Shown piece after piece: positions 1-32,292 of a DNA stretch of 32,292 nt. Source of the DNA: Deltaproteobacteria bacterium (GTDB lineage Bacteria > UBA10199 > SPLOWO2-01-44-7). A model generated the notes under the pieces. The model was not told the DNA's origin. It did no database searches and was given only the letters and a program-made list of their open reading frames with translations. The stretch is from positions 1-32,292 of the forward strand of contig JAUSII010000101.1 in NCBI GenBank assembly GCA_030648035.1, in the 5' to 3' direction. Each line of letters begins with the position of its first letter. Position 1 is the first letter of the stretch. The position numbers and the translations under genes are program-made.

Positions 1-2457
1 CAGCGCATCACTCTTTTGGAAACGAAGAAGCATTATCAGATTGAATTTTTGATCGATGCCTCCGGGAGCATGAGCGACAACACCGAAGAACTGAAACAAT
101 CGATTGCGGTCATAATGGATCAGGCCAAAAAACAATTGAAAGAGGGTGGACAGGTCAGTTTTGGTGTCCGGTTTTATGTGGATGGAAGATTTGAGAGAGC
201 CAAACCGATCGATTCGATCGTCCAATTGGAGGCGCGTGCGCTGGATAAAAATTTTAAAACAGAAACAGAGGTGAAGCAGACAGAAGATAGCATGCACACC
301 ACGCTGGGTGGTGACATTGAAGACCACTGGGACCAATCGATGCGGGCTTTGTATCAGGAGCCGTGGGCTTCAGAGGATGCCGATGTGGAAAAGGTGCTTT
401 TTCTTTTGACCGACGAAGGGGGCCGTGTCGGCAAACTGGAATATACACAGCAAGATGTAGAGAATGAATCCAAGGAAAAAGGGGTCCGTTTTGAAATTAT
501 ATGGATGTCGGACACGGTTATTGATCCGGCTTCCGATCAGACTCCGAAAAACAAAAGAATGTCTTTCGCCAACGCGGTGGAAGTTCTTTCCTATAAGCCC
601 GGCTGGGCTTCCAAATTTGGTAAATATGACAGAATGATGGCCGCAACAAGATTGGGTGCCACTTTTTCTCCGCGTGTTATCCCTCTTCTTGCCAAAGCCA
701 GTGATGAAACTATTGAACCCGATCGGGATGTTCGGAGTGCGGCATTGAAAGCTTTGGGGGAAATTGATGATCCTAAAATATTTCCCGTTTTTGCGCGCAC
801 ATTGGCGACGCAAACGGACACAACGTACACTGATCGCTTCAAAGCCATTGAAGTTCTGCGTGAGTTGAACGGACCGGAGGTGGTGGAACTGTTAATGAAT
901 GCAGGTGACCCGGACAAAGAAAAAGAGTTCGGTGTGCGTGAATTTGCGACTATGGGTTTGTTCGGAAGAAAAGATCCAAGAATAGTTCCACATCTGGGTC
1001 GTTTGTTGACTCAATCAACAAAAATGACAACAGGAGATCGACACGATGCCATCCATGTGTTGGGTCATTTGGACGGGCCGGAGGTGGTGAGTATTCTTCT
1101 TAATGAGATCAAAGAGACCAAAAATGAGGGTTCTAGAGATAATGCGATTCGTGCCTTGGCCACAAAAAAAGATCCGAGAATTGTTCCTTATTTGGCGCCT
1201 TTATTGGAACGGACTCATTCCACTATTGCGATCTTATACACGCTGAAAGAACAGAAAGATTCACAGGCCACACCTTACATCACCGATTTTCTTTTTGCTA
1301 AAAGACCGCACCTGCCACAAAAAATCAGAGACGAACAGCTAAGTGCCATAGAAGCATTGGATGCGATTGGTGACAAAACAATATTGCCCCGCTTAAAACA
1401 AGATATTGAAAAGACGTATTCTTCACAAACAAAAGTTGCCCTTCTTAAAGTTATCGCAAAACTGGGCGACAAAGGGTTTGCCAGCACAGCTCTTGCCAAG
1501 ATGATCGTCCCCAATATGGATGTGGAGAATAAGGTGCAAAAAGAAGCATTGGAAGCCCTTGAATGGATTGATGCGCCGGAGACCTTTGACGCGCTTGTTC
1601 ATATCATCGATCCTCAATCGGGGTTCAGCACTCATCAGCGAGTGGGGGCCATGTTTGGACTGGGGAATTTATCGGACCCACGCGTTGTTCCTTATGTGAT
1701 TCGGATGATGTCTAAAGAAAATGACGATTATTATTTGCATATAGAGCTTCCCCCAAAGAAAGATGGTTCTTTTTATGTCCACGATTTTCGGCAAGCTGCT
1801 GTCAATATTTTGGACAAGAAACGCGATCCACGTTCCTTTGATGTTTTAAAAAGAATTTATGAAACATCAACAAAAGAGAAAGAGCGTGATTTGCATTACA
1901 AAGCAGGAGAAGCCCTCCTACATCTGAATGATCTTAGAGCGATTCCTCTTTTTTATGACAGTCAAGAAGGTTTTATCTTTTTGGGAGATACATGGCGCGA
2001 TTTTATCCGTGCTCCAAATGCTCTGGCGTATGCAACAGAGACGATTGATCCCAAAAAAACAAAAGATCCGCTTGCCAGAGAAGCGGCGGCCTCTTTTATG
2101 GCAGGGTTGTCTGATCCGGAGATCATTCCCTGGCTGATGGAGGCCTCTGATCCTAGGTTAGAGCCGAACGAAAAGGTCAGAAAAAAAGCGGCAGAGGTGT
2201 TGAAACTGAAACTGGTTTATTTTCATTCCAGGAAGAAGTTTCATTTTGATATACAAAAATATCTCCCGTATCTTTATGAAAGACTCGATGCCACCCTCGA
2301 AAAAAATCCTGAAATTCGAAAAACAATTGTCTCCACCCTTCAATTTTCAAAAGATCCATCGGTTGTCACACTGCTCGATCACGTAGCCGCCACCGATCCT
2401 TCCCCAGAAGTGCAATCCGCCGCCACCAGCGTGCGGGACAGTCTCTTAATAAAATAA
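1..2457 (+). CDS. VWA domain plus HEAT-like repeat protein, 5' end outside window
   Basis: The reading frame is open from base 1, and its first codons (QRITLLETKKHYQIEFLIDA) align with the middle of the downstream paralogue (PRLTLKYPAKHYQIEFLIDA). The true start is therefore upstream, and a TTG at 16 is not the start. If the two proteins match along their length, roughly 310 N-terminal residues are missing. The von Willebrand A domain begins at once with the MIDAS motif DASGS (codons 19-23 from the window edge) and continues to LFLLTDE near codon 138. The rest consists of HEAT/PBS-like helical repeats of the type 'DPRIVPHLGRLL' and 'GPEVVSILL'. VWA domains bind protein partners through a metal ion and HEAT arrays form scaffolds, so a protein-binding role is likely. 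The actual function is unknown. It lies 167 bp upstream of its paralogue. Confidence 0.8.
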   Translation, partial: QRITLLETKKHYQIEFLIDASGSMSDNTEELKQSIAVIMDQAKKQLKEGGQVSFGVRFYVDGRFERAKPIDSIVQLEARALDKNFKTETEVKQTEDSMHTTLGGDIEDHWDQSMRALYQEPWASEDADVEKVLFLLTDEGGRVGKLEYTQQDVENESKEKGVRFEIIWMSDTVIDPASDQTPKNKRMSFANAVEVLSYKPGWASKFGKYDRMMAATRLGATFSPRVIPLLAKASDETIEPDRDVRSAALKALGEIDDPKIFPVFARTLATQTDTTYTDRFKAIEVLRELNGPEVVELLMNAGDPDKEKEFGVREFATMGLFGRKDPRIVPHLGRLLTQSTKMTTGDRHDAIHVLGHLDGPEVVSILLNEIKETKNEGSRDNAIRALATKKDPRIVPYLAPLLERTHSTIAILYTLKEQKDSQATPYITDFLFAKRPHLPQKIRDEQLSAIEALDAIGDKTILPRLKQDIEKTYSSQTKVALLKVIAKLGDKGFASTALAKMIVPNMDVENKVQKEALEALEWIDAPETFDALVHIIDPQSGFSTHQRVGAMFGLGNLSDPRVVPYVIRMMSKENDDYYLHIELPPKKDGSFYVHDFRQAAVNILDKKRDPRSFDVLKRIYETSTKEKERDLHYKAGEALLHLNDLRAIPLFYDSQEGFIFLGDTWRDFIRAPNALAYATETIDPKKTKDPLAREAAASFMAGLSDPEIIPWLMEASDPRLEPNEKVRKKAAEVLKLKLVYFHSRKKFHFDIQKYLPYLYERLDATLEKNPEIRKTIVSTLQFSKDPSVVTLLDHVAATDPSPEVQSAATSVRDSLLIK

Positions 2458-2574
2458 GTTCGCATCAGCCCGGAAGTGTCGTTATCAAACCGGTGAACCA
2501 ATTTGGCGAGTGAATCAACAGTAATATCAATAATTTGCATAGGTGCCAGGTACCAAAATAAGGCGGCAAAATAA

Positions 2575-2603
2575 GCAACTTTGCCCCTATGGTCTGCCGA
2601 TAA
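2575..2603 (+). promoter_or_regulatory. Possible sigma-28 (FliA)-like promoter
   Basis: GCAACTTT (2575-2582) is followed by TGCCGATAA (2595-2603). GCCGATAA is the classical -10 element of FliA promoters. The spacer is 13 bp, against 11 bp in the consensus, and the -35 match is partial. The same two words occur in the same order upstream of the gene at 26706. The element ends 21 bp before the ATG at 2625. The rest of the gap from 2458 holds no credible gene. Confidence 0.4.
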
Positions 2604-2624
2604 TAAGTAGGTAAAGGGGTGTGC

Positions 2625-5495
2625 ATGAGTTCTGACAATGGCGTCAAAAAAAATATTCCCTATTCTCCCCGTGCCATGGATTGGGCCGAGGAATTTCGGC
2701 GTTCTTTTTCTCCCGATGCTGGAATGGTCGATATCGATTTTCCCGAATGTGGCGTGCGCGATGTTTGGGAGATGCCGCCTGCAGAGGTGGTGCTGGAGGC
2801 CCAGAAGGTTTTTGAGGAACCCGGCTGTGATGAAACACGAAAAGATTGCGTCACGATCAATTATCTCGACCCACTTCGCTCTGAACGCCCCAGAATTTTA
2901 AAACGCATTGTTCCATCGGTTTTCGAAAAATCGGAAAAGGTGCGCCATTTGGCCGAAGGGATTCGCCATCTTCTGGCTTCGTATCGGGCGGTGGAGTGCG
3001 ATGCGGCTTATGTTTTAAATGATGTTGGGATCGATATTTTACTCCATCGTGGGCGTTATTTGGATGGTGCTGTTTCTCAACTGCAATCGGCTGGTGCGAT
3101 GAATGCCATGTATGGCCAGTTGCGGATGTTCACGAATAAATTGGATGCCTGTTCCAAGGGACAAAACACTTGTCTGACGCAGGAAGAGGCTTTGTCGAAC
3201 CTGAACAATCTGATTTTGGGATACGTGTTTTGTTTTCAGCAGGAGTATCAGAAAATAATTCAGGAAGAAAATTTGGTAGAGCCGATGTCTTCACCGCCTG
3301 TTTCTGTCAGGCCCGAATTGCCGGCCAAAAAAGATTTTCCGCTGATTATTCCGCCGCAACGGGTTGTTCACGCCGATCCACCCAAGCTGGCCGACTTGCC
3401 GCCAAAGCGTAAAGAACGGGATTGGGAAATCCACAGAGAGCCTGAAACACCAGCCATCAAAAAGCGCGAAGGCCTGAAAGATTTGGCCGAAGTGAACAAG
3501 GGAAAAATCCAGAATCTTTTTCCCCAAGACAAAGTCATCGATAAAATTCTTCCGCGACTGACTTTAAAATACCCCGCAAAACATTATCAGATCGAATTTT
3601 TAATCGATGCTTCCGGTAGTATGGCCGACAATGTGGAGCAGGTTTTAAAACAGATCGAAATCGCCATGGAACATGCCAGAAAACAATTATTACCTGGGGG
3701 TTCGGTCACCTTCGGTGTTCGGTTTTATGTCGATGACCATTCCGAGCGGGCCAAGCCTTTGGCTTCGATGAAAGTTTTGGAAGAACGCGCGCATGATAAA
3801 AACTACAAGCCGGAGTGGGAGACTCAACAAACCAAGGCCGGGCTTAAAGCGGTCGTTGATTTTATCCGGAAAACCGGTGGCGGGTGGGAATATCACTGGG
3901 ATGAATCGATGAAGGCACTGGAACAAGAGCCGTGGGCCAAAGAAAAGGATGTCGAAAAGGTTTTGTTTCTGCTGACCGATGAAGAGGGGGATTTGGGAGA
4001 AAAAGAATTCACCGCGCAAGATGTGGAAGCCAAGGCGAAAGCAAAAGATGTCCGTTTCGAAATTTTATGGATGTTCGAAAGTAATCCGATGGAAGTGCTG
4101 GCGGGTAAGTCGCATGAAGTGGACAAAATAGTCGCCATACACCATCTGGCCCTGATGGATGGGCCTGAAGTGGTGAGTCTTCTTTTGAACATTATCGGAA
4201 ACCGCAAAGAAAAAGATAATGTGAAAGTAGCTGCTATTGAAGCGCTGGTCGGCAGAAAAGACGAACGGATTCTTCCCACTTTAAGACATAATTTGTTAGG
4301 TTCCGCAAACATGCAGAAGGCAATTATTGACATCATCCGTAACAATCACGATCCGTACGCTACGGGGATGCTACTGCGTTTAAGCGGTCTGGAAAATACA
4401 ATAGACTGGCAAGGAAAAGAAGTGGCAGGCGTTCGCGAAGAGGCGTTGGAAGCGCTGGTCGGCAGAAAAGATCCGCGCATTTTGCCGCACCTGAAAAAGA
4501 TTGTTCATCGCCGGGAGATGCTTAATCCGGAAGATGTCAGCGCCGCTGTGAAGGTGTTGGACGGCATGGAAGATCCCGAAGCCTTTTCTCTCTTGTTGGA
4601 TATTGCCGATCCAAAAAAGGAATTGCACAGAATGAATGCCTTGTCGTCGGCCCTTCCGATTTTGGCGCAGAGAAGGGATCCGCGCATTGTTCCTCTGGTG
4701 GAATCCATCTTACTTATGGATGAACAAGATAATTTTGATCATGGGACAATCAGTCGTGCTTTAAGGGCATTGGGGGCTCAACAGGATCCGCGAACGGTAG
4801 AAATCGTCGGCAGATATCTCGATTCGAGCGATAAACATGTGTCGAATTACAGGGAGTGCATCGAGACTTTAAGACCGTTTGGCGTATTGGCGGTCGATCT
4901 GTTGGGAAAACTGGCCCAAAATATTGATACCCCGGTTCGAGAACTAGCCCTGGAAACACTCTTGAAGATTCCCGATTCCCGCGTGTTAACCTACGCTGTG
5001 AAATCGCTGGAAGTCTCTGAAATGGATGGACCCAATCATAATCTTTTTATCAGAAGAATAGAGAAGCTCGGCAACTTTGAAACGACCCAATCGCTCTACG
5101 CGCTTCGCCGCCGTCAACCCCTTCGGGATTATTTAACTAGTTTCTTTTTGACTGCGGCGCGCTATCCTGATCCCCGTTCTCTCCCGCTTCTTTATGATGT
5201 CTATATCGATTTCAAAAGTCATGATTCCGATCCCTATACACGGCGGCGCCGGAATCGCGAATTCAAAAGCATGTTTGAATGGGCGATTGCCCGCCACTTA
5301 AAACCCGACGCCATTCCCATTCTGCTCGAACTCATCGATTCAACCAAAACGAAAGATCCCAAAGTGCGTGCCATGGCCGCCCGCGATTTGGGTAAAATCG
5401 CCACCCCGGAGGTTTTGCCCTATGTGGAAGAGGCTTTGAAAACCGAGACCGATCCCGAAGTTCGCGCCGCATTGGAAAAACTTTTTCAAAAATAA
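2625..5495 (+). CDS. VWA domain plus HEAT-like repeat protein, full length
   Basis: This 956-residue paralogue of the preceding gene is complete. The ATG at 2625 was chosen because AAAGGGG (2613-2619) sits at ideal distance; an in-frame GTG at 2619 overlaps that site. Residues 1 to about 220 form a unique Cys-containing region (for example GCDETRKDC). Next come a proline-rich linker (about 225-270), a charged linker, and a VWA domain from about 320 with MIDAS DASGS at 328-332 and LFLLTDEE about 125 residues later. About 450 residues of HEAT-like repeats follow ('DPRILPHL', 'DPRIVPLV', 'DPEVRAALE'). No signal peptide or membrane segment is visible, so it is probably cytoplasmic. It has fewer repeats between the VWA domain and the shared 'GPEVVSLLLN' repeat than the first copy. 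The cellular role is unknown; a protein-complex scaffold is the reasonable inference. Confidence 0.85.
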   Translation: MSSDNGVKKNIPYSPRAMDWAEEFRRSFSPDAGMVDIDFPECGVRDVWEMPPAEVVLEAQKVFEEPGCDETRKDCVTINYLDPLRSERPRILKRIVPSVFEKSEKVRHLAEGIRHLLASYRAVECDAAYVLNDVGIDILLHRGRYLDGAVSQLQSAGAMNAMYGQLRMFTNKLDACSKGQNTCLTQEEALSNLNNLILGYVFCFQQEYQKIIQEENLVEPMSSPPVSVRPELPAKKDFPLIIPPQRVVHADPPKLADLPPKRKERDWEIHREPETPAIKKREGLKDLAEVNKGKIQNLFPQDKVIDKILPRLTLKYPAKHYQIEFLIDASGSMADNVEQVLKQIEIAMEHARKQLLPGGSVTFGVRFYVDDHSERAKPLASMKVLEERAHDKNYKPEWETQQTKAGLKAVVDFIRKTGGGWEYHWDESMKALEQEPWAKEKDVEKVLFLLTDEEGDLGEKEFTAQDVEAKAKAKDVRFEILWMFESNPMEVLAGKSHEVDKIVAIHHLALMDGPEVVSLLLNIIGNRKEKDNVKVAAIEALVGRKDERILPTLRHNLLGSANMQKAIIDIIRNNHDPYATGMLLRLSGLENTIDWQGKEVAGVREEALEALVGRKDPRILPHLKKIVHRREMLNPEDVSAAVKVLDGMEDPEAFSLLLDIADPKKELHRMNALSSALPILAQRRDPRIVPLVESILLMDEQDNFDHGTISRALRALGAQQDPRTVEIVGRYLDSSDKHVSNYRECIETLRPFGVLAVDLLGKLAQNIDTPVRELALETLLKIPDSRVLTYAVKSLEVSEMDGPNHNLFIRRIEKLGNFETTQSLYALRRRQPLRDYLTSFFLTAARYPDPRSLPLLYDVYIDFKSHDSDPYTRRRRNREFKSMFEWAIARHLKPDAIPILLELIDSTKTKDPKVRAMAARDLGKIATPEVLPYVEEALKTETDPEVRAALEKLFQK

Positions 5496-5508
5496 ATATG
5501 CCCTATAC

Positions 5509-5525
5509 ATTAGTTTAAAGCTAAT
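5509..5525. promoter_or_regulatory. Small inverted repeat, possible AbiEi operator
   Basis: ATTAG (5509-5513) and CTAAT (5521-5525) form a 5-bp inverted repeat in an AT-rich stretch (TATATA follows) just before abiEi. AbiEi-family antitoxins are known to repress their own promoter through inverted repeats. The arms are short, so chance is a real alternative. Confidence 0.3.
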
Positions 5526-5539
5526 ATATAGTTCATATT

Positions 5540-6127
5540 ATGGATAAAGGGTCCTATATTCCTGCTCTGCTAAGGTCTCAAAAGACCGTCTTTTCATTCA
5601 AGGATATTGCCCTGTTATGGAACAGCCCGACAACAAATGCCGCGAGAGTCAGGGTCAATTACTATGTCAAAAAAGGGGAGCTTGTTCACCTGCGCAAAGG
5701 GCTTTATGCCAAGGACGAGAATTATAATCGACTTGAATTGGCGACAAAGATTTGCATTCCTTCCTATGTCAGTTTTGAAACGGTGCTGGCCAAAGCGGGG
5801 ATTATTTTTCAAGTTTATGGGCAGATTTTTGTCGCATCCTATCTCACGCGGGAAGTCGGCGTGGGTGGCCAGACTTATTCTTTTCGAAAGATCAAAAATA
5901 TTGTTCTGACCCATCCCATGGGCATGGAGAACAGGGAAAACTGTTCGATTGCAAATATGGAAAGAGCGCTTCTGGACACAATGTATCTCAACACAGATTA
6001 CCACTTTGACAATCTTGGCCCGATCAATTGGGACAAGGCATTTGAAATTCTGGCGATATACAAAAACAAACGGATGGAGAAGAGCCTGAAAAAACTGCAC
6101 GAAAACTTTAATGCGGAGGAACGTTGA
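5540..6127 (+). CDS. abiEi: AbiEi-family antitoxin / transcriptional regulator
   Basis: The protein has 195 residues. The N-terminal 65 residues look like the winged-helix domain of AbiEi antitoxins: 'FSFKDIALLW', then 'ARVRVNYYVKKGELVHLRKG', then 'LYAKDE'. The family's C-terminal domain follows, with 'YVSFETVLAKAGIIFQ' and 'NCSIANMERALLDTMYL'. In this family the protein represses the operon and counteracts the toxin without forming a stable complex (type IV toxin-antitoxin). The AT-rich upstream DNA carries a small inverted repeat. The stop codon is one base before the toxin ATG, which indicates translational coupling. Assignment rests on these motifs and on the neighbouring AbiEii. Confidence 0.85.
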   Translation: MDKGSYIPALLRSQKTVFSFKDIALLWNSPTTNAARVRVNYYVKKGELVHLRKGLYAKDENYNRLELATKICIPSYVSFETVLAKAGIIFQVYGQIFVASYLTREVGVGGQTYSFRKIKNIVLTHPMGMENRENCSIANMERALLDTMYLNTDYHFDNLGPINWDKAFEILAIYKNKRMEKSLKKLHENFNAEER

Positions 6128-6128
6128 T

Positions 6129-6827
6129 ATGACATTGGATGCGGCCCGACACAAAAATATCCTGATTCAAATACTCAAAGACATTTCCACAGATACAAGC
6201 ATCTCCCCATTTCTGGGATTCAAGGGTGGCACAGCCGTTTACATGTTTTATGGGCTGGATCGTTTTTCGGTGGATCTGGATTTTGATCTTTTGGATGATA
6301 CCCAAGAGGAGTATATTTTTGAACGCATAGGCAAAATTCTGGCCGCCCACGGCACATTGAAAGAGGCGCGAAAAAAAAGATATAGCCTGTTTTTTTTGCT
6401 CTCTTACGAGGACAAGGCTCACAACATCAAGGTGGAGGTTAATCGTCGCAAGTTTGGTTCAAAGTTCGAGATCAAATCCTACCTGGGCATTTCAATGCAG
6501 GTGATGGTGCAAGAAGACATGTTTGCGCACAAATTGGTGGCGATGGTGGAGCGAATGGGCAGGACCAACCGGGATATTTACGATGTGTGGTTTTTTCTCA
6601 AGAACAGATGGCCGATCAATTGGAACATTGTGGAGGCGCGAACAGAAATGTCCGCAAAAGAGTTTCTGCCCAAATGCATTGCGGCTTTGGAGAAGTTGAG
6701 CAATCGCAATATACTGTCGGGCATTGGCGAACTTTTGAATGAAAAACAAAAAGTTTGGGCCAAGACGAATTTAAAAACAGACACTCTCTTTTTGCTGAAA
6801 GTGATGTTGGATGGCGTGAGCCAATAG
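6129..6827 (+). CDS. abiEii: AbiEii-type nucleotidyltransferase toxin
   Basis: The protein has 232 residues. The ATG at 6129 is preferred over the in-frame ATG at 6111 because GCGGAGGA (6113-6120) lies 8 bp before it. 'FKGGTAVYMF' (31-40) and 'FSVDLDFDL' (46-54) provide the GG and the S-x-D-x-D metal-binding signature of DNA polymerase beta-like nucleotidyltransferases. A third acidic residue is plausible in 'IKVEVN', followed by 'DMFAHKLVAM' and 'NRDIYDVWFFL', as in AbiEii/MenA relatives. Members of this family block growth by modifying tRNA or other nucleic acids. Here it would act in abortive phage defence or plasmid/locus stabilisation. All recognisable catalytic motifs are intact. The gene ends 2 bp from the convergent transporter gene. 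Confidence 0.88.
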   Translation: MTLDAARHKNILIQILKDISTDTSISPFLGFKGGTAVYMFYGLDRFSVDLDFDLLDDTQEEYIFERIGKILAAHGTLKEARKKRYSLFFLLSYEDKAHNIKVEVNRRKFGSKFEIKSYLGISMQVMVQEDMFAHKLVAMVERMGRTNRDIYDVWFFLKNRWPINWNIVEARTEMSAKEFLPKCIAALEKLSNRNILSGIGELLNEKQKVWAKTNLKTDTLFLLKVMLDGVSQ

Positions 6828-6829
6828 AT

Positions 6830-7759
6830 CTACTTCTTACACTCAAACTGCAAATTGGTGTGGGTGATGTGAAAGCGTTCACGCAGAACGGTGTTCACTT
6901 TGCGGCGCAGTGCTTCGGATTCGCTCACCTTCACATCGGCGATTTCTATGTGTGCGGTCAGTGAACACATCTTGGAGGAGATTTCCCACATGTGAATGTG
7001 ATGGATGTCCAGGATTTCTGGCAGTGCGGTTTTGATGGCTGTCACAATCTCTTCTTCGGAGAGATGCTTCGGCGTCGATTCCAATAAAATATGGACTGAA
7101 TCGCGGATCAGGCTCACTGACCAGATGGCGATCATTACCGCAATCAAAAGACTCGCCACCGGGTCGAGCCAGAATTTGCCGGTGTAATAAATCAATATCC
7201 CCGCAATAATAATGCCGACCGAAGAGGCGGTGTCGGAGAGCATGTGGAAGAAGGCGCTTTTCACATTGAGATCGTGCTCGCTCACCCCTTTTAAAATAAG
7301 CGCCGTGATCAGGTTGACAATCAATCCCAGCACCGCAATCGAGAGCATTTCGGGGACGGCAACGGTGGGAGGATTAAAAATGCGGCCGAGGGCATCATAG
7401 GCAATCCAGACGACGATCAAAATCAGAGTGATGCCGTTAAAAAGAGCGGCCAGAATTTCGGCGCGATAAAATCCGTAAGAGCGAATTTTGTCGGCCTCGC
7501 GCGTGGCCAGCAAAATGGCAAAATAGCTGACCCCCAAAGAAAAGAGATGCGAGAACATATGCGCCGCGTCTGAAAGCAGTGCCAGAGAGTTGGTCCAGAG
7601 ACCGCCGAAAAATTCAACCAGCATCATCAAACCGGTAATGGCGATGCACCACAACAACCGGTTTTGTTCTTTGTGGCGATAGGTGCCATCTTTTTTTCGC
7701 TCCACGGCGATGCATTCGATGGTGGGATGGGAATGGGGATGGTTGTGTGTGTGTCCCAT
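6830..7759 (-). CDS. Cation diffusion facilitator (CDF) metal exporter
   Basis: The protein has 309 residues and begins with a His-rich tail (MGHTHNHPHSHP). About six membrane segments follow ('LLWCIAITGLMMLVEFFGG', 'LFSLGVSYFAILLA', 'GITLILIVVWIAYDAL' and others), then a cytoplasmic C-terminal domain ('IHHIHMWEI'). This is the CDF architecture: proton-driven efflux of Zn, Co, Ni or similar ions across the inner membrane. The metal site in helix 5 is HMLSD (H-xxx-D). The helix 2 motif reads HMFSH, with His where ZitB/CzcD exporters usually have Asp. The ATG at 7759 was chosen over upstream in-frame starts because those overlap asnS and the His tail begins here. It starts 2 bp after the asnS stop, so it is probably co-transcribed. 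Confidence 0.9.
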   Translation of the reverse strand: MGHTHNHPHSHPTIECIAVERKKDGTYRHKEQNRLLWCIAITGLMMLVEFFGGLWTNSLALLSDAAHMFSHLFSLGVSYFAILLATREADKIRSYGFYRAEILAALFNGITLILIVVWIAYDALGRIFNPPTVAVPEMLSIAVLGLIVNLITALILKGVSEHDLNVKSAFFHMLSDTASSVGIIIAGILIYYTGKFWLDPVASLLIAVMIAIWSVSLIRDSVHILLESTPKHLSEEEIVTAIKTALPEILDIHHIHMWEISSKMCSLTAHIEIADVKVSESEALRRKVNTVLRERFHITHTNLQFECKK

Positions 7760-7761
7760 GC

Positions 7762-9054
7762 TTAAGGTGTCATCCGATAAATCATGCGCGGGAAGGGGAT
7801 CGACTCGCGCACATGTTCCAGATTGCAGATCCAGGCGACGAGTCTTTCCAATCCAAACCCGAAACCGGAGTGGGGGACGCTCCCGTATTTTCTCAAATCG
7901 AGATACCACTCAAAAGCCTCGCGCGGCAAGTTGTGTTCCTTCAAACGCTCCAGAAGGACGTCGATATTTTCTTCGCGCTGACTGCCGCCGATGATCTCGC
8001 CAAAACCCTCGGGGGCGAGCAGATCGGCGCACAAAACGAGATCGGAATTTTCGGGATCGCGCTTCATATAAAAAGCCTTAATTTTTGCCGGATATTTTTC
8101 AACAAAGACCGGCTTGTCGAACGATTTGGAAAGCAGGGTTTCTTCTTCGCCGCCCAAGTCTTCACCGTCTTTGGTGTCGGCTCCCATGGCTCGCAGTTTT
8201 TCTGCGGCTTGGGCCAGCGTGATCCGATAAAATGGCGGCTTCACATTTTCAAGGGGCTTTGTGTCCCGCTCCAGAATGGTGAGTTCGTTTTTGTTTTTCT
8301 CCAGAACTTTTTGAACGATAAAGCTGATCAACTCTTCCTGAATTTTTATATTCTCATCGTGTTCAACGAAGGCCGCTTCGGCATCCATCATCCAGAACTC
8401 GGTCAGGTGGCGGCGGGTTTTGCTTTTCTCCGCGCGGAAAACGGGACCAAAGTCGTAACAGCGCCCGTGCGCGAAGATGGCGGCCTCCAGATAAAGCTGG
8501 CCCGACTGCGACAGGTAGGCTTTGCCAAGATCAAAGTAGGGGACTTCAAAGAGTGTCGTTGTCCCCTCGCACGCGGCCGGGGTTAAAATGGGGGAATCGA
8601 TTTTCAAAAAATTGTGTTGGTCCATCCATTCATAAGTGGCGAGAGTGATGGTGTTGCGGATGCGCTGGATCGCCCATTGTTTGGGAGCGCGAAGCCAGAG
8701 GTGGCGGTGGTCGAGCAGAAAATCGGGGCCGTGCTCTTTTTTGCCAATCGGATAATCCAAGGCCGCCTGTACAATTTTAAGATCTTCCACCTGCAATTCG
8801 TATTCCTCTTTCTTGGGATGTTTGGAAACTTTGGCTGTCAGGATGACGGAAGTCTCCAGCGATATTTTTTTGGCCTCTTCCCAAACTTCCGGTTTCACCG
8901 TCGGCTGATTCACAATAGCCTGGCAAAAGCCGGTGCCGTCGCGAATCTGTAGAAAAGAAATTTTGCCCGAAGAGCGGAGGTTGTGGACCCAGCCTTTCAC
9001 GGTGACTGTCTGATCCAGGTGTTTATTTAAATCTTTGATGAATGCGTTCGCCAT
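7762..9054 (-). CDS. asnS: Asparaginyl-tRNA synthetase
   Basis: The protein has 430 residues. An N-terminal OB-fold anticodon-binding domain ('VTVKGWVHNLRSSGKISFLQ') precedes a class II catalytic core. Motif 2 lies around 'FRAEKSKTRRHLTEFWMMDA' and motif 3 is 'GFGFGLERLVAW' near the C-terminus. It charges tRNA-Asn with asparagine in the cytoplasm. AsnRS is favoured over AspRS by the short form without a GAD insertion and by overall similarity to bacterial AsnS. The ATG lies inside the 3' end of galU (32-bp overlap), with GGAG about 10 bp upstream. The operon order is galU, asnS, CDF transporter. Its presence suggests direct asparaginylation, though not necessarily the absence of GatCAB. Confidence 0.95.
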   Translation of the reverse strand: MANAFIKDLNKHLDQTVTVKGWVHNLRSSGKISFLQIRDGTGFCQAIVNQPTVKPEVWEEAKKISLETSVILTAKVSKHPKKEEYELQVEDLKIVQAALDYPIGKKEHGPDFLLDHRHLWLRAPKQWAIQRIRNTITLATYEWMDQHNFLKIDSPILTPAACEGTTTLFEVPYFDLGKAYLSQSGQLYLEAAIFAHGRCYDFGPVFRAEKSKTRRHLTEFWMMDAEAAFVEHDENIKIQEELISFIVQKVLEKNKNELTILERDTKPLENVKPPFYRITLAQAAEKLRAMGADTKDGEDLGGEEETLLSKSFDKPVFVEKYPAKIKAFYMKRDPENSDLVLCADLLAPEGFGEIIGGSQREENIDVLLERLKEHNLPREAFEWYLDLRKYGSVPHSGFGFGLERLVAWICNLEHVRESIPFPRMIYRMTP

Positions 9055-9814
9055 ATTCTTTCACTCCATAGTGGATGTTGGCCTGGATGAACCCGACCGG
9101 ATTGCCGATATCAAAGTGGATTCCCTCAAACTCATAGGCGAGAAGTTTTTCTTCTCCCGCGAGCGTGTTCATCGCATCGGCCAGCTGAATCTCATTATTG
9201 CGGCCAGGTTTTGTGTTGTGAAGGATCGAAAAAATTTCCGGTGTGAAGATGTAGCGCCCGCTCACCACCAGATTGGAAGGTTGCTCACCGGGTTTGGGTT
9301 TCTCGACCACCCGCTTGGCCAGATGGAGTCGCCCTTCGGAGGAGGCCACTTCATACGCGCCAAAATGTTGTACCTCTTCTGCCGAGACCTGTTCCGCCGC
9401 GTTGACCGATTGACCATTTTTCTTGAATATTGCGAGCAGTTGTTTTGTGGCCGAGGTGGTGTGATCGATCAAGGTATCCGGAAGCAGAACAACGAAAGTT
9501 TCATCCCCCACTTTTTTTGTCGCCAGCCCCACCGCGTGGCCCAAGCCCAGCGGCTCTTTCTGCTCCACAAAATGAAACGTCATCTGGGGGAAAAATTCCC
9601 TAAGATGAGCCATCATCGGCTCTTTGTCGGCAGACAAAACCAGGATGATTTCTTTTAATCCCGCATCTTGGGCCTCTTCCAGAATCAGATGGAGGGAGGG
9701 CCTGGTGACGATGGGCAGAAGTTCCTTGGGCATGATTTTCGTCATTGGCCAAAAGCGTTTGCCCAGACCCGCCGCCGGTATGACTGCCTTGGTTATGTTT
9801 TGAACGTTTTTCAT
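9023..9814 (-). CDS. galU: UTP-glucose-1-phosphate uridylyltransferase
   Basis: The protein has 263 residues. The nucleotide-binding signature 'AVIPAAGLGKRFWPMTKIMP' followed by KELLPIV is typical of GalU. Also present are 'LGLGHAVGLA', 'FVVLLPDTLI' and 'VEKPKPGEQPSNLVVSGRYI', plus 'HFDIGNPVGFIQAN' near the end. It makes UDP-glucose from UTP and glucose-1-phosphate for envelope polysaccharides. It is somewhat shorter than the roughly 300-residue enterobacterial enzyme, and the truncation is at the C-terminus. It is the first gene of the minus-strand operon. It overlaps asnS by 32 bp and diverges from the gene at 9934. Confidence 0.93.
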   Translation of the reverse strand: MKNVQNITKAVIPAAGLGKRFWPMTKIMPKELLPIVTRPSLHLILEEAQDAGLKEIILVLSADKEPMMAHLREFFPQMTFHFVEQKEPLGLGHAVGLATKKVGDETFVVLLPDTLIDHTTSATKQLLAIFKKNGQSVNAAEQVSAEEVQHFGAYEVASSEGRLHLAKRVVEKPKPGEQPSNLVVSGRYIFTPEIFSILHNTKPGRNNEIQLADAMNTLAGEEKLLAYEFEGIHFDIGNPVGFIQANIHYGVKEYGERIHQRFK

Positions 9815-9839
9815 ACAGTTTGGTGCTTCATTTCGGTCG

Positions 9840-9883
9840 CTTGTGGAGGGGCAATACCCAATATCCCTTTAAAATTCCACAAG
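9840..9883. promoter_or_regulatory. 8-bp inverted repeat in divergent promoter region
   Basis: CTTGTGGA (9840-9847) and TCCACAAG (9876-9883) are perfect inverted copies 28 bp apart. They lie in the 119-bp gap between galU and the divergent gene at 9934. The spacer contains TTTAAAAT, which could be part of a -10 region. A dimeric regulator site is possible, and so is chance. Confidence 0.3.
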
Positions 9884-9933
9884 AAATATTTTGGCACGCC
9901 GTTTGCTTTGGAAAGACCCCAAAAGGAGGATTT

Positions 9934-10596
9934 ATGGGAACAGAAGTGGAGCGGGTGATGGTCACAAGAAGTTTGGGGATGTTGCCGGAGTTGGAACCTC
10001 TCGTGCCGGTGGTTGCGACGGTTGCAAAGGACAGTTATCTCGCGATAGTCGGGGAAACCAGACCCAAAGCGGAGAAAAACCCGGCAAAAATTTTTGTGCC
10101 GAGGGAAAAGCTGGAATCGGTTTATCCTGGAGTTTTTTTTCGAGGGATGCTGATTTTTGTGGAAGTGGGGACGCTGATTGCGCCGGGCGTTATCATCGAC
10201 ACCGATGATCTGGCGGAAAGTTACGGCCAGATCAGGATCATAGGCGACAGCGCCATCGCCAGCGGCACCATTTTGCGCGGTGATGTGACGATTGAAAAAA
10301 GCAAAATTCGCGCAGGGAGTTATGTCGCAGGTATTGTGCAATTAACCGATGCGACTCTGGGGCGCGGCGCCAAAATTATCGGCAAAGATATTCTGGTCTA
10401 TCAATCGCTCGTGCTCGGATCGGTGGAGGGCCATACCATTTCCATCAATCAATCGACCATCAGCGCCCAAGGCTCGCTGATGGGAACCAATATTATTGTT
10501 CATCCCGAAGAGGTTATCTCCCGTCTGGAGATTGTCTCGAACTGGCAATTTGGAAATCCGGCGGAGGAAGAGGAACTTTTTGCATCAAAACCTTGA
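9934..10596 (+). CDS. Unknown protein with beta-solenoid-like repeats
   Basis: The protein has 220 residues and its family was not recognised. AAAAGGAGGA (9921-9930) just before the ATG at 9934 decides this start over an in-frame ATG at 9820. Residues from about 85 show short repeating turns rich in Gly, Ile and Val: 'IIGDSAIASGTILRGDVTIE', 'IRAGSYVAGIV' and 'ATLGRGAKIIGKDILVY'. This resembles hexapeptide left-handed beta-helices or bactofilin-type polymer-forming domains. No acyltransferase catalytic His could be assigned. No signal peptide or membrane segment is visible. It stands alone between a divergent galU operon and a small unknown gene. Confidence 0.7.
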   Translation: MGTEVERVMVTRSLGMLPELEPLVPVVATVAKDSYLAIVGETRPKAEKNPAKIFVPREKLESVYPGVFFRGMLIFVEVGTLIAPGVIIDTDDLAESYGQIRIIGDSAIASGTILRGDVTIEKSKIRAGSYVAGIVQLTDATLGRGAKIIGKDILVYQSLVLGSVEGHTISINQSTISAQGSLMGTNIIVHPEEVISRLEIVSNWQFGNPAEEEELFASKP

Positions 10597-10651
10597 GCCA
10601 GATTTGGTTTTGTGTTCCAATGCAATCTGATTTTCAAAGGGAGGTAGATAT

Positions 10652-10903
10652 ATGACAGAAAAAATGACGTGGGAGGAGATGGTGAAGGCATTTCCGGATG
10701 AGTGGATACGGGTTATCGATTATGAAATGGATGAGAAAGGTGGCCTTAAATGTGGTCGGGTAGTTTACCATTCCAGGTCCAAGCATATTGCCTATTCTCA
10801 ACCACTCACAGGGCAGTCGGAAGCCTTTTGGTATACAGGAGAATCGACTTTTTCAGGATTACGGAGCCATGCAGAAAACGACCAACATTTTTCAATAATA
10901 TGA
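10652..10903 (+). CDS. Small unknown protein, 83 residues
   Basis: A good ribosome binding site (GGGAGG at about 10639-10644) precedes the ATG. The protein starts 'MTEKMTWEEMVKAFPDEWIR' and ends with 'FSGLRSHAENDQHFSII'. It is rich in aromatic and charged residues with no membrane segment. It resembles short conserved hypothetical proteins that start 'MTWEEMV..FPDEWV', but no function is known to me. It lies 55 bp after the beta-solenoid-like gene, and a palindromic repeat follows its stop by 4 bp. Confidence 0.7.
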   Translation: MTEKMTWEEMVKAFPDEWIRVIDYEMDEKGGLKCGRVVYHSRSKHIAYSQPLTGQSEAFWYTGESTFSGLRSHAENDQHFSII

Positions 10904-10907
10904 CATT

Positions 10908-11011
10908 CCTTCTCCCCTTGTGGGAGAAGGTGGCCGAAGGCCGGATGAGGGGGATACATTGTCTTCATATGTTTTCCCCTCACCCTAACCCTCTCCCACA
11001 AGGGGAGAGGG
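10908..11011. repeat. REP-like double palindrome between convergent genes
   Basis: Two hairpins flank the element. CCTTCTCCCCTTGTGGGAG runs from 10908 into AAGG at 10930, and CCCTCTCCCACAAGGGGAG runs from 10989 into AGGG at 11011. The inner arms GGATGAGGGG and CCCCTCACCC are also complementary. The sequence type is widespread in bacterial intergenic regions. Placed between convergent genes, it may also act as a bidirectional terminator. Confidence 0.85.
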
Positions 11012-11036
11012 AAATTAAAATGAAATCAAATTCTGC

Positions 11037-11600
11037 TCAATGATTGGCCAGTGCGTAGTGGAGGCCGATGGCGATGGGGTCGGGGTAGAAGGGATAGGGA
11101 GCGGCTTGATGGACGGTCTGTTGTGCCACGGTGTCGAGCATATCGGAACCGGAGGTTTGTTTTAGACGGACATATTCTATCGATCCATCTTTTTTGATTT
11201 TAAATTCCACCACCGGTGATCCTTCAATCCCCTGACGTTTGGCTGTGAGTGGATAAAATTTGGCCCGTTCGATCTTGCTTCGAATCTGCCGCATGATTTC
11301 GGAGTCTCCCCCTTCGCCACCGTTGCCACCGGAATTATATTTGTCATCCTGAGGCTTCGCCGAAGGATCCCGATGTTCAGCGGGATTCTTCGCTTCGCTC
11401 AGAATGACAACATGGTTTTCCGTATCCACCAACGACACCGAAATAAAGCTGGCGCCGGGTTGGCCGAGCGCGCGCGTTTCCTGCACATGATTATAAATTC
11501 CAAACGACAGGAGCCCCAACAAAACTCCGTGCGCCAACAGGGCGACACAGAGAGACGGGGTCAGATGGAGGCGGTTTGAACCGGTTTTTCTTGGAGCCAT
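11037..11600 (-). CDS. tonB: TonB-family energy transducer
   Basis: The protein has 187 residues. A short cytoplasmic N-terminus is followed by one membrane anchor ('LCVALLAHGVLLGLLSFGIY', about 17-36) and a periplasmic linker. The C-terminal TonB domain ('KIERAKFYPLTAKRQGIEGS', 'VVEFKIKKDGSIEYVRLKQT', 'PYPFYPD') fits the receptor-binding fold. It would couple inner-membrane proton motive force to the receptor encoded three genes upstream. The ATG at 11600 overlaps the preceding gene by 40 bp and places the anchor close to the N-terminus. The alternative start at 11696 adds 32 residues of out-of-frame overlap and is less likely. Residues 65-87 are encoded by an inserted palindromic repeat. 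No ExbB/ExbD genes are in the window. Confidence 0.85.
   Translation of the reverse strand: MAPRKTGSNRLHLTPSLCVALLAHGVLLGLLSFGIYNHVQETRALGQPGASFISVSLVDTENHVVILSEAKNPAEHRDPSAKPQDDKYNSGGNGGEGGDSEIMRQIRSKIERAKFYPLTAKRQGIEGSPVVEFKIKKDGSIEYVRLKQTSGSDMLDTVAQQTVHQAAPYPFYPDPIAIGLHYALANH
11343..11408. repeat. Palindromic repeat (GTCATYCTGAG family) inside tonB
   Basis: The element begins GTCATCCTGAG and ends CAGAATGAC, with GGATCCCG in the middle. It is the same family as 25928-25994. It is read in frame within tonB and contributes the peptide SEAKNPAEHRDPSAKPQDD to the linker. Confidence 0.85.
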
Positions 11601-12109
11601 GCGCCCGCTTTCTCGATGGCCACGAACAGACCGAAAGACCAGAGAAGATCTCCCGCGAACGTGTTCTGCAAAAATGGAAGCGCCATCGCGTAACACTCCA
11701 GAAGACCGGCAACCGTTTTGGGATACATTCCCTGCGAGAGCCAGACGCCAAAATTGGTAACGGCAAAAAATTGCAGACTGCCGACGATGCTGAAGGCTCC
11801 CAGTTTGAGATAACGGTTGGAACCTTTAATGTGGGATCCCAGAAAAATGCTGATGGCGAATGCGCCGTAGATAAAAGGAGTGACCATCGACCAGGGTTCC
11901 ACGTGAAAAAAGAGTCCCAGAAGAGCATCGCTTAAGGCCATTGCCAGAAAAGGAACGACCCAGCGGGAAACCTTGTCGAGTTTTGCACCGCCTACCAAAG
12001 CCATCGCACCGACAGGTGTCATGTTGGCCGGATGCGGAATGAGACGCCCCAGCGTGGCGAGAATAATCAATGCGTTTGTAACCCAAGTTTGTTTCGATTC
12101 TGTTTTCAT
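11561..12109 (-). CDS. DUF6580-like integral membrane protein
   Basis: The protein has 182 residues and about five or six hydrophobic segments: 'NALIILATLGRLI', 'WVVPFLAMALSDALLGLFF', 'MVTPFIYGAFAISIFLG', 'GAFSIVGSLQFFAVTNFGVW', 'LLWSFGLFVAI'. The motif 'GRLIPHPANMTPVGAMALVG' near the N-terminus is typical of the DUF6580 family. That family resembles ECF-type S components and often sits beside TonB receptor genes. An inner-membrane transport role in the same uptake pathway is inferred. The ATG at 12109 follows a GGGGGAAAAT site. Start codons upstream lack such a site. It lies 43 bp downstream of the lipoprotein gene and overlaps tonB by 40 bp. Confidence 0.75.
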   Translation of the reverse strand: MKTESKQTWVTNALIILATLGRLIPHPANMTPVGAMALVGGAKLDKVSRWVVPFLAMALSDALLGLFFHVEPWSMVTPFIYGAFAISIFLGSHIKGSNRYLKLGAFSIVGSLQFFAVTNFGVWLSQGMYPKTVAGLLECYAMALPFLQNTFAGDLLWSFGLFVAIEKAGAWLQEKPVQTASI

Positions 12110-12152
12110 ATTTTCCCCCTGTTTTATTGTCCAATCCCCTAGCATTTTAAGA

Positions 12153-13415
12153 TTAGCGAATCAACGTCATAGATGCGGGATAAGCACCGACCGGAAATGG
12201 GCCTGCAATCTTTATCTCCGCTTTTGGGTCGAGAAGGATGAGTCCGCTATTTGCAGAGCTTCTCTCCGGTACCCAGAGCAATCCATTTTTGTCGACCAGC
12301 AGATCGGGAAGAAATCCCCCCGGGCTCAAATAAATATTTTTATTCACGACCGTTTTGTTTGTCGGATTGAAGGTGGCTACAATGTTGGCGTTGACTGTCA
12401 ACACCCCCAGTGTGTCGGAGACCAACCTTAAAGTGGAGAGATAGCCGCCAAAATCCTTGTCGTCGATGATGATTCCTTCTGTTTTGTTGGTCGCGGGATC
12501 GACCATTTCAATGCCGCCATAGGTGGTGTTCACATCGTTGTTAAAACTGGAATCAAAATAGCCGGTGTCGGTGATAAAAAGTTTTTTGAGGGTGCTGTTA
12601 TAGGCGATGTCGGTTGGATTGCGCCCTTTAAGAAGAATCGCCTGAACACCGGTTGTCGTCAGGTCGGCATCGATGACGGTGTTGGTACGGGTATCGACCA
12701 AAACGATCTTTCCCTCTGTCGTCGCCCCAAAATTTTTGGAGAGATCCTGCAATAATATATAAAGAGTATCTCCCACGAGCGCCATCTGTGCCGCCCGCGC
12801 CAGCGAATCGCCGTCGTTGTCGGCAAAAGGTTTGAGATCGATGGAGGCTTTGAGAGTTCCGGTGATTGGATCGACAATGAAGAGATCGTCTTTGTTGTTG
12901 GCATCGAGCTGGCTGTCGAGCCTGGTGATGAAGGCTTTGCCATTGGCCACGACCAGATCCTGCGGATTGCTTCCGGCTCCAACCGAATAATTGCCGACGA
13001 TTTTGAACGTCTCCGGGTTGATCGCCTGCACGGTGCCGGTGCGTCCGCGATTGACGGTGAAAAGAATTCCGCCAAAACTTTTGACGATCACATCGCTTGA
13101 GTCGGTCACCGCTTTGGCTTTTGCAACGGGATGCGGAGAGTTTAATCCGATGGTGGCGATGCTTCCGACCGGATCGCTGAAGAAGGCGGCGGCGGCAAAA
13201 ACATTTTCATCGGGACTCAAGTTCAGGCTGGAACCTTCCGCTTCAAGATTCGATGGAGAATCGTTATTCAATTGTTCGACGACGGAGCCACTGCCGCAGG
13301 CTTGTAACAAACAGCATGTCATTGCGAGAAGCCGAAGGCGACGAAGCAATCCAGATAGCACCGGGATTGCTTCGGCCCTTTGGGCCTCGCAATGACACAC
13401 TTGTTTGCATTTCAT
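12153..13415 (-). CDS. Lipoprotein with beta-propeller (YncE/YVTN-like) repeats
   Basis: From ATG 13415 the protein has 420 residues. GGAG upstream supports this start, and ATGA overlaps the receptor stop. A lipobox-like LLQAC places the lipidated Cys at residue 40. The segment before it (residues 7-33) is encoded by a palindromic repeat. A TTG at 13349 inside the repeat would give a more typical short signal (MLRRLRLLAMTCCLLQAC). After the Cys come repeated beta-propeller blades: 'GTVQAINPETFKIVGNYSVG', 'DDLFIVDPITGTLKASI', 'KIVLVDTRTNTVI', 'KLFITDTGYFD'. This is the architecture of YncE-like surface or periplasmic proteins. Being between a TonB receptor and a DUF6580 protein suggests ligand capture or receptor support. 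The ligand is unknown. Confidence 0.8.
   Translation of the reverse strand: MKCKQVCHCEAQRAEAIPVLSGLLRRLRLLAMTCCLLQACGSGSVVEQLNNDSPSNLEAEGSSLNLSPDENVFAAAAFFSDPVGSIATIGLNSPHPVAKAKAVTDSSDVIVKSFGGILFTVNRGRTGTVQAINPETFKIVGNYSVGAGSNPQDLVVANGKAFITRLDSQLDANNKDDLFIVDPITGTLKASIDLKPFADNDGDSLARAAQMALVGDTLYILLQDLSKNFGATTEGKIVLVDTRTNTVIDADLTTTGVQAILLKGRNPTDIAYNSTLKKLFITDTGYFDSSFNNDVNTTYGGIEMVDPATNKTEGIIIDDKDFGGYLSTLRLVSDTLGVLTVNANIVATFNPTNKTVVNKNIYLSPGGFLPDLLVDKNGLLWVPERSSANSGLILLDPKAEIKIAGPFPVGAYPASMTLIR
13318..13396. repeat. Palindromic repeat (GTCATTGCGAG family) in lipoprotein 5' end
   Basis: The element starts GTCATTGCGAGAAGCCGAAG and ends GGGCCTCGCAATGAC, so its ends are inverted copies. An internal GAAGCAATCC pairs with GGGATTGCTTC. 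It is the same family as 23557-23637 and 27796-27891. It lies entirely inside the first 33 codons of the lipoprotein gene. Confidence 0.9.
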
Positions 13416-15394
13416 AATCTCAACTCCAACTCTCCCCAATACGATCTTCCCGGAAGGGGAAATCCGGCAATATCGACTGTCTGGTCGTTTAGCAAGTTTT
13501 TCGTGGTGAAGGTTATTTTGCACCAGTCGGCCGGTTTGAGGTGAAGGCCCAGTGAAACGAGTGTGCGGCTGGTCACTTTGAGCAGATTTTGCGAGTCGAG
13601 ATAGTTGTCGCTCAAATACTGAACCTGGCCAAAAGGTTGGAGCATGCGATATTCATAACTCGCCTCCATATAAGCCTGGTTTTTGGGACGCCCCGGAAGA
13701 AATTTTCCTCGTGTGGGGGAATTGTCGGCGTCATCCTTGGCGCTTTGATAAATATAATTTCCGTTCCAGCGAAAATGTTTGAAGATTTGCAGGCCCACTG
13801 CAAATTCACCTCCCGTAATCTGTGCCCCATTCAGATTTTCCGCTTTGGCGGTGAACTGGGAGTTTTGCAGATATTGAATCAGGTTGCTGGTGTTTTGTCT
13901 GAAGAGGGTTGCCTCTGCAAAGAGATGATCGAATTTCCAGAAATTATTCCACCGCCCCGATATTCCAAAATCAAAATTGAAACCCTCTTCGGGTTTGAGG
14001 GATGGGTTGCCGACAAAGGTTCCCCGGTCGCCGAAGAGTTCGTTGAAAGTGGGCTGGCGAAAGCCGTGATAAAAATTTCCCTTGAAACTCAAAAAGGGCC
14101 ACGGAGAAATTTTGGCCCCGACTTTTGCCGAGAGTTCGGTGTTGGTGATGTTGTTGTCGGGCGTGGCCACGGCGACCCCCGGATTTTGTCCGCTCAAACG
14201 ATTCACAAATATTTGCAGACGGAGCGACGGGTCGATCACAATTTTTTCATCCATGAGGGTAATTTCATTTTCGGCCCCCAGTCCCACCATGTGCCGCCAG
14301 CTGGTGGGGCCGTCTGCGGGTGTGATGTTGTAATTGGTCGGCAGAAAAGTCTCGATGCGATAAGCTATAAAACCGCTTAACAGTTGATTGTCCGTGGGGG
14401 CCCAATCGAGATGAAATTCGGGACCCCCTCTCAAAGTTTTATCGTTGTTGTCCTGCACACCGAGGCCGATCTGCCCGCTGGGATCGTGAAAGCGGTTGTC
14501 GAGATAATCAAAAAAAAGATCGGCGTTCCAGTCGACGCCCCTTGCAGAAGGGGTGGGGCCATCCAGTTTTGCGTGGATAAAATTGCGGAGTGTTTCGAGG
14601 CGGGCCGAGGTTGAGAGAAAAGAACCGAGCCCGGGAATCCCCTGTTCCTTGGCAAAAAAGTTTTCGAATATTTTGAAGTTGATTTCATCTTTTTTGTCAC
14701 TTCCGAAAATACCGGTGAAATTATAATTTTTAAAATCGTTGTTGGCCCGATCGACCACCTGATCGTCATTCACGTTGGAGCGGGTTCCCTGATCGTTCAC
14801 ATAGGGAAAATTGCCCCGGCTTCTGAAATAATCAAACGCGGCGGTATAGTAGAGATCGTTGATGGGCTGGCTTCTCTGGATGTGGCCCCGATAAGTATAG
14901 AAAGAGCCGACCGAGTTGCGCAGAATATTTTCGGTCTTGTCCGGTTTGCCTTTGGTGTGAATGTAGATGACGCCGCCCGGAGTTGAGTCGACTATTTTGC
15001 CCGGTGCGCCGCCGCGATAAATTTCGATGCGGGCAATGTTGTCGAGTGGCAGAAAAGAGAGATCGACCGCTCCCCCCTCTGCCGAATTGATCAGAATGCC
15101 ATCGACATAAATCAAAACCTGTTCGGTGGTGGAGCCGCGAATCGAGACGGTGGAAAAATCGTCAAGCCCGCCGTAAGACTGCAGATGCACACCGGCGGCC
15201 CGCTCCAGAAGTTCCGGAACAGTTTGCGCAAAACCCTGAATTTTGGAAGGGATGATGACCTGTGTTCCGGCCACACTGTCGAATTGTGCCTCCGGCTGAT
15301 CTTGCACCTGAATATCAATGCGAGGCTCCGCCGCCCAGAGAGAAGTGGTGACCAAACAAATACAAAACACAAATTTCAAAGTGGCTTTTTGCAT
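13412..15394 (-). CDS. btuB: TonB-dependent outer membrane receptor, BtuB-like
   Basis: The protein has 660 residues. A signal peptide of about 21 residues (MQKATLKFVFCICLVTTSLW, then A|AEP) is followed by a plug domain: 'VPELLERAAGVHLQSYGGLD', 'STVSIRGSTTEQVLIYVDGI', 'IARIEIYRGGAP'. The rest is a beta-barrel with many short aromatic strands ending in 'YWGELELRL'. It would import a scarce ligand across the outer membrane using TonB. The plug resembles BtuB-type receptors, and a relative of a B12 enzyme diverges from the same gap. Cobalamin is the leading guess for the ligand, but no riboswitch supports it. A purine-rich GGAGGAGG lies about 15 bp before the ATG, which is unusually far. It overlaps the lipoprotein gene by 4 bp. 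Confidence 0.85.
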   Translation of the reverse strand: MQKATLKFVFCICLVTTSLWAAEPRIDIQVQDQPEAQFDSVAGTQVIIPSKIQGFAQTVPELLERAAGVHLQSYGGLDDFSTVSIRGSTTEQVLIYVDGILINSAEGGAVDLSFLPLDNIARIEIYRGGAPGKIVDSTPGGVIYIHTKGKPDKTENILRNSVGSFYTYRGHIQRSQPINDLYYTAAFDYFRSRGNFPYVNDQGTRSNVNDDQVVDRANNDFKNYNFTGIFGSDKKDEINFKIFENFFAKEQGIPGLGSFLSTSARLETLRNFIHAKLDGPTPSARGVDWNADLFFDYLDNRFHDPSGQIGLGVQDNNDKTLRGGPEFHLDWAPTDNQLLSGFIAYRIETFLPTNYNITPADGPTSWRHMVGLGAENEITLMDEKIVIDPSLRLQIFVNRLSGQNPGVAVATPDNNITNTELSAKVGAKISPWPFLSFKGNFYHGFRQPTFNELFGDRGTFVGNPSLKPEEGFNFDFGISGRWNNFWKFDHLFAEATLFRQNTSNLIQYLQNSQFTAKAENLNGAQITGGEFAVGLQIFKHFRWNGNYIYQSAKDDADNSPTRGKFLPGRPKNQAYMEASYEYRMLQPFGQVQYLSDNYLDSQNLLKVTSRTLVSLGLHLKPADWCKITFTTKNLLNDQTVDIAGFPLPGRSYWGELELRL

Positions 15395-15433
15395 AAGCGT
15401 GCGTTACAACCTCCTCCTCTTAGGGGGGAACCA
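15395..15433. promoter_or_regulatory. 39-bp divergent gap between receptor and aminomutase-like gene
   Basis: Only 39 bp separate the two opposing start codons. The gap holds a GAGGAGGAGG site (minus strand) and a TAGGGGGGAA site (plus strand). There is no room for a cobalamin riboswitch or for two independent promoters, so promoters must overlap the coding regions. Confidence 0.6.
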
Positions 15434-16849
15434 TTGGCACGTCAACTCAATCTCGATCGCGATCAGCTGGATCATTGTTATGAAATAGCCTCCCTGATTG
15501 TTTCCAACGCCTTCAAATATATCGAGCGCCACTCCTCTCCCGCCGTGGAAAGAACCACGCTGATGCTGCTCGGGGTGGATGGCCATCATCGCGGCGTTCC
15601 CTATTCCTCCCTGATGGTGGAAAAGTTGACCAAGGACCAGCTTCGTTTGGGGTCTGCCCATTGGTGGGGCAAGGCCGTTTTGGGTCTAAAGGAAGATCCT
15701 AAAATTCTGGCCGAGAAACTGGCTCGCGGCAAAATAAAATGGAATGACATTCCGGAGGTTGGACATCAGGAGATTAAAAAATTGACGACCCGAATGGCCG
15801 AAGAGGGAATTCAGCACCTCAATCGCATTCGCAGACAGACGCCCGATTTTTTTATCGATCATCGCTCCACCTGCCCGCACCTCGCCTTGAGATTGAAAGA
15901 CAGAAAAGCGAGACGATTCTCGGGAAAAATCAACGACGCCAAAAAATGGGGTGTCGCGCTTGGCGTGCTTGATCTGCAATCGGATGATTTCCGGCGCGAT
16001 GTTTGGCACTCGGAGGATTGGCAGAGGGCTTTAAGGGATGCAAAAGAATTCAAGGCGGTGCCGGCGGTGTCGGGACTTTCCACTCCGGAGCAGACCTGCT
16101 TTGCTCTTCAATCGGGGTTTGGTGCTGTGCGTTCCGATGGGTGGAGCGATCTTTTAAAAGGGGAGGTCGACGCAAGGCGGGCATTGGTTGACCACAGTTT
16201 TGTTTTGAATCTTGTTTCAAAATGGAATGCCAGAATTTTAAGCGGCCATGCCGATTTTCTGGAAAAAAATCCGAACACAAAACCGTATCAGCTTCTGGCT
16301 CTGCTCCTCCTTTATGAACAGATGGCCAGACGGCAGGGAGTCGATTTTAGAAATATCATGCTCTCCGTCTCTTTGACTCCCGCTGTTGCCTCGGGCGATC
16401 TCTCTTCGCAATTCGCATTTCTTCAGGTTGTGCGGGAAATGTTTTCGCAGTCACCACTCTGGTTCAGAGTTCCATCGCCTTCAACCCCGTTTCATTTTCT
16501 GGTGGCCAGTTTCACCGAACAGGATGTGATGGAGGTGGCGGTGGAAAATGAAGTGAGCGTGAAGCAGGCGGGGCAGGCGCTAAAAACCACCACCGGCATC
16601 CACGAAGAAATTGCCCTCAACACGCATGGCAAAATCGGACGAGAAGCTCATCTGCTGTTGGACCAGACCTGGAAGTGTCTCAAGGAAATTCAGCACAAAA
16701 CATTGTGGAAAGTATTTGAAACCGACATGCTGACAAAAGACATTCCTTCGTTACAGGGGCCGGGGCTGGAAGGAATCTTTCAAAAATCTTTTCATTATTG
16801 GAACCCGGTCGCCTCCATGTTAAGGAAAGAAGAAGAGAGGGAAGAATAA
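15434..16849 (+). CDS. Divergent lysine 5,6-aminomutase alpha subunit (KamD)-like protein
   Basis: The TTG start at 15434 follows TAGGGGGGAA and avoids overlap with the receptor gene, giving 471 residues (KamD is about 516). The N-terminal 130 residues match KamD well: 'YIERHSSPAVERTTLMLLGV' for FIEKHTTVTVERAVCRLLGI, then 'LRLGSAHWWGKAVLGLKEDP'. The C-terminus 'GLEGIFQKSFHYWNPVASML' matches GLNGVVSKDENYYNPFVELM. 'VVREMFSQSPLWFRVPSPST' aligns with AQMAREIFPKAPLKYMPPTK. In the middle, the KamD signatures I remember (the YVPYGATTEGFGGTYA region and NYCSGLCMPE) are not recognisable. KamD-KamE is an adenosylcobalamin- and PLP-dependent enzyme of lysine fermentation, and KamE binds both cofactors. 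No kamE gene is adjacent. Activity is therefore doubtful. A lipid kinase gene follows after 3 bp. Confidence 0.75.
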   Translation: MARQLNLDRDQLDHCYEIASLIVSNAFKYIERHSSPAVERTTLMLLGVDGHHRGVPYSSLMVEKLTKDQLRLGSAHWWGKAVLGLKEDPKILAEKLARGKIKWNDIPEVGHQEIKKLTTRMAEEGIQHLNRIRRQTPDFFIDHRSTCPHLALRLKDRKARRFSGKINDAKKWGVALGVLDLQSDDFRRDVWHSEDWQRALRDAKEFKAVPAVSGLSTPEQTCFALQSGFGAVRSDGWSDLLKGEVDARRALVDHSFVLNLVSKWNARILSGHADFLEKNPNTKPYQLLALLLLYEQMARRQGVDFRNIMLSVSLTPAVASGDLSSQFAFLQVVREMFSQSPLWFRVPSPSTPFHFLVASFTEQDVMEVAVENEVSVKQAGQALKTTTGIHEEIALNTHGKIGREAHLLLDQTWKCLKEIQHKTLWKVFETDMLTKDIPSLQGPGLEGIFQKSFHYWNPVASMLRKEEEREE

Positions 16850-16852
16850 TTT

Positions 16853-17782
16853 ATGGCCGGCATTGGTGTCATTCTCAATCCATATTCCCGTTCCAACCGC
16901 AAAAACCCGGGTCGCGCCGAAAGATTGGGTTTCATCGTCGGCGACAAGGGCTCATGCCACGCCACCAAAGATATTTCCGATGTGGAGCGTCTGGCTTTGG
17001 AGTTTAAAGAGCGGGACGTTGAAATTCTGGGAATCTCCGGCGGCGATGGGACCTATCAAAAAACGCTCACCACTCTCGTCAAAATTTATGCAGAAAAACC
17101 CCTGCCAAAAATAGCATTGCTGGGGGGTGGCACCATGAACAACGTGGTCGGTTGCATGGGAATTGAGGGAAGCCCCGAAACAATTTTGAGCCGTCTCATT
17201 TATAAATATCATCAGGATGCCCCTTTCAAAATGGTTGCCTGCCCTCTGCTCAAGGTCAACGATATTTACGGGTTTCTGTTTGGCAACGGCATTGTATATC
17301 GTTTTTTGTGCGACTTTAATCGTGTGGAAGAGCCGACCCATTGGACAGCCGCACGGATGCTTTTGAGCGAGACTGTAAATGCCCTTTTGCACACCCGGCG
17401 GGGGGCGGAGATCTGCCAGCGTATCGACGCCGATATCTTTGTCGATGGCAAGCAATGGCCCTTCAAAAATTATGTCACTGTTTTTGCGGGCACGGTGGAA
17501 ACTCTTGGCTTGGGTTTCAAGGCACTCTATCGCGCGCGCAGTGAACCGGGAAAATTTCAGATCGTCTCTTTTTCACTTCCGCCGCGCCAGGTTATCTGGT
17601 CATTTCCCAAACTTCTGCTGGCCCGGCCGATCCAATCAGAAAACTGGCTCGACAACATGGCCTCCGAGGTGAAGATTGTCACCAAAGAGCCGCACGGTTA
17701 CATGCTGGATGGCGAACTCTATCCCCCCACCACCGAAATCAACGTCTCGCTGGGACCGACACTTCAATTGATTGTGGAATAA
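16853..17782 (+). CDS. Diacylglycerol/sphingosine-type lipid kinase
   Basis: The protein has 309 residues with the DAGK catalytic fold. 'GVILNPYSRSN' is the N-terminal strand-loop, 'GISGGDGTYQKTLTTLV' carries the GGDGT nucleotide-binding motif, and 'IALLGGGTMNNVVGCMGI' carries the GGGT-x-N motif. The C-terminal lobe has 'HGYMLDGELYPPTTEINVSL', equivalent to the D-G-E motif of bacterial YegS/DgkB. It would phosphorylate a lipid such as diacylglycerol or a long-chain base at the membrane. It is probably co-transcribed with the KamD-like gene (3-bp gap). The convergent murU-like gene begins 3 bp after its stop. Confidence 0.88.
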   Translation: MAGIGVILNPYSRSNRKNPGRAERLGFIVGDKGSCHATKDISDVERLALEFKERDVEILGISGGDGTYQKTLTTLVKIYAEKPLPKIALLGGGTMNNVVGCMGIEGSPETILSRLIYKYHQDAPFKMVACPLLKVNDIYGFLFGNGIVYRFLCDFNRVEEPTHWTAARMLLSETVNALLHTRRGAEICQRIDADIFVDGKQWPFKNYVTVFAGTVETLGLGFKALYRARSEPGKFQIVSFSLPPRQVIWSFPKLLLARPIQSENWLDNMASEVKIVTKEPHGYMLDGELYPPTTEINVSLGPTLQLIVE

Positions 17783-17785
17783 ATT

Positions 17786-18487
17786 TCAGACAAGCCGGTT
17801 GTGATGTGATGCGGCCCATTCTTCCTGCGCCCGCTGATAACTTTCCAGCGTGCCGATGTCGCGCCAATAACCTTCATGCGCAAAAGCGGTGATGCTTTTG
17901 ACGGTTTGCATGAGCGGCACCACGCCATCCAGAATAAGATTCGATTTTTTCTCCGGCAGGGGCTCAAAAATTTTGGGGCTTAAAATCATCAGGCCGGTGA
18001 AAAGATGCTCACCCTGTTTCACATCGAGCAGGCGATTATTTGCCACCTGCAGGCGTGTGTAGCCCTCCTGCCACGGGGCGACGACCAGTGTGGCGGGGGA
18101 TTTTTGTTCGGCGTGGAGTTCCATAACCTGCGAGAGATCGCAGTTGATGAGCGTGTCGCTGTTCATCGTGACAAAGGTCTCTTCGTTTTTAAAAAAGGCT
18201 TCCGCTTTTTTGAGGCCGCCACCCGTGCCCAGAAGCTCCGTCTCTTTGGAATACGAAATTTTCAGGCCGTAATTTTTGCCATCGCCGCAGTGCTGTTCAA
18301 TTTTTTCGCCCAGATAAAAAAGATTGATGACGACCTCTTCGATCCCGAAGTTTTTGAGATAGAAAAGGGAATAGTCGATGATGGGGCGAGGGCCCAGCGG
18401 GAGAAGCGGCTTGGGATTGTTGAGCGTGAGCGGCCGCATTCTCTCGCCCAGCCCCGCCGCAAACAGCATCGCTTTTTTGAGTTTCAT
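17786..18487 (-). CDS. murU: MurU-like sugar-1-phosphate nucleotidyltransferase
   Basis: The protein has 233 residues. 'AMLFAAGLGERMRPLTLNNP' followed by KPLLPLG is the nucleotide-sugar pyrophosphorylase signature. 'ELLGTGGGLKKAEAFF' and 'FVTMNSDTLINCDL' provide the nucleotide- and metal-binding positions. The length and the adjacent AmgK-like kinase match MurU, which makes UDP-MurNAc from MurNAc-1-phosphate in peptidoglycan recycling and so bypasses de novo synthesis. Its ATG shares one base with the kinase stop (TAATG), so translation is coupled. A role in another NDP-sugar pathway cannot be excluded. Confidence 0.8.
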   Translation of the reverse strand: MKLKKAMLFAAGLGERMRPLTLNNPKPLLPLGPRPIIDYSLFYLKNFGIEEVVINLFYLGEKIEQHCGDGKNYGLKISYSKETELLGTGGGLKKAEAFFKNEETFVTMNSDTLINCDLSQVMELHAEQKSPATLVVAPWQEGYTRLQVANNRLLDVKQGEHLFTGLMILSPKIFEPLPEKKSNLILDGVVPLMQTVKSITAFAHEGYWRDIGTLESYQRAQEEWAASHHNRLV

Positions 18488-19527
18488 TATTTTCCTGTTG
18501 TCATTGCGAGGCCCGAAGGGCCGAAGCAATCCAGTCCATCCAACAGTCTGTATAATTTTTCACACTCCGGCAGTCTCTCCAGCGCTTGTTGCACATAACC
18601 CATCGAGGTGGGGATGAATGGGAGAAAGTTCGGATTTTTTTTGACGCGGTCGATGAAAACAAATCGGCCCGAGTCTTTGAGTTTGCGCTGGACCGTCTGC
18701 AAATCAAATTCTTTTCTGATTTTTTTTAAATCGGTTTTCGATTTTTCAGAGTAGTAGCCGAGCAGTTCGTCCAGATGCGCCGTCAGATCGACATAAGAAT
18801 CGCGAAGCAGTGCAACCACATCATAACATTGCGGTCCGAGCAGAGCGTCCTGAAAATCGAGAATATAGAGCTCTTTGTTGAATACCATCAAATTGCGAGA
18901 CTGATAATCGCGATGGGTAAACCCGCGTGGCAATTGGCACAGCACCTGCGTTATTTTTTGCGTTTCAGTTTTAAAAATTTTCTGGTCCCCACTTGGGCGT
19001 TGGACGTTTGGATTTTGAATTTCGACGTAATACTCCCAAAAGTGATCAAACTCCCAATCAAACAGTGTCGCATCAAACGACCTTTCAAAAGCAACGCAAG
19101 TCGATGTTCGATGTCCGATGTCCGATGTCCGGTTTTGCAGTTCCACCAATAAATCAATCGCCCTCTTATACCACCCCACCACCGTTTTGGTGTCGGCGCC
19201 GTGGACCACATCAAACAATTTCACGTCGCCAACATCCTGCAGAATCAACCACCGGTCGGGTTCGCTGAAGAGAATGATGTTGGGAACCGGCATGCCGATC
19301 GATTTTAGATAGCGCTGAACATTTATAAACGGGAGCTCCGCAGGTTTCTCCTTGGCGTTGGTGATTTCTTCCGACACGCTCATCTTTCCCTCGGGCATCG
19401 CCATTAAAATCGCGGTGGAGCCGTCTTTGAGAAAAAGGCGATAATAGGCGCGATACGAAGCTTCGCCAAAAAGTTTTTTGAGGTCGGTTACCGGTTGCTG
19501 TAGCAATTGTGAAAGACGGTCTTTCAT
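18487..19527 (-). CDS. amgK: AmgK-like anomeric sugar kinase (aminoglycoside phosphotransferase fold)
   Basis: The protein has 346 residues. 'SYRAYYRLFLKDGSTAILMA' is the N-lobe, 'GFTHRDYQSRNLMV' (203-216) carries the catalytic HxD...N motif, and 'LDFQDALLGPQCYDVVALLR' (223-242) carries the metal-binding DFQDA motif. These match AmgK, which phosphorylates MurNAc/GlcNAc at the anomeric carbon for MurU. Three parts look foreign to the fold. Residues 133-143 come from a 7-bp tandem repeat. Residues about 169-191 are a low-complexity insert. The last 15 or so residues are encoded by a palindromic repeat (18500-18532). It starts 2 bp after the IPT/TIG lipoprotein stop. Confidence 0.8.
   Translation of the reverse strand: MKDRLSQLLQQPVTDLKKLFGEASYRAYYRLFLKDGSTAILMAMPEGKMSVSEEITNAKEKPAELPFINVQRYLKSIGMPVPNIILFSEPDRWLILQDVGDVKLFDVVHGADTKTVVGWYKRAIDLLVELQNRTSDIGHRTSTCVAFERSFDATLFDWEFDHFWEYYVEIQNPNVQRPSGDQKIFKTETQKITQVLCQLPRGFTHRDYQSRNLMVFNKELYILDFQDALLGPQCYDVVALLRDSYVDLTAHLDELLGYYSEKSKTDLKKIRKEFDLQTVQRKLKDSGRFVFIDRVKKNPNFLPFIPTSMGYVQQALERLPECEKLYRLLDGLDCFGPSGLAMTTGK
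18500..18532. repeat. Half palindromic repeat (GTCATTGCGAG family) at kinase 3' end
   Basis: GTCATTGCGAGGCCCGAAGG leads into GCCGAAGCAATCC, the left half of the element found complete at 23557 and 27796. It encodes the kinase C-terminal residues around 'DCFGPSGLAMT'. The stop codon follows 11 bp later on the minus strand. Confidence 0.85.
19103..19130. repeat. 7-bp tandem repeat, four copies, in amgK-like gene
   Basis: GATGTTC is followed by three copies of GATGTCC. The unit length is not a multiple of three, so gain or loss of one copy would shift the kinase frame. It encodes the stretch around 'RTSDIGHRTS' in the protein. Confidence 0.9.
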
Positions 19528-19529
19528 TA

Positions 19530-19922
19530 TTATGGAGTGACGGTGAATTGCACATCGGCGTTGCTGGTGTTTTCAAAAACAATCACATAAATGCCGTCAG
19601 CACCCACGATTGCGCCTGCAGGAACTTGCACGGTGAGCGATTCCGCCTCGCCGTTGGTCGGCGGGTTGACAAGAGCATAGGTAGCCGCACTGGTCCCCGC
19701 GCCCCCGATAACAACAATGTTGGCCGCGGCAACGCTTGAAAAACCAAAACCGAAGAGGGTGATGGTGTCGCCCGCCGTGCCGCTCAAGGGGCTCACGCGC
19801 AGAATAACGGGCGGTGCTTGTGTGCTGACCGACGCATTAAATCCGGGAGTTGTATCGCTGGCACTGCCGCAGGCAACAAGCAGTATCGAAAAAATCGTCA
19901 GAATTAAAAAACGGAATCGCAT
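19530..19922 (-). CDS. Lipoprotein with one IPT/TIG domain
   Basis: The protein has 130 residues. 'MRFRFLILTIFSILLVACGS' is a textbook lipoprotein signal with lipobox LVAC (Cys 18). A short Ser/Thr-rich spacer follows. A single IPT/TIG immunoglobulin-like domain starts at 'PPVILRVSPLSGTAGDTITL', with the hallmark FGFGFSS turn and the closing strands 'LTVQVPAGAI' and 'FENTSNADVQFTVTP'. It is probably anchored in the outer or inner membrane facing the periplasm or surface. It precedes the amgK/murU pair by 2 bp and may share its transcript. A functional link is not evident. Confidence 0.8.
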   Translation of the reverse strand: MRFRFLILTIFSILLVACGSASDTTPGFNASVSTQAPPVILRVSPLSGTAGDTITLFGFGFSSVAAANIVVIGGAGTSAATYALVNPPTNGEAESLTVQVPAGAIVGADGIYVIVFENTSNADVQFTVTP

Positions 19923-19975
19923 CGGTCGGGGACCATAGAGAAATTAATTGAAAAGTGCAACCCTAACCCAAGGTG

Positions 19976-20075
19976 TTATTGCGAGCGGAGCGAAGCAATC
20001 CCGAAGTGTCGGGGGCCTGTCAGCGACAAGCCTGCACGCCCTCAAAACAGATCGGGCTGACAGGACTTGTCGCTG
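19976..20075. repeat. Degenerate palindromic repeat and nested inverted repeats
   Basis: ATTGCGAGCGGAGCGAAGCA at 19978 is a degenerate left half of the GTCATTGCGAG family. After it, CCTGTCAG (20016-20023) pairs with CTGACAGG (20057-20064), and CAGCGACAAG (20021-20030) pairs with CTTGTCGCTG (20066-20075). The 185-bp gap 19923-20107 shows nothing else. The stems could terminate transcription of the large minus-strand gene ending at 20108. Confidence 0.65.
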
Positions 20076-20107
20076 CCACCCCTCTTCACTTTGAAATGAT
20101 GTTGCGG

Positions 20108-23100
20108 TCAATGCCCCTCTTCCAGCATCGGCATCGCTTCTTTGCCGAAGCGGCGGAAGAGGTCGGTTTCCAGATTTTTGTAGTGCGCCCATGCGAGTCG
20201 GATTGATAAAAGGTTGCTCCCTTTTGTCTGACTGCGAATCAGTTCCTGGCGGTGGGTGAGAACCTGGTTCAGGGCCGCATCGAGTTTCAATTCTTTTTCG
20301 GTGGTAAGGGGTGGAAGATCGGCCGCATGAAAATATCCGGCCTCGACACCGGCGATGATCGCTTCGGCGGCGCGGTCGGGGTTCAAGGCCATCTTCTCGA
20401 AGAATTCCGGATCGAGAGTTGCGCTCAACAAATAGGCCCATCCCCTGGCAACCACCGTGGGGTTTGGAAAATAACCACTCTCGGTCAAATTTATTTTAAG
20501 TCTCTGTGCCAGTGTCGGGCCATATTGTTTTAAAAATTGATCGGCATCGGTATTTTCTTTTTGACAAAAGATGAGTTCCGTTGCCGATTGTCGGCAGGCT
20601 TGTGCGGAATCAAAAAGAGTGGCGGCGCCGAGGAGCAACCATTGATGATGCAAATAGGCTTCGGGCCGCTCGGCCAGCGATCCCAACAATATACGCAAAC
20701 CTTCCAAAGAGAGATGGGCGGGATCATCCTGCAACATCTTTTTCAAAGCGTAGGCCGCCGTGTCTTGCTGGGTGTTGACGAGCGCGACGTCGGCATAAAT
20801 TTCTCCATTGCTACCGGGCCAACCCGTGGGGCGTTGCTTCCATAGGTTAAAGTTTTCTCTTCTTTCCAGTCCACCGTCCCCGTATCCCGACCTCTTGTGG
20901 ATATGGGTAGTGTGATAATCAAAATCAAAACCTCCGAATGGATTGAAAATGCCGGCTCCTGTTATATCTCTTTCGGCAAAACAACGCAGGTCATTGTCTT
21001 TTGCTGTGCAGTTTTCAGGGATGGAGTTGATATTGGCATTGGCATCCAGGGTTCTGAAAGAAAAACCGCCGAAAACATTTTTTTCCATAATCCAATAACC
21101 GTTGAATGAGATGTTTTTAAAATAGGGATCGCTAGCACTATGGCCGTTCTCTGCTGCAACCAGTCGGGACTGGCCGTTGGTTTCGTAACGGAATTCGTAT
21201 TGGTCTCTGCCTGATTTGTCAGCCGCCTTTTTGGTAATGATGGTCCACCGCACCCGCTTGCTTTTGTCCTCTTTTCCATCCGGATTGATATGCATCACCA
21301 GCGCTTCTGCTTTGTTGACCTGTTTGATGTCGAGCGAGCCGTCATTATTGAGGCGCACTTGGGGGCGATCTATTGTGTAAGAATCTTTTAGCATGGGATC
21401 GATGGCAATATCCGGCAGGGGTTTGAAACTGGTGCGATATAAAAATCGCCGATCTTTAAAAACATCTATTTGTTCTGCTTCCACTGGTCCCTGTGTGCGA
21501 ATTGAAAAATGACTCGCATCAGCGCTGAACTCCATTCGCAGACCATAATCGGGGTGAAATGTAAAAACAGGTTCACCCAGATCGGCCAAGGTGACTTTTA
21601 CTTCACCCTGCAAGCGTCGGTCATGTTGAATGGTCGCTTTGTAAATTTCTTTTGTTTCGTTTTTCACGTAGAGAAGATGGATGTTTCCATCGGGGTCTTC
21701 CTTGTCCTTTCTAATGCCGAAAAGGGGATAGCCAAATGGGCTTTGAGGGAGCGAGTCGTCATCGATTTTGGAGATGATGGGGGGAATTTTGAATGTGGAA
21801 ATAAAATCCTCACTGATGGCCAGTCGTTCTCCCTTCTGATTGAAAACAATGTTGCGGCTTTCTTGTATGGACCCGCCATACCATTTTATTTTTTTTGAAT
21901 AAAAAATAAGTCCTTCGGCTGTCTCTTCAATGCGTTTGATCTGGACACTCTCTTCTTTTTTGGTCTGTGCCTCTTTGGGAACAGGGACCGTGAAAAAAGT
22001 CTCTCTCTCCAGATCAAACACTTTCAGTTGGTGTGGTACATTTCCTTTGGCGACGAGATAACGCCCATCGGGTTTGGAGATGTAAAAATCTTCTCCGCGA
22101 AACGCCCATGTTGTGTCGTAGGGTTGTATCGGCAAGTTATCACCGTGTCCGACTGTATTATGGGCGAAAAAAAGCCACCTCTCGCGAATTTTTTCTATGG
22201 AATTTTGGTTGTCTACGGATGTTTTGAAATCCATGAGATAATTTTTCTCCAACCGAAACGCAAACGACCCCTTGCGAACCGGTTCTGGTTCATCCCACTC
22301 CGTTCTCGGTTTCGCCGTGTCCTCATTTGCCGTGTTTTCGCTCTCCATCGCAGGCGGCGTCATATCCCCCGTCATCCATTGCCCCAGATGATCGTCAAAA
22401 TATTCGACCCACCCGTGATGCCCCACTTCTCCTTCCTGAATCAACAATCCACCGACCAGCCTCGCGGGGACACCCTGCTTGCGCAAAAGAATCACGCCAT
22501 AGCCGTTGGCTACATCGCAATCGGCCCACTTCATTTTGGACAGAGCGGTGTAGAAAGCCCCGCCTGATTTTTCTGGATAGATCGCCGATCCATTCAAAAT
22601 ATCTTTCATGGCGGGATAATGAAATTCATTCAGGACAAAACTTTTTGCCGCCTCATATTTTTCTTCTGCGCCGTAGAATTTTTTGTCTTTAAAATGTTCC
22701 TGAAGAATTTGTGGAAGTCCAAAGCTCGGGAGAAGATCACTATTTGCCCCCGGCGGAATTTCAGTGATCAGTGTGAAATTATTCTGGCTCATCCCGAATT
22801 GGACCTCCGGCATCTTGAAAAATTTTTCGGTGAGACGGGCATAGATAATGCCGTCGTCATCCTGCACCAGATCGAATCCCGTTTTTTTCCCGTTCAGTCG
22901 AACGCTGGTGGCATCGAGCGTGAAATCGGCGGGGAGTGGAATCGCCAGCAGGTCACCTTTTTGATAAGGCCACGCATTTTTTTGCGAAAAAAGAGGGCCG
23001 CTATAGTGGTGCGTCGCTGAAATTTGTGTGTGATAGGAAATCAGATTGCGCGGAGCAGAAATCCACCGGTTGGTTCGGGCGTCATAAGAATTATAAACGT

Positions 23101-23548
23101 GCAGACGAATGTAGGTATCTGCAAGCGATGGAGAAAATTGCATCCCATTCACCTGAACGAGCGACATTTTTTCCGGCCTCTGTATTTTGGGTTTTTCCGG
23201 ACGCTTGTTGGTGGGGGTGTGCGTTGTTGGAGAGGGGGGATTTTTGTCGAGTTCCTTTTTAATCCGCAGGCGGTTAATATATCCGGGAAGATTGTCGAGA
23301 TGATATCGCGTCGATTGTTGGATCTCATCGCAGGTATAGACCCAGCGTTTTCCATTTTCATCGGTGAAATATTGCGAGGCGTTTGGGTTAGGGCAACGGC
23401 CGGCCTCATCCGACAACTCCCGCATCGCTTTCACTTCCTGCTCACACGCCTCCACCGTTTTGGACATGCCGCACCGATTGTGCGCCTCACTCGCCTTGAG
23501 AGCGGTGGTGATGATCTGCGGTTTTGTTTTCTGAATGTTGTTGCCCAT
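20108..23548 (-). CDS. Giant transglutaminase-like domain protein
   Basis: The protein has 1146 residues. A transglutaminase/cysteine protease-type core lies around 290-400. The likely nucleophile is Cys344 in 'KWADCDVANGYGVILLRKQG' followed by VPARLVGG. His377 or His378 in 'GHHGWVEYF' and Asp395 in 'WMTGDMTP' complete a Cys-His-Asp triad. The first 90 residues contain spaced Cys residues ('CGMSKTVEAC', 'RCPNPN', 'YTCDE'). Residues about 100-130 are a Pro/Lys-rich linker. The 750 residues after the core are mostly beta-rich and unrecognised, ending in alpha-helical sequence. No signal peptide or membrane segment was found, so location is unclear. Such folds act as cross-linking enzymes, peptidases or amidases. 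It is transcribed alone, opposite to lexA. Confidence 0.75.
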   Translation of the reverse strand: MGNNIQKTKPQIITTALKASEAHNRCGMSKTVEACEQEVKAMRELSDEAGRCPNPNASQYFTDENGKRWVYTCDEIQQSTRYHLDNLPGYINRLRIKKELDKNPPSPTTHTPTNKRPEKPKIQRPEKMSLVQVNGMQFSPSLADTYIRLHVYNSYDARTNRWISAPRNLISYHTQISATHHYSGPLFSQKNAWPYQKGDLLAIPLPADFTLDATSVRLNGKKTGFDLVQDDDGIIYARLTEKFFKMPEVQFGMSQNNFTLITEIPPGANSDLLPSFGLPQILQEHFKDKKFYGAEEKYEAAKSFVLNEFHYPAMKDILNGSAIYPEKSGGAFYTALSKMKWADCDVANGYGVILLRKQGVPARLVGGLLIQEGEVGHHGWVEYFDDHLGQWMTGDMTPPAMESENTANEDTAKPRTEWDEPEPVRKGSFAFRLEKNYLMDFKTSVDNQNSIEKIRERWLFFAHNTVGHGDNLPIQPYDTTWAFRGEDFYISKPDGRYLVAKGNVPHQLKVFDLERETFFTVPVPKEAQTKKEESVQIKRIEETAEGLIFYSKKIKWYGGSIQESRNIVFNQKGERLAISEDFISTFKIPPIISKIDDDSLPQSPFGYPLFGIRKDKEDPDGNIHLLYVKNETKEIYKATIQHDRRLQGEVKVTLADLGEPVFTFHPDYGLRMEFSADASHFSIRTQGPVEAEQIDVFKDRRFLYRTSFKPLPDIAIDPMLKDSYTIDRPQVRLNNDGSLDIKQVNKAEALVMHINPDGKEDKSKRVRWTIITKKAADKSGRDQYEFRYETNGQSRLVAAENGHSASDPYFKNISFNGYWIMEKNVFGGFSFRTLDANANINSIPENCTAKDNDLRCFAERDITGAGIFNPFGGFDFDYHTTHIHKRSGYGDGGLERRENFNLWKQRPTGWPGSNGEIYADVALVNTQQDTAAYALKKMLQDDPAHLSLEGLRILLGSLAERPEAYLHHQWLLLGAATLFDSAQACRQSATELIFCQKENTDADQFLKQYGPTLAQRLKINLTESGYFPNPTVVARGWAYLLSATLDPEFFEKMALNPDRAAEAIIAGVEAGYFHAADLPPLTTEKELKLDAALNQVLTHRQELIRSQTKGSNLLSIRLAWAHYKNLETDLFRRFGKEAMPMLEEGH

Positions 23549-23556
23549 AATTGTAT

Positions 23557-23637
23557 GTCATTGCGAGGCCCTTTAGGGCCGTGGCAATCCCGATGATTAC
23601 CGAGATTGCTTTGTCGCTTACGCTCCTCGCAATGACA
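23557..23637. repeat. Complete palindromic repeat (GTCATTGCGAG family)
   Basis: The element begins GTCATTGCGAGGCCCTTTAG and ends GCTCCTCGCAATGAC. It lies between two divergent genes, 8 bp upstream of the start of the transglutaminase-like gene and just upstream of the lexA promoter. Confidence 0.9.
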
Positions 23638-23673
23638 ACTTACTTATCGCTGGAAACAAAATTAAGTTGCTTG

Positions 23674-23701
23674 TTGACTTTCGAATTACTTTCGAATATC
23701 T
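23674..23701 (+). promoter_or_regulatory. lexA promoter with 11-bp-spaced direct repeat, possible operator
   Basis: TTGACT (23674-23679) and ATATCT (23696-23701) are spaced by 16 bp and form a plausible sigma-70 promoter. Across it lie two copies of ACTTTCGAAT (23677-23686 and 23688-23697), one helical turn apart. LexA usually represses its own gene, so this is the natural candidate site. It does not match the LexA boxes I know from E. coli or Bacillus. The -10 ends only 7 bp before the ATG, so the leader would be very short. Confidence 0.45.
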
Positions 23702-23708
23702 TGGGCGC

Positions 23709-24305
23709 ATGTTATCCAAAAGACAGAAGCAAATATTTGATTTTATTAGTAAATTTGTTGATGTTCACGCCTATGCCCCCAGCCTTGAAGAAATTGCTTC
23801 CCACTTCAAACTTTCCGCTGTTTCCACCGTTCATTACCATATCAGCGAGCTGATCAAAAAAGGGATGTTGGCCAAGCGCTGGAACGCGGGGCGCTCATTA
23901 GAAGTGGTGGGGCACACGGCATCACTCGCGGTGGTTGTCCCTCTGCTCGGTGTTATCGCCGCAGGCAAACCGATTGAAGCGATCGAACAGGAAGAGACAA
24001 TCGAGATTCCACCTTCATTGATGGGTCGCAAAGATACTTATGTTTTGCGCGTGCAGGGCGACTCGATGATTGAAGAACATATTCGTGATGGTGATTATGT
24101 CGTGGTGGAGCGCCGTGACACCGCCGATAACGGCGAAACGGTGGTGGCCCTTCTGAACGGCAACGAGGCGACGCTCAAAAAATTCTATCGCGAAAAAGAT
24201 CGCATCCGCCTGCAACCAGCCAATCCGACCATGTCGCCCATTTATGTTCGAGAAGAAGATTGCACCATTCAGGGTGTGGTGATTGCGATATTGAGGAAGT
24301 TCTAG
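23709..24305 (+). CDS. lexA: LexA SOS repressor
   Basis: The protein has 198 residues. The N-terminal winged helix ('LSKRQKQIFDFISKFVDVHA', 'APSLEEIASHFKLSAVSTVH') binds DNA. The cleavage site is Ala-Gly in 'LLGVIAAGKPIEA'. The catalytic Ser is in 'VQGDSMIEEHI' and the Lys in 'ATLKKFYRE', as in the LexA/UmuD S24 peptidase family. RecA-stimulated self-cleavage would derepress the SOS regulon. The ATG at 23709 matches the usual LexA N-terminus (MLSKRQ). The upstream alternative at 23667 would start before the promoter. The stop codon TAG (24303-24305) overlaps the first bases of the AGTGCGAT repeat. dinB lies downstream, beyond the inserted cassette. Confidence 0.96.
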   Translation: MLSKRQKQIFDFISKFVDVHAYAPSLEEIASHFKLSAVSTVHYHISELIKKGMLAKRWNAGRSLEVVGHTASLAVVVPLLGVIAAGKPIEAIEQEETIEIPPSLMGRKDTYVLRVQGDSMIEEHIRDGDYVVVERRDTADNGETVVALLNGNEATLKKFYREKDRIRLQPANPTMSPIYVREEDCTIQGVVIAILRKF

Positions 24306-24323
24306 TGCGATAGTGCGATGGTA

Positions 24324-24351
24324 CTTGGTACCTCGTACTTAGTACTTCGTG
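24324..24351 (+). repeat. Left 28-bp inverted repeat of the cassette
   Basis: It begins CTTGGTACCTCGTAC and ends TTAGTACTTCGTG, an exact reverse complement of 24718-24745. It is itself built from GTACTT-type units. Confidence 0.9.
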
Positions 24352-24361
24352 AGGGAAAAAT

Positions 24362-24730
24362 ATGGGGATATATAATTATCGGGAATTAGATATTTGGAAA
24401 AAAGGGATGACAATTTGTGAAAAGGTCTATTTTCTTACCGCTTCTTTTCCTTCTCATGAACAGTACGGGGTGATCTCACAACTTCGTCGCGCTGCTGTGT
24501 CTGTTCCCGCCAATATTGCCGAAGGATTTGGACGAAAATCAAATGGAGATTTTAAAAGGTTTTTAAACATAGCGACAGGTTCATTGTTGGAAGTGGAAAC
24601 CCATATCGAATTGAGCAGACGATTACACTATTGCGCGGATGTTGAAGCGGCAAATCTTTTTGAAGAAACAAATCATCTGGGCAAGATGATGACCCGGTTC
24701 ACACAAAAAATACCAAACACGAAGTACTAA
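24362..24730 (+). CDS. Four-helix-bundle protein, 23S rRNA IVP family
   Basis: The protein has 122 residues. 'YNYRELDIWKKGMTICEKVY' and 'QLRRAAVSVPANIAEGFGRK' are the hallmark helix 1 and helix 2-3 motifs of the family (often annotated TIGR02436). 'FLNIATGSLLEVETHIELSR' is helix 3. The family was first seen encoded in intervening sequences of 23S rRNA and is related in fold to Avd of diversity-generating retroelements; its biochemical role is unsettled. GAGGG seven bases before the ATG is a good ribosome binding site. The last residues (PNTKY) and the stop are encoded by the right inverted repeat. It sits between lexA and dinB, so it may be expressed with the SOS genes. Confidence 0.9.
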   Translation: MGIYNYRELDIWKKGMTICEKVYFLTASFPSHEQYGVISQLRRAAVSVPANIAEGFGRKSNGDFKRFLNIATGSLLEVETHIELSRRLHYCADVEAANLFEETNHLGKMMTRFTQKIPNTKY

Positions 24731-24745
24731 GTACGAGGTACCAAG
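24718..24745 (-). repeat. Right 28-bp inverted repeat of the cassette
   Basis: It is the exact reverse complement of 24324-24351. It contains the stop codon of the four-helix-bundle gene. It also contains GAGG about 11 bp before the dinB ATG, so it may supply the dinB ribosome binding site. Confidence 0.9.
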
Positions 24746-24749
24746 CACT

Positions 24750-25928
24750 ATGATCAATTGTGACAAAAAACTAACCATTCGCCCGCGTGCGGTGGCAACG
24801 CCCATGCCGGGGCAGAGAACTTTTTTGCATGTCGATCTCGATGCTTTTTTTGCTTCCGTTGAACAGATCAAAAATCCAAAACTCAAAGGCAAACCGGTGA
24901 TTGTCGGCGGGCGCAATTCGCGGCGCGGTGTGGTGGCGGCCGCTTCTTATGAAGCCAAGCGCTGTGGTGTGACGACCGGCATGCCGTGGCTTGAAGCGCA
25001 ATCCAAATGTCCCAGCGCCGTTTTTTTGCCGGCCGATTTTGAGGCCTACGCCGAATATTCTGAAAAGGTTCAAAAAATTCTGGGGAAAATTGCGCCGGTG
25101 GTGGCGCAAGCCTCTGTGGACGAATCTTATCTCGACCTGACCGGTTGTCAGCGTCTCTACAAAACACCGCGGGAGGCGGGAGAAAAAATCTATCGGGCTG
25201 TGAAAGACCAGACAGGACTCTCCATCTCGATCGGCATTGCCGGTTCGCAGTCGGTGGCCAAGATGGCGTCCCGTTTGGCCAAGCCCAGGGGGATGGTGGA
25301 GATTCCGAAAGGGGCGGAGAAAAATTTTCTGGCATCTCTGCCGGTGGAGGCGATGCCCGGCATCGGTCCCCAGTTGGGGGAGAAGTTGCGCGGCATGGGG
25401 ATTGTCACATTGGGCCAACTGGCCAAAGTGCCGAACGATCTGCTTCGCGCCTCCTTTGGTGTGTATGGCCCCTTTCTTCGGGCGAAGGCGCGCGGGGAAG
25501 ATACCTGGGAACTGGAAGTGACCGAAACCATCAAATCGATCGGCAAACAGGAGACTTTTCCCGAAGATGTTCGTGATTTTGCGATTTTAAAACGCAAATT
25601 GTTCGAATTGGTCGAAAAAGTGGGGCAAAAATTGCGTGAAGAAAATCTTTACGCCCGCCGGGTGGCGGTGAAGGTGAGATACGCCGACTTTTCAGAAGAG
25701 GGGACCTCTAAAACATTCAGAGACCCGACCCATTTTGACCGTGTCTTGTTTCAATATGCCGAGGAGTTGCTCTCCAACACCGTTCGTCTTGAGCGTTCCA
25801 TCAGACTCATCGGTTTTTCAGTTCAAGAATTGAGTCAACAGACCCCCCAGCTCGATCTTTTCAGAACACCCAAGGCCGAACGGTGGGAGAGGTTTTATTC
25901 CAGCCTCGATAAAATTCGCTCCTTGTAG
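24750..25928 (+). CDS. dinB: DNA polymerase IV (Y-family translesion polymerase)
   Basis: The protein has 392 residues. 'FLHVDLDAFFASVEQIKNPK' holds the first catalytic Asp and the steric-gate region, and 'AQASVDESYLDLTG' holds the second catalytic acidic pair. 'SISIGIAGSQSVAKMASRLA' and the HhH motif 'AMPGIGPQLGEKLRGMG' follow. The C-terminal 'PQLDLFR' is a beta-clamp-binding motif. It performs error-prone bypass synthesis at lesions. Its placement after lexA suggests SOS control, although the cassette now separates them. The ATG at 24750 abuts the right repeat. An internal ATG at 24804 (MPGQRTF) would match the usual DinB N-terminus better but has no clear ribosome binding site. Confidence 0.95.
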   Translation: MINCDKKLTIRPRAVATPMPGQRTFLHVDLDAFFASVEQIKNPKLKGKPVIVGGRNSRRGVVAAASYEAKRCGVTTGMPWLEAQSKCPSAVFLPADFEAYAEYSEKVQKILGKIAPVVAQASVDESYLDLTGCQRLYKTPREAGEKIYRAVKDQTGLSISIGIAGSQSVAKMASRLAKPRGMVEIPKGAEKNFLASLPVEAMPGIGPQLGEKLRGMGIVTLGQLAKVPNDLLRASFGVYGPFLRAKARGEDTWELEVTETIKSIGKQETFPEDVRDFAILKRKLFELVEKVGQKLREENLYARRVAVKVRYADFSEEGTSKTFRDPTHFDRVLFQYAEELLSNTVRLERSIRLIGFSVQELSQQTPQLDLFRTPKAERWERFYSSLDKIRSL

Positions 25929-25994
25929 TCATTCTGAGCCAAAGGCGAAGAATCCCGCTGATCAACGGGATCCTTCACTAAAGTTCAGGATGAC
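25928..25994. repeat. Palindromic repeat (GTCATYCTGAG family) after dinB
   Basis: The element begins GTCATTCTGAGCC and ends TTCAGGATGAC, with AACGGGATCC in the middle. It is related to the copy inside tonB (11343-11408). Its first base is the last base of the dinB TAG stop codon. It may act as the dinB terminator. Confidence 0.85.
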
Positions 25995-26048
25995 AACGCG
26001 GTTTTCATGCTTGCACTCCTCCACAAATTTCGCTAGCTAACGCGCGTT

Positions 26049-26621
26049 ATGGGAGATCCAAGAATCAAAACAGAACCGCCAAGAAGCAAAGGGGCGAGAA
26101 CGGGAGAAACTCTTATTCCTGCAATTCCTCCAGCTTCGTCGCCAGCTCCATCCACACCGCCTGTTCCAGTCGATAGTTTTGACGGCAGTGGACTTGGAGA
26201 AGAATGCCGTGACAATGCGCCCGGATGGAACGATAGGGTTATGCTTTCCTATTTCCGCAACGCCTCTCCCGCAGAAATGCCGGTGCCAAGCCGTCAGCCG
26301 CCCCAAATGCCTCCGCCATTTTTTCCTCCCGGGAGGGATATAGGAAATGAAATTCGTTTTCCAAATCGTCCGGGCGTTGGCAACCCGGACCCCGGTTCCA
26401 TTCCCGATACGACAGACTGGTCTCCGCCTGGTGCTCCAAAGCCTTCCCGTGAAGAACCCCCGTTTTGGGCCCGCTTTGCTCTCGGTGCGGTGATGGTTAT
26501 CGGCTCTATTGCGGGCGCTTTTTTGACCGGCTTCGGCACCGCCGGCCCTTCTTTCAGCCCCGCCATTTTCACCGGCGCCACCCTCTATACCGGCAATCGT
26601 TTTTCCGATTCAGAGGCTTAA
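26049..26621 (+). CDS. Unknown proline-rich protein with C-terminal membrane segment
   Basis: The protein has 190 residues. About 145 N-terminal residues are Pro/Ser-rich and probably disordered ('IPPASSPAPSTPPVPV', 'PQMPPPFFPPG'). One or two hydrophobic Gly/Ala-rich segments follow ('FALGAVMVIGSIAGAFLTGF'). No family was recognised. The start is uncertain: no ribosome binding site is visible, and a 10-bp palindrome AACGCGCGTT touches the ATG. The last 17 codons and stop are duplicated exactly 1.17 kb downstream. The composition (few charged residues, high Pro) and lack of Shine-Dalgarno sequence leave some doubt that it is translated as drawn. Confidence 0.5.
   Translation: MGDPRIKTEPPRSKGARTGETLIPAIPPASSPAPSTPPVPVDSFDGSGLGEECRDNAPGWNDRVMLSYFRNASPAEMPVPSRQPPQMPPPFFPPGRDIGNEIRFPNRPGVGNPDPGSIPDTTDWSPPGAPKPSREEPPFWARFALGAVMVIGSIAGAFLTGFGTAGPSFSPAIFTGATLYTGNRFSDSEA
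26566..26621 (+). repeat. 56-bp direct repeat, copy 1 (3' end of unknown gene)
   Basis: It is identical over 56 bp to 27735-27790. It covers the last 17 codons (FTGATLYTGNRFSDSEA) and stop of the proline-rich gene. Confidence 0.95.
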
Positions 26622-26662
26622 TACTTCGTACCGGGCGCCTTAAAAAAAAATTAAAAAAGTAC

Positions 26663-26689
26663 GCAACTTTCTTAAAGTCCTGCCGATAA
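26663..26689 (+). promoter_or_regulatory. Possible sigma-28 (FliA)-like promoter
   Basis: GCAACTTT (26663-26670), an 11-bp spacer, and GCCGATAA (26682-26689). The spacing equals the FliA consensus and the -10 is exact. Five of eight positions of the -35 (TAAAGTTT) agree. The ATG follows 16 bp later. Confidence 0.5.
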
Positions 26690-26705
26690 CAATTATAGGG
26701 ACACT

Positions 26706-27707
26706 ATGATCATTCCAAATGCTCCACTTCAATCTTTAAGTTATTTTTCAGGAAGTGCTTTAGCATCTGTTGGAGCTCCTCTTGATGGCAGCTATACAGT
26801 CGTCTCCATCGGTTTGGATAATGGGGTATCTGTTGAAGAATTGACGCCCCCTGTCGACCCTCGTGATTTTAGTTCAAACAATCGGCTCTATAAACTTAGA
26901 GGAGAGCGGGATATGCTTTTGGTTCCGGGACGTCGTTTGTGGATTTATGGGGCAAACCGTTTTCGCAGTACATTGATACCTGAAGATTCCCAAGCAATGC
27001 TTGTCGTTTCCGGAAACCGTGAAGTGATGCTGAAACATCCCACGCGTCAGGAACCGTCTTCCGATTCTGTTTCAGATCCAAGGTCCATTTTTATTCGGGA
27101 ATATGATCGAAAAGTGGCCGACTATTTTTTTCGATTTGTTTCGGATTCGCCAGATGAAACAGGTGTCCCAATTTGTTTGAATTTTCCCATTTATCGCATT
27201 CGAGAAGGAATAGACGCAGTCTTGCGAGCGGTTTTTCTGGATCAGATGTCCGATGCATCTATTGCCAGGTATTTTGGTCATTATCTCCTACTGTCCCCCA
27301 ATTTGATGGTTGCTATCGATAATGGTCAGAATGATGTTTTTGCAGATCCCGAAAATCCCAATGTTACTATCTCGTTTATGGGAGATTCTGCTTCCGTAAT
27401 CAGAATTCTGGAGACTGGTCTGCATATTTTAGGTGGTTCCTTGGAAGATATTCGAGGCCTTGTCTATCAAGACATTGAATTTCATCCCCTTCCCATAATA
27501 GGGAGTATGTCGCGTGATTTGCTTTTTGGAGATCAGCGCATTGTTACAGGCGCCTCTCTGCTTTATCCCACGTCCTATACGCGGGCTGTTGACGAGCCTG
27601 AAATTCAGCACACTATGAGTTTTGCAAATGTTATGATGAGGATTCCTTTTGGTCAACGGGCCGCCGCATTTTCTCTCTTTAAAGAATTGTTCCAAAAACT
27701 GACGTAA
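26706..27707 (+). CDS. Unknown protein, 333 residues
   Basis: TAGGG five bases before the ATG supports the start. The protein has no signal peptide or clear membrane segment. Recognisable stretches are 'VVSIGLDNGVSVEELTPPVD', 'RDMLLVPGRRLWIYGANRF', 'EYDRKVADYFFRFVSDSPDE' and 'FHPLPIIGSMSRDLLFGDQR'. I do not recognise the family. The gene is visibly AT-richer than its neighbours and lies wholly between two 56-bp direct repeats. It has its own sigma-28-like promoter, so it may have been acquired as a unit. Confidence 0.75.
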   Translation: MIIPNAPLQSLSYFSGSALASVGAPLDGSYTVVSIGLDNGVSVEELTPPVDPRDFSSNNRLYKLRGERDMLLVPGRRLWIYGANRFRSTLIPEDSQAMLVVSGNREVMLKHPTRQEPSSDSVSDPRSIFIREYDRKVADYFFRFVSDSPDETGVPICLNFPIYRIREGIDAVLRAVFLDQMSDASIARYFGHYLLLSPNLMVAIDNGQNDVFADPENPNVTISFMGDSASVIRILETGLHILGGSLEDIRGLVYQDIEFHPLPIIGSMSRDLLFGDQRIVTGASLLYPTSYTRAVDEPEIQHTMSFANVMMRIPFGQRAAAFSLFKELFQKLT

Positions 27708-27734
27708 ATCCGGCCAAACCAAGTTGATCTTCTT

Positions 27735-27790
27735 TTTTCACCGGCGCCACCCTCTATACCGGCAATCGTTTTTCCGATTCAGAGGCTTAA
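27735..27790 (+). repeat. 56-bp direct repeat, copy 2 (orphan gene 3' end)
   Basis: An exact copy of 26566-26621 without the upstream gene. Within the 240-bp gap 27708-27947 it is followed at once by a GTCATTGCGAG palindrome. Confidence 0.95.
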
Positions 27791-27795
27791 CAATT

Positions 27796-27891
27796 GTCAT
27801 TGCGAGGCCCCAAAGGGGCCGTGGCAATCCCGCTGATTAACCCCAAAGGGGCTCCTTCGGGGCGGGATTGCACAGCGAAGCTCGCAATGAC
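27796..27891. repeat. Complete palindromic repeat (GTCATTGCGAG family)
   Basis: The element begins GTCATTGCGAGGCCCCAAAG and ends GAAGCTCGCAATGAC, with inner stems CCCCAAAGGGG. It lies 56 bp upstream of nuoC. Confidence 0.9.
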
Positions 27892-27947
27892 ACCGATTAC
27901 AATGACAACTTGATTTCTTTATCTGTTTTGGTTACGAAGCGCGCGCT

Positions 27948-28433
27948 ATGCAACTCGCACTGGATTGTCTTAAAGGGACTTTTGGCGATGCCATTCTGGA
28001 AACCTCCAATCATTTGGGGAACGAAACGGCCGTTGTTTCCACTCCCAAAATTGTTGAAATCATAAAATTTTTGCGAGATACCACCGGTCTTGAATTTAAT
28101 ATGATGATGGATCTGGCGGGGATGGATTATCCGGGGCGCGCCGAGCGTTTTGAAGTGGTCTATCATCTCTACTCTCTCAAAAATAAAAAAAGAATTCGCC
28201 TGAAAGTGCGCGTGACCGAAGAAAATCCGGTCGTCCCCAGCATTCACTCCTTATATAAAGCCGCGAACTGGTTTGAGCGGGAGGCCTACGATATGTTCGG
28301 GTTGAAATTTGAAGGGCATCCGAATTTGAAACGTATTCTCACCTTTGAGGAATTTGTCGGCTTTCCGCTTCGAAAAGATTATCCGGTAAATAAGCGGCCA
28401 AAAATTCCGACACCCGATCCGCTCATCCGATAA
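27948..28433 (+). CDS. nuoC: NADH-quinone oxidoreductase subunit C
   Basis: The protein has 161 residues. The family signature is 'SIHSLYKAANWFEREAYDMF' leading into GLKFEGHPNLKRIL, then 'FPLRKDYPV'. It is part of the peripheral arm of complex I with NuoD. The gene is separate from nuoD rather than fused. No Shine-Dalgarno site is visible. The palindrome AGCGCGCGCT (27938-27947) touches the ATG. nuoA and nuoB are not upstream in this window, so they must be elsewhere or the operon has been rearranged. nuoD begins 1 bp after the stop. Confidence 0.95.
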   Translation: MQLALDCLKGTFGDAILETSNHLGNETAVVSTPKIVEIIKFLRDTTGLEFNMMMDLAGMDYPGRAERFEVVYHLYSLKNKKRIRLKVRVTEENPVVPSIHSLYKAANWFEREAYDMFGLKFEGHPNLKRILTFEEFVGFPLRKDYPVNKRPKIPTPDPLIR

Positions 28434-28434
28434 A

Positions 28435-29646
28435 ATGAAAAATTCAAATGCTACAAATGAGGATGTCGCCAAATCGCTCAACGCGGAGCACATGATCTTG
28501 AATATGGGGCCCTCGCACCCCGCCATGCACGGGACTCTGCGCGTGGTGCTGGAGCTGGAAGGTGAAACAATCGTCAATGCCATTCCAGAGATCGGCTATC
28601 TGCACCGCTGTTTCGAAAAAGAAGCGGAAGTCAAAACATACACGCAAATTATTCCCTACACCGACCGGCTCAACTATCTCTCACCCCTCATGAACAATGT
28701 CGGCTATTGCATGGCGGTGGAAAAAATGTGGCCGCTCGAAATTCCGGAACGGGTGCAATGGATTCGCATGCTCATCTCGGAACTCTCTCGTATCATGGAC
28801 CATTGCGTCTGCATCGGCACCAACCTGGTCGACATCGGGGGCTTGACCAATTTCTGGTATCTTTTTAATCCGCGCGAAAAAATGATCGACTGGGTGGAGG
28901 CTCTCTGTGGCGCGCGTCTCACCACCACCTACACCCGCGTGGGGGGCGTCATGCGCGACCTGCCGCCCGACACCAAACCTTTTTTGAAGGAATGTCTCAA
29001 AGATGTTCGCAAGGCAATCAAAGACACCACCGGTCTTTTGAAAAAGAACAGAATCTTCATGGACCGCACGCAGAATGTGGGAAGCATTTCTGCGGAAGAT
29101 GCCATCAGCTATGGTTTTACCGGTCCGTGTCTGCGCGCATGTGGCGTCGATTATGATATTCGCAAAGCACATCCCTATTATTATTATGACCAGCTCGATT
29201 GGGATGTGCCGCTCGGTCGTTATGGCGATTCCTACGATCGTGTTTTTGTCCGCTTTGAAGAGATGCTCCAGTCGTGCCGGATGATCGAACAGATTCTGGA
29301 AAAAATGCCCGAAGGTCCCATCATGACCGACCATCGCGATGTCGCTCTTCCCGCGAAGCATGAGGTTTATGGTTCGATAGAGGGAATCATCCAGCAATTT
29401 AAAATTGTGATGCACGGCATCAAGCCGCCGCCGGGAGAAATTTATTCCTACACCGAGGCGGCCAACGGAGAATTGGGTTTTTATATTGTGAGCGACGGCT
29501 CCGACAAACCGTATCGCGTGAAAGTGCGGCCCCCTTGTTTCGCGATCTATCAGGCCTATACCGAAATGATAAAAGGGGAGCTGGTGGCCGATGCCGTCGC
29601 CGTTTTGGGTGGATTGAACATTGTGGCGGGGGAGTTGGATAGATAA
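28435..29646 (+). CDS. nuoD: NADH-quinone oxidoreductase subunit D
   Basis: The protein has 403 residues. 'LNMGPSHPAMHGTLRVVLEL' is the quinone-site N-terminal motif. 'IGYLHRCFEKEAEVKTYTQI' and 'TDRLNYLSPLMNNVGYCMAV' follow. The C-terminal 'LGGLNIVAGELDR' is the conserved NuoD ending. The subunit forms the quinone-binding cavity with NuoB. The start lies 1 bp after the nuoC stop with no separate ribosome binding site, so translation is probably coupled. nuoE follows after 2 bp. Confidence 0.97.
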   Translation: MKNSNATNEDVAKSLNAEHMILNMGPSHPAMHGTLRVVLELEGETIVNAIPEIGYLHRCFEKEAEVKTYTQIIPYTDRLNYLSPLMNNVGYCMAVEKMWPLEIPERVQWIRMLISELSRIMDHCVCIGTNLVDIGGLTNFWYLFNPREKMIDWVEALCGARLTTTYTRVGGVMRDLPPDTKPFLKECLKDVRKAIKDTTGLLKKNRIFMDRTQNVGSISAEDAISYGFTGPCLRACGVDYDIRKAHPYYYYDQLDWDVPLGRYGDSYDRVFVRFEEMLQSCRMIEQILEKMPEGPIMTDHRDVALPAKHEVYGSIEGIIQQFKIVMHGIKPPPGEIYSYTEAANGELGFYIVSDGSDKPYRVKVRPPCFAIYQAYTEMIKGELVADAVAVLGGLNIVAGELDR

Positions 29647-29648
29647 AT

Positions 29649-30122
29649 ATGTCATTCGAATTTACAACCGAGAATAAGAAAAAGTTTGAGGAGACGCTAA
29701 CGCGCTATCCACAAAAAAAAGCGGCTCTGCTTCCGGCATTGTGGCTGGTGCAGGAGCAGTTGGGTTGGATTTCTCCCGAGGCGATGGAATATCTGGCGCG
29801 TCTTTTGGAAATGACACCGGCTTATGTCTACGAGACGGCGACTTTTTATACCATGTATAATAAGAAGCCGATCGGACGCCATCACATTCAGGTCTGCAAC
29901 AGCGTCTGCTGTTGTCTGCGCGGGAGCGAAGAGACGGTCAAATATATCCAGAAAAAATTGGAGATTGAAGTCGGTGAGTCGACCCCGGACGGGCGTTTTC
30001 ATCTCTCGGCGGTGGAGTGCCTCGGCTCCTGTGGCACCGCGCCGATGATGCAGATTGATAATGATTATTACGAAGATCTGAATGCAGAGAAGGTTGATGC
30101 GATATTGGAAAAGATGAAATAG
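29649..30122 (+). CDS. nuoE: NADH-quinone oxidoreductase subunit E (2Fe-2S)
   Basis: The protein has 157 residues with a thioredoxin-like fold. The 2Fe-2S ligands are in 'HIQVCNSVCCCLRGSE' and 'ECLGSCGTAPMM'. 'EYLARLLEMTPAYVYETATF' is the usual N-terminal helical motif. It belongs to the NADH-oxidising module with NuoF. GGGGGAG upstream is a good ribosome binding site. Its TAG stop codon (30120-30122) overlaps the first two bases of a palindromic repeat that separates it from nuoF. Confidence 0.96.
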   Translation: MSFEFTTENKKKFEETLTRYPQKKAALLPALWLVQEQLGWISPEAMEYLARLLEMTPAYVYETATFYTMYNKKPIGRHHIQVCNSVCCCLRGSEETVKYIQKKLEIEVGESTPDGRFHLSAVECLGSCGTAPMMQIDNDYYEDLNAEKVDAILEKMK

Positions 30123-30197
30123 TGCGATGGTGCGATAGTGCTTAGTACTTGGTGCGAATATAAATCTAAGTACCAAGTACTATCGCACTATCGCACT
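30121..30197. repeat. AGTGCGAT-family palindrome between nuoE and nuoF
   Basis: The 77-bp element has 32-bp imperfect inverted arms. The left arm starts AGTGCGATGGTGCGATAGTG at the nuoE stop and the right arm ends CTATCGCACTATCGCACT. The arms contain GTACTTGG-type cores also found in the cassette repeats. Only 8 bp remain before the nuoF ATG, so the usual ribosome binding site region is largely replaced by repeat. Confidence 0.92.
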
Positions 30198-30205
30198 GAT
30201 AAATT

Positions 30206-31495
30206 ATGGAACAAATTTTAAGCAAAAGTTGGCGCATTGTGAATCAACGCAACATGGACGTCGCTTTGATGCACGGCGCCTATGATTCGCTCAAGAAAAT
30301 TTTCAAGATGACTCCGGCCGAAGTAACCGAGACGGTTAAAGCCTCCGGCCTGCGCGGGCGCGGGGGGGCCGGTTTTTCCACTGGCACCAAGTGGACGTTT
30401 ATTCCCAAAGACAATAAGAAGCCGGTTTATCTTATTAATAATTTCGACGAGAGCGAACCCGGCACTTTCAAGGATCGTGCGATTGCGGAGAAAGATCCGC
30501 ACATGATGATCGAGGGGATGATCATCGCCTCTTATGCGATCGGCGCCAACACCGCCTATATCTATATTCGCGGGGAATATTATCGCCAGTGGGAGATTAT
30601 TGAAAAAGCGTTGGCCGAGGCTTATGCAAAAGGTTTTCTGGGAAAAAATATTCAAGGCTCCGGATTTCATCTCGATATTTTTCAACATCGCGGAGCGGGG
30701 GCCTACATTTGCGGCGAAGAGACGGCGCTTCTCTCATCTCTCGAAGGAGGAAGAGGTTATCCAAGAATCAAACCGCCCTTTCCGGCGATCGAGGGGGCGT
30801 GGCGCTCGCCAACCATTGTGAATAACGTCGAGACTCTGACCAATCTTCCCTACATCATCAATAATGGTGCGGATGCTTTCAAAAAATTCGGGACCGAAAA
30901 AAGTCCCGGCACCAAACTGATTTCGGCCTCGGGCCATATTGAAAAACCGGGTGTTTATGAAGTGGCGATGGGATTGCCGATCCACACTTTTTTAAACGAA
31001 CAGCTGGGCGGCATCTGGAAGGGTCGCAAACTCAAAGCGCTGGTGCCGGGCGGTTCGTCGTTTCCCGTGCTTACGGCAGACGAGGCGCTCAAAACAAATA
31101 TCGATTTTGAATCTTGCGCGGCGAGCGGCACATCGCTCGGCTCCGGCGGTTTTTATGTGATGGACGACACGACCTGCATGGTGCGCATGCTGATGTTCAC
31201 CGCAAAATTTTATGAACACGAGTCGTGCGGACAATGCACGCCGTGCCGCGAGGGGACCGGCTGGGTTTCGCAAATCGTGCGGCGTATTGAGGAAGGTCAT
31301 GGACGCGAACGCGATCTGCAAGTATTGCTCGATGTCTGTAATAATATGATGAACGGTCGCACCATCTGCGTTTTTGCCGACGCCCTGGCCATGCCGGTCA
31401 TCAGCTATCTGACAAAGTTTAAACACGAGTTTGAGGATCACGTGAGACTGGGGAGATGTCCGATGAGCGGGAAGTGCGATAGTGCGATGGTGTGA
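30206..31495 (+). CDS. nuoF: NADH-quinone oxidoreductase subunit F (NADH/FMN binding)
   Basis: The protein has 429 residues. 'LRGRGGAGFSTGTKWTF' binds FMN and 'HRGAGAYICGEETALLSSLE' belongs to the NADH/FMN site. 'ESCGQCTPCREGT' plus a later Cys hold the N3 4Fe-4S cluster. It oxidises NADH and passes electrons to NuoE/NuoG. No Shine-Dalgarno site lies in the 8 bp between the upstream repeat and the ATG. The last seven residues (KCDSAMV) and the stop codon are encoded by the downstream repeat, so the native C-terminus has been altered. Confidence 0.97.
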   Translation: MEQILSKSWRIVNQRNMDVALMHGAYDSLKKIFKMTPAEVTETVKASGLRGRGGAGFSTGTKWTFIPKDNKKPVYLINNFDESEPGTFKDRAIAEKDPHMMIEGMIIASYAIGANTAYIYIRGEYYRQWEIIEKALAEAYAKGFLGKNIQGSGFHLDIFQHRGAGAYICGEETALLSSLEGGRGYPRIKPPFPAIEGAWRSPTIVNNVETLTNLPYIINNGADAFKKFGTEKSPGTKLISASGHIEKPGVYEVAMGLPIHTFLNEQLGGIWKGRKLKALVPGGSSFPVLTADEALKTNIDFESCAASGTSLGSGGFYVMDDTTCMVRMLMFTAKFYEHESCGQCTPCREGTGWVSQIVRRIEEGHGRERDLQVLLDVCNNMMNGRTICVFADALAMPVISYLTKFKHEFEDHVRLGRCPMSGKCDSAMV

Positions 31496-31558
31496 TGGTG
31501 CGATAGTACTTGGTGCAAATATCAATCTAAGTACCAAGTACCATCGCACTATCGCACT
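31473..31558. repeat. AGTGCGAT-family palindrome spanning the nuoF stop codon
   Basis: The 86-bp element starts AGTGCGATAGTGCGATGG and ends CCATCGCACTATCGCACT. The left arm holds four 8-bp RGTGYGAT units, more than the nuoE-nuoF copy. The element includes the nuoF stop (31493-31495) and ends 8 bp before the nuoG ATG, the same distance as at nuoF. Confidence 0.92.
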
Positions 31559-31566
31559 CAAGAATT

Positions 31567-32292
31567 ATGATTAAGATTAAAATCGACAATAAGGAAATAG
31601 AAGTGGCGGAGGGTTCCACGGTTTTGCAGGCGGCGCTCGCCAACAAAATCGAGGTCCCCTATTTCTGCTATCATCGCAAACTCTCGATCGCGGGCAATTG
31701 TCGCATGTGTCTGGTCAATGTGAAGGGTTCCAATAAGCCGGTGATTTCGTGCCGCGAACGGGTGCGCGAGGGGATGGAAGTCGACGCCTCTTCGCCGGTC
31801 GTCAAAAAAATGCAGCAGGGTGTTCTGGAATTTATTCTGGTCAACCATCCTCTCGATTGTCCCATCTGCGATCAATCGGGCGAATGCGATTTGCAGGATA
31901 ACTATTTCAAATTCTCAAAATTTCCATCGCGTCTCGAAGACAAAAAAGTCCACAAACCCAAAGCCGTGCCACTGGGACCGCTGGTGACTTTGGATGATGA
32001 GCGTTGCATTGTCTGCACGCGATGCGTCCGTTTTTGCGATGAGATTGCCGGTACCCACGAGTTGTGTGTGACCCAGCGCGGTGGACATTCCGAACTGCGC
32101 ACCTATCCCGGCAAAGAATTAAACAATCCCTATTCTCTCTGCACCGTTGATGTCTGTCCGGTGGGGGCGCTGACCTCGACCGATTTCCGTTTTAAAAAAC
32201 GGGTCTGGTTTTTAAAAACAACAAATTCCATTTGTACCGGTTGCGCCACCGGCTGTAACATCAAAATGGATTGGAATGATGCGGCGGTTTAT
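31567..32292 (+). CDS. nuoG: NADH-quinone oxidoreductase subunit G, 3' end outside window
   Basis: The frame is open from the ATG at 31567 to the window edge (242 codons). 'MIKIKIDNKEIEVAEGSTVL' and 'PYFCYHRKLSIAGNCRMCLV' form the N-terminal 2Fe-2S ferredoxin domain. 'HPLDCPICDQSGECDLQDNY' binds the N5-type cluster, and 'CIVCTRCVRFCDEIAG' plus 'VDVCPVGALTS' bind a further 4Fe-4S cluster. 'ICTGCATGCNIKM' begins the molybdopterin oxidoreductase-like region with Cys ligands for another cluster. It is the large iron-sulfur subunit of the complex I peripheral arm. The start has no visible Shine-Dalgarno site because the repeat ends 8 bp upstream. Confidence 0.95.
   Translation, partial: MIKIKIDNKEIEVAEGSTVLQAALANKIEVPYFCYHRKLSIAGNCRMCLVNVKGSNKPVISCRERVREGMEVDASSPVVKKMQQGVLEFILVNHPLDCPICDQSGECDLQDNYFKFSKFPSRLEDKKVHKPKAVPLGPLVTLDDERCIVCTRCVRFCDEIAGTHELCVTQRGGHSELRTYPGKELNNPYSLCTVDVCPVGALTSTDFRFKKRVWFLKTTNSICTGCATGCNIKMDWNDAAVY

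Follow-up and report, generated by a model that had tools for sequence, protein, structure and literature searches.

What is a dispersed palindromic DNA repeat doing inside the reading frame of a tonB gene, and is the gene still intact with the repeat in it? The question was raised by the window, by which we mean the whole stretch of 32,292 nt analysed here, from a deltaproteobacterial draft genome (G000; 2.39 Mb, 135 contigs, 95.89% complete, 5.84% contamination). A first-pass annotation had described a palindromic element that is read through in tonB as 22 codons at 11343-11408, and sequence and frame both bear this out. The features needed for the argument are given below in window coordinates.

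10906..11013, just past the tonB stop: C-type inverted repeat (CTCTCCC..GGGAGAG), of the same type as a repeat in a histidine kinase linker (L123)
11037..11600, minus strand: tonB, 187 aa, ATG at 11600; the repeat makes up residues 65-86, between the anchor and TonB_C
11341..11410, minus strand: A-type dispersed palindromic repeat, 70 nt, ends TTGTCAT/ATGACAA, recognised by its fold and genome matches
11561..12145, minus strand: DUF6580 (PF20221) gene, upstream of tonB and overlapping its start
12153..13415, minus strand: putative lipoprotein gene, N-terminal (signal) region encoded by a B-type repeat, no Pfam match
13317..13397, minus strand: B-type sister repeat, in-frame reading CHCEAQRAEAIPVLSGLLRRLRLLAMT, closely followed by a lipobox-like LLQAC
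13412..15394, minus strand: TonB-dependent receptor gene (Plug PF07715, beta-barrel PF00593), its stop overlapping the lipoprotein ATG
25925..25996, plus strand: second A-type copy of the window, where ORF 24750-25928 ends

The segment of 66 nt (minus strand, 11408..11343) has the form GTCATTCTGAG..CTCAGGATGAC, starts on a codon and encodes the 22 residues VILSEAKNPAEHRDPSAKPQDD; one peptide that would cross the repeat in the predicted TonB product is NPAEHRDPSAKPQDDK. The annotation was right that an in-frame repeat peptide exists, but it gave 19 residues and left out VIL. It had also pointed to the length as a multiple of three, and the segment is indeed exactly 22 codons, although this depends on the chosen ends: the palindrome is imperfect, and its symmetrical termini TTGTCAT..ATGACAA extend past the 66 nt to span 70 nt (11341-11410), so that divisibility by three follows from the choice of ends. 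Folded as RNA, the repeat reaches -35.2 kcal/mol, whereas shuffled sequences average -17.6 (z -5.1), and none of 200 shuffles was as good.

Both sides of the repeat belong to a recognisable protein. Pfam TonB_C matches the 187-aa product at residues 114-174 (E 8.6e-14), the anchor and the C-terminal domain align in frame with orthologues, no stop interrupts the frame, and the architecture is complete, with an N-terminal membrane anchor, a linker, TonB_C and a receptor gene as the third gene upstream. The position proposed for the repeat, between the membrane anchor and the C-terminal domain of an intact TonB, is thereby confirmed, and the disruption of the gene that the annotation had held up as a counter-case is not seen. 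In a single-sequence structure model (mean pLDDT 46) the anchor helix at residues 15-45 is confident, while the low values in the linker are uninformative on disorder because the known C-terminal domain has low values as well. The gene closes a same-direction run of TonB-dependent receptor, putative lipoprotein, DUF6580 and tonB. Within this run the lipoprotein's signal region comes from a B-type repeat (..GLLRRLRLLAMTCCLLQACGSG..) directly after the start codon.

Other repeats are present in the window. A further family is found at 24302-24331, 30143-30208 and 31504-31569 (GTGCGATAGTGCGAT / GTACTTGGTAC), with inverted copies nearby, and a 61-nt direct repeat occurs at 26566-26626 and 27735-27795 with 97% identity; its two copies lie where the neighbouring ORFs 26049-26621 and 26706-27707 end or shortly beyond, and may be a partial duplication.

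The tonB repeat, which we call type A (TGTCATTCTGAG..CTCAGGATGACA), has 34 matches in the source genome at E <= 1e-3, and its sister type B is more abundant, with 62 matches among the 40 of 137 candidates scored; some copies are counted on both strands in either figure. Side-by-side copies reveal that the two types (A with ..CTGAG.., B with ..TGCGAG..) are related and have the common ends TGTCAT/ATGACA, and one copy (L038) is an A/B chimera. A merged scan of 57 stretches around the matches together with the window gave 72 rows, at least two of which record the same place twice, L034 being in the window. Full-length copies measure 64 to 96 nt, and 16 of the 54 have lengths that are multiples of three as delimited here. 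The stop-free frame emphasised in the annotation is real, yet ordinary for this repeat, as 119 of 324 frames over the 54 full-length copies are free of stops and one or more open frames exist in 52 of these copies; an open frame alone is therefore no evidence of adaptation. Short, multi-copy, built as an inverted repeat and without a gene of its own, the element is MITE-like by its A/B matches and hairpin. Inspection by eye of the flanks of aligned copies and of the tonB copy, with no empty site for comparison, revealed no obvious target-site duplication. We also considered a RAYT as the mobiliser of the repeat, and set it aside on the finding that PF01797 (Y1_Tnp), which we take to be the RAYT transposase family, has no match in the draft source genome, while the same search was positive in 5 of 14 control genomes.

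The class is represented by 46 genomes, six of which, the source genome included, belong to one family, with no second genome of the same genus. The segment is not common to all orthologues, a possibility raised in the annotation: no type A element was seen in tonB of the other five family genomes, where the linker of one (G004) is unreadable as the contig starts there, and none of the relatives shares it in the TonB linker. An exact empty site was not found among the class genomes, whose linkers are too diverged.

The description of the repeat as otherwise intergenic did not survive, as UvrD-, TruB- and TilS-like genes, hybrid histidine kinases and signal-peptide-like regions also contain pieces of type A or B. 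Half an A-type element lies in the UvrD-like gene (L042:2001-2033), where it accounts for about 11 residues in the N-terminal helicase domain and coincides with a 9-residue gap in PcrA (1pjr). Another half A-type element in TruB (L054) yields 10-11 repeat-like residues against an alignment difference of only 5 residues, for which reason replacement rather than clean insertion is possible there, judging from the alignment. A short B piece is present in a PP-loop (TilS-like) protein (L057). Four further ORFs (L096, L098, L107, L063) run over repeats with their Pfam domain downstream of the repeat, so the repeat may just precede the true start in these cases. At L058:196-2058 (minus) a B repeat, read as MSLRAKRSNPVASRWIASSLMLLAMTTMFATTAVAE, supplies the signal-like start of another ORF.

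TonB linkers were then compared across the class in 40 TonB loci from 39 genomes, a few of the linkers being cut or partly delimited and 38 having at least 200 nt. Six candidate linkers, picked by a palindrome or a repeat-like peptide, were each searched against their own genome, and all six carry repeats that are dispersed there. In total, 7 of 40 loci (7 of 39 genomes) have a dispersed repeat in the TonB linker, a lower bound since the genome searches covered the candidate linkers only. Matches in the own genome number 34 in G000, 15 in G029, 45 in G008, 35 in G005, 27 in G003, 38 in G042 and 10 in G001. The repeats are of type A in G000, B-like in G003 and G005, of the GAGCTTGTCGAAGG-type in G042, and a long, GC-rich palindrome of 129 nt in G001, while those of G008 and G029 have GGATCCC/GGGATGACA arms and may be related, so that we count about five kinds. 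The earlier suggestion that the linker tolerates insertions is strengthened by these other repeats in the TonB linkers of other genomes. Whether such linkers hold more repeats than other coding DNA was less clear-cut: palindromes with an arm score of at least 12 occur in 3 of 38 TonB linkers versus 2 of 174 coding control windows (p 0.04, a weak difference), and above that score in 1 of 38 versus 0 of 174, in a test that misses interrupted repeats such as the window's own tonB copy. When 39 loci were scanned with a repeat library, TonB ORFs (25.6 kb) yielded 6 matches, five of which were sequences that had gone into the library, and the other 92.5 kb yielded 6 short matches, three within long ORFs. 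The comparison is biased because the library was mostly drawn from TonB linkers. In view of the weak palindrome test and the biased library scan, what we claim is recurrence and not a proven excess.

A second linker behaves in the same way. Several repeat copies of the source genome fall in a family of hybrid histidine kinases, in the stretch from PKPLPKI to GYTVLVIDDD that connects two receiver domains. Among the kinases of the source genome, three contain type B (C67, C49, C66), one type A (C86) and one the CTCTCCC type C (C60); of the G003 kinases, one contains B and another a type D, which resembles the TonB repeat of G042; a kinase fragment of G005 has a B-like reading. At least four repeat types therefore occupy one receiver-receiver linker in paralogues and orthologues (kinase loci L121, L123, L125, L128, L129), types C and D being presumed to be dispersed because they match the C copy of the window and the G042 repeat, respectively. 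The two kinase copies of G002 (L120, L124) have a palindromic linker as well; a search of the available DNA gave no second copy of it, and we do not count them. Outside the family, a B-like linker was seen in G016 and a 16-nt remnant of an A arm in G009. The alignment comprises 16 loci out of 21 matches and displays no linker repeat in the kinases of G034, of G021 and in three copies of G024. Independent events will be fewer than genes here, since gene duplication surely accounts for the kinship of some B copies.

The fate of a linker repeat over time can be followed in G003 and G005, two species of one genus with an orthologous TonB linker repeat, decayed in G003, at 77% identity. The element has 100 nt in both and is in frame and stop-free. 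Over the three codon positions, the element has 9/6/10 differences, the N-terminal part of the gene 15/5/24 and the C-terminal part 18/13/52; with 34 codons, the element is a small sample. The frame is kept and, as far as these counts go, the sequence has been free to change, as expected for a neutral spacer.

Taken together, we propose, with a probability of roughly 85%, that a MITE- or REP-like non-coding repeat lies in the tonB linker and is read there as a neutral or near-neutral spacer, and that such linkers are repeated landing sites. A dispersed palindromic repeat of type A would have moved into the periplasmic-linker region of tonB, where transcription and translation would turn it into about 22 hydrophilic residues, translation through the repeat being argued from the one stop-free frame and a net change that preserves the frame. 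These residues would lengthen a presumably disordered spacer from the inner-membrane anchor to the C-terminal receptor-binding domain. The insertion was most likely neutral or nearly so, since the linker would need length and flexibility and not a particular sequence; for the same reason, TonB linkers and the receiver-receiver linkers of the kinases would serve as repeated landing sites for any repeat family in the genome. We are evenly divided on a wider proposal, according to which certain interdomain linkers in this class, the TonB spacer and the kinase receiver-receiver linker, are largely built from stray non-coding repeats, with successive unrelated families inserting at one linker or replacing one another there, and such repeats also supply signal-peptide regions.

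It might be asked whether selection, and not mere tolerance, has kept these insertions, the linker having needed reach and the repeats offering a ready-made hydrophilic spacer. Recurrence in the same TonB and kinase linkers would agree with this, as would the G003/G005 element with its preserved length (100 nt) and frame; tolerance, however, predicts recurrence equally, that element displays no sequence constraint, and 33 of the 40 TonB loci in the class are without a repeat confirmed here, so we regard an adaptive origin as unlikely. Equally doubtful is a single ancient linker repeat, inherited by all and then overwritten by gene conversion in place of many insertions. The kinase copies of one family are nearly all repeat-like at the same place, and the common ends of A and B (TGTCAT/ATGACA) and the one chimera (L038) could be read as traces of conversion, whereas types C and D and the 129-nt palindrome of G001 have no A/B similarity by which conversion could be guided, and the TonB copies of G003 and G005 have diverged to 77% and are not homogenised. 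Still less probable is that the DNA or RNA hairpin was kept and not the peptide, as an operon element for pausing or mRNA stability: the hairpin is strong (z -5.1) and its site falls within the receptor-lipoprotein-DUF6580-tonB run, but an Rfam search of the window gave no match, the hairpin comes with the repeat family as such, and the readable orthologous linkers have different hairpins or none. A decaying pseudogene or a misassembly can be dismissed, since in spite of the draft state of the assembly (135 contigs, 95.89% completeness, 5.84% contamination) and the false joins that repeats can cause, anchor and C-terminal domain are both in frame with the relatives' TonB without stops, and a misjoin by chance is implausible given that six other assemblies also have repeats in their TonB linkers.

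A non-coding repeat read in frame in this way is of a known kind, represented by the Rickettsia RPEs and the enterobacterial RU/ERIC elements. RPEs are described as dispersed palindromes, intergenic as well as in frame in conserved protein genes and apparently tolerated (PMC2229807, PMC10969869), with a length of 105-146 bp (PMC2229807) or about 150 bp (PMC10969869); according to the former, a gmk that carries an RPE is translated and yields an active product. In-frame insertion into an intact conserved gene, the RPE way of working, was found here for tonB, UvrD and the histidine kinases. Our repeats differ in their length of about 60-130 nt, in the bacterial class and in that several families occur in the same linker, and the likeness is one of description. 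Wolbachia palindromic repeats, to go by a reference title in PMC2229807, are similarly dispersed and also present in coding genes. The enterobacterial RU-1 (ERIC), RU-2 (YPAL) and RU-3 are likewise MITE-like, and their open frames join genes in frame, but a table in PMC2229807 lists target-site duplications for RU-1 and RU-2, whereas none is obvious by eye here; the RU paper (PMC2759123) has no mention of 'linker' or 'tonB'. The 107-bp Correia/NEMIS element of another host, again likened by description, has open frames fused to many ORFs (PMC2229807). Palindromic DNA also codes for protein segments in PARCELs, which according to PMC2996958 are tandem protein repeats of 25 residues, unlike the single dispersed non-coding repeats reported here. 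REP/RAYT systems are comparable in their short dispersed palindromes and differ from the present case, where the draft genome has no PF01797 match. In a 2024 review of prokaryotic MITEs, Rickettsia-like protein evolution by in-frame palindromes is called 'conceivable' in other prokaryotes (PMC10969869). The new part is the recurrence of unrelated repeats at one linker: the open-licence literature searched contained no report of repeats in TonB linkers, nor of unrelated repeats reusing one linker.

The locus thus adds a clear case of in-frame palindromes in a protein gene from another class, and it goes further in that each of two linkers has received repeats from several unrelated families and one TonB insertion has stayed in frame through the divergence of two species. 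It can now be asked, in a testable form, if linkers do no more than accommodate repeats or are made of them. Repeat-peptides such as SEAKNP are often a sign of a false ORF; that they can belong to a real protein is a warning for annotation. On the wider proposal above, dispersed DNA repeats would time and again furnish the material for disordered protein spacers.

Follow-up and report, generated by a model that had tools for sequence, protein, structure and literature searches.

Intervening sequences (IVS) of 23S rRNA genes in Leptospira and Coxiella consist of one PF05635 (S23p/IVP) open reading frame bounded by inverted repeats that form a long stem, which is 28 bp in Coxiella. They have been called selfish elements, and their mobility was proposed in 1993, although the Coxiella IVS protein appears not to be made in vivo (PMC4990558). 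Heptameric intergenic repeats have been described from Xanthomonas (GGGAATC, including about 70 convergent pairs) and Nostoc (GGGGA(C/T)T) without an explanation of their origin; Rehm et al. 2015 (PMC4692102) generally found no association with mobile elements, and the text consulted does not mention IVP. REP/BIME palindromes and their RAYT genes (REPtrons) likewise combine one gene flanked by inverted repeats with many gene-less palindromes. The four-helix-bundle fold of IVP is shared by XCC0516 (PDB 2gsc), which has no known function and is described as a homopentamer (PMC4990558), and by Avd of diversity-generating retroelements (4dwl, 8ub7). Here, we describe an IVP gene that lies between protein-coding genes of an operon and is flanked by arms made of tandem 7- and 8-bp words. 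Literature searches, which covered open-access text only, found no description of such an element.

The window analysed is a 32,292-nucleotide stretch (contig JAUSII010000101.1, assembly GCA_030648035.1) of a deltaproteobacterial genome, here named G000, which is 95.9% complete, consists of 135 contigs and has 5.8% contamination. The relevant features, with positions in the window, are as follows.

24303..24752, forward strand: junction of the lexA stop and the dinB start, which holds the element
24304..24351, forward strand: left arm, reading AGTGCGAT AGTGCGAT GGTACTT GGTACCT CGTACTT AGTACTT CGTG, i.e. two tandem 8-mers followed by tandem 7-mers
24324..24351, no strand: left copy of a perfect 28-bp inverted repeat
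24351..24361, forward strand: Shine-Dalgarno-like sequence (GAGGG) and spacer before the IVP start codon, inferred from the sequence
24362..24730, forward strand: IVP gene, 122 aa, PF05635/TIGR02436, predicted four-helix bundle
24718..24749, reverse strand: right arm (perfect inverted repeat copy 24718-24745, array to 24749), containing the IVP stop codon and abutting the dinB ATG at 24750
30121..30197, no strand: gene-less palindrome of the same word family, between nuoE and nuoF
31473..31558, no strand: gene-less palindrome of the same word family, between nuoF and nuoG

The initial annotation had described a gene packaged between perfect 28-bp inverted repeats, with its ribosome binding site just inside one repeat and its stop codon inside the other, in a segment that fills the lexA-dinB junction and is related to gene-less palindromes in the nuo operon; this observation was confirmed. 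The longest perfect inverted repeat within 600 bp in 60 Markov simulations of the window was 14 bp. The open reading frame matched PF05635 (E 6e-38) and TIGR02436 'four helix bundle protein', and was the only one between the arms. The lexA stop codon TAG (24303-24305) borrows AG from the first repeat unit, the IVP stop codon TAA (24728-24730) lies inside the right arm, and the dinB ATG directly follows the last unit. As a refinement, the right arm lacks the outer 8-mers that are present in the left arm. The two palindromes fill the nuoE|nuoF and nuoF|nuoG gaps, and the one at 30121 would fold as RNA into a hairpin of -51.1 kcal/mol (z -10.6).

Genome G000 contains one strong IVP gene and one weak PF05635 relative below the family cut-off (L033, contig C53, 591-875), but about twenty gene-less elements made of the same words. 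Complete ones are 64-168 bp long, with the 8-mers outside, the 7-mers inside and a short loop. All 13 with two close neighbours lie between co-directional genes, usually within about 20 bp of the stop codon and start codon. In two of the palindromes of this genome (L288:1013-1180 and L289:962-1116) one arm has grown to many units, suggesting slippage after insertion.

A comparison of filled and empty sites had been put forward in advance as a test of mobility, with a fixed lexA-IVP-dinB order in all relatives as the outcome that would speak against it. Relatives G001, G002 and G004 have no IVP element at this junction: the lexA stop and dinB start overlap or abut in G002 and G004, while in G001 the junction holds a different palindrome. 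In G000 the cassette replaced about 20 bp, including the first codons of dinB. No target-site duplication was seen by eye at the junctions examined, an observation that does not settle whether insertion produces one. A second junction, between genes for a thiolase and a DUF35 protein, has overlapping stop and start codons in G001 and G003 and abutting ones in G002, whereas it is filled in G005 by an IVP cassette with GGACTCTC-type arms and in G004 by one with GGTTCTT arms and an IVP only 50% identical. G003 and G005 belong to one genus, and G003 carries a 90%-identical IVP with the same word between two other genes. This is the pattern expected of movement, and of a junction hit independently. 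In G000 the thiolase|DUF35 junction holds an unrelated palindrome (L358, GTCATCCTGAGG...), similar to a second palindrome family of the GTCATTGCGAGG...GCAATCC type that occurs in the window at 23556-23637 and 13328-13388 and of which a copy (L073) fills the lexA|dinB junction in G001.

The absence of repeats around the same gene family in relatives had also been named as evidence that would count against the element. A scan of named genomes gave 80 IVP loci from Bacteroidota, Cyanobacteria, Planctomycetota, Chloroflexota, Acidobacteria, Proteobacteria, Nitrospirae, Clostridia and others, to which relatives, cyanobacteria and genomes with multiple IVP genes were added. Of 144 distinct IVP loci, 96 (67%) have a flanking inverted repeat with a score ≥14 (+1 match, -2 mismatch), against 6 of 213 neighbouring ORFs with the same geometry and 0 of 720 random windows (Fisher p 2e-42); the other 48 show no strong inverted repeat. 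A later gammaproteobacterial set gave 20 of 27. The arms are periodic, with a best period of 7 in 60 of 88 and of 8 in 22 of 88, against 7-10% for each period in shuffled arms. Arms hold a median of about five units (upstream 5.3, downstream 4.7). The strand reading into the gene is richer in G than C in 71 of 83 arms, the same convergent polarity as the paired Xanthomonas repeats (PMC4692102).

The repeat word belongs to the element rather than to the genome. There are 53 distinct words among 59 seven-mer arms and 22 among 24 eight-mer arms. Six IVP genes in cyanobacterial genome G149 and six in G004 carry different words, where arms could be read. Over 23 within-genome pairs the arms are no more alike (0.178) than between genomes (0.173), while the two arms of one element average 0.77, although elements were selected for having an inverted repeat. 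Between proteins above 80% identity the word is mostly shared (0.80), at 60-80% partly (0.34), and below about 60% similarity is at background, so that conservation of the word with the protein over long distances was rejected. The rapid change of the word while both arms stay matched is itself a puzzle.

In the three genomes searched for this, namely G000, Phormidium G060 and gammaproteobacterium G547, gene-less arrays with the IVP's own word are dispersed genome-wide. In G060, 176 matches of GGGAGTC x2 were found against 13 for the reversed control, and 0-8 in five other genomes; the gene-less arrays inspected there are mostly single-direction rather than palindromic. In G547, 29 exact matches of GGGAATC x2 were found against 0 for the control, and these arrays often form convergent pairs. 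The IVP of G547 (L319), which has GGGAATC arms and a disrupted frame, sits between genes that read as accB and accC by eye. Its word is the heptamer reported from Xanthomonas, and the cyanobacterial IVP L233 has GGGGACT arms, a word reported from Nostoc. Xanthomonas and Nostoc PCC7120 themselves were not tested. A search of 369 gammaproteobacterial genomes gave no hit above 64% identity to XCC0516, so Xanthomonas was apparently not reached. In Thiohalocapsa (G062), 199 matches to the reversed control pattern CTGAGGG x2 (CTGAGGGCTGAGGG) were found, but none of its three IVP genes has that word, and this is unexplained.

Some genomes hold 10-18 IVP matches, many in divergent pairs around a central terminator-like hairpin (L154-L173, in G053, G011, G031 and G040), which may represent a sub-type. 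Copies at different places are 88-94% identical in G011 and up to 99% in G053. On the sides examined, the identity commonly stops at or near the outer edge of a degenerate repeat array, with unrelated sequence beyond. L161 is a copy of L155 that lacks about 230 internal bases, apparently removed between short direct repeats (GAAGGNTACGGA). So gene and arrays multiply together and give deleted derivatives.

A shared transposase or RAYT gene, which the initial annotation had proposed to look for, is not supported. No PF01797 (Y1_Tnp) match at E ≤ 0.001 was detected in G000, although all six relatives searched have one. The 113 neighbouring genes of loci with inverted repeats fall into 152 Pfam families, of which the commonest are subunits of multi-gene enzymes (methylmalonyl-CoA mutase, thiolase and complex I); these are ordinary operon genes, and no transposase or reverse transcriptase is among the 25 commonest families. 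No parental insertion sequence with the same ends was recognised, but a genome-wide screen for insertion sequences was not made. IVP genes lie between co-directional neighbours more often than other genes of the same loci (96/134 vs 167/305, p = 0.001), a figure that is approximate because the gene caller was simple. The locus meets the IVS layout of a PF05635 ORF between complementary ends, but it lies at the lexA|dinB junction rather than inside a 16S or 23S rRNA gene, and the window has no Rfam match. At 20 IVP loci no rRNA was found, only tRNA neighbours; IVP genes lie close beside or between tRNA genes at L055, L057, L058, L059, L060 and L329, a possible link to the insertions in rRNA. 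The tandem 7-mers, often in convergent pairs dispersed between genes, agree with the description of the heptameric repeats of the Xanthomonas/Nostoc type.

AlphaFold2 gave a confident four-helix bundle for the IVP protein (pLDDT 94.9). Its closest solved structures are XCC0516 (2gsc), 2rld and, more weakly, Avd, alone and in the ribonucleoprotein with the reverse transcriptase. Nearly invariant residues include W12, Y23, Q40, R43, S47, N51, E54, G55 and E77, and no catalytic domain is recognised. No reverse transcriptase, template or variable repeat was seen beside the gene, whose neighbours are lexA and dinB.

We conclude, with good but not complete confidence, that the segment 24304-24749 is a copy of a mobile element: a single IVP gene whose terminal inverted repeats are short arrays of tandem 7- or 8-bp words private to that element, and whose MITE-like derivatives are the gene-less palindromes. 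The interpretation of the initial annotation, a small mobile cassette with MITE-like derivatives, was supported, whereas a shared RAYT was not; the analysis did not distinguish between autonomous and trans-mobilised movement. That the arms are heptamer or octamer arrays with an element-specific word, in some cases matching published repeats, had not been foreseen. The comparisons themselves show that the element is an insertion, that the arms have this form across phyla, that the word goes with the element, that multicopy elements end in such arrays, and that gene-less or deleted derivatives occur; movement was seen only by comparing genomes. By contrast, it is an inference from the fold, from the coupling of word to gene and from the unit number near five that the IVP protein, expected from XCC0516 and Avd to be a pentameric, nucleic-acid-binding ring, recognises its own arrays as hairpins or single strands, perhaps one unit per subunit, and directs copying or insertion together with host enzymes. 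Neither the enzyme that cuts and joins DNA nor the moving form, DNA or RNA, was identified. In this view, insertions would survive mostly at stop|start junctions inside operons, where the stem in the transcript can be tolerated or cut by RNase III, as for 23S rRNA intervening sequences (PMC4990558), and survival in operon gaps also fits selection against other sites; the stem is predicted, and its cleavage was not assayed here.

Other explanations were considered less likely. Movement in trans by a RAYT (Y1/HUH) transposase that recognises the hairpins, with IVP as a passenger, would fit the REPtron-like anatomy and the frequency of Y1_Tnp genes in related genomes, but is very unlikely given the lack of a detectable RAYT in G000 despite one IVP element and about 20 palindromes, the lack of a recurring transposase, and the tie of the word to the individual IVP gene. 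It is also unlikely that the arrays are host features, such as slippage-born repeats or operon hairpins acting as attenuators or mRNA stabilisers, which IVP uses or merely tolerates. The strong variation in unit number in L288 and L289, the co-directional operon gaps and the stable RNA hairpin are in line with that idea; however, the two arms, about 370 bp apart, are copies of each other including the order of variant units, which independent slippage would not give, and the idea is already weakened by the empty sites and relocation within a genus, and by the joint multiplication of gene and arrays in G011 and G053.

An RNA-level element, in which the stem-loop transcript with the IVP reading frame is the moving form, reverse transcribed by a host or DGR-like enzyme, with 23S rRNA intervening sequences as copies that landed in rRNA, is likewise doubtful. 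It draws on the similarity to Avd, the partner of the DGR reverse transcriptase, the shared IVS layout with a 28-bp stem (PMC4990558), the co-directional insertion and the tRNA-gene neighbourhoods, but no reverse transcriptase family recurs beside IVP genes, the Coxiella IVS protein appears not to be made in vivo (PMC4990558), and no cDNA-like signature was seen. Chance or an assembly artefact, conceivable for a fragmented genome with some contamination, is refuted by the cross-genome statistics and by recurrence in named isolate genomes and many phyla.

We regard the locus as an IVS-like IVP element, which differs from described intervening sequences in its location outside rRNA, from REPtrons in lacking the Y1 transposase, and from a MITE family in having no known parent. 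A more far-reaching possibility, which is not excluded but which we consider tentative, is a categorically new class of bacterial mobile element, spread over many phyla and without any known recombinase, in which a pentameric four-helix-bundle protein works with a private set of tandem 7/8-bp words of about five units per arm; it would be the source of the heptameric repeats of Xanthomonas, cyanobacteria and others, with 23S rRNA intervening sequences as one branch. PF05635 is a large family of unknown function with two solved structures, whose genes have been read as rRNA-linked, as cas-associated (PMC3936711) and as immune-linked (PMC10053308). If they are solo mobile elements that drop into operons, many such associations could be insertion by-products; an IVP gene between cmr3 and cmr2 of Pleurocapsa (PMC3936711), for example, may be a cassette dropped into a cas operon. 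It would also give a source for the heptameric repeats and make the proposed mobility of IVS testable. The window contains another inverted repeat at 10906-11013, TTCCTTCTCCCCTTGTGGGAGAAGGT, which is 92% complementary with 56 nt between the arms.
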